A stretch of 64,000 nt of DNA. Origin: Desulfobacterales bacterium RIFOXYA12_FULL_46_15. GTDB taxonomy: Bacteria; Desulfobacterota; Desulfobacteria; Desulfobacterales; Desulfobacteraceae. The translations under genes and the position numbers were made by a program. Positions 1 to 64,000 of this stretch are shown here, piece after piece; within the stretch, counting starts at the first letter, position 1, and every line of letters begins with the position of its first letter. The stretch covers positions 1-64,000 of the forward strand of contig MGTJ01000006.1 of NCBI GenBank assembly GCA_001799395.1, read 5' to 3'. A model generated the notes under the pieces. That model searched no databases. It was not told where the DNA came from and worked only from the letters and a program-made list of their open reading frames with translations.

Positions 1-28
1 CTCATACCATCCTGATAAATAATTAGGT

Positions 29-2110
29 TTAAATTGAATTGAGCATCAGTGTAATAGGCCTGTCCTCTTCTGAATCCCCCGTAAACCGGACAGGTCCGGG
101 ACGACGGTATCTGTCCTGATTTGAGGCAGCCAGCCATTCTTCTCTCAGGGCTTTAAACACCCTGAAGGCATTCGAATTTTCATCAACCAGCGCTTTTTCA
201 ATAACGAGCTGCATCTTTCCGTTTCTTTCTTCAAGATGCATCAATCTGGCTATGGGAATCCCAATGGGCTCCCATTTATCGAATTTTTTCTCAAGGTTCC
301 TGACTGCGGCCATTTGACCTGTAGCGCCATTGGCAATCAGGTGGAAGGATATTATCCCAAGATTATAACTGTAATTGCAGTCAAAATGGGTAGGGTCTGA
401 ACCCCGTCCGTCATATCCATAGAAATGAGTCTGGGTTTTAAATTTGGGTTCTGATTTTTTATATATCGATACAATTGCCTCTGGTAACGGCTCGTCCTGT
501 GTAATCAATTCGTTTTGAATCAGGGTCTGTCTGAGAGTTTTCAGGGAAATAACAGATTCTTTGATAAGCAGATGGGAATCATCCGGGTTTTTAAATATGG
601 CTTTGGCATACCGGTCAGGGATAAGATTTGAGTCTTCCATCATGGATTTAAAAAGGGAACGCTCAATTCCAATCTTATATTTACCCTGTTCCCTGAGCGT
701 ATTTAAATATTCTTTTACCATATCCATGATGATTTTTTCTGTTTTAATCTGGGAAAATTGAAAATTGCCATGAGTATCCCTTTCCACTAGAAGCCCTTCC
801 TGAAAAAAAGACGGGAGCTGGCTGAAAAGATCGTCATCCCTTAGGTTCCAGATCGGGAATTGGCCTTTATCAGCCATTCCCCGGGCCAAACGCTTAAAAT
901 ATTCCAGTTTGTCCGTCAGGGCAGGGAAAGAAGAATGAAAATTTTTATCATGAATATAATTATAGTCTGCAATGATCTTGTTGAGCTTAATAATGAATAC
1001 CTGGATTTCATTTATAAAATCAAGAAGGCCCTCCGGTATGATGATGACCCCGTAATTTTTACCACCGGCCGCACGTCTGACAATGGTATCACATATAAGT
1101 CTTGATAAATGCCGAAGGGTCATGCCGTATGCAGTATAATCGATCTGCCCTTTTTCTTTTGCTTTTTCGATTCTCTTCAGGTCAGTATAGTCTGCCAGTT
1201 CTTCACCGATCAGGGAGAGGTTGGCGTGTGTCTGGAAAGCGCACTCCAGGGTCAAATGGCTTGCCACCCTGCCCATGACCTTACATATATGCCAGTATTT
1301 GATGTCGGAACCCGCGTCTGTGGTCAGGTTACTGATGTTCTGTGAAAATGCTCTGGCAGCCGTATGAAATCCAAAGGATATGGCGCAGAGAACTTCACCG
1401 TCATCTGTTTTTACCTGGATATCCCCGTCTATGGTTTTTGGAACACCGATGACCTTAATCCCGCGGCTTTTGAAATATTGGGCAAGAAAGGCGGCATTGG
1501 TGTTTGAATCATCTCCGCCAATCACAACCAGTGCATCTATCCCAAGTTCCGTGCAGGTTTTCAAAGCCGCTTCCATTTTCTGCCTGGAATCAATTTTTGT
1601 TCTTCCGGTCTTGATCATGGAGAACCCCCCCATGTTCCTGTAGGTATCTACAAGGCTGTTTGTGATCTCTACATATTTTGATTCAAGAAGGCCGTCCGGT
1701 CCGAAAAGAAATCCAAAGAGCCTGGAGTCTGGATTATATTTTTTCATTTCATCGAATAATCCTGCAATAACATTGTGTCCTCCGGGCGCAGGTCCGCCTG
1801 AAAAAACAACGCCGATATTCCGGCGTCCGGCAAAAGCCTTCCTGGCGGCTTCTGATGTACCGTCACCCGGAACAATGAACTGAATATTATTGTTTATGAT
1901 ATCCGGAAGAACCTTTTGTGCTTCATGGTTTACAGTAAACCGGAATTCCGGTGCATCTTTCAGGCAGGTATACCGGGTCGAAAAAATTTTTATCTTTTTT
2001 GGAGAAAACGACCTTCTTTCAATGGTTTCCGTATTCACATCAGCGGTGACATGGGTTGTTTTGGGATGATTCAGCAATGATTCAAGGGATTTCAATTTCA
2101 GAGATTCCAT
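29..2110 (-). CDS. pfp: PPi-dependent 6-phosphofructokinase, long form
   Basis: Cytosolic phosphofructokinase that should phosphorylate fructose-6-phosphate with pyrophosphate instead of ATP, a reversible step of glycolysis and gluconeogenesis. The 693-residue product has the GGPAPGG loop at about 105-111, GGDD at about 198-201 and PKTIDGD at about 224-230. The second Asp of GGDD and the Lys of PKTIDGD replace the Gly residues of ATP enzymes and are the accepted marks of PPi use. It is longer than short bacterial PPi enzymes (about 400 residues) and resembles the 550-700 residue class. The start is set at the ATG at 2110, which has AGGAG 6 nt upstream. An in-frame TTG at 2137 would overlap the upstream gene and has no better site. 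It follows a diguanylate cyclase gene by 23 nt, so the two are probably co-transcribed. Confidence 0.93.
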   Translation of the reverse strand: MESLKLKSLESLLNHPKTTHVTADVNTETIERRSFSPKKIKIFSTRYTCLKDAPEFRFTVNHEAQKVLPDIINNNIQFIVPGDGTSEAARKAFAGRRNIGVVFSGGPAPGGHNVIAGLFDEMKKYNPDSRLFGFLFGPDGLLESKYVEITNSLVDTYRNMGGFSMIKTGRTKIDSRQKMEAALKTCTELGIDALVVIGGDDSNTNAAFLAQYFKSRGIKVIGVPKTIDGDIQVKTDDGEVLCAISFGFHTAARAFSQNISNLTTDAGSDIKYWHICKVMGRVASHLTLECAFQTHANLSLIGEELADYTDLKRIEKAKEKGQIDYTAYGMTLRHLSRLICDTIVRRAAGGKNYGVIIIPEGLLDFINEIQVFIIKLNKIIADYNYIHDKNFHSSFPALTDKLEYFKRLARGMADKGQFPIWNLRDDDLFSQLPSFFQEGLLVERDTHGNFQFSQIKTEKIIMDMVKEYLNTLREQGKYKIGIERSLFKSMMEDSNLIPDRYAKAIFKNPDDSHLLIKESVISLKTLRQTLIQNELITQDEPLPEAIVSIYKKSEPKFKTQTHFYGYDGRGSDPTHFDCNYSYNLGIISFHLIANGATGQMAAVRNLEKKFDKWEPIGIPIARLMHLEERNGKMQLVIEKALVDENSNAFRVFKALREEWLAASNQDRYRRPGPVRFTGDSEEDRPITLMLNSI

Positions 2111-2133
2111 ATCTGCTCCTGTTTTAACCTGTA

Positions 2134-3546
2134 TCAATTCACAACAACCTGGTTTCTTCCTTTTGCCTTGGCCTGGTAAACGGCGATATCGGCACGATCA
2201 AAAACCTGCTGTGAGTTTTTATCACCTTCTCTTACCTGAGAAACACCCACACTGACAGTGACCTTGACCTTGTCTTTCTTATAGATGAATTCGATTTTTT
2301 CTATGGTCTGCCGTATTTTCTCGGCTACTTCCCTGCCTCCGGCAAGATCGGTCTCCGGCATAATGACAACAAATTCTTCACCCCCATACCGTGACAGCAT
2401 ATCATTTTTCCTTAACAGAGGAAGGGTCCTTTTTATAATTTCCTGAAGGCATTTGTCACCAACGGCATGACCGTAATGATCATTGATCAGTTTAAACTGA
2501 TCTGCATCAATCATGAGAAGTGAGAAGCCGGTACCATATCTTAAAAATCTCTCCATTTCATCTTTAATTCTCTTGTCATAGGCCCGCCTGTTAAACGCCC
2601 CGGTCAACTGGTCCTGATTCAGTTTTTTTTCAAGCTCTTCAGAATACCGTGTGGCCTCATCCAGTTCCTGTTTCAATTTAGTAAAACCGGATTTAAAGGA
2701 TTGCCTGTTTTTTTCGGCAATATCCCTTATGGACCTGTCCTTGACCTGTTTTTTCTGCAAGGCGCTTTCTATGGATGCAAGCCTTTCCGATACCTGAATC
2801 TTCAATATATCCAGGCTTGACGCCACATCCAAAGTCTGTTTCAGTCTTTTCATTTCAGCATCCAGAACGGATTCAAACCGGTCATTGGTTTGAAACATGG
2901 AGTCGGTCTGCTGATAACTGGCAGACAGGTTGGATTCTATCTCCAGAATTTTCCCAACCACCTCCCGGACAAAGTCATTGACTTTCCCCCTGTCCTGATT
3001 TGTATCTGAAATATAAACAAAAACCAGGCTGAATACGCTCTCACGGATTTCACTGATATCAGTGGTATCTTCCGCAGTTTTTATTCTTGCTGCAATATTA
3101 TCCAGTTTGCCTGAATATTTTTCATCCAGGTTGGAGCGAAGATTATTGACAACTTCATGATACCTCAGTTTGTATTCATCTATGAAAGAAAGGGATACCC
3201 CTTTTTTAAAACCTGAAAAAAGCCCTTTTTTCTGTTTTGATCCGTGTGGGGTGAACCCTTCTTTCAGGATGGAAGTTTTTAATTGTTCCATGATATAGAC
3301 TATCCTGCCTTCAGACTCCCCCTTTTTAAGCGCCTGGCTGAGATCATTGCAGGTCCTTGAGAACAAATCTTCTCCGGTCGTAACGCCATCAATAATAATC
3401 GGAAGGAATTTGCGATACATCTGATCCGTTTTTTCAAACCGTTCTTCGACTGCATCCAGTTCTTTTAACAAACTATCCTTCTGGGATTGAAGTTTTTTTA
3501 CCTGTTCTTGAAGTGTAAATATTCTTTCGTCCGAGGGAGAACCCAT
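2134..3546 (-). CDS. Cytosolic diguanylate cyclase (GGDEF) with long coiled-coil N-terminus
   Basis: Predicted to make cyclic di-GMP from two GTP. The 470-residue protein has no membrane segment. Residues 1-45 and about 270-310 are heptad-rich coiled coil flanking a helical region of no recognised family, and the GGDEF domain fills about 315-470. The active-site signature is GGEEF at 388-392, a functional variant. An RxxD inhibitory site (R379, D382) stands exactly five residues before it, so product feedback is likely. The ATG at 3546 is preceded by AAGGA about 8 nt upstream. Coupling to the downstream phosphofructokinase gene is unusual for a cyclase, and the helical N-terminal region is the likely but unknown signal input. 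Confidence 0.92.
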   Translation of the reverse strand: MGSPSDERIFTLQEQVKKLQSQKDSLLKELDAVEERFEKTDQMYRKFLPIIIDGVTTGEDLFSRTCNDLSQALKKGESEGRIVYIMEQLKTSILKEGFTPHGSKQKKGLFSGFKKGVSLSFIDEYKLRYHEVVNNLRSNLDEKYSGKLDNIAARIKTAEDTTDISEIRESVFSLVFVYISDTNQDRGKVNDFVREVVGKILEIESNLSASYQQTDSMFQTNDRFESVLDAEMKRLKQTLDVASSLDILKIQVSERLASIESALQKKQVKDRSIRDIAEKNRQSFKSGFTKLKQELDEATRYSEELEKKLNQDQLTGAFNRRAYDKRIKDEMERFLRYGTGFSLLMIDADQFKLINDHYGHAVGDKCLQEIIKRTLPLLRKNDMLSRYGGEEFVVIMPETDLAGGREVAEKIRQTIEKIEFIYKKDKVKVTVSVGVSQVREGDKNSQQVFDRADIAVYQAKAKGRNQVVVN

Positions 3547-3678
3547 GTGTATTTTCCTTTTTTAACCAAATCTGATTTCTTTGTATTTTTATCCGCAGAT
3601 GTTTATAAAGTAAAGTATAGATTTTGATAATACATTTAAATTGAATAGATTTTTTGTTCATGTTTTATCCGACAATTC

Positions 3679-3707
3679 TTGATTCCTGGCTGATAAAAAT
3701 GTAAAAG
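3679..3707 (+). promoter_or_regulatory. Candidate sigma-70 promoter for ftsY
   Basis: TTGATT at 3679-3684 and TAAAAG at 3702-3707 are separated by 17 nt, which would start RNA near 3714, 20-35 nt before the ftsY start. It is pattern matching only, and it lies in the 187-nt divergent gap between the cyclase gene and ftsY. Confidence 0.4.
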
Positions 3708-3733
3708 ATCAGACATGAAAAAAAAGACCCCTA

Positions 3734-4708
3734 ATGGAGACATATAAATTGGTATTCAACCTGTTTAAAAGAAACGATCCTGAAAAAAAACAAGATCAAA
3801 ACGCAGGCCTCTTAACAAGGCTGAAAAATGGACTATCAAAAACACGGCAAATATTAACAACAGACATTAATAAGCTTTTTGTTTCCGGTAAAGTGATAGA
3901 CGATTCATTTTTTGAAGAACTGGAAGAATTATTGATCACATCAGATCTTGGAATGGAAATTACAATGGAAATGATGGCGAAGATCAGAAAAAAAGCAAAA
4001 AAGCTTGCCAATGCCGATGAACTAAAACAGGTATTAAAAGATGAATTGATCGCTCTTTTCCCGGTCGTTTCAGAATCCTGTGAAATCTCTGAAAAAAAGC
4101 CCCATGTCATCATGGTAGTGGGTGTCAATGGAACCGGGAAAACCACAACTCTCGGTAAACTTGCCATGAAATTTACATCCCAGGGGAAAAAAGTCCTGAT
4201 TGCAGCGGCCGACACATTCCGGGCCGCTGCCGTTGATCAGCTTGAAGTCTGGGCACATCGGTCCAATGCCGCCATTGTCAAACATAAAGACGGCGCAGAC
4301 CCTGCTGCAGTTGCCTATGACTGCATGGAAGCGGCCATTGCAAGGGGCATGGATATCGTCCTGATTGATACGGCAGGCAGGCTCCATACACAGAAAAACC
4401 TGATGGAAGAACTTAAAAAGATAAAACGGTCGGTTCAGAAAAAACTTTCCGGCGCTCCCCATGAAATCTTAATGGTACTGGATGCAACTACCGGGCAAAA
4501 CGCCCTTTCCCAAGCCAGACTGTTTAATGAAGCGGTTGAAATTACCCAGATAGCACTCACAAAACTGGATGGAACGGCTAAAGGCGGGATCGTTGCTGCC
4601 ATTGCAAGCAATATGAAACTGCCCATCCGGTATATCGGCGTGGGAGAGCAGATTGACGACCTTCAGGATTTTAACCCTACACTCTTTATTAACGCTTTGT
4701 TTGATTAA
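3734..4708 (+). CDS. ftsY: Signal recognition particle receptor FtsY
   Basis: SRP receptor GTPase that docks ribosome-nascent chain complexes at the inner membrane for co-translational insertion. A short N domain (about 20-110) is followed by the G domain with GVNGTGKT at 130-137, DTFRAAA, DTAGR and TKLDGTAKGG, all intact. The acidic A domain of the E. coli protein is missing, as in many bacteria. The start is uncertain. The ATG at 3734 has no purine-rich site, while an in-frame TTG at 3749 has GGAG at 3736-3739 nine nucleotides upstream and would give the more usual MVFNLFKR beginning. It appears to be transcribed alone, with the NTF2-like gene 196 nt downstream. Confidence 0.96.
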   Translation: METYKLVFNLFKRNDPEKKQDQNAGLLTRLKNGLSKTRQILTTDINKLFVSGKVIDDSFFEELEELLITSDLGMEITMEMMAKIRKKAKKLANADELKQVLKDELIALFPVVSESCEISEKKPHVIMVVGVNGTGKTTTLGKLAMKFTSQGKKVLIAAADTFRAAAVDQLEVWAHRSNAAIVKHKDGADPAAVAYDCMEAAIARGMDIVLIDTAGRLHTQKNLMEELKKIKRSVQKKLSGAPHEILMVLDATTGQNALSQARLFNEAVEITQIALTKLDGTAKGGIVAAIASNMKLPIRYIGVGEQIDDLQDFNPTLFINALFD

Positions 4709-4904
4709 TCATGGATTTTGAATTTTTTATCCCTGACAAACAATAGCAAATCAAAAAAAATATGTGATTTCAGCAAGCAATTTCTTTAATGTTCGTTTGG
4801 AACGTGATAAAAGAAGACAAGGGCCTATTTTTCTATAATGAATCGGAAACAGGCCTTGGGAGATATTATGCCGATTACATCAACCACTGGCTATAGGTGA
4901 AACC

Positions 4905-8079
<3,175 letters not shown>

Positions 8080-8338
8080 CCTTTACCTCATCAATAATTT
8101 CATGCAGCCACATGACATCTTCAACAGAAAGCCTTCCTGCCTTTGCCGGAGCCCTTTCCGACCCATCTTTTTTTTTCAGCATCCTCGGGCCGAGTTGAAG
8201 TTTCGGCTCTCCGTCGCCATATTGATAAATTGAAACAAGGAGTCCTGTTTCTTCATTCTTCCATTCCTTTAGTTTTTTATCCTTGTCAGGATCATATCCA
8301 GCCATTGATTTATTCCTTTCTTAAGCTTTTTATATCTT

Positions 8339-10414
8339 TTAAATCATTGAAAAATCGGCAATACCCTTAAACAACCCGGAGACGGAAGATAATAAAGCAA
8401 TCCTGTTTTTCCGTATCCGTTCATCTTCCGCCATGACCATGACACCCTCAAAAAATGCATCCACCCCGGCTCTCAGCGTCGTAATGGCAAAAAGGGCGTT
8501 TTCGTAATTTCCGGCATTTATCAAAATTTCCACTTTCTGCCGGACTTCATTGACGGCTTTGTGCAAATCACCTTCGGAAGGGTCCTGGAAAAGGGTTTCA
8601 TCCACAGGGATGCTGTTTGAAACCGCTGCTTTCCGGATAATATTTTCCACCCGTTTAAATGTAATGGCGAGTGGTTCAAAATCAGGTTCCTTTCTGAATG
8701 AATCAAGGGCTTTTACCCTTGACACAACATCCGGGATATTGTCAAACGAAGCCCATAGCGCTGAATTGACCGCTTCTTTGGAATACCCCATATCTGTCAG
8801 GATATTAATCATCCTGTTTTGCAGGAATTCTTTGACCTTAAGGGCAGTTTTTTGTTTCTGCAGGGGATCGGTTATAAAGGGTTCGAGCCCTTTTTCAATC
8901 AAAGACAAAAGTGAAAATACAAGATTTTCTTCGATCATGATCTGAATAATACCGATACTCTGCCGCCTCAATGCATAAGGATCGGCGCCGCCGGTGGGGA
9001 TCAGGTCCACGCTGAAGCAGCCGCACAGGGTATCGAGCTTGTCGGCAACGGCAAGAAGAGAAGCACAGGGATTTTCAGGCAGCTTTCCACCGGAATAGAC
9101 AGGCCTGTAATGCTGTTCAATGGCGTGGGCTACTGCTTCTTTTTCCCCTGCCTTCAGGGCATAAGCCCTGCCGATAATCCCCTGGAGGTTTGTAAATTCA
9201 ATCACCACATGACTGACAAGATCTGCCTTGCAAATGCTTGCAGCCCTTGCCACATCCTTTAATAAAATTTCTTTATTGCTGTAAGAAGACATCTCCACCA
9301 GATATCCGGCAAGCTTACCGATTCTGATGGTCTTGTCATAAACCGTTCCCAGCCTTTCCTGGAAGGTGACGGTTTTAAGTTTTTCGGCAAACTCATCCAA
9401 TGAGGACTGAAGATCTGTTTGATAGAAGAATTTTGCATCGGAAAGCCTTGCCCGCAAAACTTTTTCATGTCCTTTTGCCACAAGTTTCATATCTTTTGCC
9501 CGGGTATTGTTAACTGCTATGAATCTGGGCAAAAGCTTACCCTTTTCATCAATGAGGGCAAAATATTTCTGATGTTCTCTCATGGCTGTGATAAGGACTT
9601 CATCCGGTACTTCAAGAAATTCTTCATCAAAGGTACCAACAACCGGAAAAGGCGATTCCACAAGATTTGTTACCATGTTGACCAGTTCTTCGTCTTCAAG
9701 GATGTTTGCATGATGCTCTTTTGCACAGGAATTAATCGCTTTCACAAGGGCAGCCTTTCTTTTTTCAAGATCAGGGATAACCCCGGCAGCCTCGGCAATT
9801 TCAATATATTTTTCCGCAGACGTCACCTTGTATTTCCCGGGCGACATGAATTGATGTCCGAATATATAGGATGAGGATTTTATATTTCCCACCTTGAATT
9901 CAAGAATTTTTCCACCGAGGAGTCCCACAAGGGAAATAATGGGTCTTGCAAAACTGATGGAAAGATCACCCCATCGCATGCTTTTCGGGAATGGAATTGA
10001 CAGGATTTCCTTTGGCAGAATGCTTTCAAGGATCAGGACAGCAGACTCGCATTTTTCTTCAATCACTGCGGTCAGATATCTTCCCCTAGACGTGTCCTGA
10101 ATAATGATATCCCAGATGTCAACCCCTGCCTTGGCTGCAAATTTTTCTGCAGCAAGTGTAGGTTTTCCATTTTCATCAAACCCTGCTTTTTCCGGTGGCC
10201 CGGTAATGGTTGAAGTATTTGTAGACTGCATATCCCCTACTCCTTCAATCATCAATGCCAGGCGCCTGGGAGTTCCGAAAACCTGTGCCTCCCCGTGCTC
10301 TATCCTGTTTTTGTCCAAAGCTGTAAGGATATTCTCTTTAAAAGCATTTAGAGCAGGGAGGATATAACCGGCCGGAATTTCTTCGCTTCCGATTTCAATT
10401 AATAACGTATTCAT
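8339..10414 (-). CDS. glyS: Glycyl-tRNA synthetase beta subunit
   Basis: The tRNA-binding subunit of the bacterial alpha2-beta2 glycyl-tRNA synthetase. The 691-residue protein begins with the typical MNTLLIEIGSEEIPAG and continues through the B3/B4-like domain, the HD-type domain around ADLVSHVV and the C-terminal anticodon-binding region (DALRRQS to the end). Length matches the family. Its ATG lies one base after the glyQ stop, so the two subunits are translationally coupled in the usual order. The small protein gene follows 33 nt downstream. Confidence 0.97.
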   Translation of the reverse strand: MNTLLIEIGSEEIPAGYILPALNAFKENILTALDKNRIEHGEAQVFGTPRRLALMIEGVGDMQSTNTSTITGPPEKAGFDENGKPTLAAEKFAAKAGVDIWDIIIQDTSRGRYLTAVIEEKCESAVLILESILPKEILSIPFPKSMRWGDLSISFARPIISLVGLLGGKILEFKVGNIKSSSYIFGHQFMSPGKYKVTSAEKYIEIAEAAGVIPDLEKRKAALVKAINSCAKEHHANILEDEELVNMVTNLVESPFPVVGTFDEEFLEVPDEVLITAMREHQKYFALIDEKGKLLPRFIAVNNTRAKDMKLVAKGHEKVLRARLSDAKFFYQTDLQSSLDEFAEKLKTVTFQERLGTVYDKTIRIGKLAGYLVEMSSYSNKEILLKDVARAASICKADLVSHVVIEFTNLQGIIGRAYALKAGEKEAVAHAIEQHYRPVYSGGKLPENPCASLLAVADKLDTLCGCFSVDLIPTGGADPYALRRQSIGIIQIMIEENLVFSLLSLIEKGLEPFITDPLQKQKTALKVKEFLQNRMINILTDMGYSKEAVNSALWASFDNIPDVVSRVKALDSFRKEPDFEPLAITFKRVENIIRKAAVSNSIPVDETLFQDPSEGDLHKAVNEVRQKVEILINAGNYENALFAITTLRAGVDAFFEGVMVMAEDERIRKNRIALLSSVSGLFKGIADFSMI

Positions 10415-10415
10415 C

Positions 10416-11297
10416 TTATCTTTTCCCTCCCTTTTTCAAAAGCGGATATCCCATGGTTTCTCTCTGGGCCACATAGGTAGCGGCGCATTCCCTTGCAATA
10501 TCCCTGATGCGTTTAATATAACCGGTACGTTCCGTCACGCTGATGGCCCCTCTTGCATCCAGAAGGTTAAAGGTGTGGGAGCATTTCAGGCAGAATTCAT
10601 AGGCAGGAATTACAAGTCCGTGTTGAATGATCCGATGAGCCTCTGCCTCGTATTTTTTAAAAAGGTCAAACAAAAGGTCTACATCCGCTATCTCAAAATT
10701 ATAGGTGGACTGCTCCACTTCCTGCTGGTGGTAAACATCCCGGTACGTAATCTCATTATTCCACTTCAGATCATATACATTATCCACTCCCTGGAGATAC
10801 ATGCAGATCCGTTCAAGACCATAGGTCAGTTCAACGGAAACCGGTTTGACCTCCATGCTGCCGGTCATCTGGAAATACGTGAACTGGGTAACTTCCATAC
10901 CATCCAGCCAGACTTCCCAGCCGAGTCCCGAAGCGCCAAGGGTAGGCGATTCCCAGTCATCTTCCACAAACCGGATATCATGCTCAAGGGGATCAACCCC
11001 GAGGACTCTCATGGAATCCAGATATAATTGCTGAACATCCGGGGGTGAAGGTTTCAGGATAACCTGGTACTGGTAATAATGCTGGAGCCTGTTGGGGTTT
11101 TCTCCATAACGTCCGTCAGTGGGTCGTCGTGAAGGCTGCACATAAGCAACCTTCCAGGGCTCCGGTCCGAGTGCCCGTAAAAGTGTTGTCGGATGAAAGG
11201 TTCCTGCCCCCACTTCCATATCATAGGATTGGATGAGGACACATCCCTTCTGTGCCCAATAATTGTTCAGATTTAAAATAACATCTTGGAAATTCAT
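10416..11297 (-). CDS. glyQ: Glycyl-tRNA synthetase alpha subunit
   Basis: Catalytic class II subunit forming glycyl-adenylate. The 293-residue product starts [19 protein letters not shown], the standard N-terminus, and includes the segment [19 protein letters not shown] and the class II core. An in-frame TTG at 11315 would add six residues, but the ATG at 11297 has GGAG 4-5 nt upstream and matches homologues, so it is chosen. The GHMP kinase gene ends 31 nt upstream. Confidence 0.97.
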
Positions 11298-11328
11298 TTT
11301 ACTCCGCTTCTTCAAGGGTTAATGATAA

Positions 11329-12369
11329 TCAATGTATGATGATGCCTTTATTATCAATTTTTGTTTCAAGGATTCCTGCTCCTTCAACCGTGAGAAGAAT
11401 ATCCTGCCATTTTTGTTTCAAGATCACGATCGCATCTGTTTCACCCACGGCCCAGAGGCAGCCGCCCCCTCCTGCGCCGGTGAATCTTGCACCGCAATTG
11501 CAGCCGATAGCACTTTCAAACAATATTTTCCCGGTATTGTCAAGCACATCAGGGGTCATTTCAAGTCTTAATTTTGTTTCCCGGTTCATAAGATCAGCCG
11601 CCTGTCTGTAGTTTGTCTTTTTTATGTGTAATGAAAATTCTTTTGTCAAATCTGCAATTTTTTCAAACACAGCCCTTGTCTCACCCCGGAGAAACGAGTC
11701 AATCCATTGTTTGTTAATATCTTTTGAAATATGCGGAATGCCGCAATATGCCACAAGGATGTGGGAATTAAAAGCCTCAATATCGGCATCACACTCAAAG
11801 ATTTTTTTTTGTCTGAACCCGGGCCCTGTCTTTCCCATCTTCCAGATCCATTGATTCACACCGCCAAAAGCTGCTGCAAGCTGGTCCTGCATACCACATG
11901 GAACGCCTGCAACACCGGCTTCAATATAATGGGCAAGCCAGGCCATATGAGAAGGATCAATTTTCTTACCAAGCAGGTGGCAGAAGGCTGAAACAATGGC
12001 CACAGCCGCAGCAGAAGAACCGCCAAGCGCACTCCTGGGGGGTGAAGCCGATTCAATGTGGATATGAACACCGCCTGCATCAAAATATTGTGCCACAGCA
12101 AACATGAGCCCCATGGGGTGATGAAAAGGAGCCTCGTCTTTTTTAAAAACCGCTGGTTCAAACCCTTTTGAAGAAACCTTGACATATCCTTTCTGCCAGG
12201 GTAAAAGCGTGACCCCTGTCCTGAGATCAAGGGCAATATTAAATGTAACCGGAGATTGTGCACTCATGGGAAGATAAATGGTGCTGATGTCCAGGGTACC
12301 TCCGAAATCCACCCTGCAGGGAACCGATGTCCGTATCTGTTTTCCTTCAAGTTTTTTATTCAAATTCAT
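11329..12369 (-). CDS. GHMP-family sugar kinase
   Basis: A 346-residue ATP-dependent small-molecule kinase of the GHMP superfamily. The N-terminal substrate loop VPCRVDFGGTLD, the ATP loop PPRSALGGSSAAA at about 110-122 and the C-terminal ARFTGAGGGG are all present. The GMQDQLAAAFGGVN segment is like that of heptose-7-phosphate kinases (HddA) and galactokinase relatives, so a phosphorylated sugar is the likely substrate. No heptose, galactose or mevalonate gene is near, so the exact reaction is open. Its ATG overlaps the recO stop as ATGA. Confidence 0.85.
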   Translation of the reverse strand: MNLNKKLEGKQIRTSVPCRVDFGGTLDISTIYLPMSAQSPVTFNIALDLRTGVTLLPWQKGYVKVSSKGFEPAVFKKDEAPFHHPMGLMFAVAQYFDAGGVHIHIESASPPRSALGGSSAAAVAIVSAFCHLLGKKIDPSHMAWLAHYIEAGVAGVPCGMQDQLAAAFGGVNQWIWKMGKTGPGFRQKKIFECDADIEAFNSHILVAYCGIPHISKDINKQWIDSFLRGETRAVFEKIADLTKEFSLHIKKTNYRQAADLMNRETKLRLEMTPDVLDNTGKILFESAIGCNCGARFTGAGGGGCLWAVGETDAIVILKQKWQDILLTVEGAGILETKIDNKGIIIH

Positions 12370-13145
12370 TTTTCCTGCCTCAAGCGTTTAAGAAATTGAA
12401 GGCTTTTAAATTCTCTTCCAATATGAAACGGGATAAAAGATTCCAGAAGACCCTCGCCTTCTTTTATGGCAAGTCCTGAAAATTTAATTCTGTCCACCCG
12501 GTTGACGTCATTTTTATTGATCCAGAAAAGCTGTTTCAAAGTTCCTTTGGAAACCGCCCTGCCATGTCTTGATTCCCTTTTGATACAGTTTTGGCAAATA
12601 ATCCTGCCTTCTTTAAAATCAAACAGCACTTTGTTCTGTTCGATCATATCGAGAGGGGTTTTGCAGCACCCGCAGTATTCTATATTGGGCTCAAATCCGG
12701 ACAATGCCATGAACCGGATCTGAAAAAGAAGATGGATCACTTCTCCTGATATGATACCGCTATTCAGCATGTCAAGGGAAAAGAAAAGGAGATCAAAAAG
12801 CTCAGGCTGGGGTTTTCCCTCTTCCAGCCAAAAATGGGTCAGCTCAACCCAGAAACCGGCATAGGCGGTTTTAAACACATCATATCGTATATTTCCAAAC
12901 CCGTTTTCAAGGTCTGCCTGGGAAAGGATCATGAGCCCGTTGTTTTTCTTTTTTGGATAGGCGCAGTGGATCTGGTTGACTGAAAAAAGATCCAGCGCAC
13001 CAGTAAATCGTTTCACACTCTTTTTTGCATTTTTTGCAATAACCGAGATCTTTCCCTTTGATCGCGTCAGAAAACTGATAATGAAATCATGATCCCCATA
13101 TTCAATTTTCCTCAACAATATTGCATCTGTACTGAAATGCGACAT
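12366..13145 (-). CDS. recO: DNA repair protein RecO
   Basis: RecO mediates RecA loading on SSB-coated single strands in the RecFOR pathway. The 259-residue product has the N-terminal OB fold (STDAILLRKIEYGDHD, then ITRSKGK-like turn) and a zinc-binding set CGCC ... CQNC at about 165-190. A longer reading frame back to 13244 would overlap mgtE by about 90 nt and add a hydrophobic stretch foreign to RecO, so the ATG at 13145 is chosen, 10 nt after the mgtE stop. The ribosome site there is weak. It is coupled to the kinase gene by a 4-nt overlap. Confidence 0.93.
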   Translation of the reverse strand: MSHFSTDAILLRKIEYGDHDFIISFLTRSKGKISVIAKNAKKSVKRFTGALDLFSVNQIHCAYPKKKNNGLMILSQADLENGFGNIRYDVFKTAYAGFWVELTHFWLEEGKPQPELFDLLFFSLDMLNSGIISGEVIHLLFQIRFMALSGFEPNIEYCGCCKTPLDMIEQNKVLFDFKEGRIICQNCIKRESRHGRAVSKGTLKQLFWINKNDVNRVDRIKFSGLAIKEGEGLLESFIPFHIGREFKSLQFLKRLRQEK

Positions 13146-13155
13146 AGCCGGTTCA

Positions 13156-14520
13156 TTAAAGCCCAAGAAAAAAACCTGCAATCGAAAAATAACAAAAAGC
13201 GCTGACAATATCAATTGAGGTTGTAACAAAGGGCCCGGTTGCAACGGCAGGATCGATATTCATTCTGTGAAGCACAAGGGGAACGGTAGATCCCATTAAT
13301 GCGGCGATGGACATGGATGTAAAAATTGCACATCCCACGGATAATGCCAAAGGTATGGAAAATAATTCGGAAGTATAGAGCATTTTTGCAATTATTCCGA
13401 TGAAAATACCATAGATGATGCCAAGACTGAGGCCGACACAAAGCTCTTTGAAAATAACTTTGGAAAAATCCTGAAAACTGATCCGGCCGGTGGCAAGACC
13501 CCGGACGACAATGGTGGAACTCTGGGTGCCGATATTTCCCCCCATACCTGAGATAACGGGAATAAAAGCGGCAAGAATGGTCAATTTTGCAATATCAGCC
13601 TGAAAGCTTCCGATCACAAAAAAAGCAGCCACACCACCGAGAAAGCTGGCAAACAGCCAGGGCAGACGGATTCTCATGCCTCTGAGAATGGTCTGGGTTT
13701 CTATGTATTCCTCGCCCACCCCCGCCATTTTAAGCATGTCTTCCGTGGCTGCCTCATGAAGGATATCAATAACATCATCCACGGTCACAATCCCTACCAT
13801 GCGGTTGTCATCATCCACAACCGGGACGGCCAGATAATCATACCTTGAAACCAGCCGGGCCACTTCTTCCCTGTCCGTATAAGGGGTAACAGAGACAAGA
13901 TCTTTTGCCATGAAGTCTTTTAATGGTTTTTCAGGGTGGACCACCACGAGTTGCCGCAAAGAACTCACCCCCACAAGTTTTCCATAACTATCCACCACAT
14001 AAATATAAAAAGGCATCTCCACATCTAAGTATTTACTCTGCAATGCGGCAATGACTTCTTTTGCCTTCAATTCTTCCTGAAGCGCTATAAAATCAGTCAC
14101 CATAAGGCTTCCGGCAGTATTGTCACCATAACTCATGAGTTGTTCAACATTATCCGATTCTTCCTTTTTCATCTTTGAAAGGATTTTATCGGAAATCTCG
14201 TCATCCATGAGATTCAGAAGGCAGGCAGCATCATCGGAAGGCATATGGTCAAATATTTCAACAAGCTTTTCAAATTCAACACTTTTTACAAATTCAAGGA
14301 AAAGGCTTTCATCCAGTGTTGAAAAAAGAAGACCGATTTCCTCAGGGTCCCTTATCAATTTAAAGAGCTTCTCCCGGTTATCCTGGGACAATTCTTTAAA
14401 CGCACTGGAAAGATCGGCCATATGCGTCTTTTTGATGATATTGGTCACCTGTTTGGTGGCCCCCCGGCGTAAAAGTCTTTTCAGGCTGGCGCTCAGGACT
14501 TTTATTTGATCATTGTGCAT
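13156..14520 (-). CDS. mgtE: Magnesium transporter MgtE
   Basis: Mg2+-selective inner-membrane channel gated by cytosolic Mg2+. The 454-residue protein has the superhelical N domain (about 1-130), a CBS pair (about 135-255), a connecting helix and five membrane helices from about 285. Segment VISGMGGNIGTQSS and the pore motif DPAVATGPFVTT are intact. It sits within the housekeeping run, 32 nt after the SurA-type gene and 10 nt before recO. Confidence 0.96.
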   Translation of the reverse strand: MHNDQIKVLSASLKRLLRRGATKQVTNIIKKTHMADLSSAFKELSQDNREKLFKLIRDPEEIGLLFSTLDESLFLEFVKSVEFEKLVEIFDHMPSDDAACLLNLMDDEISDKILSKMKKEESDNVEQLMSYGDNTAGSLMVTDFIALQEELKAKEVIAALQSKYLDVEMPFYIYVVDSYGKLVGVSSLRQLVVVHPEKPLKDFMAKDLVSVTPYTDREEVARLVSRYDYLAVPVVDDDNRMVGIVTVDDVIDILHEAATEDMLKMAGVGEEYIETQTILRGMRIRLPWLFASFLGGVAAFFVIGSFQADIAKLTILAAFIPVISGMGGNIGTQSSTIVVRGLATGRISFQDFSKVIFKELCVGLSLGIIYGIFIGIIAKMLYTSELFSIPLALSVGCAIFTSMSIAALMGSTVPLVLHRMNIDPAVATGPFVTTSIDIVSAFCYFSIAGFFLGL

Positions 14521-14552
14521 GATGCTTCCTGTTTAACAAACCAAAAAATTAA

Positions 14553-15494
14553 TTAAAGCAGAATCTTGATATGTGCTTTTTTCTTTAAGGATTTAAGCCA
14601 GGTTTCAAATTTTTCTTTTACCTGCTCTTGATACAGACTTTCCTGAATTTCATCTTTTGCCTGCTCAAACGTTTTACCGTTACCCTGCTCAATATCAACG
14701 ACATAAAAAATCTGAAACCCCTGGGCGGTCTGAATAACATCCGTATACTCACCCTTTTTCAGCAAGGCAATACTGTCCTTGATTCCTGTTGAAAAGCTTG
14801 ATATGTCGAATACCCCTAGATCCCCGCCATCAGAGGCATTGGGTGCAATAGAATATTGTTTTGCAATTTTAGAAAAATCTTCCTTGTTGTCGAGTTTAAA
14901 TTTCGCCTCATCGATCTTGGATTTGTCTTTCATGAGAATATTTTTCAAATGGTATTTTTGGCCGGTTGCATATTTTTCAGCATTGATTTCATATTGTTTT
15001 CTGGTTTCAGCTTCCGTTATGACCACTTTGGATTTTACAGCATAATGAATCAACCTTGATTGCAAAATCTGTTTTTTTATAGAGTCCCGGTATTCCTGAA
15101 ATGTCAATCCTTCCTGTTCAAGGGCTTTTTCCAGGGCTTCCTGACTCAAGGATTTGATTCTTTTTACATTTTCAACAGCAGCAGTAATTTCTGTATCGGT
15201 AACTTCAATATTATATTTCCTGGCTTCCTGCCGGGTAAGGGATTGGTCAACCAGGGATTCCATGATTTTCTTATTCAGATCATCAATCAGTGCTTTTTTA
15301 TTTTCATCGGAATTTTCAGAGATTTCAATACTTTTTCTATACCGTTCCGTTTCTTTATTAAATTGTGTCAATGTAATAATATCACCATCCACAACGGCCA
15401 CAATCCGATCAATGGTTTCTGCCAGTAAATTCGGGCAAAGACTCCACCCCATCAGGATCAAAGAAACAAAAAACCATTTAGTTGTTTTTTTCAT
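14553..15494 (-). CDS. Periplasmic SurA/PpiC-type chaperone-isomerase
   Basis: A 313-residue exported peptidyl-prolyl isomerase that should assist outer-membrane protein folding. A signal peptide covers residues 1-26 (MKKTTKWFFVSLILMGWSLC, cut near LLAE). The mature chain begins with the SurA-type DRIVAVVDGDIITLTQF, then a SurA_N helical domain and one parvulin domain (KYHLKNILMK through GFQIFYVV). There is only one rotamase domain, against two in E. coli SurA. The start at 15494 has GGGGAAAG 8 nt upstream; the longer frame to 15524 is rejected because it would bury the signal peptide. It overlaps the upstream lipoprotein gene by 17 nt. Confidence 0.9.
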   Translation of the reverse strand: MKKTTKWFFVSLILMGWSLCPNLLAETIDRIVAVVDGDIITLTQFNKETERYRKSIEISENSDENKKALIDDLNKKIMESLVDQSLTRQEARKYNIEVTDTEITAAVENVKRIKSLSQEALEKALEQEGLTFQEYRDSIKKQILQSRLIHYAVKSKVVITEAETRKQYEINAEKYATGQKYHLKNILMKDKSKIDEAKFKLDNKEDFSKIAKQYSIAPNASDGGDLGVFDISSFSTGIKDSIALLKKGEYTDVIQTAQGFQIFYVVDIEQGNGKTFEQAKDEIQESLYQEQVKEKFETWLKSLKKKAHIKILL

Positions 15495-16215
15495 TTTCAC
15501 TTTCCCCGTTTTTTTCAATATCAATTAATAAAGATCTTAGCTTCTCCTTATTGATCTCAATCAGATATTTTGATTCAAGTTTTTTAAGCCATTCCCCGTA
15601 AACATCTTCGGTCTTTTGCATGCGAAGCACTGAAACCAGTTCATTTTCATCGATAGTTTTTTTAGGTTCTTTATTTTTCTTTTTTAAATCTTGAGTCTCT
15701 TCATTATTATATTTATTATAGAATTCAACAAGTTCTTCAGAAGTGATTTCAATCTTGCTTCTGATCTCCTGATCAATAAGCTTATCTATAATCAGATTCG
15801 TCTTCAGTCTTTTTTTCCATAAAGGATAGGATATGGCATTTTCCAGAAGCATCTTGTCAAAACCGTCTTCAGGATAATCCTTTCTGAATTCATCTTCTGC
15901 TGCTTTCACCTCATCTTCCATTACATTTACGCCAAGATCAACGGCTGCACTGAGAAGAAGGGCTTCTTCGGAAAGCATATTGATGAGGCTGATCACCATT
16001 TCATTATATTCTTCCGGATTTTCAGTAATCTTATAGGGGTAGGCTGCTTTTTTCAGTTCCAGTTCATCAAGGAAATCCGATTCCGAAATACTGATCAAAG
16101 GACTTTTTATGATAAACACCACAGGCTTTTCTTTTTTGGGTTCACCACAACCCTGGCAACAGAGTAAGAGCCCTAAGAGAATCAACAAAAAGCTGTTTTT
16201 TTTAATCAGCACCAT
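15478..16215 (-). CDS. SurA_N-like lipoprotein without rotamase domain
   Basis: A 245-residue probable lipoprotein with a basic, hydrophobic N-terminus and cysteines at 19, 20 and 23 (LLLCCQGC); C23 after Q-G is the likely lipid site, though the lipobox is not ideal. The rest resembles the SurA N-terminal helical domain (LSEEALLLSAAVDLGVNV, SYPLWKKRLKTNLIIDKLI), with no parvulin domain and a charged C-terminus. It probably binds unfolded outer-membrane proteins together with the SurA/PpiC protein encoded next, with which it overlaps by 17 nt. The ATG at 16215 has GAGG 9 nt upstream; a TTG five codons earlier is less likely. Confidence 0.8.
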   Translation of the reverse strand: MVLIKKNSFLLILLGLLLCCQGCGEPKKEKPVVFIIKSPLISISESDFLDELELKKAAYPYKITENPEEYNEMVISLINMLSEEALLLSAAVDLGVNVMEDEVKAAEDEFRKDYPEDGFDKMLLENAISYPLWKKRLKTNLIIDKLIDQEIRSKIEITSEELVEFYNKYNNEETQDLKKKNKEPKKTIDENELVSVLRMQKTEDVYGEWLKKLESKYLIEINKEKLRSLLIDIEKNGESENEKNN

Positions 16216-16274
16216 TATGTTTTGCCTCAAATTTTATTTAACCGATGAAAACCCCTATTTTTCAAAAGTCAGTT

Positions 16275-16303
16275 AGTTTAGCACCGGATAAGGCTTTGTG
16301 CAA
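16275..16303 (-). promoter_or_regulatory. Candidate promoter for the ten-gene minus-strand run
   Basis: Reading the minus strand, TTGCAC (16303-16298) and TAAACT (16280-16275) are 17 nt apart, giving an RNA start about 50 nt before the lipoprotein ATG. The -35 box is poor (3 of 6). It is the only plausible pair in the gap after oppF. Confidence 0.35.
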
Positions 16304-16343
16304 GACAAATCAAACACCTGCAATATGATATAAAAGCTTGAAA

Positions 16344-17309
16344 TCAATGGAAAACATGGCATGCTGTAAAATGGTCAGGGTTATCTTTCCGGTCATACAA
16401 CACCGGCTCTTTTTCAAAACAGACATCCTTTACATAATTACAGCGGGTATTAAACCTGCACCCGATTGGCGGATGTTCTGCCGAAGGGATTTCTCCTTTA
16501 AGTAAAATACGGTTTTTCCGGAACCCGGGGTCAGGGATGGGAATGGATGATAAAAGCGCCATGGTATAGGGATGCCGGCTGTTTTCATAAATATCGCCTG
16601 CTTTTGCCATTTCAACTATTTTCCCGGAATACATAACGGCTATCCTGTCTGAGACGTGCCGGACAACGGACAAATCATGGGAAATCATAATATAGGTGAG
16701 CCCCATTTTCCTTTGAAGTTCAAGAAGAAGGTTCAGAATTTTGGATTGAACAGAAACATCAAGGGCAGAAACCGGTTCATCACAGACAATAATTTCCGGG
16801 TCAAGGCTGATGGCCCTTGCAATCCCGATCCGCTGCCGTTGTCCCCCTGAAAATTCATGGGGAAATTTTGAAAGTGCATCAGGCCAAAGCCCGACCTTTT
16901 CGATAAGCTGATGGATCTCGGCATCAAGCTCTCTTTTTGCTTTGCCATGGATAATATATTTTTCTTCAAGAATTTGTCTGATCGTCTGCCTCTGGTCCAG
17001 GGACTCAAAAGGATCCTGAAAAATCATCTGAAGAGTGGAGGCAAGTTCTTTTCTCGGCATGGCATGGGTTTTTGAGAATCTCTTTCCTTTGATGGTAATT
17101 TCTCCGTCAGTCGGCTCCATCAACCCCATTACACATTTTCCAAGGGTGGTTTTACCACACCCTGATTCTCCGACAATACCAAGCGTCTCACCTTTTTCAA
17201 GGGAAAAAGACACGCCGTCAAGGGCATGAATATGGCCTGTTTGCCTTAGAAATACACCTTGTGTCACAGGAAAATATTTTTTAAGCCGGTCTATTGCAAT
17301 AATCGCCAT
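16344..17309 (-). CDS. Peptide ABC transporter ATP-binding protein, OppF/DppF type
   Basis: A 321-residue cytosolic ATPase for peptide or nickel-type importers. Walker A GESGCGKTT, signature FSGGQRQRIGIARA, Walker B IIVCDEPVSALD and the switch His (MISHDLSVV) are intact. The C-terminal oligopeptide extension carries the cysteine pattern CRFNTRCNYVKDVC that forms an Fe-S site in DppD/F relatives. The ATG at 17309 has AAGGG close upstream; the frame running on to 17501 is non-coding. Its natural partners, the OppD-type ATPase and binding protein, lie about 2 kb upstream beyond dadA and cspA, and no permease gene is present. Confidence 0.92.
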   Translation of the reverse strand: MAIIAIDRLKKYFPVTQGVFLRQTGHIHALDGVSFSLEKGETLGIVGESGCGKTTLGKCVMGLMEPTDGEITIKGKRFSKTHAMPRKELASTLQMIFQDPFESLDQRQTIRQILEEKYIIHGKAKRELDAEIHQLIEKVGLWPDALSKFPHEFSGGQRQRIGIARAISLDPEIIVCDEPVSALDVSVQSKILNLLLELQRKMGLTYIMISHDLSVVRHVSDRIAVMYSGKIVEMAKAGDIYENSRHPYTMALLSSIPIPDPGFRKNRILLKGEIPSAEHPPIGCRFNTRCNYVKDVCFEKEPVLYDRKDNPDHFTACHVFH

Positions 17310-17388
17310 TTTTACCCTTTTAACCTGAAAATTAACCGTCTTTATAGCATGTTCAGAAAAAATAATAAAAATATATCCGCCATTAAAA

Positions 17389-17417
17389 TTGAAAATTCCT
17401 TTGATAGCGATTAATGT
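17389..17417 (+). promoter_or_regulatory. Candidate promoter for the DadA-like gene
   Basis: TTGAAA at 17389-17394 and TAATGT at 17412-17417 are 17 nt apart in the divergent gap between oppF and the dehydrogenase gene. The -10 box is weak (3 of 6). Confidence 0.33.
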
Positions 17418-17457
17418 AAGCGGTGTATGTTCAAATTGCACTGAAAAGGATAAAAAA

Positions 17458-18705
17458 ATGGAACCAAACAATGATGTCATTATCGTGGGTGGCGGAATCA
17501 TCGGTCTTGCCTGTGCCCATTATCTCTTAAAAGAAAATGCTTCTGTACGGATTATTGAAAAAGATGTTATCGGTGCCGGTGCATCCCATGGTAACTGCGG
17601 ACTGCTTCATTTTTCCGGAATACTCCCCCTGTGTGCACCGGGTGTGGTCGGTCATGAAATATACCGGACCCTTTGCGGCACCTCCCCGCTTTACATTAAA
17701 CCCGGTCTGGATATTGCCCGTTTCTCATGGTTGATGAAATTTGCAACCCATTGCAGCAAAACCCATATGAGTCTTGCCACCCGGGCAAAGCATGATCTGT
17801 TAAGATATTCAAAGGATCTTTATGATCAATTTTTCAATGAAGTGTCAATCCCCTGTGACTATGAAAAAAAAGGACTCCTCCTTCTGTTCAGGGATAAACG
17901 CTCTTTTGAAAAATATGCTGCCACCAATGCAGTATTAAAACAATATGATTTCGGCGCCCGGCCCCTTGATGCAAAAGAAGCACGCCGTCTTGAACCATCC
18001 ATTCACGAGGATGTGGCAGGTGTCTATTATAATGAACATGACGATCATTTAAGACCTGAGATGCTGATCCAGTCCTGGAAAAAACATCTGATCCGGCAAG
18101 GGCTTATTGTTGAAGAAAAATGCAGGGTAATGGATTTTGAATCAGAGCAGAACACCATCAGATCCGTCCAAACAGTAAAAGGCCGGTATAAGGCAGACAA
18201 TTTCATCCTGGCAGCCGGCGCATTTACACCTGAACTCAATAAGCATCTGAAACTTTCCATTCCGGTACAGCCGGGAAAAGGCTACAGCATCACCATGGAA
18301 AAACCGGCCCGGTCCTGTGAAACCCCCTGCCTTCTCTATGAACGGAATATGGTAGTGACACCTTGGAAATCAGGTTACAGGCTGGGCGGAACCATGGAAT
18401 TTTCAGGATTTGACGGGGCACTGAATAAAAAACGGTTGGCACGGTTGATCAATGGTGCGAAGGAATATCTAAACACATCCGTTGAGAGCCCTGTTCTTGA
18501 AGAATGGGCCGGATTCCGCCCCATGACCTACGATGACCTGCCCGTCATTGGCCGGTCTCCCGTTACAAAAAACCTTTATGTTGCCACCGGCCACGGTATG
18601 CTTGGACTGACCATGGCCACCGGTACAGGAAAGGCCATATGTGATATGATGACCAAGGGTAATTCCAAGATCGACATTGCACCCTTTTCGCTGGACAGAT
18701 ATTAG
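17458..18705 (+). CDS. FAD-dependent D-amino-acid dehydrogenase (DadA-like)
   Basis: A 415-residue flavoprotein of the DAO superfamily, likely a membrane-associated dehydrogenase oxidising D-amino acids, or a glycine or sarcosine-type substrate, to imino acids. The FAD dinucleotide motif IVGGGIIGLACAHYL is at the N-terminus, and WAGFRPMTYDDLPVIG with GHGMLGLTMATGTG at the C-terminus is the DadA/glycine oxidase signature. The ATG at 17458 has AAGGA 8 nt upstream; the frame extends back to 17389, but that part overlaps the promoter gap. It faces cspA with a shared hairpin between them. Sitting between two halves of a peptide importer suggests, but does not prove, a role in amino-acid catabolism. 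Confidence 0.87.
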   Translation: MEPNNDVIIVGGGIIGLACAHYLLKENASVRIIEKDVIGAGASHGNCGLLHFSGILPLCAPGVVGHEIYRTLCGTSPLYIKPGLDIARFSWLMKFATHCSKTHMSLATRAKHDLLRYSKDLYDQFFNEVSIPCDYEKKGLLLLFRDKRSFEKYAATNAVLKQYDFGARPLDAKEARRLEPSIHEDVAGVYYNEHDDHLRPEMLIQSWKKHLIRQGLIVEEKCRVMDFESEQNTIRSVQTVKGRYKADNFILAAGAFTPELNKHLKLSIPVQPGKGYSITMEKPARSCETPCLLYERNMVVTPWKSGYRLGGTMEFSGFDGALNKKRLARLINGAKEYLNTSVESPVLEEWAGFRPMTYDDLPVIGRSPVTKNLYVATGHGMLGLTMATGTGKAICDMMTKGNSKIDIAPFSLDRY

Positions 18706-18751
18706 AATCCGGTAGTGAAAGACAAATTTCATGAAACAACACTGCTGAAAG

Positions 18752-18794
18752 AAAAGAAAAAAGGAGGGTGACTTCAGAACAGTAACCCTCCTTT
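18752..18794 (-). terminator. Rho-independent terminator of cspA
   Basis: A ten-pair stem, AAAGGAGGGT (18760-18769) with ACCCTCCTTT (18785-18794), is followed on the minus strand by a T-rich run at 18760-18752. The plus-strand side has only a short T run, so it serves cspA best, and perhaps the converging dehydrogenase gene weakly. Confidence 0.85.
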
Positions 18795-18804
18795 AAAAAA
18801 GAAT

Positions 18805-19005
18805 CTATTGAACAACTACATTGACTGCAGCAGGCCCTTTTTGTCCCTGTTCAATATCAAAAGTAACCTTATCGCCTTCATTAAGCGATCTGAAACCTGT
18901 TGATTGAATACCTGAATGGTGAACAAATACATCCGGTCCGTTTTCCTGCTCGATAAAACCGAACCCCTTTGAATCATTGAACCATTTTACGATCCCATTT
19001 GCCAT
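18805..19005 (-). CDS. Cold-shock protein, CspA family
   Basis: A 66-residue single-domain nucleic-acid chaperone. RNP1 KGFGFI and RNP2 VFVHHS are intact, and the start [14 protein letters not shown] is typical. AAGGAG stands 9 nt before the ATG. The gene is bracketed by its own terminator downstream and a 179-nt leader upstream that could hold cold-responsive structure, although I see no clear cold-shock box. Confidence 0.95.
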
Positions 19006-19099
19006 TGTGACTTTCTCCTTACTTAAATTAATGTATGATAGTTTCAGACTTCAGGTCCAGCCACTTTCACAGATGGGTCTTGCCTTTAGAACGAAACTC

Positions 19100-19124
19100 A
19101 AAAGCCTTCCTACAGAAGGGTTTT
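19100..19124 (-). terminator. Possible terminator after the OppD-type gene
   Basis: On the minus strand AAAACCCTTC, loop TGTAG, GAAGGCTTTT forms a ten-base stem with one mismatch, ending in four T. It lies 61 nt after the transporter gene and upstream of cspA, so it may end the transporter transcript or be part of the cspA leader. Confidence 0.45.
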
Positions 19125-19184
19125 GTAGATATTTATTGAGTTTGTTTTAAAAAAGCAAGACTTATTTTAAAAACTCGAAAATTT

Positions 19185-20174
19185 TTATAGCCCTTGTTTT
19201 CCTGCCATATGGCAGCTTACAACATGGTTTTTACCCATTCTTTGCTCTTTGGGCTCCGTGTTGCGGCAGACATCGGCCGCAAGCGGGCAACGATCCTGAA
19301 ACCTGCACCCTCCGGGCATGCTCATAAGAGACGGAACGTTACCTGGAATAGTGGGGAGCATAATTTTCGGTTTTTTTGCAAGGGATGGAATCGATGCCAG
19401 GAGCCCTTTTGTATAAGGGTGGCACGGGTGCCGGAAAAGATCACGGACATCTGCTTTTTCAATAATTTTCCCGGCATACATGACCACAATATCATCGCAG
19501 TTTTCCGCAATCACTCCCAAATCATGGGTGATGAGAATGACCGACATTCCGGATTCCTGTTTTAATACCCGGATCAGATCCAGAATCTGGGCCTGAACAG
19601 TTACATCAAGGGCAGTAGTGGGCTCGTCTGCAATAAGAATGTCCGGCTTGCAGGAAAGGGACATGGCAATCATGACACGCTGCCTCATACCGCCTGAAAG
19701 CTGGTGGGGATATTTTTTCATGACTGTTTCAGGATCTGAAATTCCTACTTTTTCAAGCATTTTTACAGAGGCTGTTCCCCTCTCCTTATGGGACAACCCG
19801 GGAAAATGAAGCTCATGGATTTCAGTCATCTGTTTTCCGATGGAATGAACCGGGTTTAATGCCGTCATGGGTTCTTGGAAAATCATGGATATTTTTCTTC
19901 CCCTGATCCGGTGCATCTCATTTTTTGACAGGGTCAAAAGATCCTGTCCATGAAACACCACCCTGCCCCGGACAATCCTTGAAACCGGTTTTGGAAGGAG
20001 CCGGATAATACTAAGGGCGGTTATTGTTTTTCCGCATCCGGATTCTCCGGCAATCCCGAGAGTGCTTCCTTTTTTCAATTGAAACCCGACATCATCAACA
20101 GCCCGGACCCTGCAGGCTTCAATGTCGAATTCAACACAAAGGCCGTCAATTTCCAATATATTTTCTTTATTCAT
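19185..20174 (-). CDS. Peptide ABC transporter ATP-binding protein, OppD/DppD type
   Basis: A 329-residue ATPase of the oligopeptide importer group. Walker A GESGCGKT, signature LSGGMRQRVMIAM, Walker B ILIADEPTTALDVTVQ and switch His ILITHDLGV are complete. The C-terminal extension holds the CRFQDRCPLAADVC cysteine pattern. It follows the binding-protein gene by 6 nt. In a normal opp/dpp operon two permease genes would stand between these and OppF would follow directly; neither is so here. Confidence 0.93.
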   Translation of the reverse strand: MNKENILEIDGLCVEFDIEACRVRAVDDVGFQLKKGSTLGIAGESGCGKTITALSIIRLLPKPVSRIVRGRVVFHGQDLLTLSKNEMHRIRGRKISMIFQEPMTALNPVHSIGKQMTEIHELHFPGLSHKERGTASVKMLEKVGISDPETVMKKYPHQLSGGMRQRVMIAMSLSCKPDILIADEPTTALDVTVQAQILDLIRVLKQESGMSVILITHDLGVIAENCDDIVVMYAGKIIEKADVRDLFRHPCHPYTKGLLASIPSLAKKPKIMLPTIPGNVPSLMSMPGGCRFQDRCPLAADVCRNTEPKEQRMGKNHVVSCHMAGKQGL

Positions 20175-20180
20175 GATTCT

Positions 20181-22055
20181 CTATTCAACCTTGAATCTTT
20201 CATCCATGACAGTGATTGAAGGAAAAGAGTCTCCTTGTTTCATGGCTTTCAGGGTTTCTTCCTTTTTATCCCGATCAATCCAGAAAAGCCCGCCAATGGT
20301 GCTTGAGAAAGGATCAAAAAGATTATCCGACCGTCTTGTCCCATGAAAATCCGGCAATTCAACCCACCGCCAAAAACCGTGCCGGACATAGGGGACCATA
20401 AAACTTGGCACAAATGCACCGGTTTCATGGATAATCTGCTGTATTTTTTTTGAAAGCCTGATCCGCTCTTCTTCTTTCAGACTTGCCCGGTATTGATCAA
20501 TGAGTTCATCCAGCTTCGGATCATCCGTATTGGTGATATTATTGGTCTGGGGTTTGTGGGCATTGTCCGAATGCCATCCCTGCCAGTAAGACGGCCGGAT
20601 ATTAGTGCTCCAACCCATGGAAGCGGCATCATGTTTTTTTTCCAGGATCTTTTTAAACATGGCTGTTGGATCAAGCTTATCCAGGACAAGATCAATCCCG
20701 GCCTTTAATGCTTCTTCCCTGAGCACGACAAGCCTTGACGTATGTTCGTCACTGCCGTAAGTGATCTGAACTGAAAACCTATCGTTTCCCTTCTGCCAGA
20801 TCCCTTCATTCCCCCTTTTCCATCCGGCCCCGGTCATCAGGGCTTCCACTTTCCCGATATCATAGAGGCGCGGTTTTATCCCGTAATCCGTATAATCTCC
20901 ATATCCTGAAAATGCCTGGGGCAGACGGAAATAATCATTTTGCAGTACCCTGGCAATAACTTTTTCAATGGCCATGGCATGGGCAAAGGCATAGCACACC
21001 CGTCTGTCCTTGAATATTTCCTTATCCTGATTGAGAAAAATTCCCTGGGCCGATCTTTCCATATCATTAAAAAACCGGATTTTATGGATATAGCCATTGT
21101 GAAAAAGAACCTGATCCGATTTCTGATGCCAGTATTTGGGAATGGTCAGGCTGAAAACATCTATAAGTCCCTTTTTAAAATATTCCCATTCCATATTCGG
21201 GTCCCGGATCACGTCAAAAACTACAAAATCAACATTAAACCGATTTTTCTGATATCTCTTATCCCTGGCCCACCAATCCTGTTTCCGTCTAAATTTTACA
21301 AATCTTCCTTTTTTAAATTCACTTATTTCATAAGGCCCGGTACTGGGAACAATCTTCCAGTTATAAGCCTGGACAAAGCCTTCATCAAGCTGTCCGAAAT
21401 AGTGGGCAGGCAAGGGCCCCATCCCGAGTTTCAGATGAAGATCCGGCTCTGTCTTTGTGCTTCTCACCCCGATGGTATAATCATCATAGACAATAATGGT
21501 TTCAATTTCTTTTGTGTAATAATCATTATACCAGGGTGCAATAATATGTCCGGATCGCATGAACTCAAGTGCATAGACATAATCCCAGGCTGTCACAGGC
21601 TTTTTATCTGACCATTGTGCGTCCCTGTCCAGTTTGAAATACATGGTTTTTTTATCATCACCAAAAGCCCAGTGCGTGGCAAGCTCGGGCAGGATATGAC
21701 CGGTATCCGGATGGATATTGATCAATGACAGTTGATTGTCCAGGATGGCACTCCTGAACGAACCGTTTGAATCCGGCCCGACAACCCTGAACGTCATGGG
21801 AAAACTGCTGATGGAAAGGTGAAGGGTTCCTCCCTTTTTTGCCTTTTCAGATGAAAAAACCGGATCACCTTCATTGGTCAGCCATTGGATGTTTTCAGGC
21901 AGAACCGCATAGTCCCTTTCCGATTTCTGCATAATGATATTGCCTGCACCAGAGCCTGTTGCCCGGGCCGGTTCTTCTCTGTCAGTATCTGCGCAACCAA
22001 CCGGAAAAACTAAAAAAGCAACCCATACCCAAACCCATAACCGGTTGAATATCAT
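20181..22055 (-). CDS. Extracellular peptide-binding lipoprotein (SBP_bac_5, YejA-like)
   Basis: A 624-residue periplasmic solute-binding protein of the oligopeptide family. A signal sequence ends at PVGC with lipid-site Cys21. The mature protein has the family pattern (GGTLHLSISSFPMTFR, LSLINIHPDTGHILPELATHWAF, WSDKKPVTAWDYVYALE). The long form and its sequence style recall YejA/AppA binding proteins for longer peptides; the ligand is unknown. GGAG lies 5-6 nt before the ATG. It is the first gene of a two-gene unit with the OppD-type ATPase. Confidence 0.9.
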   Translation of the reverse strand: MIFNRLWVWVWVAFLVFPVGCADTDREEPARATGSGAGNIIMQKSERDYAVLPENIQWLTNEGDPVFSSEKAKKGGTLHLSISSFPMTFRVVGPDSNGSFRSAILDNQLSLINIHPDTGHILPELATHWAFGDDKKTMYFKLDRDAQWSDKKPVTAWDYVYALEFMRSGHIIAPWYNDYYTKEIETIIVYDDYTIGVRSTKTEPDLHLKLGMGPLPAHYFGQLDEGFVQAYNWKIVPSTGPYEISEFKKGRFVKFRRKQDWWARDKRYQKNRFNVDFVVFDVIRDPNMEWEYFKKGLIDVFSLTIPKYWHQKSDQVLFHNGYIHKIRFFNDMERSAQGIFLNQDKEIFKDRRVCYAFAHAMAIEKVIARVLQNDYFRLPQAFSGYGDYTDYGIKPRLYDIGKVEALMTGAGWKRGNEGIWQKGNDRFSVQITYGSDEHTSRLVVLREEALKAGIDLVLDKLDPTAMFKKILEKKHDAASMGWSTNIRPSYWQGWHSDNAHKPQTNNITNTDDPKLDELIDQYRASLKEEERIRLSKKIQQIIHETGAFVPSFMVPYVRHGFWRWVELPDFHGTRRSDNLFDPFSSTIGGLFWIDRDKKEETLKAMKQGDSFPSITVMDERFKVE

Positions 22056-22482
22056 CTGTGCTCCAGCATCTTAAATTTTATTTTCATCTTTTTCCCTTTT
22101 TAATACCCCGGCTGAAACCATAGCAAATTTGCAGGTTGATAATCAATGGTTCTGATAGATATCCCGCTATTGAACATTTTGTCCCGGAACGGGTATTAGC
22201 GCAAATGAGTTAGAAAATATGATTCTTATGGCAATATCCAGTAAAAATTATTTGTATTGCATTTTTTTAAAATTTGACTTACTCATTTAAGAACCATTTA
22301 TAAAAATATAAATTGTTTCTGATATCTTAAAGATATTTCGTCACCCTATAATACGCCAGGCAAATAGCTGCGACAATAGCTGATTAGAACCAGATGCGAT
22401 ATCAGGAACGATGGCTGATTCGAACAGCAATCGGAATGATATTGGAAATATCTTGAGCAGAGGGGAATAGGCATATACACCC
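22056..22482 (+). promoter_or_regulatory. Divergent regulatory gap before the chemosensory cluster
   Basis: This 427-nt AT-rich gap has no plausible gene. On the plus strand TATAAT at 22347-22352 is a perfect -10 box, and a 15-nt palindrome (ATATCTT-A-AAGATAT, 22322-22336) covers where its -35 would be, as an operator might. TTGACT (22274-22279) with TATAAA (22299-22304) has an over-long 19-nt spacer. On the minus strand TTGATT and TATGGT (22140-22117 region, 18-nt spacer) could serve the binding-protein gene. An imperfect direct repeat lies at 22375-22428. Confidence 0.4.
22375..22428 (+). repeat. Imperfect direct repeat upstream of cheW
   Basis: Two 18-nt units, ATAGCTGATTAGAACCAG and ATGGCTGATTCGAACAGC, begin 36 nt apart and differ at a few places. 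Weaker similarity continues into the following bases, as if a unit of about 36 nt had been duplicated. They sit 25-75 nt downstream of the TATAAT box, in the transcribed leader of the chemosensory genes. Confidence 0.45.
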
Positions 22483-23013
22483 ATGATTGAAACCTCTATG
22501 AAATCAGAATACAACAGGATATGGATAGTTCAGTTCATGGTATCCGGTATGCGTTTCGCACTGAAAGTCGAGGATACCCGAGAAGTTGTCCATATGGCTG
22601 AACTAATGGCTCCTCCCGGACTTCCCTCGTTCTTATCCGGTTTTATTGCGATTGAAGGACAGGCCGTTCCGGTCGTTTCCCTTTCCATTCTGATGGGGTC
22701 TTCTGCACAGCCAATTGGGATCTATACACCCCTTATCATCCTGAAGAGCAAAAAAACACCCATGGCATTTATTGCCGAAACGGTTTTGAATATTGAACCT
22801 GTTGATCAGGATCACCTGTATCCGTTGGATGATGAAACAATTTTTAACCAATGTGTTTCCTTGTCCGGGAAGAACAGCAGTGGCGATACTTTTTACCTGT
22901 TATCTTTGGATCGGATTCTGCTCGCCCGGGAGAAAAAAAAGATTTTAGAATTTCAGGCAATCCTGCAGAGCCGTTTGGATGATTTGACCATGAAAGAAAC
23001 AACAGATGAATAA
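22483..23013 (+). CDS. CheW-like coupling protein (first copy)
   Basis: A 176-residue CheW-domain protein that should link the receptor to CheA. After a short tail, WIVQFMVSGMRFALKVEDTREVV and the GFIAIEGQAVPVVSLSILMG segment match the CheW beta-barrel. A C-terminal helix (ILEFQAILQSRLDDL) is extra. In Wsp-type pathways two distinct CheW proteins flank CheR, as here. The ATG at 22483 has only a distant purine run (GAGGGGA about 15 nt upstream). It overlaps cheR by 8 nt. Confidence 0.88.
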   Translation: MIETSMKSEYNRIWIVQFMVSGMRFALKVEDTREVVHMAELMAPPGLPSFLSGFIAIEGQAVPVVSLSILMGSSAQPIGIYTPLIILKSKKTPMAFIAETVLNIEPVDQDHLYPLDDETIFNQCVSLSGKNSSGDTFYLLSLDRILLAREKKKILEFQAILQSRLDDLTMKETTDE

Positions 23014-24481
23014 TCACGCAGATCTCCGTGAAATAATGCAGTTTGTTTTTTCAGAAATCGGGCTGGTTTATTATCGGGATAAAGAGAATGAGCTTTGCCG
23101 CAAAATTGATAAGGCAGTCAAACGGTCAGGGGCAGCCGATTACCGGGAATACCTGATGATGATCCGGAATTACCGGCATGAAATATCAAAGGAGTTTGAC
23201 AATCTTGTTTCAGAATTGACCATCGGAGAGACCCATTTCTTCCGGGACGAAAAACTCTTCATGGGGATAAAGGACACTGTATTGCCTGCAGTCATTGAAA
23301 AAAACAAAAACCGGAAAAGATTATGGATATGGAGCGCAGGATGTGCCACAGGAGAGGAAGCCTATTCCATTTCAATCCTTATAAACAGATATTTTTCCCA
23401 TCGCCTGCAGGATTGGGATCTGCGTATTACCGGGACGGATATCAACCGGGATTTTCTGCACCAGGCCATTAACGGAGTTTATACTGAATGGTCTTTCCGG
23501 GGGACGCCTGGGGAAATTAAACAGAATTGTTTCTACCAGGATGAAAAGGCCTGGCATATTCATCCGGAACATCGGAAAAACGTTTTTTTCCAGTATCATA
23601 ATCTGGTGAGCATGCCTGTTCCTTCAATTTTTCACAATCTATTTTCATTTGACATTATTTTCTGTCGCAATGTCATGATTTATTTTGATTCAAAAATCAT
23701 CCAAAAACTTATCCATAAATTTCAGGAATCCCTTATGCCTGACGGTTGGCTGGTTGTCGGGCATGCGGATCACAATATCAGGTATTTCGAATCATTTAAA
23801 ACCGTCATGCTGCCGGGGACTTCCTTTTATCAGAATAATACTGCCGGCGGAAACGAAATTGCCCTTAATAACGGGTCCAATGTCTTTAAAACACCATTTC
23901 CTGCAGGATTGGATACAGATACTGCATCTCCAGGTGATCCGAAGAACAGATCATCAACGTTTACACCGGGTAAAAGGGTTGCCCTGGAGGAAACCGGGAA
24001 ATCAAAATTGCCCGGTGGCAGGCGAACTGAAATATTAGAGCAGAGACTTTCTGAAAAGAAACCGTCAGATTTGACGGCACTCTCTGCCCTGATAAACCGG
24101 GGCAGATGGGAAGAAGCGTCGCTGCTCTGTGAAGCCTTGCTCAAGGCAACACCTATGGATGCCACTCTTTATCTTTTGTCTGCGTTCATATTGGAACAGA
24201 AAGGCCTGGCAAATGATGCCCTTGCCTCATTGAGAAAGGCCCTTTATCTGGATAGGAAATTTGTTGTCGGCCATTACCATCTTGGCCTTCTGCATCAGAA
24301 CCTTGGTGATCTGAAAAAGGCCGAAAAAAGTTTTGATAATGTTATCAATCTTCTTCAGAACTATGATGAAAATTATAATTTTGAACTGGCTGACGGGATT
24401 TCAGCCAGGGAATTAAAAGCCTTGAGCGAATTCCATCTGGAGGTTCTCAAGGGTGATGAACGGGGAGGGAACACCGCATGA
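23006..24481 (+). CDS. CheR methyltransferase with C-terminal TPR repeats
   Basis: Glutamate methyltransferase that modifies the chemoreceptor using S-adenosylmethionine. The 491-residue protein has the helical N domain with IGETHFFRD, the SAM-binding WSAGCATGEEAYSI and the DIIFCRNVMIYFD segment. A linker of about 60 residues is followed by about 120 residues of TPR-like repeats (LISALINRGRWEEAS-type, then AFILEQKGLANDALASLRKAL). CheR fused to TPRs is the WspC/FrzF-like form. It overlaps both neighbours by 8 and 4 nt. Confidence 0.95.
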   Translation: MNNHADLREIMQFVFSEIGLVYYRDKENELCRKIDKAVKRSGAADYREYLMMIRNYRHEISKEFDNLVSELTIGETHFFRDEKLFMGIKDTVLPAVIEKNKNRKRLWIWSAGCATGEEAYSISILINRYFSHRLQDWDLRITGTDINRDFLHQAINGVYTEWSFRGTPGEIKQNCFYQDEKAWHIHPEHRKNVFFQYHNLVSMPVPSIFHNLFSFDIIFCRNVMIYFDSKIIQKLIHKFQESLMPDGWLVVGHADHNIRYFESFKTVMLPGTSFYQNNTAGGNEIALNNGSNVFKTPFPAGLDTDTASPGDPKNRSSTFTPGKRVALEETGKSKLPGGRRTEILEQRLSEKKPSDLTALSALINRGRWEEASLLCEALLKATPMDATLYLLSAFILEQKGLANDALASLRKALYLDRKFVVGHYHLGLLHQNLGDLKKAEKSFDNVINLLQNYDENYNFELADGISARELKALSEFHLEVLKGDERGGNTA

Positions 24482-25014
24482 CCGGAGCACAGGATTTATG
24501 CCTTGACAACCTTCAGGACAAGATGGCTGCCATATTCCGGAAGCGGGCATCTGATCTTGCCGGAGACAGGGTCAGAGAATCGAAAAAAAACAGTGATGTC
24601 CCCGTGCTTGTGTTCTGGGTGGGAAATGAACGTTACGCTCTGGAACTTGAAGATCTGTCAGGGGTTTTTCCCTGTGACAATTGTACACCGCTTCCAAAAT
24701 CAGATAAAGTGATCTCTGGTGTCATCAATATCCGGGGCGATCTTCACTGTGTTATGGAACTTTCCGTTTTGCTGGGGCTTGATCTGCCCCAGGGGGATGA
24801 AAAGAGCTATATTCTCCTTTTAAAACAGACCGGATTGGGTCTTAACGTTCATCGGTTGGATCAGATCCTGTATTTCCGGGGAAAAGATCAGGCCGGGTCT
24901 GCACAACAACACTTTGAAATTCCTATGGAATATGGAAAGGCCGTATTTCAGGAGACCATCATACTGCTGGATCTCCCAAAAATATTAACCCATCCGGTTT
25001 TAGTAAAAAAATAA
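24478..25014 (+). CDS. CheW-like coupling protein (second copy)
   Basis: A 178-residue protein with a CheW domain from about residue 42 (VLVFWVGNERYALELEDLSGVFP; VISGVINIRGDLHCVMELSVLLG) after a charged helical N-terminal extension. It should be the second coupling protein of the pathway. It starts within the cheR stop (ATGA), and the MCP gene follows 16 nt later with an AAGGAG site. Confidence 0.9.
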   Translation: MTGAQDLCLDNLQDKMAAIFRKRASDLAGDRVRESKKNSDVPVLVFWVGNERYALELEDLSGVFPCDNCTPLPKSDKVISGVINIRGDLHCVMELSVLLGLDLPQGDEKSYILLLKQTGLGLNVHRLDQILYFRGKDQAGSAQQHFEIPMEYGKAVFQETIILLDLPKILTHPVLVKK

Positions 25015-25030
25015 CACTAAGGAGAATTTC

Positions 25031-26974
25031 ATGAAATTTACAATTGAGAAGAAATTATGGAGCATGACATTACTGATGCTTATCATCCTGACGATTCTCG
25101 GTGTAACTGCATATGAAAGGATTCAGATGATCAACGGTTCATTGGGCAATATTATCGACAACGAAATGATTCAGACTGAAGCGTCCAAAACAATGGAGAT
25201 CCAGGTCGGCAGGGTCGGAATCGGGGTTCTCGGGTATTTGCTCGATGAAGAACCCGAACATGTTGAACGCATCACCCGTGGAATCAATGGTTTTACAGAG
25301 TCTTTAAAACAATACCATGACCTGTGCACCACGGATAAGGGACGGGAATTGGGGGGGAAAATCAAACAGGAATTCGACAGGATCATATCCCTGTCGGCCA
25401 GTCTGGTGGAAGAAAAAAAGCGGCAATCAGGACTCTTGAAACTGTTGTATGACGACTATAAAAAAATGGATAAAATCCTGAATAACGACATCCATGCCGT
25501 CATCAAACTCCAGGACCCGCTGTATGCAAAAAAAATAAAAGCATCCACGGAAATGGAAATCATGACTAATAAAATCATAAAGGAAATGAACGGTTTTTTA
25601 ATCTTCCATGGAGATTCCTATGTAGACGGTATCAATCAGGGCAAGGAGATTTTCATCAGTTCTCTGAAAATCTATCAGGCACTTGATCTGTCTCCCGGCG
25701 AAATGCAACGGTCCCGGGATATGGAAGGGCTGTTTGATGCCAATATCCAGAGAATGGAGACCATTATTGAAATTGAAAAAAAAGAGAGGGCTGATCTGTC
25801 TGCAACCATTCTGTTGCGGCGTTCCATCCAATCCATTCTTGTGGATGAGGTACAGGCGCTGACCGCCAGGGATCTTGATACAGCAAAAAACAACAGCCGC
25901 AACGACGTAAAAACAACCCTCATGACGGTTATCAGCCTCACGCTCATGGGCTTTATTCTCGGTGCTATTGGGAGCTATTTTATCAGCCGGTCCATCAGCA
26001 TTCCATTGGAAAGGCTTTCGAAATGGGCAGACAGAGTCGCTGCCCGTGACTTTTCCATTCAGGAGATCAAAACATCCAATGATGAAATCGGTCATTTAAA
26101 CTCATGCTTTAAGCAGATGACCGCCGATTTGCAACAATTCAGCGATCAGACCATGAATGCGGTCCGGAATATCAATTCTACATCGGCAGAGATCCTGGCA
26201 GCCATCCAGCAGCAGTCGACCAGCATAAAAGAGCAGGCTTCGGCCATCCAGGAAACCAGTTCCACCATGGAAGAAATCAGGGAGACGGGGGCTCAGGTGT
26301 CGGAAAGGGCCAAAAGAGTGGCCCAGGCCGCAGAAGCTACCAGTTCGACCAGCGATATGGGAATCAGGGCAGTGGAAGATACCCACGCCATCATGGAATC
26401 AATCCGGGTGCAGGTGGAGCAGGTGGCGCAAAACATTGTCACCCTTAGCGAGAAAACCCTGGCAATCGGGGATATTATTTCAACGGTCAATGACATTGCA
26501 GAGCGATCCAATCTCTTGGCTCTGAATGCAGCCATTGAGGCAGTCGGTGCCGGTAAACCTGGGGAACGGTTTTCAGTGGTGGCCAATGAAATGAAACGTC
26601 TTGCCGATCAGGCCAAAGAGTCTACCATTGAGGTGCGCAGTATACTGAACGAAATACAAAACGGCATCAACACGTCGGTCATGTCAACCGAAGAGGCGGT
26701 CAAACGGGTAGAAACCGGCCGGTTAAAATCCGAGGTGGCCGCTGAAACCATTAAACAGTTGACTGATACCACAACACAAAGCATTGTTGCCTTTCAACAG
26801 ATCGTTGCCGGGACCGGTCAACAACAGATTGGCCTGGACCAGGTGAGCCTGGCCTTGAAAGATATCGACCAGGGTACTGAACAGACAGCATCAGGGATCG
26901 GCCAGATCGAGACGGCAGTTGCCAACCTGAATGAACTCAGCGGTATACTCAAAACCATTGTCGAAGGCGATTAA
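25031..26974 (+). CDS. Methyl-accepting chemotaxis protein, periplasmic four-helix sensor
   Basis: The only receptor in the cluster, 647 residues. TM1 is at about 9-28, a helical periplasmic sensor at about 30-292, TM2 at about 295-318, then HAMP, and a long cytoplasmic coiled coil whose tip contains SNLLALNAAIEA. The tip then reads VGAGKPGERFSVVANEM, where flagellar receptors usually have ARAGE-x-GRGFAVVADEV: the conserved Arg and the following Glu are replaced by Gly and Lys. The layout equals WspA-type receptors. The ligand cannot be told. Confidence 0.94.
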   Translation: MKFTIEKKLWSMTLLMLIILTILGVTAYERIQMINGSLGNIIDNEMIQTEASKTMEIQVGRVGIGVLGYLLDEEPEHVERITRGINGFTESLKQYHDLCTTDKGRELGGKIKQEFDRIISLSASLVEEKKRQSGLLKLLYDDYKKMDKILNNDIHAVIKLQDPLYAKKIKASTEMEIMTNKIIKEMNGFLIFHGDSYVDGINQGKEIFISSLKIYQALDLSPGEMQRSRDMEGLFDANIQRMETIIEIEKKERADLSATILLRRSIQSILVDEVQALTARDLDTAKNNSRNDVKTTLMTVISLTLMGFILGAIGSYFISRSISIPLERLSKWADRVAARDFSIQEIKTSNDEIGHLNSCFKQMTADLQQFSDQTMNAVRNINSTSAEILAAIQQQSTSIKEQASAIQETSSTMEEIRETGAQVSERAKRVAQAAEATSSTSDMGIRAVEDTHAIMESIRVQVEQVAQNIVTLSEKTLAIGDIISTVNDIAERSNLLALNAAIEAVGAGKPGERFSVVANEMKRLADQAKESTIEVRSILNEIQNGINTSVMSTEEAVKRVETGRLKSEVAAETIKQLTDTTTQSIVAFQQIVAGTGQQQIGLDQVSLALKDIDQGTEQTASGIGQIETAVANLNELSGILKTIVEGD

Positions 26975-26977
26975 AGA

Positions 26978-29614
26978 ATGAATGATATACACAAAAAAGT
27001 ATTTGCCGCCTTCCGGAATGAGCATAAAAACCTTCTTACCTTAATCCGCAGGCTTCTGGCAGCCCGGAAACCAGGTGAAGCCCATTCAAGAACGGAAATG
27101 GAGGACCTCAAGCGGTGTGCTCACACCCTGAAAGGAGCTGCCCGCGCTGTAGGATTAGATTTCGTACAGAATGCCGGCTTGCACCTTGAAACGCTTTTTA
27201 GCAAAATCGACAGTGGTACGGTGGTCATGGATGAGGGGATTTCCCATACCATTCAGACAGTGCTTGACGGTATAGAAACCTATGTCGCGGATATTTCAGG
27301 CGATCCCTTAACCCCATCCCCCGGACATCTGATTCATGTCCTGGAGGATTGCCTCAGAGGAGATACCGAAGGGCAAAAAACATCTATTGTTCCGGCACTC
27401 TCTGCTGAAAACAATATCAAAAAAAAAGTTTTTGCCGCATTTCAAAGTGAATACCGAACGTATCTGGAAACCATTCGCCGCATTGTTGACACTCTGACAA
27501 CTGTAGGATCACCATCTCCGGAGGACATCAACACGGCATTACGTTCAGCCCATACACTGAAAGGGGCAGCCCGCTCAGTAGATCTCCCTGTAATCCGGCA
27601 AATCGCCAATGGTATTGAAACCCTTTTTGCCGATATCCGGGATGGTAAAAAATCTGCCGGACCTGATGCGATACAAATGATAATTACGGAATTAGACAGG
27701 ATTGAAGACCATATGATTTCACTTAACCGGCCCGGAGGACCGGATATTCAACGCCCTGCAATCAAAACCTTCCGAACGGAGGAAGAAAACGAGGCTGTCT
27801 TGCGACCGGTTGCAGAGTTTGAAAAAAGCGAGGGTCATGAAGTGAATTACCCGAAAGACAGGATTGAAACCATCCGTGTGAGCACCGACAGCATGAACAA
27901 ACTCCAGCAGACTGCAGACCAGATCATGACTGAAGGGTTACGTCAGCAACTGGTGGCAAGCAGGATCAAAAGCTTGAAAAGCACGGTTTCCGGGATGGCA
28001 AAAACAAACGGATACCATTGTGCGACGCTATACCGGACACTTGGTCAAATGAAACATCCAACCCTGGATGAAACTGTTTTTCAATATTTTCAGGATCAAA
28101 AGCAGCTCCTGCCAAGGCTGGTTGCTGAAATCAGGGAAATAAGCAACCAACATACCCTTGCCTGCCGGGTGAATGCCGATCTGAACCGGCAAATTCAGTC
28201 AGACATCCTGAAAGCCCGGATGGTTCCTGCGGAAGATGTTTTTCAATTCTTCAGAAAAATGATGAGGGATCTGGCTGCTGATGAAGGCAAACAGGTTGAT
28301 TTCAAGGTCAGGGGGCTTGATGTGCAGGCAGACCGGCTTGTTTTGCAGCGATTGAAAGATCCTTTGATGCACATGCTCAGAAACGCCATCAGCCACGGGA
28401 TTGAAACGCCGGAAAAAAGAAAAGCCGTGGGGAAAGATCCCACAGGCGTTATTCATTTTTCCATTGAAGTTGAAAGCAATCAGTTGCGAATAACGGTTGA
28501 GGATGATGGAGACGGTCTGGATGTTACGGCAATTTTTGATCTGGCATATAAAAAAGGGTATGTCTCCAAAGATGAAGTCAATACCATCAACCGGCAGGAA
28601 CTGTTCCGGTATATTTACCAGCCAGGCTTTACGACGGCAAAAATGATCACCGATCTACGGGGAAGAGGTATCGGCATGACGGTTGTTCAGGAGGCCGTGA
28701 ATCGTCTCAGGGGAGAAATCCATGTTAAAACTGAGGAAAAAAAAGGAACACGGTTCGATCTATTTGTGCCCCTGACCATATCCACCCACCGGATTCTCCA
28801 TGTTCAGGCAGGCGGACAGGCCTTTGGTATCCCGGTGCAAAATATTGACCGCCTGATCCAAATCCTTTGGAAGGATATCTATACGGTTGAAGGGAATCTT
28901 GTTATAAATCATAACGGTTGCACAATACCGTTTGGAGCCCTGTCCGACCTTCTGGGCATCAGCAGTAAACCTGCCCCGGAGGAAAACAATCCGGTATTTA
29001 TCGTTCTGCTGCATTCAGGCCAAAAAATAATGGCCCTGTCCGTGGATAATGTCTTATCCGAAGCAGAAACCCTGATCAAGGATCTACCGGCTCCTGCCGA
29101 CAATATACCCTTTTTCGCAGGAGGCTTTGTCAACCCTGATGGTTCCGTTTCCCTTATATTGAATTCTGCTGTGCTGATAGAGACCCTGGATCGGTTGAAG
29201 GAGGGAGAAACCCCCTTGCTAACCAGGGAAACCGTGCCGGATCAAAATGACAAAGCAACCATTCTCATTGTTGATGATTCCGTGACAACCCGCACTTTGG
29301 AAAAAACCATCCTGGAATCCCAGGGATATAAGGTTCATTTGGCTGTCGACGGTATGGATGCCCTGGATCTATTGAAGACCCTGAAAATTGATCTGGTTGT
29401 TACCGATCTTCAGATGCCAAGGATGGATGGATTCGAATTAATAGAAGAGATGAAAAAATCAGAACAGCTAAAAGAGATGCCCGTGATCATTGTCACTTCC
29501 ATGACCAAACAGGAAGACAGGGACCGGGGATTGAACCTGGGAGTGGATGCCTATATTGTAAAACAGAAATTTGATCAAAAAAACCTATTGGAAGCTATAG
29601 GTCAGATGCTATGA
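26978..29614 (+). CDS. Hybrid CheA with two Hpt domains and a receiver
   Basis: Chemosensory histidine kinase, 878 residues. Two Hpt domains carry phospho-histidines in AHTLKGAAR at about H49 and H192; both start with the same KKVFAAF-type helix and look like a tandem duplication. The ATPase core has N box HMLRNAISHGIE (about 465), DDGDGLD and GRGIGMTVV, then a CheW-like P5 domain and a C-terminal receiver with Asp in VVTDLQMP (about 808). Fusion of a receiver to CheA is the WspE/FrzE form. It starts 3 nt after the MCP gene and overlaps cheB by 4 nt. Confidence 0.95.
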   Translation: MNDIHKKVFAAFRNEHKNLLTLIRRLLAARKPGEAHSRTEMEDLKRCAHTLKGAARAVGLDFVQNAGLHLETLFSKIDSGTVVMDEGISHTIQTVLDGIETYVADISGDPLTPSPGHLIHVLEDCLRGDTEGQKTSIVPALSAENNIKKKVFAAFQSEYRTYLETIRRIVDTLTTVGSPSPEDINTALRSAHTLKGAARSVDLPVIRQIANGIETLFADIRDGKKSAGPDAIQMIITELDRIEDHMISLNRPGGPDIQRPAIKTFRTEEENEAVLRPVAEFEKSEGHEVNYPKDRIETIRVSTDSMNKLQQTADQIMTEGLRQQLVASRIKSLKSTVSGMAKTNGYHCATLYRTLGQMKHPTLDETVFQYFQDQKQLLPRLVAEIREISNQHTLACRVNADLNRQIQSDILKARMVPAEDVFQFFRKMMRDLAADEGKQVDFKVRGLDVQADRLVLQRLKDPLMHMLRNAISHGIETPEKRKAVGKDPTGVIHFSIEVESNQLRITVEDDGDGLDVTAIFDLAYKKGYVSKDEVNTINRQELFRYIYQPGFTTAKMITDLRGRGIGMTVVQEAVNRLRGEIHVKTEEKKGTRFDLFVPLTISTHRILHVQAGGQAFGIPVQNIDRLIQILWKDIYTVEGNLVINHNGCTIPFGALSDLLGISSKPAPEENNPVFIVLLHSGQKIMALSVDNVLSEAETLIKDLPAPADNIPFFAGGFVNPDGSVSLILNSAVLIETLDRLKEGETPLLTRETVPDQNDKATILIVDDSVTTRTLEKTILESQGYKVHLAVDGMDALDLLKTLKIDLVVTDLQMPRMDGFELIEEMKKSEQLKEMPVIIVTSMTKQEDRDRGLNLGVDAYIVKQKFDQKNLLEAIGQML

Positions 29615-30711
29615 AAAAAATACGGGTAATGATTGTTGAAGATTCGCCGACCGTCAGGGAACTGCTCATCCATATCATCAATCAAGATCCTCGGCTTGAA
29701 GTGGCCGCCGGCGTGGACAGCGGTGAAAAGGCACTCCGGATCATCGGCCGCATTCAGCCCGATGTTATTTCCATGGATATACGGTTGCCCGGGATGACAG
29801 GCTTTGAAGCCACCCGGAAAATAATGCAGATAAGGCCGACTCCCATTGTTGTCATCTCCGCCAGCGTGGAAAAAGAAGATTTGCAGATATCCATGAACGC
29901 CCTCAGGGCCGGCGCACTTTCGGTTGTTGAAAAACCCGTGAATTTCAACCAGGCCTCCTATTATGAGCTGGCCCATAAAATTTGTACCCAGCTGGTTATC
30001 ATGAGCAAGGTCAAGGTCATTTCCCAACGGCTGAAAACAAAACCCATTTATCTTTCAGGCCACCCCATGGCTGATAGACCGATTCCTTTAAGGGACAACA
30101 TGACCGGGAAGAGGAATTCATATAAATGGCTTGGACTTGTGGCATCAACAGGAGGCCCGAAAGCACTGAGCGAAATATTGGGAAGCCTGCCCCGCAATTT
30201 TCCGTTACCCATATTCGTGGTCCAGCACATAACGGCAAGTTTCCATGACGGATTCATCGATTGGCTCAATTCAATCACCCCTCTGTCTGTGATGAAGGCC
30301 GACACCCGTATGATTCCTGTCCCCGGAAGCATTTATCTGCCACCGGTGGATCATCATTTAATTGTTCAAAATGGCCATGTTTTACCGGCAAACAGTCCAT
30401 TGGTCTGCCGGCAGCGACCCTCGGGAACGGTTCTTTTTCAATCCATGGCTGAACACTCGGGACGGAACGTTATTGGTGTCGTGCTGACAGGCATGGGAGA
30501 GGATGGCTCAGAAGGATTAAAGGCCATCAAGGATGCCGGCGGCTATACCATTGCAGAAAATGAATCCACATCGGTTGTCTATGGGATGCCGGCGGCAGCC
30601 GTAGCAATCGATGGGGTATGCGAAAGCCTGCCCCTTGATGAAATTGCTCCCAGGATTCTGGAGCTGACTGCAAAACCCCATAGTGAGGCAATGGCGTATG
30701 CAAACCGATAA
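29611..30711 (+). CDS. CheB receptor methylesterase
   Basis: Removes methyl groups from, or deamidates, the receptor when its receiver is phosphorylated. The 366-residue protein has a receiver with Asp in VISMDIRLPGMTG and a C-terminal esterase with the triad residues in ASTGGPK (Ser), VVQHI (His) and LTGMGEDG (Asp). Together with CheR it forms the adaptation pair. The start overlaps the cheA stop (ATGA), and the hybrid kinase gene begins 14 nt before its end. Confidence 0.95.
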   Translation: MKKIRVMIVEDSPTVRELLIHIINQDPRLEVAAGVDSGEKALRIIGRIQPDVISMDIRLPGMTGFEATRKIMQIRPTPIVVISASVEKEDLQISMNALRAGALSVVEKPVNFNQASYYELAHKICTQLVIMSKVKVISQRLKTKPIYLSGHPMADRPIPLRDNMTGKRNSYKWLGLVASTGGPKALSEILGSLPRNFPLPIFVVQHITASFHDGFIDWLNSITPLSVMKADTRMIPVPGSIYLPPVDHHLIVQNGHVLPANSPLVCRQRPSGTVLFQSMAEHSGRNVIGVVLTGMGEDGSEGLKAIKDAGGYTIAENESTSVVYGMPAAAVAIDGVCESLPLDEIAPRILELTAKPHSEAMAYANR

Positions 30712-32701
30712 CCATCGCATCCTGATTGTTGAGGATTCTGAAACACAGGCTGTTTTCCTTGCTTCAATTCTGGAAAATAAGGGGTGGCAGACACACTGGT
30801 GCAGCACTGCGGAAAAAGCACTAGAGTCTATCTCCGGAGAACGCTATAGCCTGATCATTGTGGATTATCACCTCCCGGGAATGAATGGTGACCAATTCTG
30901 CCGTACCGTAAAGATGGGTATCAATACCCGAAGCATACCCGTATTGATGTTTACCATAGAAGGCGGTCCGGAAAGCCAGAATGCTGCATTGGAAAGCGGA
31001 GCGGACTTTTTTGCGTCAAAGGAAACAGACAATGATCTCCTGGTTGCTAAAATTTCCTCAATCCTGACCCAATCAAGAAATGTTGAATTGATGGAAAACA
31101 ATCTTGCCCTGTTTCATCGCAGCCGTATCCTGGCGGTAGACGACAGCCCCACATTTCTAGCGTTTCTTGAGGAATCCTTCAAAGTAGACGGGATCATCCT
31201 GGATACGGCTGAGAACGGGGAAAAAGCATTAAAAATGATAGCAGCAAAAGATTACGACTGTATTCTTTTAGATCTTGTCATGCCCGGGATGGACGGTATT
31301 GACGTGTGCCGGAAAATAGCCGGAAAAACAAACCTGGAGAACCAGCTTCTGTTTATCATGATGCTGACTGCCCATGAAGACAAAAAAGAAATGATGCGTT
31401 CTCTGGAAGCCGGGGCTGACGATTTTGTCGGAAAATCAAATGATATTTCCATTATAAAATCCCGGCTGTCCGCCCTCTTGAGAAGACGGTATATCCAGTT
31501 GGACAATCAGCGGATCTGGCGGAAACTTAAAGAAAACGAACTCAAGGCCGAACGTGCCAGGATCGAAAAAGAGGCTGCTGAAGAAAAGGCAAAAATTGCA
31601 CAGCGGCTGAATGACAGTGAGGAACGGTTTGAAAAAATTTTTGAAAACAACAGCGATGGGGTTGTCATATTGGACCAGGCCGGGAAATTACTGATGATGA
31701 ATGCCTCAGCAGAACGGTATCTGGGAAAGAAAAGGATCAATCTTGTGGGCAAACCGTTCCCCTATGGCATTGACAGCAACAAGGCATCCAGCATTGAAAT
31801 TGGAAATCCTGACGAAACATACAAAATAGTGGAAATCCATCCGGTGGAAATTCCCTGGGGTGAATCCCATGCGTATCTTTTGTCCATGCATAATGTTACA
31901 GAACGTGAGCTGCAACTGAAAAAAGCAATGGATGAATTGACTGCTTCGCAATATCAGTTGATCGAAGCTGAAAAACTGGGCGCACTGGGGGTATTCACCG
32001 CAGGAATCGCCCATGAACTCAATAACCCTATGATGGGCATGCTCAATTACACCCAGTACAGCCTCAAACATGTCCCTGAAAGCAATAAGGCATTTGGCGT
32101 GCTCCAGGATATGGAGAGAGAAACCAAACGCTGTATTGGAATTGTCAGAAATCTTTTGACATTCTCCCGCATGGATAAAACAGACGGGGAAGGTTTTGAA
32201 ATGGTCAATTGTTCAACACTGATTGACCGGGTTCTCAATCTTCTCATGTACCGTATAGAAAAAGAAAACGTGACCGTGGTCAGATCGGACAACGACAGGA
32301 TACCGGAAATCGAGGCCCGGCCGGGCAATCTCCAGCAGGTCTTTCTTAACCTTATCGGGAATGCCCTTGATGCCCTTTCGGAAGTGAAAGATAAAAAGAT
32401 AGGCATTCATACCACCTGTTCTGATGAAAGCGTCCGGATTGAGATTGCCGATAATGGATCCGGGATTAAAAAAGAATTATCAACATCCATTTTCAACCCG
32501 TTTTTTTCCACAAAGCCGGTGGGTAAGGGCACAGGGCTCGGACTTTCGGTAAGCCGGAATATTATTCAGGCACATCAAGGTAAAATTGCTTTTCAAAGCA
32601 CACCCGGGACAGGAACAACATTTCAAGTGGAACTGCCCCGAAAGATAAACCGCATAAAAGGAAACGCTCCTTTTAACGTAACGTTTCAGGATAAACTGTA
32701 A
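30698..32701 (+). CDS. Cytosolic hybrid histidine kinase: REC-REC-PAS-HisKA-HATPase
   Basis: A 667-residue soluble kinase with two receivers at its N-terminus (Asp in LIIVDYHLPGMNG and in ILLDLVMPGMDG), a short coiled coil, a PAS domain (ERFEKIFENNSDGVVILD), an H box GIAHELNNPMMGML and a complete ATPase (LNLIGNALDAL, DNGSGI, GKGTGLGLSV). Inputs from CheA could reach the receivers by phosphotransfer. The start is put at the ATG at 30698 with GAGG 9 nt upstream, rather than the GTG at 30683. It overlaps cheB by 14 nt. Confidence 0.92.
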   Translation: MQTDNHRILIVEDSETQAVFLASILENKGWQTHWCSTAEKALESISGERYSLIIVDYHLPGMNGDQFCRTVKMGINTRSIPVLMFTIEGGPESQNAALESGADFFASKETDNDLLVAKISSILTQSRNVELMENNLALFHRSRILAVDDSPTFLAFLEESFKVDGIILDTAENGEKALKMIAAKDYDCILLDLVMPGMDGIDVCRKIAGKTNLENQLLFIMMLTAHEDKKEMMRSLEAGADDFVGKSNDISIIKSRLSALLRRRYIQLDNQRIWRKLKENELKAERARIEKEAAEEKAKIAQRLNDSEERFEKIFENNSDGVVILDQAGKLLMMNASAERYLGKKRINLVGKPFPYGIDSNKASSIEIGNPDETYKIVEIHPVEIPWGESHAYLLSMHNVTERELQLKKAMDELTASQYQLIEAEKLGALGVFTAGIAHELNNPMMGMLNYTQYSLKHVPESNKAFGVLQDMERETKRCIGIVRNLLTFSRMDKTDGEGFEMVNCSTLIDRVLNLLMYRIEKENVTVVRSDNDRIPEIEARPGNLQQVFLNLIGNALDALSEVKDKKIGIHTTCSDESVRIEIADNGSGIKKELSTSIFNPFFSTKPVGKGTGLGLSVSRNIIQAHQGKIAFQSTPGTGTTFQVELPRKINRIKGNAPFNVTFQDKL

Positions 32702-32718
32702 AAGGAAAGGAGTGAAAA

Positions 32719-33087
32719 ATGGAAAAACATATTCTTGTAATAGATGATGAACCGGCAGTCAGAAATTCTTTTGTTCTGGCATTGGAAGATACTGAGTTTT
32801 TAGTGACAACCGCTTCATCAGGGACAGAAGGTCTTGGAAAATTTAATAAAAGCAATTACCATCTCATTTTCCTTGACTTGAAAATGCCGGGAATGAGCGG
32901 TATTGAGACCCTGCGTGAAATCCGGAAAAAAGATAAAGACGTTCCGGTCTACATCATCACTGCCTTTGCAGAAGAATTCTTTGGCGGGTTAAAGGGGCTT
33001 TCCCATGAAAATATCAATTTTGAACTCATGCAAAAACCCATAGGAATGGAAGCAATTAATGAGTTAACCCATGCATTATTGGGATGA
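32719..33087 (+). CDS. Single-domain response regulator
   Basis: A stand-alone 122-residue receiver with Asp53 in IFLDLKMPGMSG, acidic pair IDDE, and Lys in LMQKP. There is no output domain, so it acts by protein contact, as CheY does, or as a phosphate sink or relay between the hybrid kinases. AAAGGAG precedes the ATG. It is followed by the KaiB-like gene after 55 nt. Confidence 0.92.
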   Translation: MEKHILVIDDEPAVRNSFVLALEDTEFLVTTASSGTEGLGKFNKSNYHLIFLDLKMPGMSGIETLREIRKKDKDVPVYIITAFAEEFFGGLKGLSHENINFELMQKPIGMEAINELTHALLG

Positions 33088-33105
33088 AATCGTTTGACAT
33101 TTTAA

Positions 33106-33134
33106 CAGTAAGTAAAAAACATCCTTACTGGAGG
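33106..33134 (+). promoter_or_regulatory. Hairpin abutting the kaiB-like ribosome site
   Basis: CAGTAAG (33106-33112) and CTTACTG (33124-33130) form a seven-pair stem with an 11-nt loop. The last stem base is the first G of the GGAGG ribosome site (33130-33134), eight bases before the GTG start at 33143. The structure could modulate ribosome access. A TTGACA at 33094-33099 lies just upstream but has only a poor -10 partner. Confidence 0.4.
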
Positions 33135-33142
33135 AAATCATT

Positions 33143-33412
33143 GTGTATTTACTTAAAGTTTATATATCAAATTTAACCCCGAAAACACTTGAAAAAATAG
33201 GTCTCTTTAAGGAAATGCTTACTGCTGAACTGGGATCAGGGTATCATCTGGAGCTGGTTGAGTTGCTTAAGAATCCTATGTCTGCACTTAATGATGATAT
33301 TCTTGTGACACCAACGGTAATCAGGTGTTCACCAAAACCGACAAAAAAGATCGTCGGTAATTTCCTTGATAAAGAACAGGTGATGTTTGCACTGGGATTG
33401 ATCAATCCATGA
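33143..33412 (+). CDS. KaiB-like thioredoxin-fold protein
   Basis: An 89-residue protein matching the KaiB domain over its whole length: LLKVYISNLTPKT for the first strand and turn, LVELLKNPMSALNDDILVTPTVIR around the conserved cis-Pro region, and KIVGNFLDKEQVMFALGL at the end. In cyanobacteria KaiB binds the ATPase KaiC and, through its fold switch, the kinases SasA and CikA; related domains are sensors of histidine kinases. No kaiC or kaiA is in the window. The GTG start at 33143 is supported by GGAGG 8 nt upstream. It overlaps the HD-GYP gene by 4 nt (ATGA), so the two are made together. Confidence 0.9.
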   Translation: MYLLKVYISNLTPKTLEKIGLFKEMLTAELGSGYHLELVELLKNPMSALNDDILVTPTVIRCSPKPTKKIVGNFLDKEQVMFALGLINP

Positions 33413-34893
33413 TGGCCCCTGATACTGTCAATATTCGAATACTTGTGGTTGATGATGAAAAGCCCGTATTAAACCTGTATAAAGATATTATTGAGAAAAG
33501 CAGAACAAATGAGTGTTACGACCTGAAGCTGTGCGGGACAAGTCATGAGGCAATTGAAACAGTAAAAGAGTCCATGGAAAAGAATATACCCTTCAGCCTG
33601 GTCTTTATGGATATCAATCTATCTTCCGACAAAGACGGACTCTTGACTGCAACAGAAATTCGAAAACTTGACCCGGATACTCACATTGTTTTTGTGACCG
33701 GCCAACTCAATTTTGATATCATGGAACGATCAAAACAGATTCCTCCGCCGGACCGGATTTATTTCCTCCAGAAACCTTTTGAAGCGGTTGAAATAGTGCA
33801 ATTTGTCAACTCTCTCGGTGCCAGGTGGTACAGGGATAGAGAGTATCTGAAAATCAAGGACGACCTTACAACAGGCATCCGTCAGAGAACGGACCAGCTT
33901 CAAAAGACAAACAGGGCGCTTGAAAAGGAAATACAAAAACGGCAACATACTGAGGAGGCATTGAGGAAAAAAGAAGAACACTACAGGAATATCATCGAAA
34001 AAAACGCGGATGCAATGATCGTTCTGGATGATCAGGGGATTGTGCAGTATATGAATTCTGCTGCTGAACGATTGTTTGATCGCAGGCCGGAACAATTTGT
34101 CGGCAAGATATTCGGGTTCTCAATCATCTCGGATGAACCGACAGAAATAGAAATTTTAAGAAAAAACGGTTCCGTGATCACCGGCGAGATGAGGATGGTG
34201 GAATTGGAATGGAATGGTAAAAAGTCTTATATCAACTCCATCCGGGATATCACCCAGCGCAAGGAAATGGAAATTCAATTAAAGGAAAGCCTGACCAAAT
34301 ATGAAAAAACGATCCGCGGCACCATCCAGGCAATGTCTGCAATTGTTGAAAAAAGGGACCCCTATACTTCAGGCCATCAGGCACACGTGGAAAAAATTGC
34401 GGTCAGGATTGCAGAGAAAATGCAATTGTCTGAAAAATTCATTGAGGGCTTATCCATGTCCGCGATGATCCATGACATAGGAAAAATTGCAATCCCGGCT
34501 GAAATTTTGAGCAATCCCAAGCGATTAACCAACGTGGAATTCCAACTGATACAAACACACTCCCAGATCGGGTATGAAATTTTAAAGAATATCGAAGCAC
34601 CATGGCCTATTGCCCGGATTATCTTTCAGCACCACGAAAGGGTGGACGGAACCGGCTACCCTTCCGGGATCAAAAAAGAGGACATTCTTTTTGAGGCAAG
34701 AATTATCAGTGTGGCTGATTCACTGGATGCCATGGCATCCCACAGGCCGTACCGGCCAAGTCTGGGCAGGGAATATGCCATAAAAGAAGTGGTGAAAAAC
34801 AAAGGTGTTTTTTATGATTCCGATGTTGTGGATGCCGGTATCCGCCTATTTGAAGAAGGCTGCCTGTTTGATCAGGAGGAAACCTGTTCATGA
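33409..34893 (+). CDS. Response regulator REC-PAS-HD-GYP, c-di-GMP phosphodiesterase
   Basis: A 494-residue cytosolic protein: receiver with Asp68 in LVFMDINLS, coiled coil, PAS domain (EHYRNIIEKNADAMIVLD), then an HD-GYP domain with MIHDIGKIAIP (about 357-367) and a canonical HHERVDGTGYP (about 407-417), so metal ligands and the GYP motif are intact. It should hydrolyse c-di-GMP to pGpG or GMP when activated. It is the only c-di-GMP enzyme inside the chemosensory cluster and is translationally coupled to the KaiB-like gene. Confidence 0.93.
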   Translation: MMAPDTVNIRILVVDDEKPVLNLYKDIIEKSRTNECYDLKLCGTSHEAIETVKESMEKNIPFSLVFMDINLSSDKDGLLTATEIRKLDPDTHIVFVTGQLNFDIMERSKQIPPPDRIYFLQKPFEAVEIVQFVNSLGARWYRDREYLKIKDDLTTGIRQRTDQLQKTNRALEKEIQKRQHTEEALRKKEEHYRNIIEKNADAMIVLDDQGIVQYMNSAAERLFDRRPEQFVGKIFGFSIISDEPTEIEILRKNGSVITGEMRMVELEWNGKKSYINSIRDITQRKEMEIQLKESLTKYEKTIRGTIQAMSAIVEKRDPYTSGHQAHVEKIAVRIAEKMQLSEKFIEGLSMSAMIHDIGKIAIPAEILSNPKRLTNVEFQLIQTHSQIGYEILKNIEAPWPIARIIFQHHERVDGTGYPSGIKKEDILFEARIISVADSLDAMASHRPYRPSLGREYAIKEVVKNKGVFYDSDVVDAGIRLFEEGCLFDQEETCS

Positions 34894-34974
34894 CAGATGG
34901 GCAGCCATCGTTCGGCTCTGTGTGGGAGTACCTCCCCGGTCATGCCCTGAACAAAAATTTTATATAAGGATACA

Positions 34975-37341
34975 ATGAGTCCTGAAACAATCAAAATTCT
35001 GATTATCGAAGATAATGAAACAGATGTAATGATGATCCGTCATCTTTTGTCCATGATCGAAACGGCTGACTATGATCTGGTGCATGCCCATAATCTTGCT
35101 GAAGGGGTCTGGCACCTCAAAAAAAAAGATATGAACCTCGTCCTGATAAGCCTGCATCTTCCTGACTGTCAAGGGTTTGATGCCTTTCAAAGGATTTTAG
35201 AACACAATGACACGCTGCCCATTCTGGCACTGAGCAGCAGGACGGATGAAAACATGGCATTCCGATCACTGCAGCATGGTGCCCAGGATTATTTAATCAA
35301 AGAACACCTGACTGCTTCCGATCTTTCACGGGCCCTCCGGTACGCCATTGACCGGGTAAGCAGCACCACGGCCACCAAGGACAGCGAAAAAAAATTTTAC
35401 AATCTGGTTGCCAAGAATAATGATGCCATCCTTGTCGTCAACCTGGAAGGAATCATCCTTTATGCCAATCCGGCTGCCGAAGCCGTGTTCCGAACCGGCA
35501 ACAAGGAGCTTTTCGGAAAACGGATCGGGAGTCCGATTACACTGGACAGCTCATTTGAGGTGGATATCAACAGGAAAGATAATGAGCCGGGAATAGCAGA
35601 ACTTCGCGCCATTCAGGTTAACTGGGAAGGGAATGACTGTTATCTCCTGCTGTTTAAGGATATCACGGATCGCAAACATGCAGAGAAAAAATTACAGGAA
35701 AGCGAAGCATTGTACAAAGCACTTTTCGAAAAATCTCCCTTTGCATTGTTGCTCCAGGATTTTTCCGGAGCTGTCGATTATCTTGAAACGATAAAGAAGG
35801 GACGAAAATCCGAAGAATTAAAAGACTATCTTGCATCGGACAAAGATGAAGCTGAACGTCTTGTTGCTGCTGTTAAAACGGTTCAGGCAAATAAGGCTGC
35901 TCTTGATCTTTACCAGGTTGATTCTGCTGAAAAATTATGCCTGGACTTTCATGCTGTTATGAACAGAGATGATATCCGGCACCTGGTTGATCAGGTGATT
36001 GACTTTAACGACGGCCAAGATTGGTATGAAGGCAAAATCCAGACCCATGATTTTAAAGGAGCCGGTTTAAATGTAATCGTCCGGAAAACAGTGCTTGACC
36101 GTGAGAACAAAGGGCTTTCGACAGTCCTTGTTTCAATCGCGGATGTAACGGATATTCATCGATACCACAAAGAAAGAGCGGAAATGGAAAAACGGCTTCT
36201 GCAAGCCCAGAAAATGGAAGCCATAGGAACCCTGGCCGGCGGCATTGCCCATGATTTTAACAATATTCTATCCGGCATTCTCGGTTTTACCGAATTGGCC
36301 ATCAATGAAGCTGAAAAGGGTACAACCCTTGAAGACGATTTGCAGGAAATCTATGCCGGCGGTAAACGTGCAAAAGAGCTTGTCAAACAGATTCTTGGGT
36401 TTTCCCGGCAGTCAGATGAGAAAATCAGGCCGGTCAGACCTGATTTAATTGTAAAAGAAGTCCTTAAATTCATCCGTTCCTCCATTCCGGCCACCATAAA
36501 AATTGAATCCGATATCCGGACCGATTCCCTGATTGCAGGCAGTCCCATACAGGTTCATCAAATTTTCATGAATTTGTGTACCAATGCCGCCCATGCCATG
36601 GAAGACAATGGCGGTGTCCTTAAAATAACCCTTAGCAATGTTGAAATGAATGACCTTGATATGGCAAAGAGGCCTCACCTGAAACAAGGACATTTCATCG
36701 AAATTAAGGTTTCGGATACCGGGACCGGGATTGCACCGGAAATTATTGATTTGATTTTCGAGCCTTATTTTTCCACAAAAAAGCCAGGGGAAGGAACAGG
36801 GATGGGGCTTGCTCTTGTAAAAGGGGTTGTGGAAAGCTATGGCGGCAATATCCTGGTTGCGAGTGAACCGGGAAAGGGAAGTGTTTTTACAATTCACCTG
36901 CCGGTCCTATCAGAATCCGGTGTGCAGCAATCCTATGAAACAGAGGATTCGCCAACAGGTACTGAACGGATTTTATATGTTGATGATGAGCCTTCGATTG
37001 TCAAAATCGCTGGTAGAATCCTCAACGGGCTCGGGTATTCGGTAACGACAAGGACAAGCAGCATTGAGGCATTGGATCTGTTTAAATCAAATCCGGCCGG
37101 TTTTGATTTGATCGTCTCCGACATGACCATGCCCAAGATGACCGGGGATCAATTTGCCCGGGAATTGATTGCAGTCAGACCGGATATTCCCGTCATCATA
37201 TGCACCGGATTCAGTGAAAAAATGGACAAATCAAGAGCTGAAACAATCGGCATTAAAGGGTTTTTAATGAAACCGGTTGTTAAATCCGAGATGGCACAGA
37301 TGATCAGAAAGGTTCTGGATCAGGTTAAAAACAAAAATTAA
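34975..37341 (+). CDS. Hybrid histidine kinase with N-terminal pseudo-receiver
   Basis: A 788-residue soluble kinase: receiver-like domain (1-125), PAS (about 140-235), a second PAS with an insert (about 245-400), H box GGIAHDFNNILSGI (His about 423), ATPase with MNLCTNAAHAM, DTGTGIAPE and GTGMGLALV, and a C-terminal receiver with Asp in LIVSDMTMP. The N-terminal receiver keeps the acidic pair (EDN) and the Lys (LIKEHL), but the phospho-acceptor Asp is Ser59 (VLISLHLPD), so it cannot be phosphorylated in the usual way. It is the last gene of the signalling run. Confidence 0.92.
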   Translation: MSPETIKILIIEDNETDVMMIRHLLSMIETADYDLVHAHNLAEGVWHLKKKDMNLVLISLHLPDCQGFDAFQRILEHNDTLPILALSSRTDENMAFRSLQHGAQDYLIKEHLTASDLSRALRYAIDRVSSTTATKDSEKKFYNLVAKNNDAILVVNLEGIILYANPAAEAVFRTGNKELFGKRIGSPITLDSSFEVDINRKDNEPGIAELRAIQVNWEGNDCYLLLFKDITDRKHAEKKLQESEALYKALFEKSPFALLLQDFSGAVDYLETIKKGRKSEELKDYLASDKDEAERLVAAVKTVQANKAALDLYQVDSAEKLCLDFHAVMNRDDIRHLVDQVIDFNDGQDWYEGKIQTHDFKGAGLNVIVRKTVLDRENKGLSTVLVSIADVTDIHRYHKERAEMEKRLLQAQKMEAIGTLAGGIAHDFNNILSGILGFTELAINEAEKGTTLEDDLQEIYAGGKRAKELVKQILGFSRQSDEKIRPVRPDLIVKEVLKFIRSSIPATIKIESDIRTDSLIAGSPIQVHQIFMNLCTNAAHAMEDNGGVLKITLSNVEMNDLDMAKRPHLKQGHFIEIKVSDTGTGIAPEIIDLIFEPYFSTKKPGEGTGMGLALVKGVVESYGGNILVASEPGKGSVFTIHLPVLSESGVQQSYETEDSPTGTERILYVDDEPSIVKIAGRILNGLGYSVTTRTSSIEALDLFKSNPAGFDLIVSDMTMPKMTGDQFARELIAVRPDIPVIICTGFSEKMDKSRAETIGIKGFLMKPVVKSEMAQMIRKVLDQVKNKN

Positions 37342-37492
37342 AAATTATCCTGTACTTTCATTTCTTGATCTTCACATATCAAAATATCAATTGTAAACAT
37401 GAAAATTTTATCATATAGCATGACCTGAACTTACCCTGACGGTTGATTTGATAAAGACCCGGGTAGATTTCAATAGGGGAAGATAATTTGAC

Positions 37493-38272
37493 ATGGATAT
37501 TGCATCTTTTATCGGTATTATTTCAGGACTTTCATTAATCTTCAGCGCAATTTATATCGGCGGCGACATTCATAATTTTTTCAATGTCCCGGGTCTGATG
37601 ATTGTTTTCGGCGGAACCCTTGCCACCACCCTGATCACGTTTCAGTTCAGGGATGTGGCTGCTGCATTTAAAGCTGCATATTTTGTTTTTTCCAAAGACA
37701 AGGAAGACCCCAATGATGCTGTAGCCGTTATGATCAAGCTCAGCCAGATCAGCAGACGTCAGGGACTTCTTGAACTCGGCAAGATCAAAACGGATTCCCT
37801 TTTCTTAAAAAAAGCCTGCGGCCTTTTATCAGACGGTTCTTCAGAGGAAGTGATCCGGGCAGCCCTGACAACCGAGATCGAATCGCTCCAGATGAGGCAT
37901 TTCATTGTCCAGGATGTATTCAGGAAAATGGGTATTTATGCCCCTGCCTTCGGAATGCTGGGAACGGTTATCGGGCTTGTGCAGATGCTGAGCCGGCTCC
38001 AGGACCCTTCCAGTATAGGGCCGGCCATGGCCGTAGCCTTGCTGACCACTTTTTACGGTTCCTTGTTATCCACCCTGTTTTTTCTTCCCATTGCAGGAAA
38101 GCTTCGCTCAAGAACTGTCATTGAAATCATCAACCTTGAAATCCAGCGGGAAGGCGCCATTTCCATCATCAATAACAATAACCCGGTGATTATCTATGAA
38201 AAGCTTTCCAGTTTCATCTCTTCAAGGCTTCGCAAGCCCATGAACAAAATGAGCCTGAAAGACGAAAAATGA
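37493..38272 (+). CDS. motA: Flagellar stator protein MotA
   Basis: A 259-residue inner-membrane protein with four membrane helices: two at the N-terminus (FIGIISGLSLIFSAIYIGG; PGLMIVFGGTLATTLI) and two after the large cytoplasmic loop (IYAPAFGMLGTVIGLVQML; AMAVALLTTFYGSLLSTLFF). The loop holds the charged residues that act on FliG. It pairs with MotB, encoded next with a 4-nt overlap. No other flagellar gene lies in the window. Coupling ion (H+ or Na+) cannot be decided. Confidence 0.93.
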   Translation: MDIASFIGIISGLSLIFSAIYIGGDIHNFFNVPGLMIVFGGTLATTLITFQFRDVAAAFKAAYFVFSKDKEDPNDAVAVMIKLSQISRRQGLLELGKIKTDSLFLKKACGLLSDGSSEEVIRAALTTEIESLQMRHFIVQDVFRKMGIYAPAFGMLGTVIGLVQMLSRLQDPSSIGPAMAVALLTTFYGSLLSTLFFLPIAGKLRSRTVIEIINLEIQREGAISIINNNNPVIIYEKLSSFISSRLRKPMNKMSLKDEK

Positions 38273-39003
38273 GAGACAATACCTGTAACAATACATTTAT
38301 CACCTATGATGATGAGGCCACCTGGCTTGTCACCTATGCAGATTTAATGACCCTGCTCCTTGTTTTCTTTGTGCTTCTCTATACCCTTACCTTGTTTGAA
38401 AAAAACAAATATAAAAAAGCTGTTGATGCAGTTAGAATCAAGGTGGAAAATAATGAAAACCTCGTCGGGCTCATGGATCTTCTCAAAATCCCGGAATTGA
38501 TGGATACTCAGATTACCATAGAAGATGTCACCGGTCTTAAGCCCCGTGAAAAATCCTTATATGAAAACCTGGCCCGGTTTGTCCGTTCAAGCACTGAAAA
38601 AGAATATCTGTCAACCCGGATGCTGGACGGCAAGATCATTATCGGCGTCAATGGGAAAGCCCTGTTCGACTCTGGTTCGGCTTCACTGAAACCTTCAGCC
38701 GCCCCCATATTTGATGATTTGATTGATATCCTTTATGATTATCCGGATTATACAATCAATATCAAGGGACATACTGACAATATCCCTATTTCCACTGAAA
38801 TCTTCCCTTCCAACTGGGAATTGTCCGCCATCCGGGCTACAACCGTATTAAAGTATATGATTTCCAGGGGCATCGGCCCTGACCGGCTTACTGCCACAGG
38901 ATACGGAGAAGTCATGCCGCTTTTACCCAATACATCGGAAGAAAACAGGACACAAAACAGGAGGGTGGAATTTGTTCTGGAAAAAAAAGAAACCCGAAAC
39001 TAA
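38269..39003 (+). CDS. motB: Flagellar stator protein MotB with OmpA-type peptidoglycan domain
   Basis: A 244-residue stator subunit: one membrane helix with the ion-binding Asp25 in TYADLMTLLL, a periplasmic linker, and a C-terminal OmpA-like domain (INIKGHTDNIPI; ELSAIRATTVLKYMISRGI; NRRVEF) that anchors to peptidoglycan. Length is somewhat below E. coli MotB. Its end overlaps the PilZ gene by 32 nt. Confidence 0.93.
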   Translation: MRDNTCNNTFITYDDEATWLVTYADLMTLLLVFFVLLYTLTLFEKNKYKKAVDAVRIKVENNENLVGLMDLLKIPELMDTQITIEDVTGLKPREKSLYENLARFVRSSTEKEYLSTRMLDGKIIIGVNGKALFDSGSASLKPSAAPIFDDLIDILYDYPDYTINIKGHTDNIPISTEIFPSNWELSAIRATTVLKYMISRGIGPDRLTATGYGEVMPLLPNTSEENRTQNRRVEFVLEKKETRN

Positions 39004-39355
39004 AATCATCCGGCACGAAACAGAGGAACTTCGGCAAACTTACCGATATCATTTTAAAGAGGGGCAAGGATTTTCCATCCTGTTTAAAGGGAAAACGGTT
39101 AAGGTGCTGGATATCAGCGCAGGAGGCATGTCGTTTAAAAACCAGGGGTTTAAACCCTATGACGTCGATGCCATCCGGTTCACGCTTGACGTACCGAATT
39201 ATAAAGGAAACACTTCGTTTTCTGCTGAATTGAGAATCCTGAGCATTGATGAAGACCACCATTGTCATTGCCTTTTTGAACAATGTTCCCTTGAACAATA
39301 TGAACTCATCCATAAATATGTTCTAGAGATGCAGAAAAATGATCTTGCACATTGA
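38972..39355 (+). CDS. PilZ-domain c-di-GMP receptor
   Basis: A 127-residue single PilZ domain with both binding motifs: R21 and R25 (RQTYR) and D47-S49-G52 (DISAGG). It should bind c-di-GMP. The TTG start at 38972 lies inside motB and has AGGAGG 6-7 nt upstream, a strong site that fixes the start. Because it is coupled to motAB, a YcgR-like role in slowing or uncoupling the flagellar motor is a reasonable inference. It also overlaps dinB by 17 nt. Confidence 0.88.
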   Translation: MFWKKKKPETKIIRHETEELRQTYRYHFKEGQGFSILFKGKTVKVLDISAGGMSFKNQGFKPYDVDAIRFTLDVPNYKGNTSFSAELRILSIDEDHHCHCLFEQCSLEQYELIHKYVLEMQKNDLAH

Positions 39356-40502
39356 CATGGATGCTTTTTTTGCCTCTGTCGAACAAAGAGACAACCCGGC
39401 CCTTAAACACAAGCCGGTGATTGTGGCTGGAAATTCAGAAAGAAGCGTGGTTTCAACTGCAAGCTATGAAGCCAGAAAATTCGGTATACGTTCCGCCATG
39501 CCGGTATTCCAGGCAAAGCTGAAATGCGAAGGCCTTATTATCGTCCCCGGAAACATGAAAAAATACAAGAGCGATTCCAAAAAAATCATGGACATCCTGT
39601 CTCAATTTTCTCCCCTGGTGGAACCGGTTTCAATTGATGAGGCCTATGTTGATATTACCGGGTGTGAAAGGCTTTTCGGATCTTCCCAGGATATGGCCCG
39701 TACCATCAAAAAAAAAATTGAGGCTGAACTTTCCCTGACAAGTTCCATCGGCATTGCACCCATTAAATTCTTATCTAAAATCGCCTCAGGCCTGAACAAA
39801 CCCGATGGGTTGACAATTATCACAAAACCCGAAATCTCAGCTTTTCTGGCTGCTCTGCCTATTCAAAAAGTGCCTGGTGTGGGAAGTTCGGCCATGAGAC
39901 ACATGGACATAATGAAGATCCGATATCTTGGGGATATAAAAAAATATTCCCCCCGGATTCTCACCCTGAAATTCGGGAAAATGGGTCCCCGTCTTTTAGA
40001 GCTTGCCAACGGTATTGATCCGTCAAAGGTCGAGACCGATCATGAAAGAAAATCCATATCCAGTGAAACAACCCTTCCAAATGATATTTCTGATTTTGAA
40101 GCCATTAAAAGCATCCTGCTTGACAGGTCTCAAACCGTGGGAAGGGATTTGAGAAAAAAAAGCCTTTTGTGTGAAACTATTTTTATTAAATTAAAATTCT
40201 CTGATTTCTCCCAGATCACCAGGAGTAAGACACTGAATACACCGGTTTGCTCCTCTGCTGCAATTTTTAATGAGGCTTTGGCCCTGTACCGGAAAATCGA
40301 ATTAAAAAAGAAAATCAGGCTAGTGGGGATAGGGGTAACCTCTCTTAAAGGCAAAGATATGCCGGTGCAGATGCAATTGATAGGAAAAGAGAATCTGCCG
40401 GAAAAACAATGGGAATCCGTAGACAAGGCAGTTGATTCAATTATGGAAAAATTCGGCAGCGATATTATCAGAAAAGCCGCACTGAATGAACCATCCGATT
40501 AA
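39339..40502 (+). CDS. dinB: DNA polymerase IV (Y family)
   Basis: Error-prone translesion polymerase, 387 residues. The catalytic carboxylates are D6/D8 (HIDMDAFFASVEQ) and D100/E101 (SIDEAYVD). Fingers, thumb with helix-hairpin-helix (LPIQKVPGVGSSAMRHM) and the little-finger domain follow. I see no clear C-terminal beta-clamp motif. It is coupled to the PilZ gene by a 17-nt overlap, an odd association, and no LexA-type box was recognised upstream. Confidence 0.95.
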   Translation: MILHIDMDAFFASVEQRDNPALKHKPVIVAGNSERSVVSTASYEARKFGIRSAMPVFQAKLKCEGLIIVPGNMKKYKSDSKKIMDILSQFSPLVEPVSIDEAYVDITGCERLFGSSQDMARTIKKKIEAELSLTSSIGIAPIKFLSKIASGLNKPDGLTIITKPEISAFLAALPIQKVPGVGSSAMRHMDIMKIRYLGDIKKYSPRILTLKFGKMGPRLLELANGIDPSKVETDHERKSISSETTLPNDISDFEAIKSILLDRSQTVGRDLRKKSLLCETIFIKLKFSDFSQITRSKTLNTPVCSSAAIFNEALALYRKIELKKKIRLVGIGVTSLKGKDMPVQMQLIGKENLPEKQWESVDKAVDSIMEKFGSDIIRKAALNEPSD

Positions 40503-40512
40503 TGGAGGGTGT

Positions 40513-40794
40513 ATGACACAGAAGATCAGGATCAGGGTGAGAATCACGGGCAGGGTCCAGGGAGTTTTTTTCAGGTTAAAAACAAAACAGGAGGCGGACC
40601 GGATAGGCATAAACGGTTGGGTCAGAAACATAGCCGATGGGTCGGTGGAAGCTTTATTTGAAGGTGATCCTGAAAAAGTGACGCAAATGGCCCGTTGGTG
40701 CGAAAAAGGCCCTTCTCTTTCCAGAGTTGACCATGTTAATACAGAAACCGAAACAAACCTGTCAAATTTTCAGACTTTTGATATCCTGTATTAA
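40513..40794 (+). CDS. acyP: Acylphosphatase
   Basis: A 93-residue enzyme hydrolysing acyl phosphates such as acetyl or carbamoyl phosphate. The catalytic Arg21 (GRVQGVFFR) and Asn39 (GINGWVRN) match the family positions. The ATG at 40513 has GGAGGG about 6 nt upstream; the frame runs back to 40486, but that part overlaps dinB. It begins 10 nt after dinB. Confidence 0.94.
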   Translation: MTQKIRIRVRITGRVQGVFFRLKTKQEADRIGINGWVRNIADGSVEALFEGDPEKVTQMARWCEKGPSLSRVDHVNTETETNLSNFQTFDILY

Positions 40795-40828
40795 AAGCAG
40801 GACTTCCGGGGACTGATTTCTTTTTTGC

Positions 40829-40870
40829 TTGATTTACATCAAGGAATATCTTGTTCATACCAGGTAATTT
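40829..40870 (+). promoter_or_regulatory. FNR-type operator and promoter for hdrCB
   Basis: TTGAT-TTAC-ATCAA at 40829-40842 is a perfect two-fold FNR/CRP-family half-site pair with the 4-nt spacer of FNR. A TAATTT hexamer at 40865-40870 would start RNA near 40877, which puts the box centre (40835.5) at -41.5, the classic class II activator position. A second palindrome, TTTGATCAAA, lies at 40868-40877. The regulator is not in the window. Confidence 0.55.
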
Positions 40871-40945
40871 GATCAAACAGGTTGACGAAAAAAATAATTA
40901 TCTGTTCAGCATAACCCGGCAATATACCGGCAAGGAGCTTGTCCT

Positions 40946-41500
40946 ATGGATACGATTGAGATCATTGAAACTTCAGGCGATTTTGCGAAACAGGTTGAAA
41001 AACTGAGCCATGCGAATCTGAACCGGTGCTGGCATTGTCTTGCCTGCAGCGGTGGATGCCCGTTTGCAGAAGATATGGACTTTCTTCCCAATGTAATCAT
41101 CCGGATGATTCAATTCGGATTAAAGGAAAAAGTATTAAAGAGTTCAACCATCTGGTTGTGTGTGGGATGTAATACCTGTTCCATGGAATGCCCCAATGCC
41201 GTGGATATGGCAGCCATCATGGATTCGCTGAGGCAAATGGCAATTTTGGAACATTACCTGATTGCCGAACCCGGTATTTTATCCTTTCACAATTCGGTTA
41301 TCAATTCCATCTTCCGGCACGGCCGGACCCATAAACTTGAAATCATGATGAAATATAAAATTGCTGAAAAAGACCTGTTTTCAGACTTTAATCTGGGGCT
41401 CAAAATGCTGGCTAAAAAGAAACTGGATCTTCTGCCGTCCAAGGTTAAGGACAAAAAAGGAATTAAATCTCTTTTCAACCTGTCCGGAGGGATATCATGA
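40946..41500 (+). CDS. HdrC-like iron-sulfur protein
   Basis: A 184-residue ferredoxin-type subunit of a heterodisulfide-reductase-like complex. Two full [4Fe-4S] motifs are visible: C28-C31-C34-C38 and C72-C75-C78-C82. The chain continues with a basic C-terminal tail. It should pass electrons to the HdrB-like partner encoded next with a 4-nt overlap. In sulfate reducers such subunits occur in several electron-confurcating or quinone-linked complexes. No HdrA, MvhD or QmoC gene is adjacent. Confidence 0.92.
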   Translation: MDTIEIIETSGDFAKQVEKLSHANLNRCWHCLACSGGCPFAEDMDFLPNVIIRMIQFGLKEKVLKSSTIWLCVGCNTCSMECPNAVDMAAIMDSLRQMAILEHYLIAEPGILSFHNSVINSIFRHGRTHKLEIMMKYKIAEKDLFSDFNLGLKMLAKKKLDLLPSKVKDKKGIKSLFNLSGGIS

Positions 41501-42369
41501 CCCTTAAAGACTTAAGCTATTTTCCAGGATGTTCCCTTGCCACCACGGCCAAAGAAAACAATGCATCCTTAAAATCATTTCTCGCACATTTTGATATCAC
41601 TGTTTCTGAAATAGATGACTGGAACTGCTGCGGTTCTTCATCCACCCACAGTGTAAATAAAAAACTGGCCCTGTCCCTTGCAGCACGGAACCTTTTTCTT
41701 GCCCCGCCGGATAAGCCCCTGCTGATTGCCTGCCCGGGATGTTATCTCAGGCTGAGTCATGCAAAAATGGAATTAAACGACTCTAAAGAAAAAGCAAAAG
41801 AATATGAAGATCATTTTAAAAAACCGTTTCACAAAGATATTCAATTGCTCCATTTTTTTGAACTGCTGGTGAAAATGAACGGCAAAGGCCTGTTGAAAGG
41901 TCTGGGCGGCCGGCTCAAGGGGCTGAAAATCGCGCCTTATTATGGCTGTATGCTGGCAAGACCGCCAAAAATGAATAAACAGAAAAATCATTACGGCCTT
42001 ATTGAAAAAACCATGGCTGCCCTTGGCGGAGATCCTGTTCAATGGCCTTTTCTATCCACCTGCTGCGGGACCTTTTTATCGGTCAGCAAGCCCGGGATAT
42101 CGGAAAAACTCGTCAACAGGATCATGCAGGGCGCCATAAAATCCGGGGCTGAATGCATTGTCACGGCCTGTGCCATGTGCCATCTGAACCTGGAAATCCG
42201 GTGCAGACCGGAAAACCGGTTGCCGGTATTTCATTTTTCAGAAGTTCTCTCCCTGGCCCTTGAAAAAAATGCTTCAAAAAACTGGTTCAAGCGCCATTTG
42301 ATCAACCCTGAGCCATTGATGGAAAAACGGCAGCTCATCTTGTGCCGGGCCCCTATAAAAGGAGAATAA
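41497..42369 (+). CDS. HdrB-like protein with two CCG domains
   Basis: A 290-residue catalytic-type subunit with two cysteine-rich CCG domains: C12, C44-C45-G46, C79-x2-C82, and C151, C189-C190-G191, C225-x2-C228. Both sets are complete, so both non-cubane [4Fe-4S] clusters that cleave disulfides in HdrB could form. The natural disulfide or thiol substrate in this organism is unknown. The gene converges with the selenoprotein gene, with only 13 nt between stops and no hairpin. Confidence 0.92.
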   Translation: MTLKDLSYFPGCSLATTAKENNASLKSFLAHFDITVSEIDDWNCCGSSSTHSVNKKLALSLAARNLFLAPPDKPLLIACPGCYLRLSHAKMELNDSKEKAKEYEDHFKKPFHKDIQLLHFFELLVKMNGKGLLKGLGGRLKGLKIAPYYGCMLARPPKMNKQKNHYGLIEKTMAALGGDPVQWPFLSTCCGTFLSVSKPGISEKLVNRIMQGAIKSGAECIVTACAMCHLNLEIRCRPENRLPVFHFSEVLSLALEKNASKNWFKRHLINPEPLMEKRQLILCRAPIKGE

Positions 42370-42382
42370 AAATGACTATGAT

Positions 42383-43012
42383 TCATTTTTTATCCTGTTT
42401 CTTTAAAACAGCTTTCAGCACGGCGGTATGAACATCCGCGGCCATATGAACCGGGCTTTTCCCCCACAAAGGATCCCAGGCTGCCGGATCGGCCGAGCAG
42501 ACAAACTGGACCTCAAGGCCGAATCGTGTCAATGCGTCTTCAATGGGCAGACCCTTCATTTCTTCGGCCGCGTGCCAGGTGGCCCCGCAGGGCGCCCCTT
42601 TCAAAACCCGGATGTCCTTAATCACACCCTTTTCCGTGGTCACTTCAATTTCAGGCGTTCCAAAAAACTCTCCATAATCCCCAAGACAGACCTGTCTTGC
42701 AAGGGAACATCAGGTGGGTGGGCAGACAGCCCTGCCCCGGGTATGCTTTTTGCCTGAAGCAATGACCGGGATATTCAATTTGTCACAAAGGAGACTTAAA
42801 TCTTCTGAAAGATCCCGGTTTTTGAAAAAGTCCATGACAAGATCGGCCTCCAGGGTTTCCGGCAGATAAGGGGAGGTATCATCCAGAACCGGCGGCAGGG
42901 GGATGTCAATATCTACGGTTTCGATAATGAACCGGCCCTGCCCGAATTCTTTGATGCCTTCTATTTTTGCCCGCCCGGACCCGTTCTGTTGGAAAATAAG
43001 TATCTTCTGCAT
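42383..43012 (-). CDS. Probable selenoprotein, DUF166-like, with in-frame TGA (Sec101)
   Basis: Two open segments on the minus strand, 43012-42713 and 42709-42386, are in the same frame and divided by one TGA at 42712-42710. Read through, they make one 209-residue protein: an N-terminal part ending RAVCPPT, then U101-C102-S-L, EFFGTPEIEV, and KGAPCGATWHAAEEMKGLP near the C-terminus. The second half alone lacks a good start. The CSL, FG-P and GAPCG pattern resembles DUF166/COG1810 proteins of unknown function as I recall them. A SECIS-like hairpin follows the TGA at the right distance. It starts 3 nt after a LUD-domain gene, so both are co-transcribed. A nonsense mutation is the alternative. 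Confidence 0.82.
42679..42712 (-). promoter_or_regulatory. Bacterial SECIS-like hairpin after in-frame TGA
   Basis: Seventeen bases after the TGA (42712-42710) the minus strand reads CAAGACAGGTCTGTCTTG (42699-42682), a perfect seven-pair stem closed by GGUC, with CCC/GGG pairing further out across a small bulge. The apical CAGGUCUG is identical to that of the E. coli fdhF SECIS element as I know it, where the loop lies 18 nt after its UGA. Position, loop sequence and stem all fit SelB recruitment. Confidence 0.82.
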
Positions 43013-43015
43013 TTA

Positions 43016-43669
43016 TTAAAATCCTAAATCTTCATTCACAAGGATAATCTTGATCCTGTGTTTTATAAAACTCTTTTCCGTAATTGTCCAGTAATTGCAG
43101 ATCCTGTCAGGGCTTTTGCAGTCCTGGCAGACCCCGGTCTCCCGGCAGGGTGTTTTCTTATCAAGATTCATTGCATTCACCGGAGCCGCATAGGTTTTAA
43201 CCCTGATCATGGCTTCTTCGATATCCCCGCAGATTTTATTTCTTCCAATTATCAGAAGTACATTTTTCGGCCCCCACATGATGGCTGCCACCCTGTTTCC
43301 GACCATATCCAGGTTCACGAGCTGTCCTGCTTCAGTAACGGCATTGGTGCCGGTGATAAAAAGATCCACCATCAGGGACCGCCTTCTTAAGTCCATCATC
43401 TCATCTTTTGAAAGGCTCTTATCAAAGGTATTGAGAACTTGAAGGTTCGGACGGTCCTTTAATTCATGAAAAAGTCCTGTGGCAACAAAAGACATGGACC
43501 CTCCCCAGGAAACGGTTTTAATGTCAAGTTTTGGAATTATTTCAGTTAATGCCGTTTCGCTCGCCTCTTTCGCATCTTTTGCAATAAAAACTTCAAAATT
43601 ATTTTTTTCAAGATTTTCTTTTACTACCCCAAGTTTCAGATTCCAGTAATTATCAATAGGATTTTTCAT
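43016..43669 (-). CDS. LUD-domain protein (LutC/YkgG-like) with C-terminal cysteines
   Basis: A 217-residue protein with the LUD core seen in lactate-utilisation proteins: a substrate-loop region TVSWGGSMSF, then TGTNAVTEAGQLVNLDMVGNR and WGPKNVLLIIGRNKI. The C-terminus adds a cysteine cluster (PCRETGVCQDCKSPDRICNYW) that could bind metal or Fe-S. Such proteins accompany lactate oxidation complexes, but no lutA/lutB partner is here. It is the first gene of a two-gene unit with the probable selenoprotein. Confidence 0.87.
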   Translation of the reverse strand: MKNPIDNYWNLKLGVVKENLEKNNFEVFIAKDAKEASETALTEIIPKLDIKTVSWGGSMSFVATGLFHELKDRPNLQVLNTFDKSLSKDEMMDLRRRSLMVDLFITGTNAVTEAGQLVNLDMVGNRVAAIMWGPKNVLLIIGRNKICGDIEEAMIRVKTYAAPVNAMNLDKKTPCRETGVCQDCKSPDRICNYWTITEKSFIKHRIKIILVNEDLGF

Positions 43670-43987
43670 TTTCCTTTCCTTTCATATCTCAAATTAATTA
43701 AATTTCCACTATTCTGCTTTAGTATACCTGCAAACCTGTTTTTCTTGCAATGATAAAAAAAATGCATTTTTCTGTTGACTAAAAGTTTTGTTCTTATTAA
43801 TGCATAGAGCATAAATTGAATTCATTAAATAATTACTATTTTTCACTCTCCCAAAGGACGTTTTCTGAACCTCATCTGATGATGGAAAAGAACGGCACTG
43901 TTAATTAAAGGCAATGCAGTAGTGAATTTCTGCATTCAGGTCCTGTTGAAATTATTAACCGTAAAACAGAGTCAAAGGAGATGAACC
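43670..43987 (+). promoter_or_regulatory. Divergent gap between LUD gene and acs
   Basis: This 318-nt AT-rich stretch holds no plausible gene. It must contain promoters for both directions. For acs the best pair is TTGACT (43775-43780) and TAATGC (43798-43803) with a 17-nt spacer, giving a leader of about 175 nt. No riboswitch or clear operator was recognised. Confidence 0.4.
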
Positions 43988-46018
43988 ATGAGCAAAAAAG
44001 AAGTCATCGAAACCACTGAAGCACAGATCGCAGTCCACTGGAAAGAAGAAGATTATTATTATCCGTCTACTAAATTCATTGCTCAAGCCAATCTTACAGA
44101 TGAGGAAATTTTTAAGAGGTTCAGCCTGGAGAATTTTCCTGATTATTTTACTGAATTTGCAGAACTTCTAACCTGGTACAAATACTGGGATGAGGTTCTG
44201 GATTCCAGTGATGCCCCCTGCTATAAATGGTTCAAAGGCGGACTTCTCAATGCCAGTTACAATTGCATTGACCGCCATCTTAAACATAATAAAAACAAAA
44301 CCGCCATCCATTTCGTGCCTGAACTGGAAGAAGAACCCATCCAGCATATCACTTACCAGGAACTTTATGTCAGGGTGAATGAATTTGCAGCCTTGTTAAG
44401 GGATTTTGCAGGATTGAAAAGAGGGGACAGGGTCACCGTTCACCTTCCCATGTCGGCCGAACTCCCCATCACCATGCTGGCCTGTGCAAGGCTTGGTGTC
44501 ATTCATTCCGTTGTATTCGGCGGATTTTCCGCCAGTGCCTGTGCAGACCGGATTGTGGATTCAAACTCCAGGGTTCTGATCACCATGGATGCCTATTCCA
44601 GGGCAGGAAAACCGTTAAACCACAAAATCAATGCCGATGATGCAGCCAGGCTCTCGGCCAAAGACGGACAGGTCGTGGACAAAGTCCTTGTCTGGCAGAG
44701 ATACCCGGGGAAATATTCATCAGACACCCCCATGGTCAAAGGACGGGACTTTTTTATCAATGAAGAACTGAAAAATTTTTATGGCAGAAGGATAGAACCT
44801 GAAAAAATGCTGTCTGAAGACCCGCTGTTTTTAATGTACACCAGCGGCACCACAGGCAAACCCAAGGGCGCCCAGCACGGTACCGGAGGGTATCTTGCCT
44901 ATGTTACGGCCATGTCCAAATATATTCAGGACATCCATCCTGAAGATGTATACTGGTGCATGGCCGATATCGGATGGATCACCGGCCATTCCTTTATCGT
45001 CTATGGCCCCCTTGCCCTGTGCGCATCCAGTGTGATTTATGAAGGCGTTCCCACCTATCCGGATGCCGGACGGTCCTGGAGAATCGCCCAGGAACTGGAT
45101 GTCAATATTTTTCATACCGCTCCCACAGCCATTCGGGCCTTAAGAAAGCTAGGGCCTGAGGAACCTGCCAAATACAATTATCATTTCAAACATATGACTA
45201 CGGTAGGTGAACCCATCGAGCCCGAAGTCTGGAAATGGTATGAGTCTGCCGTAGGTAAAGGGGAAGCCATTATTGTGGATACCTGGTGGCAGACGGAAAC
45301 CGGCGGTTTTCTCTGCAGCACGGTCCCGGGGCTGAATCCCATGAAACCCGGCAGTGCCGGACCGGGGGTTCCCGGTATCCACCCCATTATCCTGGATGAA
45401 GACGGCAATGAAATCACTGAGCCCGGTATTGCCGGCAATATCTGCATCCAAAACCCCTGGCCCGGAATGCTTCAGACCGTATGGGGAGACAGGGCCAGGT
45501 TTGTTAAAACCTATTTTGAAAAATACTGTAAAAACCCCAACAGCAAAGATTGGAGAGACTGGCCCTATCTGGCCGGTGATGCAGCCACACGATCCGAAGA
45601 CGGATATTACAGGATCCTGGGCCGGATCGACGATGTAATTAATGTATCCGGCCATCGTCTCGGAACAAAGGAAATCGAATCCGCTGCCATGGTGGTCGAA
45701 GAGGTTGCAGAGGCTGCGGTTGTCCCGGTTGCCCATGAGATTAAAGGAAAAGAACCCGATCTTTATATTGCCCTTAAAACAGGCGTAGCCCCCAGTGAAG
45801 AACTGGCACGGAAAATTTCCGATGCTATTTGCGAACAGATCGGTAAAATCGCAAAACCCAGAAAAGTCTGGCTTGTGCCGGATATGCCAAAAACAAGATC
45901 CGGAAAAATCATGAGACGGGTTCTGGGCGCAATTTCCAACAGGGGGGATGTAGGCAATGTCATGACCCTTGCGAATCCTGAAGTTGTAGAAGAGATCCGG
46001 AAAATGGTTCAAAAATAA
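43988..46018 (+). CDS. acs: Acetyl-CoA synthetase (AMP-forming)
   Basis: Activates acetate to acetyl-CoA through acetyl-AMP. The 676-residue protein has the full ANL layout: N-terminal ACS domain (WYKYWDEVLDSSDAPCYKWF), P loop MYTSGTTGKPKG, the DTWWQTETGG adenylate motif, the hinge GRIDDVINVSGHRLGT and the C-terminal PKTRSGKIMRR whose Lys is catalytic and a known acetylation target in the family. AAAGGAG stands 8 nt before the ATG. It heads an apparent uptake and activation operon with a PrpE-like ligase and a symporter. Confidence 0.93.
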   Translation: MSKKEVIETTEAQIAVHWKEEDYYYPSTKFIAQANLTDEEIFKRFSLENFPDYFTEFAELLTWYKYWDEVLDSSDAPCYKWFKGGLLNASYNCIDRHLKHNKNKTAIHFVPELEEEPIQHITYQELYVRVNEFAALLRDFAGLKRGDRVTVHLPMSAELPITMLACARLGVIHSVVFGGFSASACADRIVDSNSRVLITMDAYSRAGKPLNHKINADDAARLSAKDGQVVDKVLVWQRYPGKYSSDTPMVKGRDFFINEELKNFYGRRIEPEKMLSEDPLFLMYTSGTTGKPKGAQHGTGGYLAYVTAMSKYIQDIHPEDVYWCMADIGWITGHSFIVYGPLALCASSVIYEGVPTYPDAGRSWRIAQELDVNIFHTAPTAIRALRKLGPEEPAKYNYHFKHMTTVGEPIEPEVWKWYESAVGKGEAIIVDTWWQTETGGFLCSTVPGLNPMKPGSAGPGVPGIHPIILDEDGNEITEPGIAGNICIQNPWPGMLQTVWGDRARFVKTYFEKYCKNPNSKDWRDWPYLAGDAATRSEDGYYRILGRIDDVINVSGHRLGTKEIESAAMVVEEVAEAAVVPVAHEIKGKEPDLYIALKTGVAPSEELARKISDAICEQIGKIAKPRKVWLVPDMPKTRSGKIMRRVLGAISNRGDVGNVMTLANPEVVEEIRKMVQK

Positions 46019-46051
46019 ACTAAATATTTTTTCATTTCAGGAGGATTTTCT

Positions 46052-47953
46052 ATGTTCAACTTATATACGGACGCATATGAACGCTCCATGAAAGATCCTG
46101 ACGGGTTCTGGGGAACAGTTGCCGAAGACTGCCACTGGTATAAAAGATGGGACAAGGTTCTGGATGATTCCGACAAACCCTTTTACCGATGGTTCACAGG
46201 GGGTGAAACCAATACCTGCTACAATGCGGTTGATCTCCACGTGGACAACGGCATGGGAGATCAGACCGCCATTATTTATGACAGCCCGGTCACCAATGTC
46301 ATCAAAAAATATACATTTTCAGAACTGAAAGAACAGGTTTCAAAATTTAGCGGTGTTCTTTTTTCAAAAGGTGTCGCAAAGGGCGACAGGGTCATCATCT
46401 ATATGCCCATGATCCCGGAAGCCGTATTTGCCATGCTGGCCTGTGCCAGGATCGGGGCAGTCCATTCCGTGGTTTTCGGCGGGTTTGCCGCCAATGAACT
46501 GGCCACCCGCATCAATGATGCCAAGCCCAAAGTTATTGTGTCAGCATCCTGCGGTATTGAAATTAAAAAAGTCATAGAATATAAACCGCTTCTTGACAAG
46601 GCCATTGATCTTTCAGAGTCCAAGCCCGATGCCTGTATTATTGTCCAGAGACCCCAGGCAACTGCATCCATGAAGGACGGAAGGGATTTTGACTGGGCAA
46701 CGGAAATGGCAACAGCTGAGCCAAGGGATTGTGTCCCGGTTAAGGCTACCGACCCCTTATATATCCTCTACACCTCCGGCACCACAGGCCAGCCCAAAGG
46801 CGTAGTGCGGGATAACGGCGGCCATATGGTGGCCCTGAAATACACCATGGGCGCCATTTACGGGGTTGATAAAGGGGATGTTTACTGGGCCGCCTCCGAT
46901 ATCGGCTGGGTGGTGGGCCATTCCTATATTGTCTATGGCCCCCTGTTTAAAGGGTGCACCACCATTCTTTTTGAAGGAAAACCGGTGGGGACACCGGATG
47001 CGTCCACCTTCTGGCGGGTCATCTCCCAGCACAAGGTCAAAACCCTTTTTACTGCTCCTACCGCTTTTCGGGCCATTAAGAGGGAAGATCCCAAAGCCCT
47101 TTTAATGAAGAATTTTGATCTGTCCTGTTTTAATTATCTCTTCCTTGCCGGGGAAAGGCTGGACCCGGACACCCTGTCCTGGGCGGAAAATGCACTGAAA
47201 GTTCCGGTCATCGATCACTGGTGGCAGACAGAAACCGGCTGGGCCATTGCCGCCAACTGTGCCGGTCTTCACCAGTTTAAAATCAAACCCGGCTCTCCCA
47301 CAAAGCCGGCTCCGGGATGGAATCTTGCAGTTCTCGGGGCTGACGGCCATCAGATCAAACCCGGAGAAATCGGCGCCCTTGTAGCAAAATTGCCCCTTCC
47401 CCCCGGAACCCTGCCCACCCTCTGGCAGAATGACCAGCGCTATAAGGATTCTTATTTAAGAGAATTTCCGGGTTATTATGAAACAGCTGATGCCGGATTC
47501 ATTGATGAAGACGGATATGTCTTTGTAATGGCCAGGACCGACGATATTATCAATGTGGCCGGACACCGTCTTTCCACAGGCGCCATGGAAGAGGTCATTG
47601 CAGGTCATCCGGATGTGGCCGAATGTGCGGTCATGGGCGTGGCAGATGATCTGAAAGGACAGGTCCCGCTGGGCATGATGGTATTGAATGCCGGTGTGGA
47701 CAGAAATCCGGAAGACATTGTAAAAGAAGTGATCCACCTGGTAAGGGACAAAATCGGTCCGGTTGCTGCATTTAAAACCGCAACCATTGTCAAACGGCTG
47801 CCCAAAACCCGCTCCGGCAAGATCCTCCGGGGCACCATGAGATCCATAGCTGATAAAAAAGACTATAAGGTACCGGCTACCATAGATGATTATGCCATCC
47901 TGGATGAAATCGAAGAATCCCTCGGCAAAATCGGTTATGGCAAAAAAGCCTGA
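46052..47953 (+). CDS. Propionyl-CoA synthetase-like acyl-CoA ligase (PrpE type)
   Basis: A 633-residue AMP-forming ligase with YTSGTTGQPKG, DHWWQTETGW, RTDDIINVAGHRLSTG and PKTRSGKILRG. The CTTILFEGKPVGTPDAS and FTAPTAFRAIKREDP segments and the Trp in place of the second Gly after WWQTETG are typical of the PrpE/ACSS3 group, so propionate is the likely preferred acid, with acetate possible. It follows acs by 33 nt with AGGAGG before the start. The two ligases probably activate different short-chain acids imported by the symporter downstream. Confidence 0.9.
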   Translation: MFNLYTDAYERSMKDPDGFWGTVAEDCHWYKRWDKVLDDSDKPFYRWFTGGETNTCYNAVDLHVDNGMGDQTAIIYDSPVTNVIKKYTFSELKEQVSKFSGVLFSKGVAKGDRVIIYMPMIPEAVFAMLACARIGAVHSVVFGGFAANELATRINDAKPKVIVSASCGIEIKKVIEYKPLLDKAIDLSESKPDACIIVQRPQATASMKDGRDFDWATEMATAEPRDCVPVKATDPLYILYTSGTTGQPKGVVRDNGGHMVALKYTMGAIYGVDKGDVYWAASDIGWVVGHSYIVYGPLFKGCTTILFEGKPVGTPDASTFWRVISQHKVKTLFTAPTAFRAIKREDPKALLMKNFDLSCFNYLFLAGERLDPDTLSWAENALKVPVIDHWWQTETGWAIAANCAGLHQFKIKPGSPTKPAPGWNLAVLGADGHQIKPGEIGALVAKLPLPPGTLPTLWQNDQRYKDSYLREFPGYYETADAGFIDEDGYVFVMARTDDIINVAGHRLSTGAMEEVIAGHPDVAECAVMGVADDLKGQVPLGMMVLNAGVDRNPEDIVKEVIHLVRDKIGPVAAFKTATIVKRLPKTRSGKILRGTMRSIADKKDYKVPATIDDYAILDEIEESLGKIGYGKKA

Positions 47954-48000
47954 TAATTTCAAGATCAACCTTTAAACAAAAGTGAAGATGAGAGGGGCAG

Positions 48001-48025
48001 GAAGGAGGTGGTGGCTATGCCGTGA
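48001..48025 (+). other. Strong ribosome site followed by a two-codon frame
   Basis: In the 146-nt gap before the symporter, AAGGAGGTG (48002-48010) is followed seven nucleotides later by ATG-CCG-TGA (48017-48025), encoding only Met-Pro. The symporter has its own AAGGAG site before 48100. It may be a minimal leader frame, a remnant of a lost small gene, or chance. Confidence 0.3.
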
Positions 48026-48099
48026 TTATCCTTTAAAAACAGATAATCAAATGAGTTCCGATCAACCCAAATTTAAGATGAAACTCAAGGAGATCAATT

Positions 48100-49881
48100 A
48101 TGGATTCAAAAGTAATGTGGGTCTGGGCAATGCTGATACTATATTGTATTTATTGCTTCTGGTGGGGATTAAAAGGCTTTTTCAGTGAAAAAACATCCTC
48201 GGGTTATGCAATTGCCGGAAGGTCCATTCCCTTTGCCGCATTTTTAATGGCTGCGACGGCTGCCTCATTTTCCGGATGGACTTTTATCGGACACCCCGGA
48301 TTGATCTGGAAGGCAGGGCTTGCCTATGCCTTTGCCTCGTTCTATGTATTGACCATTCCCATTACCGGTGCTTTTTTTGCCAAAAGAAACTGGCTCATGG
48401 GAAAACGTTACGGGTTTATCACCCCTGGCGACATGTTTGCTTATTATTACAACAGTGAAGCGCTCCGGTGGCTATCGGTTCTGACGGCTTTTCTCTATTC
48501 CATTTTCTATTGCGGGCTTCAGCTCATTGCCGCAGCAAAGCTCTTTTACTGGGTGGCTGGGGTTCCCCAAACCATCGGCCTCTGGTTCATGGCAGGGATT
48601 GTCTGGTTCTATGTGGTGACCGGCGGTCTGAAAGCCAGTACCTGGGTCGGGGTTATTCAATTCATTCTTCTGGTCGGGGGTATTATTCTATTAGGGGTTT
48701 ATGTTGTTATTGACCCCCTTTTCGGCGGGTGGTCCGGTTTTTCCGCATCCCTGGCCAAGCTTGAACCGAAATTAATGACAGTTCCGAGAGTCATTAATTT
48801 CGGCCTGGGCGGCGGGTGGACCGCCGTCATGATCCTGACCTATATGTTTGCCCTTATGGGTATCCAGTCCTCTCCCGCCTTCACCCTCTGGAATTTCGGG
48901 ATCAAATCCCCGAAACCCCTGGCCTGGCAGCAGGTGTTTATGTCCACCTTTGTTGTCGGGTTTGCCCTGTTCTTTTTTACGGCTTTCCAGGGCATGGGCG
49001 CAAAAATCCTGGAGCTGGCCGGACAACTAGCCCCAAAGGTAGATGGCGATGTCGTTCCAATGCTCATGAGTAAATTCCTGCCAGGACCTGCCCTGGGTCT
49101 GGTATTCCTCGGCGCCATAGCCGCCATCCATTCCACGGCCGCCCCCTATATCGGCACCGGCGGCACCATCATCCAGAGGGATGTGTGGTGGCGATTTGTC
49201 AGAAAACAGGCTGGGACTAATAATGAACAGATCTGGACCAACCGGGTTTTCGTTACCCTTTTGACCCTTGCCGCCGTTATCGTTTCCATCACGGCCACGG
49301 ATGCCATTGTTATGATCGGCGGATTTGCAACAGCCTTTGGGACCATCATGTACCTGCTGCTGATCGGTGTCCACTACGGGTTCAAATTCCCGAAAATCGG
49401 CGCAGTCCTTGGGATGATTGCCGGTATCGCAGCCTGCTTTGTAACCTATTACATCTATCAATACCCCCTTTCCATGCACACGGCTTTCTGGGGAATTTTT
49501 GCCGGTCTTGTGGTGGCTTATCTCTGCCGCGGTATAGGATTTAAAGACAGCGAGGAAACCATAGCCCGCCAGAAAGAGGTCAGAACATGGATCGATTCCA
49601 TTGACGGACCTTCTGAAAACGGGAAAAAATGGCGTACCCGGATGAAGATCATTGTACCGATATGGTATTTCTTTGCACTTGGACCCGGTATCATGATGGG
49701 CAACACAGGTATTTCCATTTCCGGGTTCCCGCCCCTATGGACCTGGCAGATCATCTGGTGGATCGTCGGTATCGTCATGATGTGGGCCCTCTGCTTTAAA
49801 GCTGAAATGTCCACCACTTCTGAAGAGCAGATCCGCAGGGCCGATGTCGAGCTCATGAATGTAACCAAAGACTCGGATTAA
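48100..49881 (+). CDS. Sodium:solute symporter family transporter (likely short-chain acid uptake)
   Basis: A 593-residue, very hydrophobic membrane protein with about 13-14 helices and the SSF signature regions (AGRSIPFAAFLMAATAASFSGWTFIG; VTGGLKASTWVGVIQF; GAIAAIHSTAAPYIGTGG). The substrate is inferred from context: it follows acetyl- and propionyl-CoA ligase genes, so sodium-driven uptake of acetate or propionate is likely. The cytoplasmic loop with ETIARQKEVRTWID near residue 490 separates the last two helices. AAGGAG lies 7 nt before the ATG. A small membrane protein gene follows 25 nt downstream. Confidence 0.9.
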   Translation: MDSKVMWVWAMLILYCIYCFWWGLKGFFSEKTSSGYAIAGRSIPFAAFLMAATAASFSGWTFIGHPGLIWKAGLAYAFASFYVLTIPITGAFFAKRNWLMGKRYGFITPGDMFAYYYNSEALRWLSVLTAFLYSIFYCGLQLIAAAKLFYWVAGVPQTIGLWFMAGIVWFYVVTGGLKASTWVGVIQFILLVGGIILLGVYVVIDPLFGGWSGFSASLAKLEPKLMTVPRVINFGLGGGWTAVMILTYMFALMGIQSSPAFTLWNFGIKSPKPLAWQQVFMSTFVVGFALFFFTAFQGMGAKILELAGQLAPKVDGDVVPMLMSKFLPGPALGLVFLGAIAAIHSTAAPYIGTGGTIIQRDVWWRFVRKQAGTNNEQIWTNRVFVTLLTLAAVIVSITATDAIVMIGGFATAFGTIMYLLLIGVHYGFKFPKIGAVLGMIAGIAACFVTYYIYQYPLSMHTAFWGIFAGLVVAYLCRGIGFKDSEETIARQKEVRTWIDSIDGPSENGKKWRTRMKIIVPIWYFFALGPGIMMGNTGISISGFPPLWTWQIIWWIVGIVMMWALCFKAEMSTTSEEQIRRADVELMNVTKDSD

Positions 49882-49906
49882 TTTAACCCTTTAAGGAGAA
49901 CATATC

Positions 49907-49993
49907 ATGGCACTTGAAGATAAATGGCTGGTTGGCGTCGTCCTTTTCTGTATCCTGTTTGTTGCCAGTTTTGGCGTAGGATTGTGGGGATAA
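49907..49993 (+). CDS. 28-residue membrane protein, symporter small accessory type
   Basis: A short frame, MALEDKWLVGVVLFCILFVA then SFGVGLWG, with AAGGAG eight nucleotides before its ATG and its stop just upstream of the operon terminator. It is one predicted membrane helix with a short acidic N-terminus. Position and character match the small accessory proteins often encoded after SSF symporters; the D-x-W turn before the helix also fits. It probably binds and stabilises or tunes the symporter. Confidence 0.8.
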   Translation: MALEDKWLVGVVLFCILFVASFGVGLWG

Positions 49994-50013
49994 TTTATTT
50001 CAATAACCTGTAA

Positions 50014-50058
50014 AAGAAGAATTCCGGATGATTCTTCCGGAATTCTTCTTGCCTTTTT
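50014..50058 (+). terminator. Strong rho-independent terminator of the acs-symporter operon
   Basis: A perfect 15-pair stem (50014-50028 with 50036-50050) with a 7-nt loop is followed by GCC and TTTTT at 50054-50058. It lies 21 nt after the small accessory gene. The next gene begins only a few bases later, so any read-through or an internal promoter must supply its transcript. Confidence 0.92.
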
Positions 50059-50063
50059 ACCCC

Positions 50064-52184
50064 ATGATGCAGACCAACCGATTCTGGAAATTTGTTTTTC
50101 TCACGCTGATTGCAACTTTTTTAATTATAGCCGGCATCATTTTTTTCCTTTGGCAAAAATTAACTGTTGATGAAATCCACGCTCTTTCGGATATTGCCGT
50201 CAAAGACGGATCATATCTCACAAGCCTTGTATTTTTTTTTGCATTTGTCGCTTTTGTCAGTCTTCAAATTATATATCTCACCTATGTCAAACCTCTGAAA
50301 AAAATTTGTTCGGAAGCAGAGGTCATTTATTCAACCAACCCTTCCCATCGCATCAAAATCACAGGAAACAGGGATGTATCACGATTATCCGCTGTTATTA
50401 ATGATTTTGCGGACATGTTTGAAAATCTTAACCGGACCATTACCGAACAGATCCTGAACGCCAGGAAAGAAACCGAAAAAGAAAGGAATCTTCTGGCTGC
50501 CATCATGTCCGAGCTTCCCCAGGGCGTGATCATCTGTAACATAAACGGACGGATTCTTTTGTTCAATTCCCTTGCAAAAAAAATATTCACACCAAATCCC
50601 GGGCAAAGGAAGTCTGAAATTTTTTTAGGTCTTGGGCGATCCGTATTTCATCTTTTTGATAAGGCCCTCATTGCCCATGCCATGGAAGAAATCGAAAGCA
50701 GGCTGGGAATATCGGGGCAAAACGTGGCCTCAAGCTTTATTACTCCCATTCATACCGACCGCCTCATCAGTGTTGATGCCATCCCGGTCCTTGACCCGGA
50801 AAAAAATATAACGGGTTTTATCCTTGCATTTTTAGATGTCACCGATGACATCAACCTCTATGACATCACCCATGAAAAACTGATTTCACTTAAAAACAGC
50901 ATAGCAAGCCAGGTTGAACAGGCCAAAGACTTGCTCAACCCGCACTGCCCCGGTCCCCATGACACTTTATTAATTCAAGAGGAGATGATAAAAGCGCTTG
51001 ATCTCTGGCCCCGTCAATATGAAGAGGTATCAGAAGCTCTTCTTGAGGCCATATCAACCAGGTTACCCCTGACCCGGCATCCCCTGAAAGACTTTCTTTC
51101 AGGGTTGAAACAAAAAACAGAAGATCTTTATGGTATCCATTTAAAACTTTCCCTGACCGATGAAGAGTCATATTTGCTGGCCGATACCTATTCTTTTACT
51201 TCAGCATTTATTTTTCTTTTCCAGAACCTCTCAAAAATGGTCCGGAACACTGAATTGAATCTTTGTTCATATAAAAATAAAAATTTTATTATTTTTGAAA
51301 TTTCATGGGACTCATTTTTTCTTTCAAAACACAGGATTGAAAACCTCATGCAAAAACGGATCAATTCCCTGCCAAGCCTTTTCTATGTTTTAAAGCAAAA
51401 TAAAGCCTCATTCGAGATAATCTGTGACAAAGATGGCCATTCATCCCGGATCAATATCATTGCAAATGCAGGATCAAAAACCCATATAAAGGAAAAACAC
51501 CAGGCTCCGGTCATTACCGGCAGCAGACCTGAGTTTTATGATCTTGATCTTTTCAACATGGATGAAGAAAACAATGATTTTTTCAATACAGATTTAAAAC
51601 ACATCACCTATACGGTTTTTGATACGGAAACCACAGGCCTGAACCCGGACGGCGGGGATGAAATCATCTCTCTTGCCGCTGTCAGGATTGTCAACAACCG
51701 GATTGTTTACCAGGACATCTTTGAAGAACTGGTGGACCCCAAAAGGGATATTCCCATGGAGTCTTACCGGATTCACGGCATTAATTACGAGATGGTGTCC
51801 GGGAAAAAGGATATCCACACCATTTTGCCGGTATTCAAAGATTATGCGGCTGAAACGGTTCTTCTGGGACATAATATTGCCTTTGACATGAAGATGTTCA
51901 AAGTAAAGGAAAAAACCACCGGAATCAGAATCCTGAATCCGGTTCTGGACACCCTCCTTTTGTCAGCCATCCTTCATCCTGTTTATGCCTGTCATGATAT
52001 GGAAAGCATTGCCGGGCGATTAGGAGTCAATATTATTGGCCGGCATACGGCATTGGGGGATGCCATTGCCTCGGCTGAGATTTTTTTAAAACTGCTCCCC
52101 CTTTTAAACAGCAATGGGGTCCTGACCTTGCGGGACGCCATAAAGGCATCAAAAAAATCCTATTATGCACGGTTGAAATATTGA
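50064..52184 (+). CDS. Membrane PAS protein fused to DEDDh 3'-5' exonuclease
   Basis: A 706-residue fusion. The N-terminus has two membrane helices (WKFVFLTLIATFLIIAGIIF; TSLVFFFAFVAFVSLQIIYL), a HAMP-like segment, a coiled coil and a PAS domain (AAIMSELPQGVIICNINGRI). A kinase-like helical region follows without an H box, and the C-terminus is a DnaQ-type exonuclease with FDTETTGL (about 519-526), GHNIAFD (about 602-608) and the H...D of GRHTALGDA. All DEDDh residues are present. Similar exonucleases occur beside ActP-type symporters and CBS-nucleotidyltransferases. The frame extends to 50028, but that ATG is inside the terminator stem; the start at 50064 or 50067 has no clear ribosome site. 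Confidence 0.85.
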   Translation: MMQTNRFWKFVFLTLIATFLIIAGIIFFLWQKLTVDEIHALSDIAVKDGSYLTSLVFFFAFVAFVSLQIIYLTYVKPLKKICSEAEVIYSTNPSHRIKITGNRDVSRLSAVINDFADMFENLNRTITEQILNARKETEKERNLLAAIMSELPQGVIICNINGRILLFNSLAKKIFTPNPGQRKSEIFLGLGRSVFHLFDKALIAHAMEEIESRLGISGQNVASSFITPIHTDRLISVDAIPVLDPEKNITGFILAFLDVTDDINLYDITHEKLISLKNSIASQVEQAKDLLNPHCPGPHDTLLIQEEMIKALDLWPRQYEEVSEALLEAISTRLPLTRHPLKDFLSGLKQKTEDLYGIHLKLSLTDEESYLLADTYSFTSAFIFLFQNLSKMVRNTELNLCSYKNKNFIIFEISWDSFFLSKHRIENLMQKRINSLPSLFYVLKQNKASFEIICDKDGHSSRINIIANAGSKTHIKEKHQAPVITGSRPEFYDLDLFNMDEENNDFFNTDLKHITYTVFDTETTGLNPDGGDEIISLAAVRIVNNRIVYQDIFEELVDPKRDIPMESYRIHGINYEMVSGKKDIHTILPVFKDYAAETVLLGHNIAFDMKMFKVKEKTTGIRILNPVLDTLLLSAILHPVYACHDMESIAGRLGVNIIGRHTALGDAIASAEIFLKLLPLLNSNGVLTLRDAIKASKKSYYARLKY

Positions 52185-52264
52185 TGAAGATTTCCATTGA
52201 TCCGGCAGATGTTAAGATGATACCTGATTTTTATATAACCTGACACATGATAAAGGAGTCTTTT

Positions 52265-52870
52265 ATGCAGCATCCCTTTTTGAAAGTTATTGCATTCTTT
52301 TCCATCCTGGCAGCAATTATCCTGTTTTGTATCATCTTGGGCGGTTACAGCAGTTTCTACAGATCCCAGAACCGGATCGAATCCTCAAAGACAGCCCTTG
52401 TAGAGTCCTGCCGGGAAAGGCTTGCATTGCTGCCGGACCTTTCCCGGTTCATGACAAAACACATTCCATCCCTGCCATCCGATATGGTTCAAATTAATGA
52501 AAACTTAAATCTTCTCCTCATGGACGTCCTTAACCGGAAACTTCCCCTTGAAGAAAAAATGACAAAGGATTTCGAAGCATCTCAAACCGATCTGACCATT
52601 CAGATCAATAAACTTTTTTCCGGTTTTAAAGATGTTTTTGACCCTGAAAATAAAAAAGAGTTTGAATCCCTGAAACAAAAATTTTTAAAGGCCCAGGATA
52701 ATCTATATATTGCCGGTGACAGATACAATTATGAGGTTTCATATTTCAATATGAGAATCAACAGCTTTCCTGTTTCTTTAATTGGAAAACTATTCGGGTT
52801 TAACAAGGTTATTTACTATCCGTTTTCCGAGCAGGCTTTTTTACCGGCTCGAAAGGCTTTTGAACCTTAA
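52265..52870 (+). CDS. LemA-family membrane protein
   Basis: A 201-residue protein with one N-terminal membrane helix (FLKVIAFFSILAAIILFCII) and an all-helical external domain. LLPDLSRF in the first part and the end segment NYEVSYFNMRINSFPVSLIGKLFGFN are the LemA hallmarks. Function in the family is unsettled; it often accompanies membrane proteases or stress modules. The ATG at 52265 has GGAG 6 nt upstream and is preferred over the ATG at 52247. The CBS-nucleotidyltransferase gene follows 32 nt later. Confidence 0.85.
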   Translation: MQHPFLKVIAFFSILAAIILFCIILGGYSSFYRSQNRIESSKTALVESCRERLALLPDLSRFMTKHIPSLPSDMVQINENLNLLLMDVLNRKLPLEEKMTKDFEASQTDLTIQINKLFSGFKDVFDPENKKEFESLKQKFLKAQDNLYIAGDRYNYEVSYFNMRINSFPVSLIGKLFGFNKVIYYPFSEQAFLPARKAFEP

Positions 52871-52902
52871 ACGAGTGGAAATCCAGGAGAAAGGATATCA
52901 TT

Positions 52903-54780
52903 TTGCCTAAAAAAAGATCCCGCATTTTCCCTTTTTCCGTTCTTCCTGCAAAGGAGGAAAAGTCTTTGTTAAATTATTTCTCCTATGAAAAAATTGCAAA
53001 AAACACAGTTCTTCTGGAACAGGAACTGACCCGGATTGAAAAATTTTATACCCTTTCCAGCGGTATGGGACAATATTATTTTGAAGACCGGAATACAAAA
53101 ACCCTTAAAGGAGATCTAAACCCTGGGGGAAATTTCGGAGGACTATCCATTCTCTTTAATGACGGGGTCTCCATCAGATCCCTGGAGCTGCTGGAAGATT
53201 CTGTTTTTATTACCCTTGATGCAAATATTTTTCTAAACCTGTGCCGGAACTATTCTTCATTCCAGGAGTATTTCACCAATGAATTCGGCAAATGCATGAT
53301 CAATAAATCCTTTGCCGGGATCATTGCAAGACAGGTTATAGACAAGGAATTCAGCCTGCCTTTTTTTAACCGCCCCATTTCTTCGGTTTTCAAACCCAAT
53401 ATTTCCACCTGCGCAAAGGAAACCAGCATACAGGAAGCAGCCCTTAAGATGAGCAGAAACAACGCCGGAGCTATTCTGGTTAAAAACAAAGGGAAAACCA
53501 TTGAGGGTATTGTGACGGATGCAGATTTCAAACACAAGGTTGTTACGGGCAGACATCACTTATCAGAACCGGTATCGGCCATCATGTCTTGCCCGTTGAT
53601 TTCCATCTCCGCCGATTCCCAGGTTTTTGAAGCTTTTTTAACCATGCACGAAAACAACAAACGGCATGTGGCGGTTTACAGCCAGTCCGGTGATATCACA
53701 GGTATAATCAGCCAGAAAGATCTGATTTCAGCACAAGCAGAATCTGCTTATCTTTTAATCAAAACCGCCCTGTCTGCCCGCAACATGGGGCAAATTGAAA
53801 ACATTCATTCAAAACTTGAGAAAATACTTTTTGATCCTTTAAGAAATGGTGCGAACCCGGAATATATCACCCGGCTGATCTCTGCATGTTCGGATGCCGT
53901 CATTAACAGGGTCGTCATCTTTTCCATGGAAAAAACGGGGCCCCCGCCCTGCAGGTTTGCATTCCTGACCATGGGATCGGAGGGCCGGGAAGAGCAGACT
54001 CTTATCTCAGACCAGGACAATGCCATTGTGTTTGAAGATACAAAAGATCCTGAAAAAACAAAATCATATTTTGATACGCTTGCCGGTTTGATCTGCAATC
54101 ATCTGGACAGGGCCGGATACAGTTTCTGCAAAGGCGGTAACATGGCTCAAAACCCCAAATGGTGCCAGCCCCTGTCCCAATGGAAAACCTATTTCAATAC
54201 CTGGGTCAGAACATCAAACCCTGAAACTCTTCTTTATTCCAGTATATTTTTTGATTTCAGGTGCACCTTTGGTGATATGGCCCTTGCCGATGAGTTAAAA
54301 CAATTTCTGATCGATACCATAAACGGCTGGCCAGGCTTTTTGCGACATCTTACGGAAAACGCCCTTTATTATAAACCACCCATAACCCGTTTTGGTAAAT
54401 TTCTGGTTGAAACCGAAGGTGACGAAAAAGGATTTCTGGATCTTAAAAAAGCCATGCTGCCTATTATCGATTTTGCAAGAATCTATGCCTTAAAAAATGG
54501 TATTTCGCAAACCAACACCCTGACCCGGTTTTTCAGGCTTTATACCAGGCATGCCCTGACCGGTAAGGAATATATGGATATCGTCCGCGGATACAATTAT
54601 CTGATGCAGCTTCGTTTCATAAGACAGATAACCACCATCATGGATGAACAAAAAAAACCGGATAATTATATCAATCCTGGAAATCTATCCTCTATTGATC
54701 ATATCCTTTTAAAGGAAATCTTCAGATTGATTGATAAACTTCAACAAAAACTCAACCTGGAATTCACAGGGAATATTTGA
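52903..54780 (+). CDS. cNMP-binding / CBS / DUF294 nucleotidyltransferase signalling protein
   Basis: A 625-residue cytosolic protein: a cyclic-nucleotide-binding-like domain (about 10-130), a CBS pair (about 160-285), a GlnD-like nucleotidyltransferase DUF294 domain with GSEGREEQTLISDQDNAIVF (about 360-380) and a helical DUF294 C-terminal domain. The G-S and D-x-D residues needed for nucleotidyl transfer are present. The partner may be the exonuclease fusion two genes upstream or the symporter, since the three occur together in other bacteria. The start is TTG at 52903 with AAGGA 7-8 nt upstream. The secreted-protein gene follows 43 nt later. Confidence 0.88.
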   Translation: MPKKRSRIFPFSVLPAKEEKSLLNYFSYEKIAKNTVLLEQELTRIEKFYTLSSGMGQYYFEDRNTKTLKGDLNPGGNFGGLSILFNDGVSIRSLELLEDSVFITLDANIFLNLCRNYSSFQEYFTNEFGKCMINKSFAGIIARQVIDKEFSLPFFNRPISSVFKPNISTCAKETSIQEAALKMSRNNAGAILVKNKGKTIEGIVTDADFKHKVVTGRHHLSEPVSAIMSCPLISISADSQVFEAFLTMHENNKRHVAVYSQSGDITGIISQKDLISAQAESAYLLIKTALSARNMGQIENIHSKLEKILFDPLRNGANPEYITRLISACSDAVINRVVIFSMEKTGPPPCRFAFLTMGSEGREEQTLISDQDNAIVFEDTKDPEKTKSYFDTLAGLICNHLDRAGYSFCKGGNMAQNPKWCQPLSQWKTYFNTWVRTSNPETLLYSSIFFDFRCTFGDMALADELKQFLIDTINGWPGFLRHLTENALYYKPPITRFGKFLVETEGDEKGFLDLKKAMLPIIDFARIYALKNGISQTNTLTRFFRLYTRHALTGKEYMDIVRGYNYLMQLRFIRQITTIMDEQKKPDNYINPGNLSSIDHILLKEIFRLIDKLQQKLNLEFTGNI

Positions 54781-54823
54781 TATGGACGATTATATTAACA
54801 TTAAAAAAAACAGGAGGTTAGGT

Positions 54824-55222
54824 ATGAAACGAAAAATCGTATCAATTTTATCATGGATTGTGGTGCTGGTTTTGTTTACGATGTTGCAGGAGCCCTATGC
54901 AGCAGATAAAACCGTTGAATTTACTTCTGTCGATGACGGGGGTGTTATTTCAATTTATCCGGATTCCTTTCCTGTTAAACGGGATGTCAAAGGCAAGGTT
55001 AAAGGATTCAGCAAGGAAGAAATAGTTAGTCTGGGGCTGACCGTTGAAGTTCTGGTTCTGGATGTTTCCCATGAACCCGTGCCTGTGGAGAAAAACGGAA
55101 AATGGAAAGCAAAAATCACCATTAAAGATGCAGACCTTGTTTTAAAAGCAATTGTAAAAGATAAAACCGGTAAAGAGCTTGCGAGAACCTCAATAAAAGC
55201 AACTGCTTCAGGAGAATTTTAA
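54824..55222 (+). CDS. Secreted protein of unknown function
   Basis: A 132-residue exported protein: a signal peptide (basic start, hydrophobic core ILSWIVVLVLFTML, likely cut near PYA-ADK), then a beta-rich domain of about 105 residues with repeated Lys/Val strands (DVKGKVKGFSKEE, GLTVEVLVLDV, KWKAKITIKDADLVLKA) that looks like an Ig-like or carbohydrate-binding sandwich. No family is recognised. AGGAGG lies 8 nt upstream of the ATG. The longer frame from 54731 overlaps the previous gene and is rejected. A GC-rich hairpin follows. Confidence 0.75.
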   Translation: MKRKIVSILSWIVVLVLFTMLQEPYAADKTVEFTSVDDGGVISIYPDSFPVKRDVKGKVKGFSKEEIVSLGLTVEVLVLDVSHEPVPVEKNGKWKAKITIKDADLVLKAIVKDKTGKELARTSIKATASGEF

Positions 55223-55227
55223 CAACA

Positions 55228-55270
55228 GCCCCCTCCCCCCTTCCCTTAAGGTGGGGGGGGGGAGTCATTT
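55228..55270 (+). terminator. GC-rich terminator-like hairpin with C/G runs
   Basis: A C-rich arm (55229-55240, CCCCCTCCCCCC) faces a run of ten G (55253-55262) across a short loop, followed by GTCATTTTA. The stem is strong but the T run is short and delayed. The long G run is a likely place for length variation or sequencing error. Confidence 0.6.
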
Positions 55271-55325
55271 TACCCAAACGGCCATCAGGTTCATTACTGC
55301 TATTATTGCTATTTTATCCTCAGAA

Positions 55326-55354
55326 TTGACAATCCGGGATTAATCGACTATTCT
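55326..55354 (+). promoter_or_regulatory. Sigma-70-type promoter
   Basis: TTGACA at 55326-55331 is a perfect -35 box and TATTCT at 55349-55354 a good -10, 17 nt apart. RNA would start near 55361, 40 nt before the receiver-ATPase gene. Confidence 0.65.
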
Positions 55355-55400
55355 TATTCCATCCTGTCATCAAAACAGTATCTTCATTTTCGGAGACATT

Positions 55401-56909
55401 ATGAATATCGTTAATAAAAAAACCACAAAGGACGATACCCTTCTCTTTGCAGAGGAATCAAGCCTTTCCCTGATGGAGACGAAAAAGAAACCGCCTAAAT
55501 TCAAACTTCTGATTGTTGATGATGAAAATGAAATCCATGTCATGACCAGGCTCGTTCTTTCCGATTATTCCTATAATGGTTACACCCTGGAGTTTTTATC
55601 CGCCTATTCCGGGGAAGAAGCAAAACAACTGGTCAAGGACCATCCGGATGCGGCCTGCATGCTTCTGGATGTAGTGATGGAAACCAATGAAGCCGGGCTT
55701 GAGGTGGCTAGATTTATCCGGGAAGATGAAAAAAATGATAAATTAAGAATTATCCTGAGAACCGGTCAGCCTGGTAAAGCCCCTGAAAAGAATATCATTC
55801 TGAACTATGATATCAATGACTATAAAGAAAAAACGGAACTGACCACTCAAAAACTGTTTACCACCATTACAACAGCGTTAAGATCCTATATTCATCTGAT
55901 CGATCTTGAAAAAAAGACAAGAGAGATCGCTGATAAAAACCTGAAACTCAATGAAGAAATCGCAAGAAGAATTGTGGCTGAATCCAATCTTACCAAATAT
56001 AACCGCAGCCTTGAAAAAATGATTGATAATAAAAGTGCCCGTCTGAAAACTGCTATTCTTGCATTGAAAATAAAGGAAAAAGAACTTCAGGAAGCCCACA
56101 AATATGCAGCCGTGGGAGATGTCTCCTCGATTAACCTCGGCCGGCTGAATGATTCCGGTGACCGGCTCAAAGAAAATTTAAACCTCATGGACAGATACAG
56201 GGCTGATATGACGCTTCTTCTTGAAAAATATGAAACCCTTCAGAATCTGATCACTCCGCATCCCAACGCCTCTAATGATCTGTCCGGTAAAGCCCATGAT
56301 ACCCTGAACGATATTGCCCGCCTCAAAAAAAATATTGCCCTGGATGAAATTCTGACAAAATACCCGGAAATCATAAAAGACTCAACAGAAGGCATAGAAC
56401 AGATTTCAAAAGCAATAAACGATATCCAGTGTTTTATTTCCATTCAAGACGAACCCTTGAGAAAAGCGGATATAAACAGCCTGTTAAAAGAGGCAGTCTC
56501 TGAAATCAAAAGCGCTTTCAGCTCAAAAATAGGAATTCAGACAGATTTTGCCGATATTCCGAAACTCAGGGTTGCTGAGATGAATATGAAAAAAGCATTC
56601 CGGGAAATTATCAAAAATGCCTTTGAGGCAATGCCCTCAAAAGGGATCGTCTCTATTTCCACTTCCTGTGATGATTCTGCCGTTACCATTCTCATCAGCG
56701 ATATAGGATACGGGATTGCACCCGAATACATGAATTCTGTTTTCAGACCTTATTTTTCCGTTCATAAGCCCCATGGCAAAGGACTGGGTCTTTCCTTTGC
56801 CAGAAGTGCCATCTTAAGCTGCAACGGCACAATTCAGGTAACAAGCACGAAAAATGAAGGCACCAATATTACCATTATCTTTCCGGTCAGGCCTGCGGAA
56901 GACAATTAG
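55401..56909 (+). CDS. Receiver-HATPase protein with degenerate H box
   Basis: A 502-residue soluble protein. The receiver (about 33-165) has Asp90 in MLLDVVMETNEAG and a DUF3369-like style, followed by a long coiled coil and a histidine-kinase-like end. The dimerisation helix reads AAVGDVSSINLGRLNDSGDRL where GIAHEINNP would be expected, so no phosphorylatable His is at the H box, although the ATPase motifs (IIKNAFEAM, DIGYGIAPE, GKGLGLSFARS) look intact. It may bind ATP and act by regulating another kinase, or phosphorylate at an unusual site. It has its own promoter and converges on the zinc-ribbon gene with a 7-nt gap. Confidence 0.85.
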   Translation: MNIVNKKTTKDDTLLFAEESSLSLMETKKKPPKFKLLIVDDENEIHVMTRLVLSDYSYNGYTLEFLSAYSGEEAKQLVKDHPDAACMLLDVVMETNEAGLEVARFIREDEKNDKLRIILRTGQPGKAPEKNIILNYDINDYKEKTELTTQKLFTTITTALRSYIHLIDLEKKTREIADKNLKLNEEIARRIVAESNLTKYNRSLEKMIDNKSARLKTAILALKIKEKELQEAHKYAAVGDVSSINLGRLNDSGDRLKENLNLMDRYRADMTLLLEKYETLQNLITPHPNASNDLSGKAHDTLNDIARLKKNIALDEILTKYPEIIKDSTEGIEQISKAINDIQCFISIQDEPLRKADINSLLKEAVSEIKSAFSSKIGIQTDFADIPKLRVAEMNMKKAFREIIKNAFEAMPSKGIVSISTSCDDSAVTILISDIGYGIAPEYMNSVFRPYFSVHKPHGKGLGLSFARSAILSCNGTIQVTSTKNEGTNITIIFPVRPAEDN

Positions 56910-56916
56910 GTTGGAA

Positions 56917-57288
56917 TCAGAGCCTGAATTTTTCTTTGCAATGGTCACAAACGGATATGGTCGGGATCTGTTTACAGTGAAGGCATTTGTCCATTAAATA
57001 ACGGTCTTTGCCCTGCATTTTTCCACACTCGGGACAATGCCAGTTTTTTTTTGTCGGTATGGTCTTGTAACAATTCGGGCATTTTATGGGGAATTTCCTG
57101 AAAATGAAATACAGGACCATGACAAAGATCAAAAAAGGTCCCATCAGTTGAAACTCAGAGCTTTTTGAAAATTCGCTCAATTCCCTGGAACCGCTTAAAA
57201 TCACATATAAAAGGAAAGCGATGGTAGTAATGGCAATAAATTTAAACCGAAAATGAAAAAATACGCTTTGCAATGGCTTTTCCTCCAT
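56917..57288 (-). CDS. Two-helix membrane protein with double zinc ribbon
   Basis: A 123-residue protein: two membrane helices (FIAITTIAFLLYVILSG; LMGPFLIFVMVLYFIF) and a cytosolic tail with four CxxC knuckles (CPNC, CPEC, CLHC, CDHC), enough for two zinc sites. Similar ribbon proteins are of unknown role. GGGAGG stands 5 nt before the ATG. It is the last gene of a minus-strand run, 15 nt after the DUF748 gene. Confidence 0.8.
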   Translation of the reverse strand: MEEKPLQSVFFHFRFKFIAITTIAFLLYVILSGSRELSEFSKSSEFQLMGPFLIFVMVLYFIFRKFPIKCPNCYKTIPTKKNWHCPECGKMQGKDRYLMDKCLHCKQIPTISVCDHCKEKFRL

Positions 57289-57303
57289 GTGTCCTCCCTG
57301 CTT

Positions 57304-60300
57304 TTATTTTAATATAAAATTCACTCTGCCGGTCTGATCTGCTTTTTCCTTTTCAACTGCTATGGGTTCAACCATAAAAATCCTTTCTTTTTCAACCTTC
57401 CCTGTAGATAAAACATATGCCTTGATATTTTCCGCTCTATTTGCAGCCAGAGATCGAAGATCGGTTTCATCAATATTGATATGGGTAATCAATAGTTTCT
57501 TTTTTTCTTCAAGACCAATCTTTTTTAAACTGCCTTTTTCATCCCTGGGTTTAGGGAACTGTGCGTCATCATAAACCTTTTGTGTATATTTTTCCCTTTC
57601 TTCGGCAGTGAGCGGCGCATTCTCCGGAGTTTTGGAGAAAGGCAGCGAATACCATGCTTTTTTTGATCTCTCTTTTTTTAATAAATCATTAAAATTTTTT
57701 TCTCGAATGCCTTCGGCATCCCGTATCGGGTTATAAACGCCCTGAATCTCAAGTCTGACAGATGGCTTTTCTTGGAGTATCACAGCCAGTTTATCAATTT
57801 TCTCATAATCGCTTTCCCGGACTTCTGATCCGCCAAATTCAAATTCGGCATAACTCAGCTCCTCCCCTCCCCCGCCGAACATGGACCCAATAATTGAAAA
57901 AGGCGAGGTAATGACTTTAAGGATCATATTTCCGATCATTTTGAGTATAACCGGCCCCAATTTGAATTGCGGATCATCCAGTTTGCCTTCCACCGGGAGA
58001 TTAAGATCAATCTGACCCTGTCTGTTTTTCAAAAGTGATATGGCAAGGCTGACGGGTAATGATGTTGCATGTTCACTGTCCACCTTTTCACCCAGCTCGA
58101 AATTATCGAAACGGGCCCGATTCTCTGATTTTAGCACAGTGTCGTCAATCGTATATTTCAGATCTAAAATAAGCTTTCCCTTTTCAATCTTATACCCAAG
58201 ATATTTAGATGAATAGGGAGTGAAACCAGACAGGTCTATGTTTTTAAAAGATACATTGATTTCGGCAAATTTTTTTTCTGCCAGCAGATTGACGATTCCC
58301 AGGATTTCAAGCGGTGAAGAAAGACTGTGAACCCCCTTAAGATGAAGCTTTGCACGGGATTGTTCATCCGACGAAAGCCCGGTCAGGGACCCTGCGATTT
58401 CCTTCATCCCGGCCTTGAAATTGGGTTTGGTCAGATAATCTGAAAAATCAATATTTCCGCCTTGCAGGGTTATTTTTTCAATATTGATCTTTGGTTTTTC
58501 CATGAAAGGTTTTACCGGTTCAGGGTCTTCATCAATGGCCTTGTCCTTTGGCAAATCCGATTTGAAAATGGTTGATAAATTAAACTCCCCTGAGTCGCTG
58601 ACCATAATCTTTGAATAAAAATCCGTCAAAGCGATTTCCTTGGCTGAAATCTCAACCGGGAATAAGGATATGTCAAGTCCGGTCAGATAGAAAGAATTGC
58701 AATTGAAAAAATCTTCTTTTGATTTTTTATCAAGGCTTGAAAATCCTGTGACAGATGTTTCTCCTGAAAATCCGATGTGTTTTCCGGTTTTTTGTTTCAT
58801 GTCAACCAGAAGTTTTCCCTTTGCATTCAGATTTCCTTCTGTGACAAGGATTTTGACCGTATCTGTGAAATAGGGCTGAAGGCTTTTAATGTCTATTTTT
58901 TCAAGATTAATAATCAGACCTGCATCGAGATTCAAGGGATTTACCTCTCCTGAAATTTCAATGTTTCCATCCTTACCCCATTTCATGCGGGTATTGAATT
59001 TTCCTTTTTCATCCCCAAAATTCCGGAATGATCCGGCATTCATGGAAATATCCGAAAGCTCAATATTCACCGGTTCGGCACAGGTTAAATCGCTAAATAA
59101 AAAATTGAATCCTCTTGAATCAAATGAGTTTAAAGTAAGTGCCCATGGGGGGGTTGCCGGAGCGTCTGTCAGTTTTTTAGGATTATCTTTCTTTTCAACA
59201 GGTTCCAGGACTTTTTCCCTGGTTTTGTTTTCCGGCAGGAGAGACTCTGCAAGATTGATCAGACCTTTTTTATCCCTTTTGATCAGGACTTTTCCATTCC
59301 GGGTAAAAAGGCCGCCAATATCTATTTTTCGATTTGTCAAATCAACAAATGAACCTGACAGTTTGATTTCCGGGATATTGATCATCTCTTCTTTGATTTT
59401 ACGATCCCATACACTCAGGGACTGAATCAGTAATTCATGACTGGTGATTGTTGTCTTGTTTTCTTCCTTAGATGTTTCAAATTCCAGAGAAAAATCCAGA
59501 ACACCGTCCCTGACATCAAGACCGGCCCGGTTTTCATAATAGGGGGCATACCGGTTAAAATGAAAATTGCCCATGGAAAGACTGCCTTTGGCTTTGACAG
59601 GTTTGGTCTGAAACTCTCCTTTTGATTCAAGGGTCTCCTCAAAAAGGGTTTTTAAGCTCACCTGGAATTCCCCTGATATGGCATCTTTTACCTTTAACCG
59701 GGTTACCGTGAGGTTCAGCGGGGAAATGACGGTATCAAAAGGGGATTTATTGGACAAGTCTTTTATTGCAATCAGGCCATCTTTGATTTCACAATTTTCC
59801 ACTTCAAGGGCAAAGGGGATTACTTTTTTTCCATCTGTTTCAGGGGAATTATTTTGGGCAGGGATATAGGCTGAAAGGCTCAGGTCACCGCTTTCATTCC
59901 TTTCAATGTTCAATTCAGGGGAAGAAAGCAGGATCTTTGAAATATTCAACCGGCCTGAAAGAATATCTGAGGGTGAAATCTCTGCAAAAAGAGAGGGAAA
60001 ACTTAAGATTTTCTCATCCGCAGCTCCCATGATTGCAGCATTGGCTGTATCTATCCTGCCGTCTATCAGAAGAGAAATTTTTGAATTTTTCCGGGTCATG
60101 TCGGCATGGAGGTCAAAACCCGCGTCAAGGCTTGCCAGCTTAAGATTTTCAGGAACCGGGATATAGGCAAGATAATGCATCATATTCACATCTGAAACCT
60201 TAAGGGTCGCCTTGGTTGCGAGGTCATCGGCAAAAAGTGCGGATTCAAGGGTGAGATTGCATTTTGCCGTGTTGAACACAAATCGGATATCAATATCGGC

Positions 60301-60891
60301 AGGTTTGGCAATATCTTGTCTCCGGCTGCTTAAAAAAGGGACAATGAATGAAAAATCTTTGATCTGATGGGCAACTTCTTTTTTCTTGTCCTGAAAATCC
60401 ACCTCACCGTTCATAATGCTGACATTTTTCAATACAAATCCGAAAATCTCTTTTTTACTGTCATCCTTAGTCCCGGCCGGGCTCCCATTGGGCTGGTCCT
60501 TGGTTTTTTCCCGGTTCATCATGTCTGAAAAATTAAAGGACCCGTCAGGATGTTGAACGAGCTTTATATAAGGATTTTCAATCAATACTTGTGATACCAC
60601 GGGTGCCAGTATAAATAGAGAAGAGGCACTCAGATTGATGAAAATCTTATTTACTGATACAAAATCCTCTTTATTCTTATCGATAATTTTCAGACCGTCG
60701 ATTCCTGTGGTCAGAGAAAAAGGGTTTACCGACATTTTTTCAATCAGAACATCTCTGCCCAATGTCTTTGTTAATTTATCCCGGATAATATTTTTCCCAA
60801 GGACAGGGATAAGAAAAAAGCCGGCCAGAGAATATAAAAGAATAATGATCCCTAAAATCACAATTATTTTTTTTGAAAAAAATTTTCTCAT
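57304..60891 (-). CDS. Giant AsmA/DUF748-like envelope protein
   Basis: A 1195-residue protein anchored by one N-terminal helix (IIVILGIIILLYSLAGFFLI), then a very long periplasmic, beta-rich body of DUF748/AsmA type with repeated segments that start FxLxNVSIxNGxVDFxD and VENCEIKDGLIAIKDL. The C-terminus (ESDYEKIDKLAVILQEKPSV; LAANRAENIKAYVLSTGKV) resembles the OmpA-like tail of DUF748 proteins. Relatives such as YdbH/TamB-like AsmA proteins form lipid bridges between inner and outer membrane, so phospholipid transport is the likely role. The UbiD gene lies 17 nt upstream. Confidence 0.85.
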   Translation of the reverse strand: MRKFFSKKIIVILGIIILLYSLAGFFLIPVLGKNIIRDKLTKTLGRDVLIEKMSVNPFSLTTGIDGLKIIDKNKEDFVSVNKIFINLSASSLFILAPVVSQVLIENPYIKLVQHPDGSFNFSDMMNREKTKDQPNGSPAGTKDDSKKEIFGFVLKNVSIMNGEVDFQDKKKEVAHQIKDFSFIVPFLSSRRQDIAKPADIDIRFVFNTAKCNLTLESALFADDLATKATLKVSDVNMMHYLAYIPVPENLKLASLDAGFDLHADMTRKNSKISLLIDGRIDTANAAIMGAADEKILSFPSLFAEISPSDILSGRLNISKILLSSPELNIERNESGDLSLSAYIPAQNNSPETDGKKVIPFALEVENCEIKDGLIAIKDLSNKSPFDTVISPLNLTVTRLKVKDAISGEFQVSLKTLFEETLESKGEFQTKPVKAKGSLSMGNFHFNRYAPYYENRAGLDVRDGVLDFSLEFETSKEENKTTITSHELLIQSLSVWDRKIKEEMINIPEIKLSGSFVDLTNRKIDIGGLFTRNGKVLIKRDKKGLINLAESLLPENKTREKVLEPVEKKDNPKKLTDAPATPPWALTLNSFDSRGFNFLFSDLTCAEPVNIELSDISMNAGSFRNFGDEKGKFNTRMKWGKDGNIEISGEVNPLNLDAGLIINLEKIDIKSLQPYFTDTVKILVTEGNLNAKGKLLVDMKQKTGKHIGFSGETSVTGFSSLDKKSKEDFFNCNSFYLTGLDISLFPVEISAKEIALTDFYSKIMVSDSGEFNLSTIFKSDLPKDKAIDEDPEPVKPFMEKPKINIEKITLQGGNIDFSDYLTKPNFKAGMKEIAGSLTGLSSDEQSRAKLHLKGVHSLSSPLEILGIVNLLAEKKFAEINVSFKNIDLSGFTPYSSKYLGYKIEKGKLILDLKYTIDDTVLKSENRARFDNFELGEKVDSEHATSLPVSLAISLLKNRQGQIDLNLPVEGKLDDPQFKLGPVILKMIGNMILKVITSPFSIIGSMFGGGGEELSYAEFEFGGSEVRESDYEKIDKLAVILQEKPSVRLEIQGVYNPIRDAEGIREKNFNDLLKKERSKKAWYSLPFSKTPENAPLTAEEREKYTQKVYDDAQFPKPRDEKGSLKKIGLEEKKKLLITHINIDETDLRSLAANRAENIKAYVLSTGKVEKERIFMVEPIAVEKEKADQTGRVNFILK

Positions 60892-60908
60892 GGCAATTTT
60901 CCCTCCGT

Positions 60909-62741
60909 TTAGATAATTCCAAAAAGCGGACCACCCTTTTTCCCCATTTCCCTCACCTTGTCTTCAACCTTTGAATCACGTTCAAGAATCGCTGCATGGA
61001 AAGGTTTGATCCTTGCATCGATAATGAGGGGTCCCTGGCACCCCCAGTGCTTGAATTTTGTCTGCTCATCCACACCATAGACATCGTGGGACGGGTTTGA
61101 TCTTAAAAATGTCACCCATAAAAAATTTGAAAATGAAGCTGCTGAAAAATCAGGATCATCCACTACGACAACCAGGGGGATGGATAAAAAACCACCCTGA
61201 TCCTGGATTTTTTTTTTCAACCGGTTGATTTCGATTTTTCCCTTTGTATAGGTCTTAAAGACAGGGCCTTTGACAACAGCCATGCCCGGGCCGGCAAATT
61301 TCGGCCGTGCGAATTCATCAGGAAGAGAAAATCTATCCGGAAATTCCAGGGCTAATCTGCGTTTTTTTTCTCCTGCAGCCGCCACAATGAGTTTAGAGCC
61401 CTGGTTGATATTCTGCGTTGAATAATCCAGGGTGTCCATGGTGGTTTCTGTAAAAAAATGAAGATCTGAGGAAAAATCAATCCGCTCCAGCATATGGATA
61501 AAAAAGGCTTTTGTATCCTTTACATCAAGACCGGGATTGTCTTCATGGGCACAGATCAAAAGATATTTTGCAAGAGAAAGCTGGCCTGTTCCAAGTATAT
61601 GTGCAGCATGGGTTAAAAGCTCCCTCGGACGCCTCTTTTCATAAGGCTGGTATCGCTCATGGGCTTTGGCCAGTAAAAGCGGGTGCACTCCGGCATCATC
61701 CACGGCATTGAGTGCCGTCACCCCGGGAATCTCGGCTTTTACAGCAGACCCGGTGATCTCATGAATCAGCCTTCCGAAATTCGAATCTTCCCGGGGCGGA
61801 CGTCCCACGACGGTAAACGGGAAGACGGCATTTTTTCTGTGAAGAACGGAAACGACCTTGATATACGGGTAGTTATGGACATGGGAATAATATCCCAGGT
61901 GATCGCCAAAAGGCCCTTCCTTTTTTGTCTTCCCAGGGATAATGAGTCCTGTGATACAGAAATCTGCGTCAGATGAAAGAATATGACCGTTTTGAACGGC
62001 ATACCTGAAATTCCTTCCGGCCAGGGCTCCGGCAAAAGCAATTTCAGGAACCCCTTCAGGGAGCGGCATTACGGCGGCAAGCGTATGGGCAGGCGGGCCA
62101 CCTACAAAAATGCTTACTTTTAAGGCCTGGTTTTTTTCCAGGGCTTTTTTATGATGATCGCCGATTCCGCGGTGCAATTGATAATGCAGTCCGATTTCCC
62201 TGCCAAAACGATAATCGTTTCCTGAAATCTGGATACGGTACATGCCAAGATTTGATTGTAAAACCGAATCCTGGTCCGGGTCCCTGGTAAATACCTGGGG
62301 GAGAAGGATAAATGCCCCGCCATCGCCCGGCCCGCACTGGATCATGGGAAGATCTTCAATCCCGCAGTGTTTTTCCATAATTTCATGGGTAAGGCTTTTC
62401 AAAGGGAAAGCATGCAGTAATGAAGAAAGCGCAGAAAGTATTTTCCCAGGTTTTTTTAAAAAATGCCATGGATCTGATCTTAGCTCCACCAGGGCCTGAA
62501 CCGATCGAAGTTCAGGCTCAAATATCCTTAAGGTTCGTTCATAGGTGCCGAAAAGATTGGATACTGCCGGGAACCGGCAATTTTTGATATTTAAAAACAT
62601 TACGGCAGGGCCTTTTGCTTCAAATACCTGACGGGTAATCTCAGCCATTTCAAGATACGGGTCAACGGGTTCCCTGATCTTTATCAGTTCTTTTTGTTTT
62701 TCAAGAAAGGAAAGACAGTGTCCAAGGCTTTTAAATTTCAT
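60909..62741 (-). CDS. UbiD-family decarboxylase (prenylated-FMN)
   Basis: A 610-residue cytosolic decarboxylase of the UbiD family, which uses prenylated FMN and a metal to remove or add CO2 on aromatic or unsaturated acids. The characteristic GLHYQLHRGIGDHH and KKEGPFGDHLGYYS stretches contain the conserved Arg/Glu residues of the active site. The length is greater than E. coli UbiD (about 497), as in several anaerobe paralogues. The role may be in menaquinone biosynthesis or aromatic metabolism; no UbiX gene is in the window. It starts 3 nt after the M48 protease gene. Confidence 0.9.
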   Translation of the reverse strand: MKFKSLGHCLSFLEKQKELIKIREPVDPYLEMAEITRQVFEAKGPAVMFLNIKNCRFPAVSNLFGTYERTLRIFEPELRSVQALVELRSDPWHFLKKPGKILSALSSLLHAFPLKSLTHEIMEKHCGIEDLPMIQCGPGDGGAFILLPQVFTRDPDQDSVLQSNLGMYRIQISGNDYRFGREIGLHYQLHRGIGDHHKKALEKNQALKVSIFVGGPPAHTLAAVMPLPEGVPEIAFAGALAGRNFRYAVQNGHILSSDADFCITGLIIPGKTKKEGPFGDHLGYYSHVHNYPYIKVVSVLHRKNAVFPFTVVGRPPREDSNFGRLIHEITGSAVKAEIPGVTALNAVDDAGVHPLLLAKAHERYQPYEKRRPRELLTHAAHILGTGQLSLAKYLLICAHEDNPGLDVKDTKAFFIHMLERIDFSSDLHFFTETTMDTLDYSTQNINQGSKLIVAAAGEKKRRLALEFPDRFSLPDEFARPKFAGPGMAVVKGPVFKTYTKGKIEINRLKKKIQDQGGFLSIPLVVVVDDPDFSAASFSNFLWVTFLRSNPSHDVYGVDEQTKFKHWGCQGPLIIDARIKPFHAAILERDSKVEDKVREMGKKGGPLFGII

Positions 62742-62744
62742 CAG

Positions 62745-64000
62745 TTATCTTGCATACCCCCATTGCTTCAAACGGGCATAGGCATATTGAGAATATTTGT
62801 TCTGCTGATAATTTATCATTTTCAGATATTTCATATATTGATTTGCCGCAGGGTCCTTCTCGCCGTTATTTTCAAGACAATATCCCCGGAAAAAAGCCAT
62901 CTGGGGATTACCCGGCAGGATTTCTTCACATTGTGTAAAATCTTTATAAGCATTGGAAAATTTTTTCTGCTCAATGTTGGCAATCCCGGCCACATAATAC
63001 CCCTGAGCTTCTGAAGGATATAATGTTTTTGCAGTATCTGCATAGGACAATGCCTCGGGAAATTTTTTCCGGATAAGAAGGCATTTGGCCATCACAACAT
63101 GCGCAGTATAATCTTCCCTTGATTTATCAATGGATTTTTTAATGGCATTCTCGGCTTTGTCATATTCTTTTGAAGCAAGAAATTCCTCTCCTTCCTGCAA
63201 AAGTTCGACAGTCTGTCTTTTTCTCCTTAAAGAGGCTGTATTGTCCATATACCGGTCACGGTTTAATGAATATTCCTTTGAATACCGGTACTGCTCTTTT
63301 TCTCTTAGAACGGCTGCATCCAATCTTTCAGAACTCATGGGATGGGTAGAAAAGAGCATGGCCGCAGAACCTGGTTTTTCCTTATGAAGAGAGTCCAGCA
63401 TTTCCATCAGTCTGACAAACCCTTTGGAAGGATATCCTGCCTTGACCATATATTCATTGCCCAGGGAATCAGCCTCTCTTTCATTGTCCCGGCTGTATTT
63501 TGAAAGAAAAAGCCCCTGACCGAGAGCACCCAGCTGCTGTGTCAGCTCGCCAAAGGCAGAGCCCTGGGTCCCTGCCGCAATGGACAACCCGCCGATGAGA
63601 AGAGAGGAAAGCTGGCCTTTGGATACCTGTTCCGCCGTATGCCTGGCATTGACATGGCCCAGTTCATGGCCCAGAAGGGAAGCAAGCTCTGCCTCATTGT
63701 CAAGCTTCAGAAGTATTCCCCGGGTTGCTGCAATGGTTCCGCCGGGGAAAGCATAGGCATTGATATAGGTAGCATTCACGCATTTGAAGGAATATGGTAT
63801 GGCAGGTCTGTGCACATTTGCCAGCAATCCTTTTCCCACCATGGAAACATACCGGTTAACCTTGTCATCCTGGCTGATGCCATAGTCTGAAGAAATCTGG
63901 AAAGGTGACTGTTGTTTATCAATGGCGATTTCCTGCTGTTCTGATACCATCATAATCTGGCTTTTGCCTGTAACCGGGTCAATGGCACACCCAGTGAGAA
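62745..64000 (-). CDS. M48 zinc metalloprotease lipoprotein with TPR, cut by window edge
   Basis: At least 417 residues of a periplasmic protease; the 5' end is beyond 64000. Codons before the apparent ATG at 63953 read LTGCAIDPVTGKSQI in frame, the lipobox and start of the mature BepA/LoiP-type lipoprotein, so that ATG is not the real start. The zinc site is HELGH in LLGHELGHVNARHTAEQ, with the third ligand region NEREADSLG. The C-terminal third consists of TPR helices (AENAIKKSIDKSREDY; FPEALSYADTAKTLYPSEA; KKFSNAYKDFTQCEEIL). Such proteins degrade or assemble misfolded outer-membrane proteins. Confidence 0.92.
   Translation of the reverse strand, partial: LTGCAIDPVTGKSQIMMVSEQQEIAIDKQQSPFQISSDYGISQDDKVNRYVSMVGKGLLANVHRPAIPYSFKCVNATYINAYAFPGGTIAATRGILLKLDNEAELASLLGHELGHVNARHTAEQVSKGQLSSLLIGGLSIAAGTQGSAFGELTQQLGALGQGLFLSKYSRDNEREADSLGNEYMVKAGYPSKGFVRLMEMLDSLHKEKPGSAAMLFSTHPMSSERLDAAVLREKEQYRYSKEYSLNRDRYMDNTASLRRKRQTVELLQEGEEFLASKEYDKAENAIKKSIDKSREDYTAHVVMAKCLLIRKKFPEALSYADTAKTLYPSEAQGYYVAGIANIEQKKFSNAYKDFTQCEEILPGNPQMAFFRGYCLENNGEKDPAANQYMKYLKMINYQQNKYSQYAYARLKQWGYAR

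What the first reader, a model, noticed from the sequence alone, without database searches (positions are those of the whole stretch)
42383..43012. DUF166-like selenoprotein: in-frame TGA with a textbook SECIS hairpin
Two minus-strand frames share one phase and are split only by TGA at 42712-42710. Seventeen nucleotides later lies CAAGACAGGTCTGTCTTG, a perfect stem closed by GGUC. Its apical CAGGUCUG is the same as in E. coli fdhF, where the spacing is 18 nt (from memory). The predicted Sec101 is beside Cys102 (UC-S-L), so a selenylsulfide or metal site is possible. I do not know of a described selenocysteine form of this family.
Basis: partly seen in the sequence, partly recalled or inferred. 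Interest (0 to 1): 0.92.

Follow-up and report, generated by a model that had tools for sequence, protein, structure and literature searches.

The report
Known selenoprotein of unknown function (DfsP)

Summary
One minus-strand frame, 43012..42383, is cut only by TGA at 42712-42710 and followed by a SECIS-type hairpin. The spacing is worded wrongly: the stem starts 10 nt after the TGA; 17 nt is the distance to the GGUC loop. Recoding is well supported. The genome has tRNA-Sec, SelA, SelB and SelD. Of 91 genes in the order (this one included), 61 have TGA and 30 a Cys codon at this column, and Cys always follows. The hairpin is kept far above synonymous-codon chance in TGA genes and is at chance in Cys genes. 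The novelty claim fails: NCBIfam NF041372, 'DUF166 family (seleno)protein DfsP', matches at 319.6 bits, cut-off 200, and two reviews list DUF166 as a selenoprotein family, citing a 2007 paper. New here is a lead on function: plain DUF166 proteins share Cys102, Cys142 and a Cys near 172 but have Phe or Leu at the Sec column, and some lie in CODH/ACS operons or beside SufBD or a P-loop ATPase. No CODH/ACS or SufBD gene was found near dfsP.

The parts
42383..43012 (-). dfsP: DUF166-family selenoprotein gene, 209 codons before the terminal TGA
   Evidence: translation with TGA read; PF02593 132.3 bits; NF041372 319.6 bits, cut-off 200
42710..42712 (-). in-frame TGA, selenocysteine codon 101
   Evidence: sequence; TGA in 61 and a Cys codon in 30 of 91 genes
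42682..42699 (-). bacterial SECIS-type hairpin, 7-bp stem with GGUC loop at 42692-42689; stem starts 10 nt and loop 17 nt after the TGA
   Evidence: fold; family-wide pairing and synonymous-codon control
42707..42709 (-). Cys102 codon, next to Sec101; Cys in 91 of 91 DfsP and in the 9 plain DUF166 rows that cover it
42587..42589 (-). Cys142 codon (APCG motif); Cys in 91 of 91 DfsP and 9 of 9 plain DUF166 rows
42497..42499 (-). Cys172 codon; Cys in 90 of 91 DfsP; the 9 plain DUF166 rows have Cys one alignment column on
42446..42448 (-). His189 codon; His in 90 of 91 DfsP and 9 of 9 plain DUF166 rows
43016..43669 (-). LUD-domain gene directly upstream, 3 nt between its stop codon and the dfsP start; LUD gene upstream in all 10 dfsP loci of the window's own family
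   Evidence: PF02589 166 bits; neighbourhoods

Best explanation
The gene is dfsP of a Desulfobacula-like bacterium. Ribosomes reach the UGA at codon 101; SelB, bound to the hairpin just downstream, delivers Sec-tRNA and the full 209-residue protein is made (inferred from sequence, well supported). Sec101 sits next to Cys102 and adds one soft ligand or nucleophile to three cysteines (102, 142, about 172) and a histidine (189) that the plain DUF166 proteins examined share. My best guess for the chemistry (not shown, and much less sure than the recoding) is a redox or metal/iron-sulfur handling site built from these residues, with Sec tuning a site that Cys can also serve.
For: Single frame cut only by TGA. 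Complete Sec machinery: tRNA-Sec 76.1 bits, SelB 341.1, SelA 608.7, SelD 372.8, all over cut-off. 61 TGA and 30 Cys codons in 91 genes and Cys at +1 in all (its motif asks for that Cys, but the independent alignment shows the same in 91 of 91). SECIS pairing 357 of 406 cells against a synonymous mean of 274.8; Cys genes at chance; loop position 22 is G in 58 of 58 distinct Sec genes; pair 15-30 occurs as C-G (38), A-T (14) and G-C (2). Of the 61 Sec genomes, 49 have tRNA-Sec over cut-off and 8 more have SelB over cut-off. Shared Cys and His.
Against: No expression or protein data. 4 of 61 Sec genomes (drafts 73-87% complete) show neither tRNA-Sec nor SelB over cut-off. The hairpin alone is no better than chance folding (z -0.90), and only 23 of 58 distinct Sec genes have all seven pairs. 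The site chemistry rests on conservation only; the structure model failed (mean pLDDT 38.2) and no convincing solved relative was found.
Confidence: 0.93

Rival explanations
1. The TGA is a sequencing error or a nonsense mutation in a decaying gene.
For: The window is from a draft assembly of 250 contigs.
Against: 61 of 91 genes carry TGA in exactly this column and the other 30 a Cys codon; the protein is conserved on both sides; the hairpin is kept above chance only in TGA genes.
Confidence: 0.02
2. UGA works as a conditional stop: under selenium shortage the 100-residue front part is made on purpose and has its own function.
For: UGA always competes with release factor 2 (established knowledge, no call).
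Against: Cys forms, which cannot be cut short this way, occur at 30 of 91 loci, two of them in the window's genus; the three widely shared Cys lie after the UGA.
Confidence: 0.04
3. Function rival 1: DfsP is a thiol/selenol oxidoreductase using a Sec101-Cys102 selenylsulfide.
For: Adjacent Sec and Cys in 61 of 61 Sec genes, Cys-Cys in 30 of 30 others.
Against: No UxxC or CxxC motif in the sequence and no Pfam match other than DUF166; Cys102 is conserved in 9 of 9 plain DUF166 rows with Phe or Leu at 101, so the ancestral site does not need the pair.
Confidence: 0.3
4. Function rival 2: DUF166, including DfsP, serves assembly or repair of CODH/ACS or related metal clusters.
For: A plain DUF166 gene lies between cdhA and the CO_dh epsilon gene in a CODH/ACS operon (models TIGR00314, PF02552, TIGR00316), beside a SufBD-core protein in another family and beside a P-loop ATPase in a third. 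A 2007 table lists COG1810 (MMP0976) and the CO_dh gene MMP0984 among proteins of methanogens and A. fulgidus (passage). One dfsP locus, L062, has two genes downstream with about 44-53% identity to the last two genes of that operon (NuoE/NuoF-like by my reading, not scanned), and three Cys-form loci (L106, L114, L116) have a ParA-like P-loop ATPase directly upstream (my reading).
Against: No CODH/ACS, SufBD or close relative of that ATPase was found at 91 dfsP loci of at most 6 kb each side, often cut by contig ends (blastp E 1e-5, tblastn E 1e-10; of its two ACS queries only the L195 one has the length of the ACS frame). CdhC presence is only weakly tied to dfsP: 78 of 91 with, 151 of 200 without, Fisher p 0.063, phylogeny not corrected.
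Confidence: 0.2

Closest known systems
NCBIfam NF041372, DUF166 family (seleno)protein DfsP
   Same: Equivalog match over the full profile, 319.6 bits against a cut-off of 200; the model's name covers Sec and non-Sec forms
   Different: Nothing tested differs; this is one more member
DUF166 selenoprotein listed in PMC9312934 and PMC13188914, citing Zhang and Gladyshev 2007 (Olavius algarvensis delta symbiont)
   Same: Same Pfam family and, in the 2026 table, the same model NF041372 (table passages and reference entries seen)
   Different: Other organism; the 2007 paper is not held, so its own evidence was not read
Plain DUF166 / COG1810 (PF02593)
   Same: Same Pfam family; shared Cys102, Cys142, a Cys one column from 172, and His189
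   Different: Phe or Leu instead of Sec/Cys at column 101 in the 9 rows that cover it; one such protein scores 73.5 bits on NF041372, below the cut-off; different gene neighbours

Membership tests
NF041372 DfsP | score over the curated cut-off (200 bits), full-length match | tested here: met
   319.6 bits, profile 1-203 of 203
Bacterial selenoprotein | in-frame UGA aligned with Cys in homologues | tested here: met
   61 TGA, 30 Cys, 0 other in 91 genes
Bacterial selenoprotein | SECIS hairpin just downstream of the UGA, under selection | tested here: met
   357 of 406 cells paired against 274.8 expected; Cys genes at chance
Bacterial selenoprotein | SelA, SelB, SelC, SelD in the genome | tested here: met
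Bacterial selenoprotein | selenium in the protein | not testable with these tools
   needs 75Se labelling or mass spectrometry
PF02593 DUF166 | score over Pfam gathering cut-off (24.4) | tested here: met
   132.3 bits
CODH/ACS accessory factor | gene inside or beside CODH/ACS genes | tested here: not met
   0 of 91 dfsP loci, at most 6 kb each side; met by plain DUF166 in another family of the phylum
CODH/ACS accessory factor | co-occurrence with CODH/ACS | tested here: inconclusive
   78 of 91 against 151 of 200, p 0.063, not corrected for phylogeny
Thioredoxin-like redox selenoprotein | UxxC or CxxC motif and thioredoxin-fold family match | tested here: not met
   motif is C-P-P-T-U-C; only PF02593 matches at E 0.001

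The most novel reading that the evidence does not exclude
DUF166 is an unrecognised metal-cluster assembly or repair factor (in its plain form linked to CODH/ACS, SufBD or a P-loop ATPase), with a three-Cys plus His site, and DfsP is a version split off for another client, in which a Sec/Cys was gained next to the ancestral Cys102 and which has switched between Sec and Cys repeatedly.
Probability: 0.15. Interest if true: 0.6.

Novelty: new member of a known kind. Interest (0 to 1): 0.28.

Why it matters
It is one more member of a selenoprotein family that has a name but, as far as the searches here reach, no function. What could matter is the comparison: Cys102, Cys142 and a Cys at about 172 are shared with plain DUF166 proteins, and Sec101 is an addition at a place where those have Phe or Leu. 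Together with the operons of plain members this gives a concrete first hypothesis for an uncharacterised family.

Tried and rejected
Structure: AlphaFold2 on the window protein with four Desulfobacula relatives (the named loci that the search for related loci gave) gave mean pLDDT 38.2 and pTM 0.34; not used, no fold search made. Solved structures: 54 sequences up to E 1, most of them designed ankyrin proteins against the C-terminal part (best E 3.1e-5); I read them as chance likeness, without a further test. IMG/VR: no relative; plasmids: no match. Rfam on the window: nothing over gathering. An RNase P search was made only to obtain the genome frame and says nothing here.

Neighbourhood as a clue: in 91 dfsP loci a gene of one ABC-ATPase cluster ends within 400 nt upstream on the same strand in 22 (one representative scanned, best match ABC-F at 366.9 bits, just under its cut-off of 380), LUD in 10, and otherwise mixed genes. 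I found no functional theme. LUD was rejected as a general partner because it was found only in the window's own family. The link of dfsP to CODH/ACS was tested and not confirmed. Of six plain-DUF166 neighbours scanned, one (L187_3) matched no Pfam family.

Rows dropped: of 95 genomes with a match, 4 with fragments below cut-off (G118, G138, G214, G256) and two extra fragments in G084 and G104 were left out, leaving 91. In one search, identical hairpins were merged (61 to 58 Sec). One search gave 30 loci; 16 are plain DUF166, and 7 of these were matched by my profile only in their N-terminal part and so count for nothing at column 101. The tree is a quick one of 113 rows, 24 of 110 inner branches starred; it needs 17 Sec/Cys changes at fewest, but starred branches force only 2, so the number of switches is not established. 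Paper searches: one search listed only 20 of 115 papers, nearly all on other DUF166x names; two searches were general listings.

Full report
Observation. Minus-strand frame 43012..42383 reads 209 residues, interrupted only by TGA at 42712-42710. CAAGACAGGTCTGTCTTG at 42699-42682 folds as a 7-bp stem with a GGUC loop. It starts 10 nt after the TGA; the loop starts 17 nt after it. Of 3015 TGA triplets on both strands of the window this is the only one with such a stem and a GG loop at that spacing, -1 to +2 nt. The hairpin on its own is not unusual (37 of 200 shuffles fold as well; 8.7% of synonymous recodings keep all pairs), so the case rests on the family.

Genome and machinery. The nearest named loci are Desulfobacula sp. 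MAGs (87-91% for three, 71% for one). The genome (250 contigs, 96.4% complete) has tRNA-Sec (76.1 bits), SelB (341.1), SelA (608.7) and SelD (372.8, itself with an in-frame TGA), all over their cut-offs.

Family. The product matches PF02593 DUF166 (132.3 bits) and NCBIfam NF041372, 'DUF166 family (seleno)protein DfsP' (319.6 bits, cut-off 200). In the order, 95 of 291 genomes match and 91 pass the cut-off, the window's included. In those 91 genes column 101 is TGA in 61 and a Cys codon in 30, and the next residue is Cys in all 91 (whose motif asks for that Cys; the alignment shows the same independently). In the 58 distinct TGA genes 357 of 406 stem cells pair, against 274.8 for synonymous recodings (maximum of 300 trials 296); in the 30 Cys genes 100 of 210 pair, against 99.1. 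Only 23 of the 58 have all seven pairs; pair 16-29 is broken in 20 and pair 20-25 in 16. One Cys gene of the window's genus, L067, still has 6 of 7 pairs and the GG loop, which looks like a recent Sec-to-Cys change (inference).

Sec trait in relatives. tRNA-Sec passes its cut-off in 78 of 91 dfsP genomes. The other 13 (12 Sec, 1 Cys) stayed negative on a deeper look; 9 of them (8 Sec, 1 Cys) have SelB over cut-off. So 57 of 61 Sec genomes have tRNA-Sec or SelB; the other four are drafts of 73-87% completeness. Of the 30 Cys genomes, 29 have a tRNA-Sec match (two only just over the cut-off of 47, about 51 bits) and one has SelB only, so Cys forms are not explained by loss of the Sec trait.

What is known. 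PMC9312934 and PMC13188914 (table passages and reference entries seen) list a DUF166 selenoprotein and cite Zhang and Gladyshev 2007; the later table names NF041372. The 2007 paper is not held. Full-text searches found DUF166 phrases in these two reviews only, PF02593 in none, COG1810 in one distribution table, and DUF166 with CODH and ACS in none; add nothing on function, but one search showed only 20 of 115 papers. The library holds open-licence papers only. The Sec form is therefore described; its function, as far as these searches reach, is not.

Site and function. In the plain DUF166 proteins of the phylum that my alignment covers here (9 of the 16 plain rows among 30 loci), column 101 is Phe (5) or Leu (4), while Cys102, Cys142 and His189 are kept in 9 of 9, and a Cys lies one column from Cys172. 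In DfsP, Cys102 and Cys142 are in 91 of 91, Cys172 and His189 in 90 of 91. So Sec101 looks like an addition next to an ancestral Cys (inference; the direction depends on rooting by plain DUF166). In one family of the phylum five plain DUF166 genes (L181-L185) lie in a CODH/ACS operon: CdhA was scanned in L181, the CO_dh epsilon subunit and CdhC in L185; L182-L184 agree in gene sizes only, and in L185 no intact CdhA frame was found. In another family all five loci (L176-L180) have a 405-440 residue ORF just upstream; one was scanned and is SufBD-core. In a third, a P-loop ATPase gene overlaps the start; one was scanned (CbiA/MinD class; the likeness to CooC is recalled, not tested). A 2007 table lists COG1810 (MMP0976) and CO_dh (MMP0984) among proteins of methanogens and A. 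fulgidus (passage). These point to metal-cluster work for plain DUF166. For DfsP this is not confirmed: no CODH/ACS, SufBD or close relative of that ATPase was found at 91 dfsP loci, and CdhC co-occurrence is weak (78 of 91 against 151 of 200, p 0.063). Small exceptions: L062 has two genes like the last two of that operon, and L106, L114 and L116 have a ParA-like ATPase upstream.

Verdict. Interest 0.28, mainly for the functional lead.

Noticed in passing
40946-42369 (+): HdrC-like and HdrB-like gene pair (QmoC/HdrC and SdhE/HdrB models, below equivalog cut-offs) running towards dfsP and ending 13 nt from its end.
   Followed up: partly
L143 (G000:C57:11291-12217): The genome's own selD match carries an in-frame TGA, so SelD is probably a selenoprotein too.
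   Followed up: no
L181-L185: Plain DUF166 gene in a CODH/ACS operon, between cdhA and the CO_dh epsilon gene in L181; an uncharacterised protein in a central carbon pathway.
   Followed up: partly
G186 (L101) and 8 other genomes: SelB over cut-off but no tRNA-Sec found on two looks; G186 is a single contig. Perhaps an unusual or interrupted tRNA-Sec, or a limit of the search.
   Followed up: partly
43016-43669 (-): LUD-domain gene 3 nt upstream of dfsP; LUD is upstream in all 10 dfsP loci of the window's family and was not found at the other 81.
   Followed up: partly
L067 (dfsP homologue): Cys form that still keeps a SECIS-like hairpin (6 of 7 pairs, GG loop), a possible fossil of a recent Sec-to-Cys change.
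   Followed up: partly
L106, L114, L116: ParA-like P-loop ATPase gene directly upstream of a Cys-form dfsP and an MlaE-like permease gene downstream (names by my reading).
   Followed up: no
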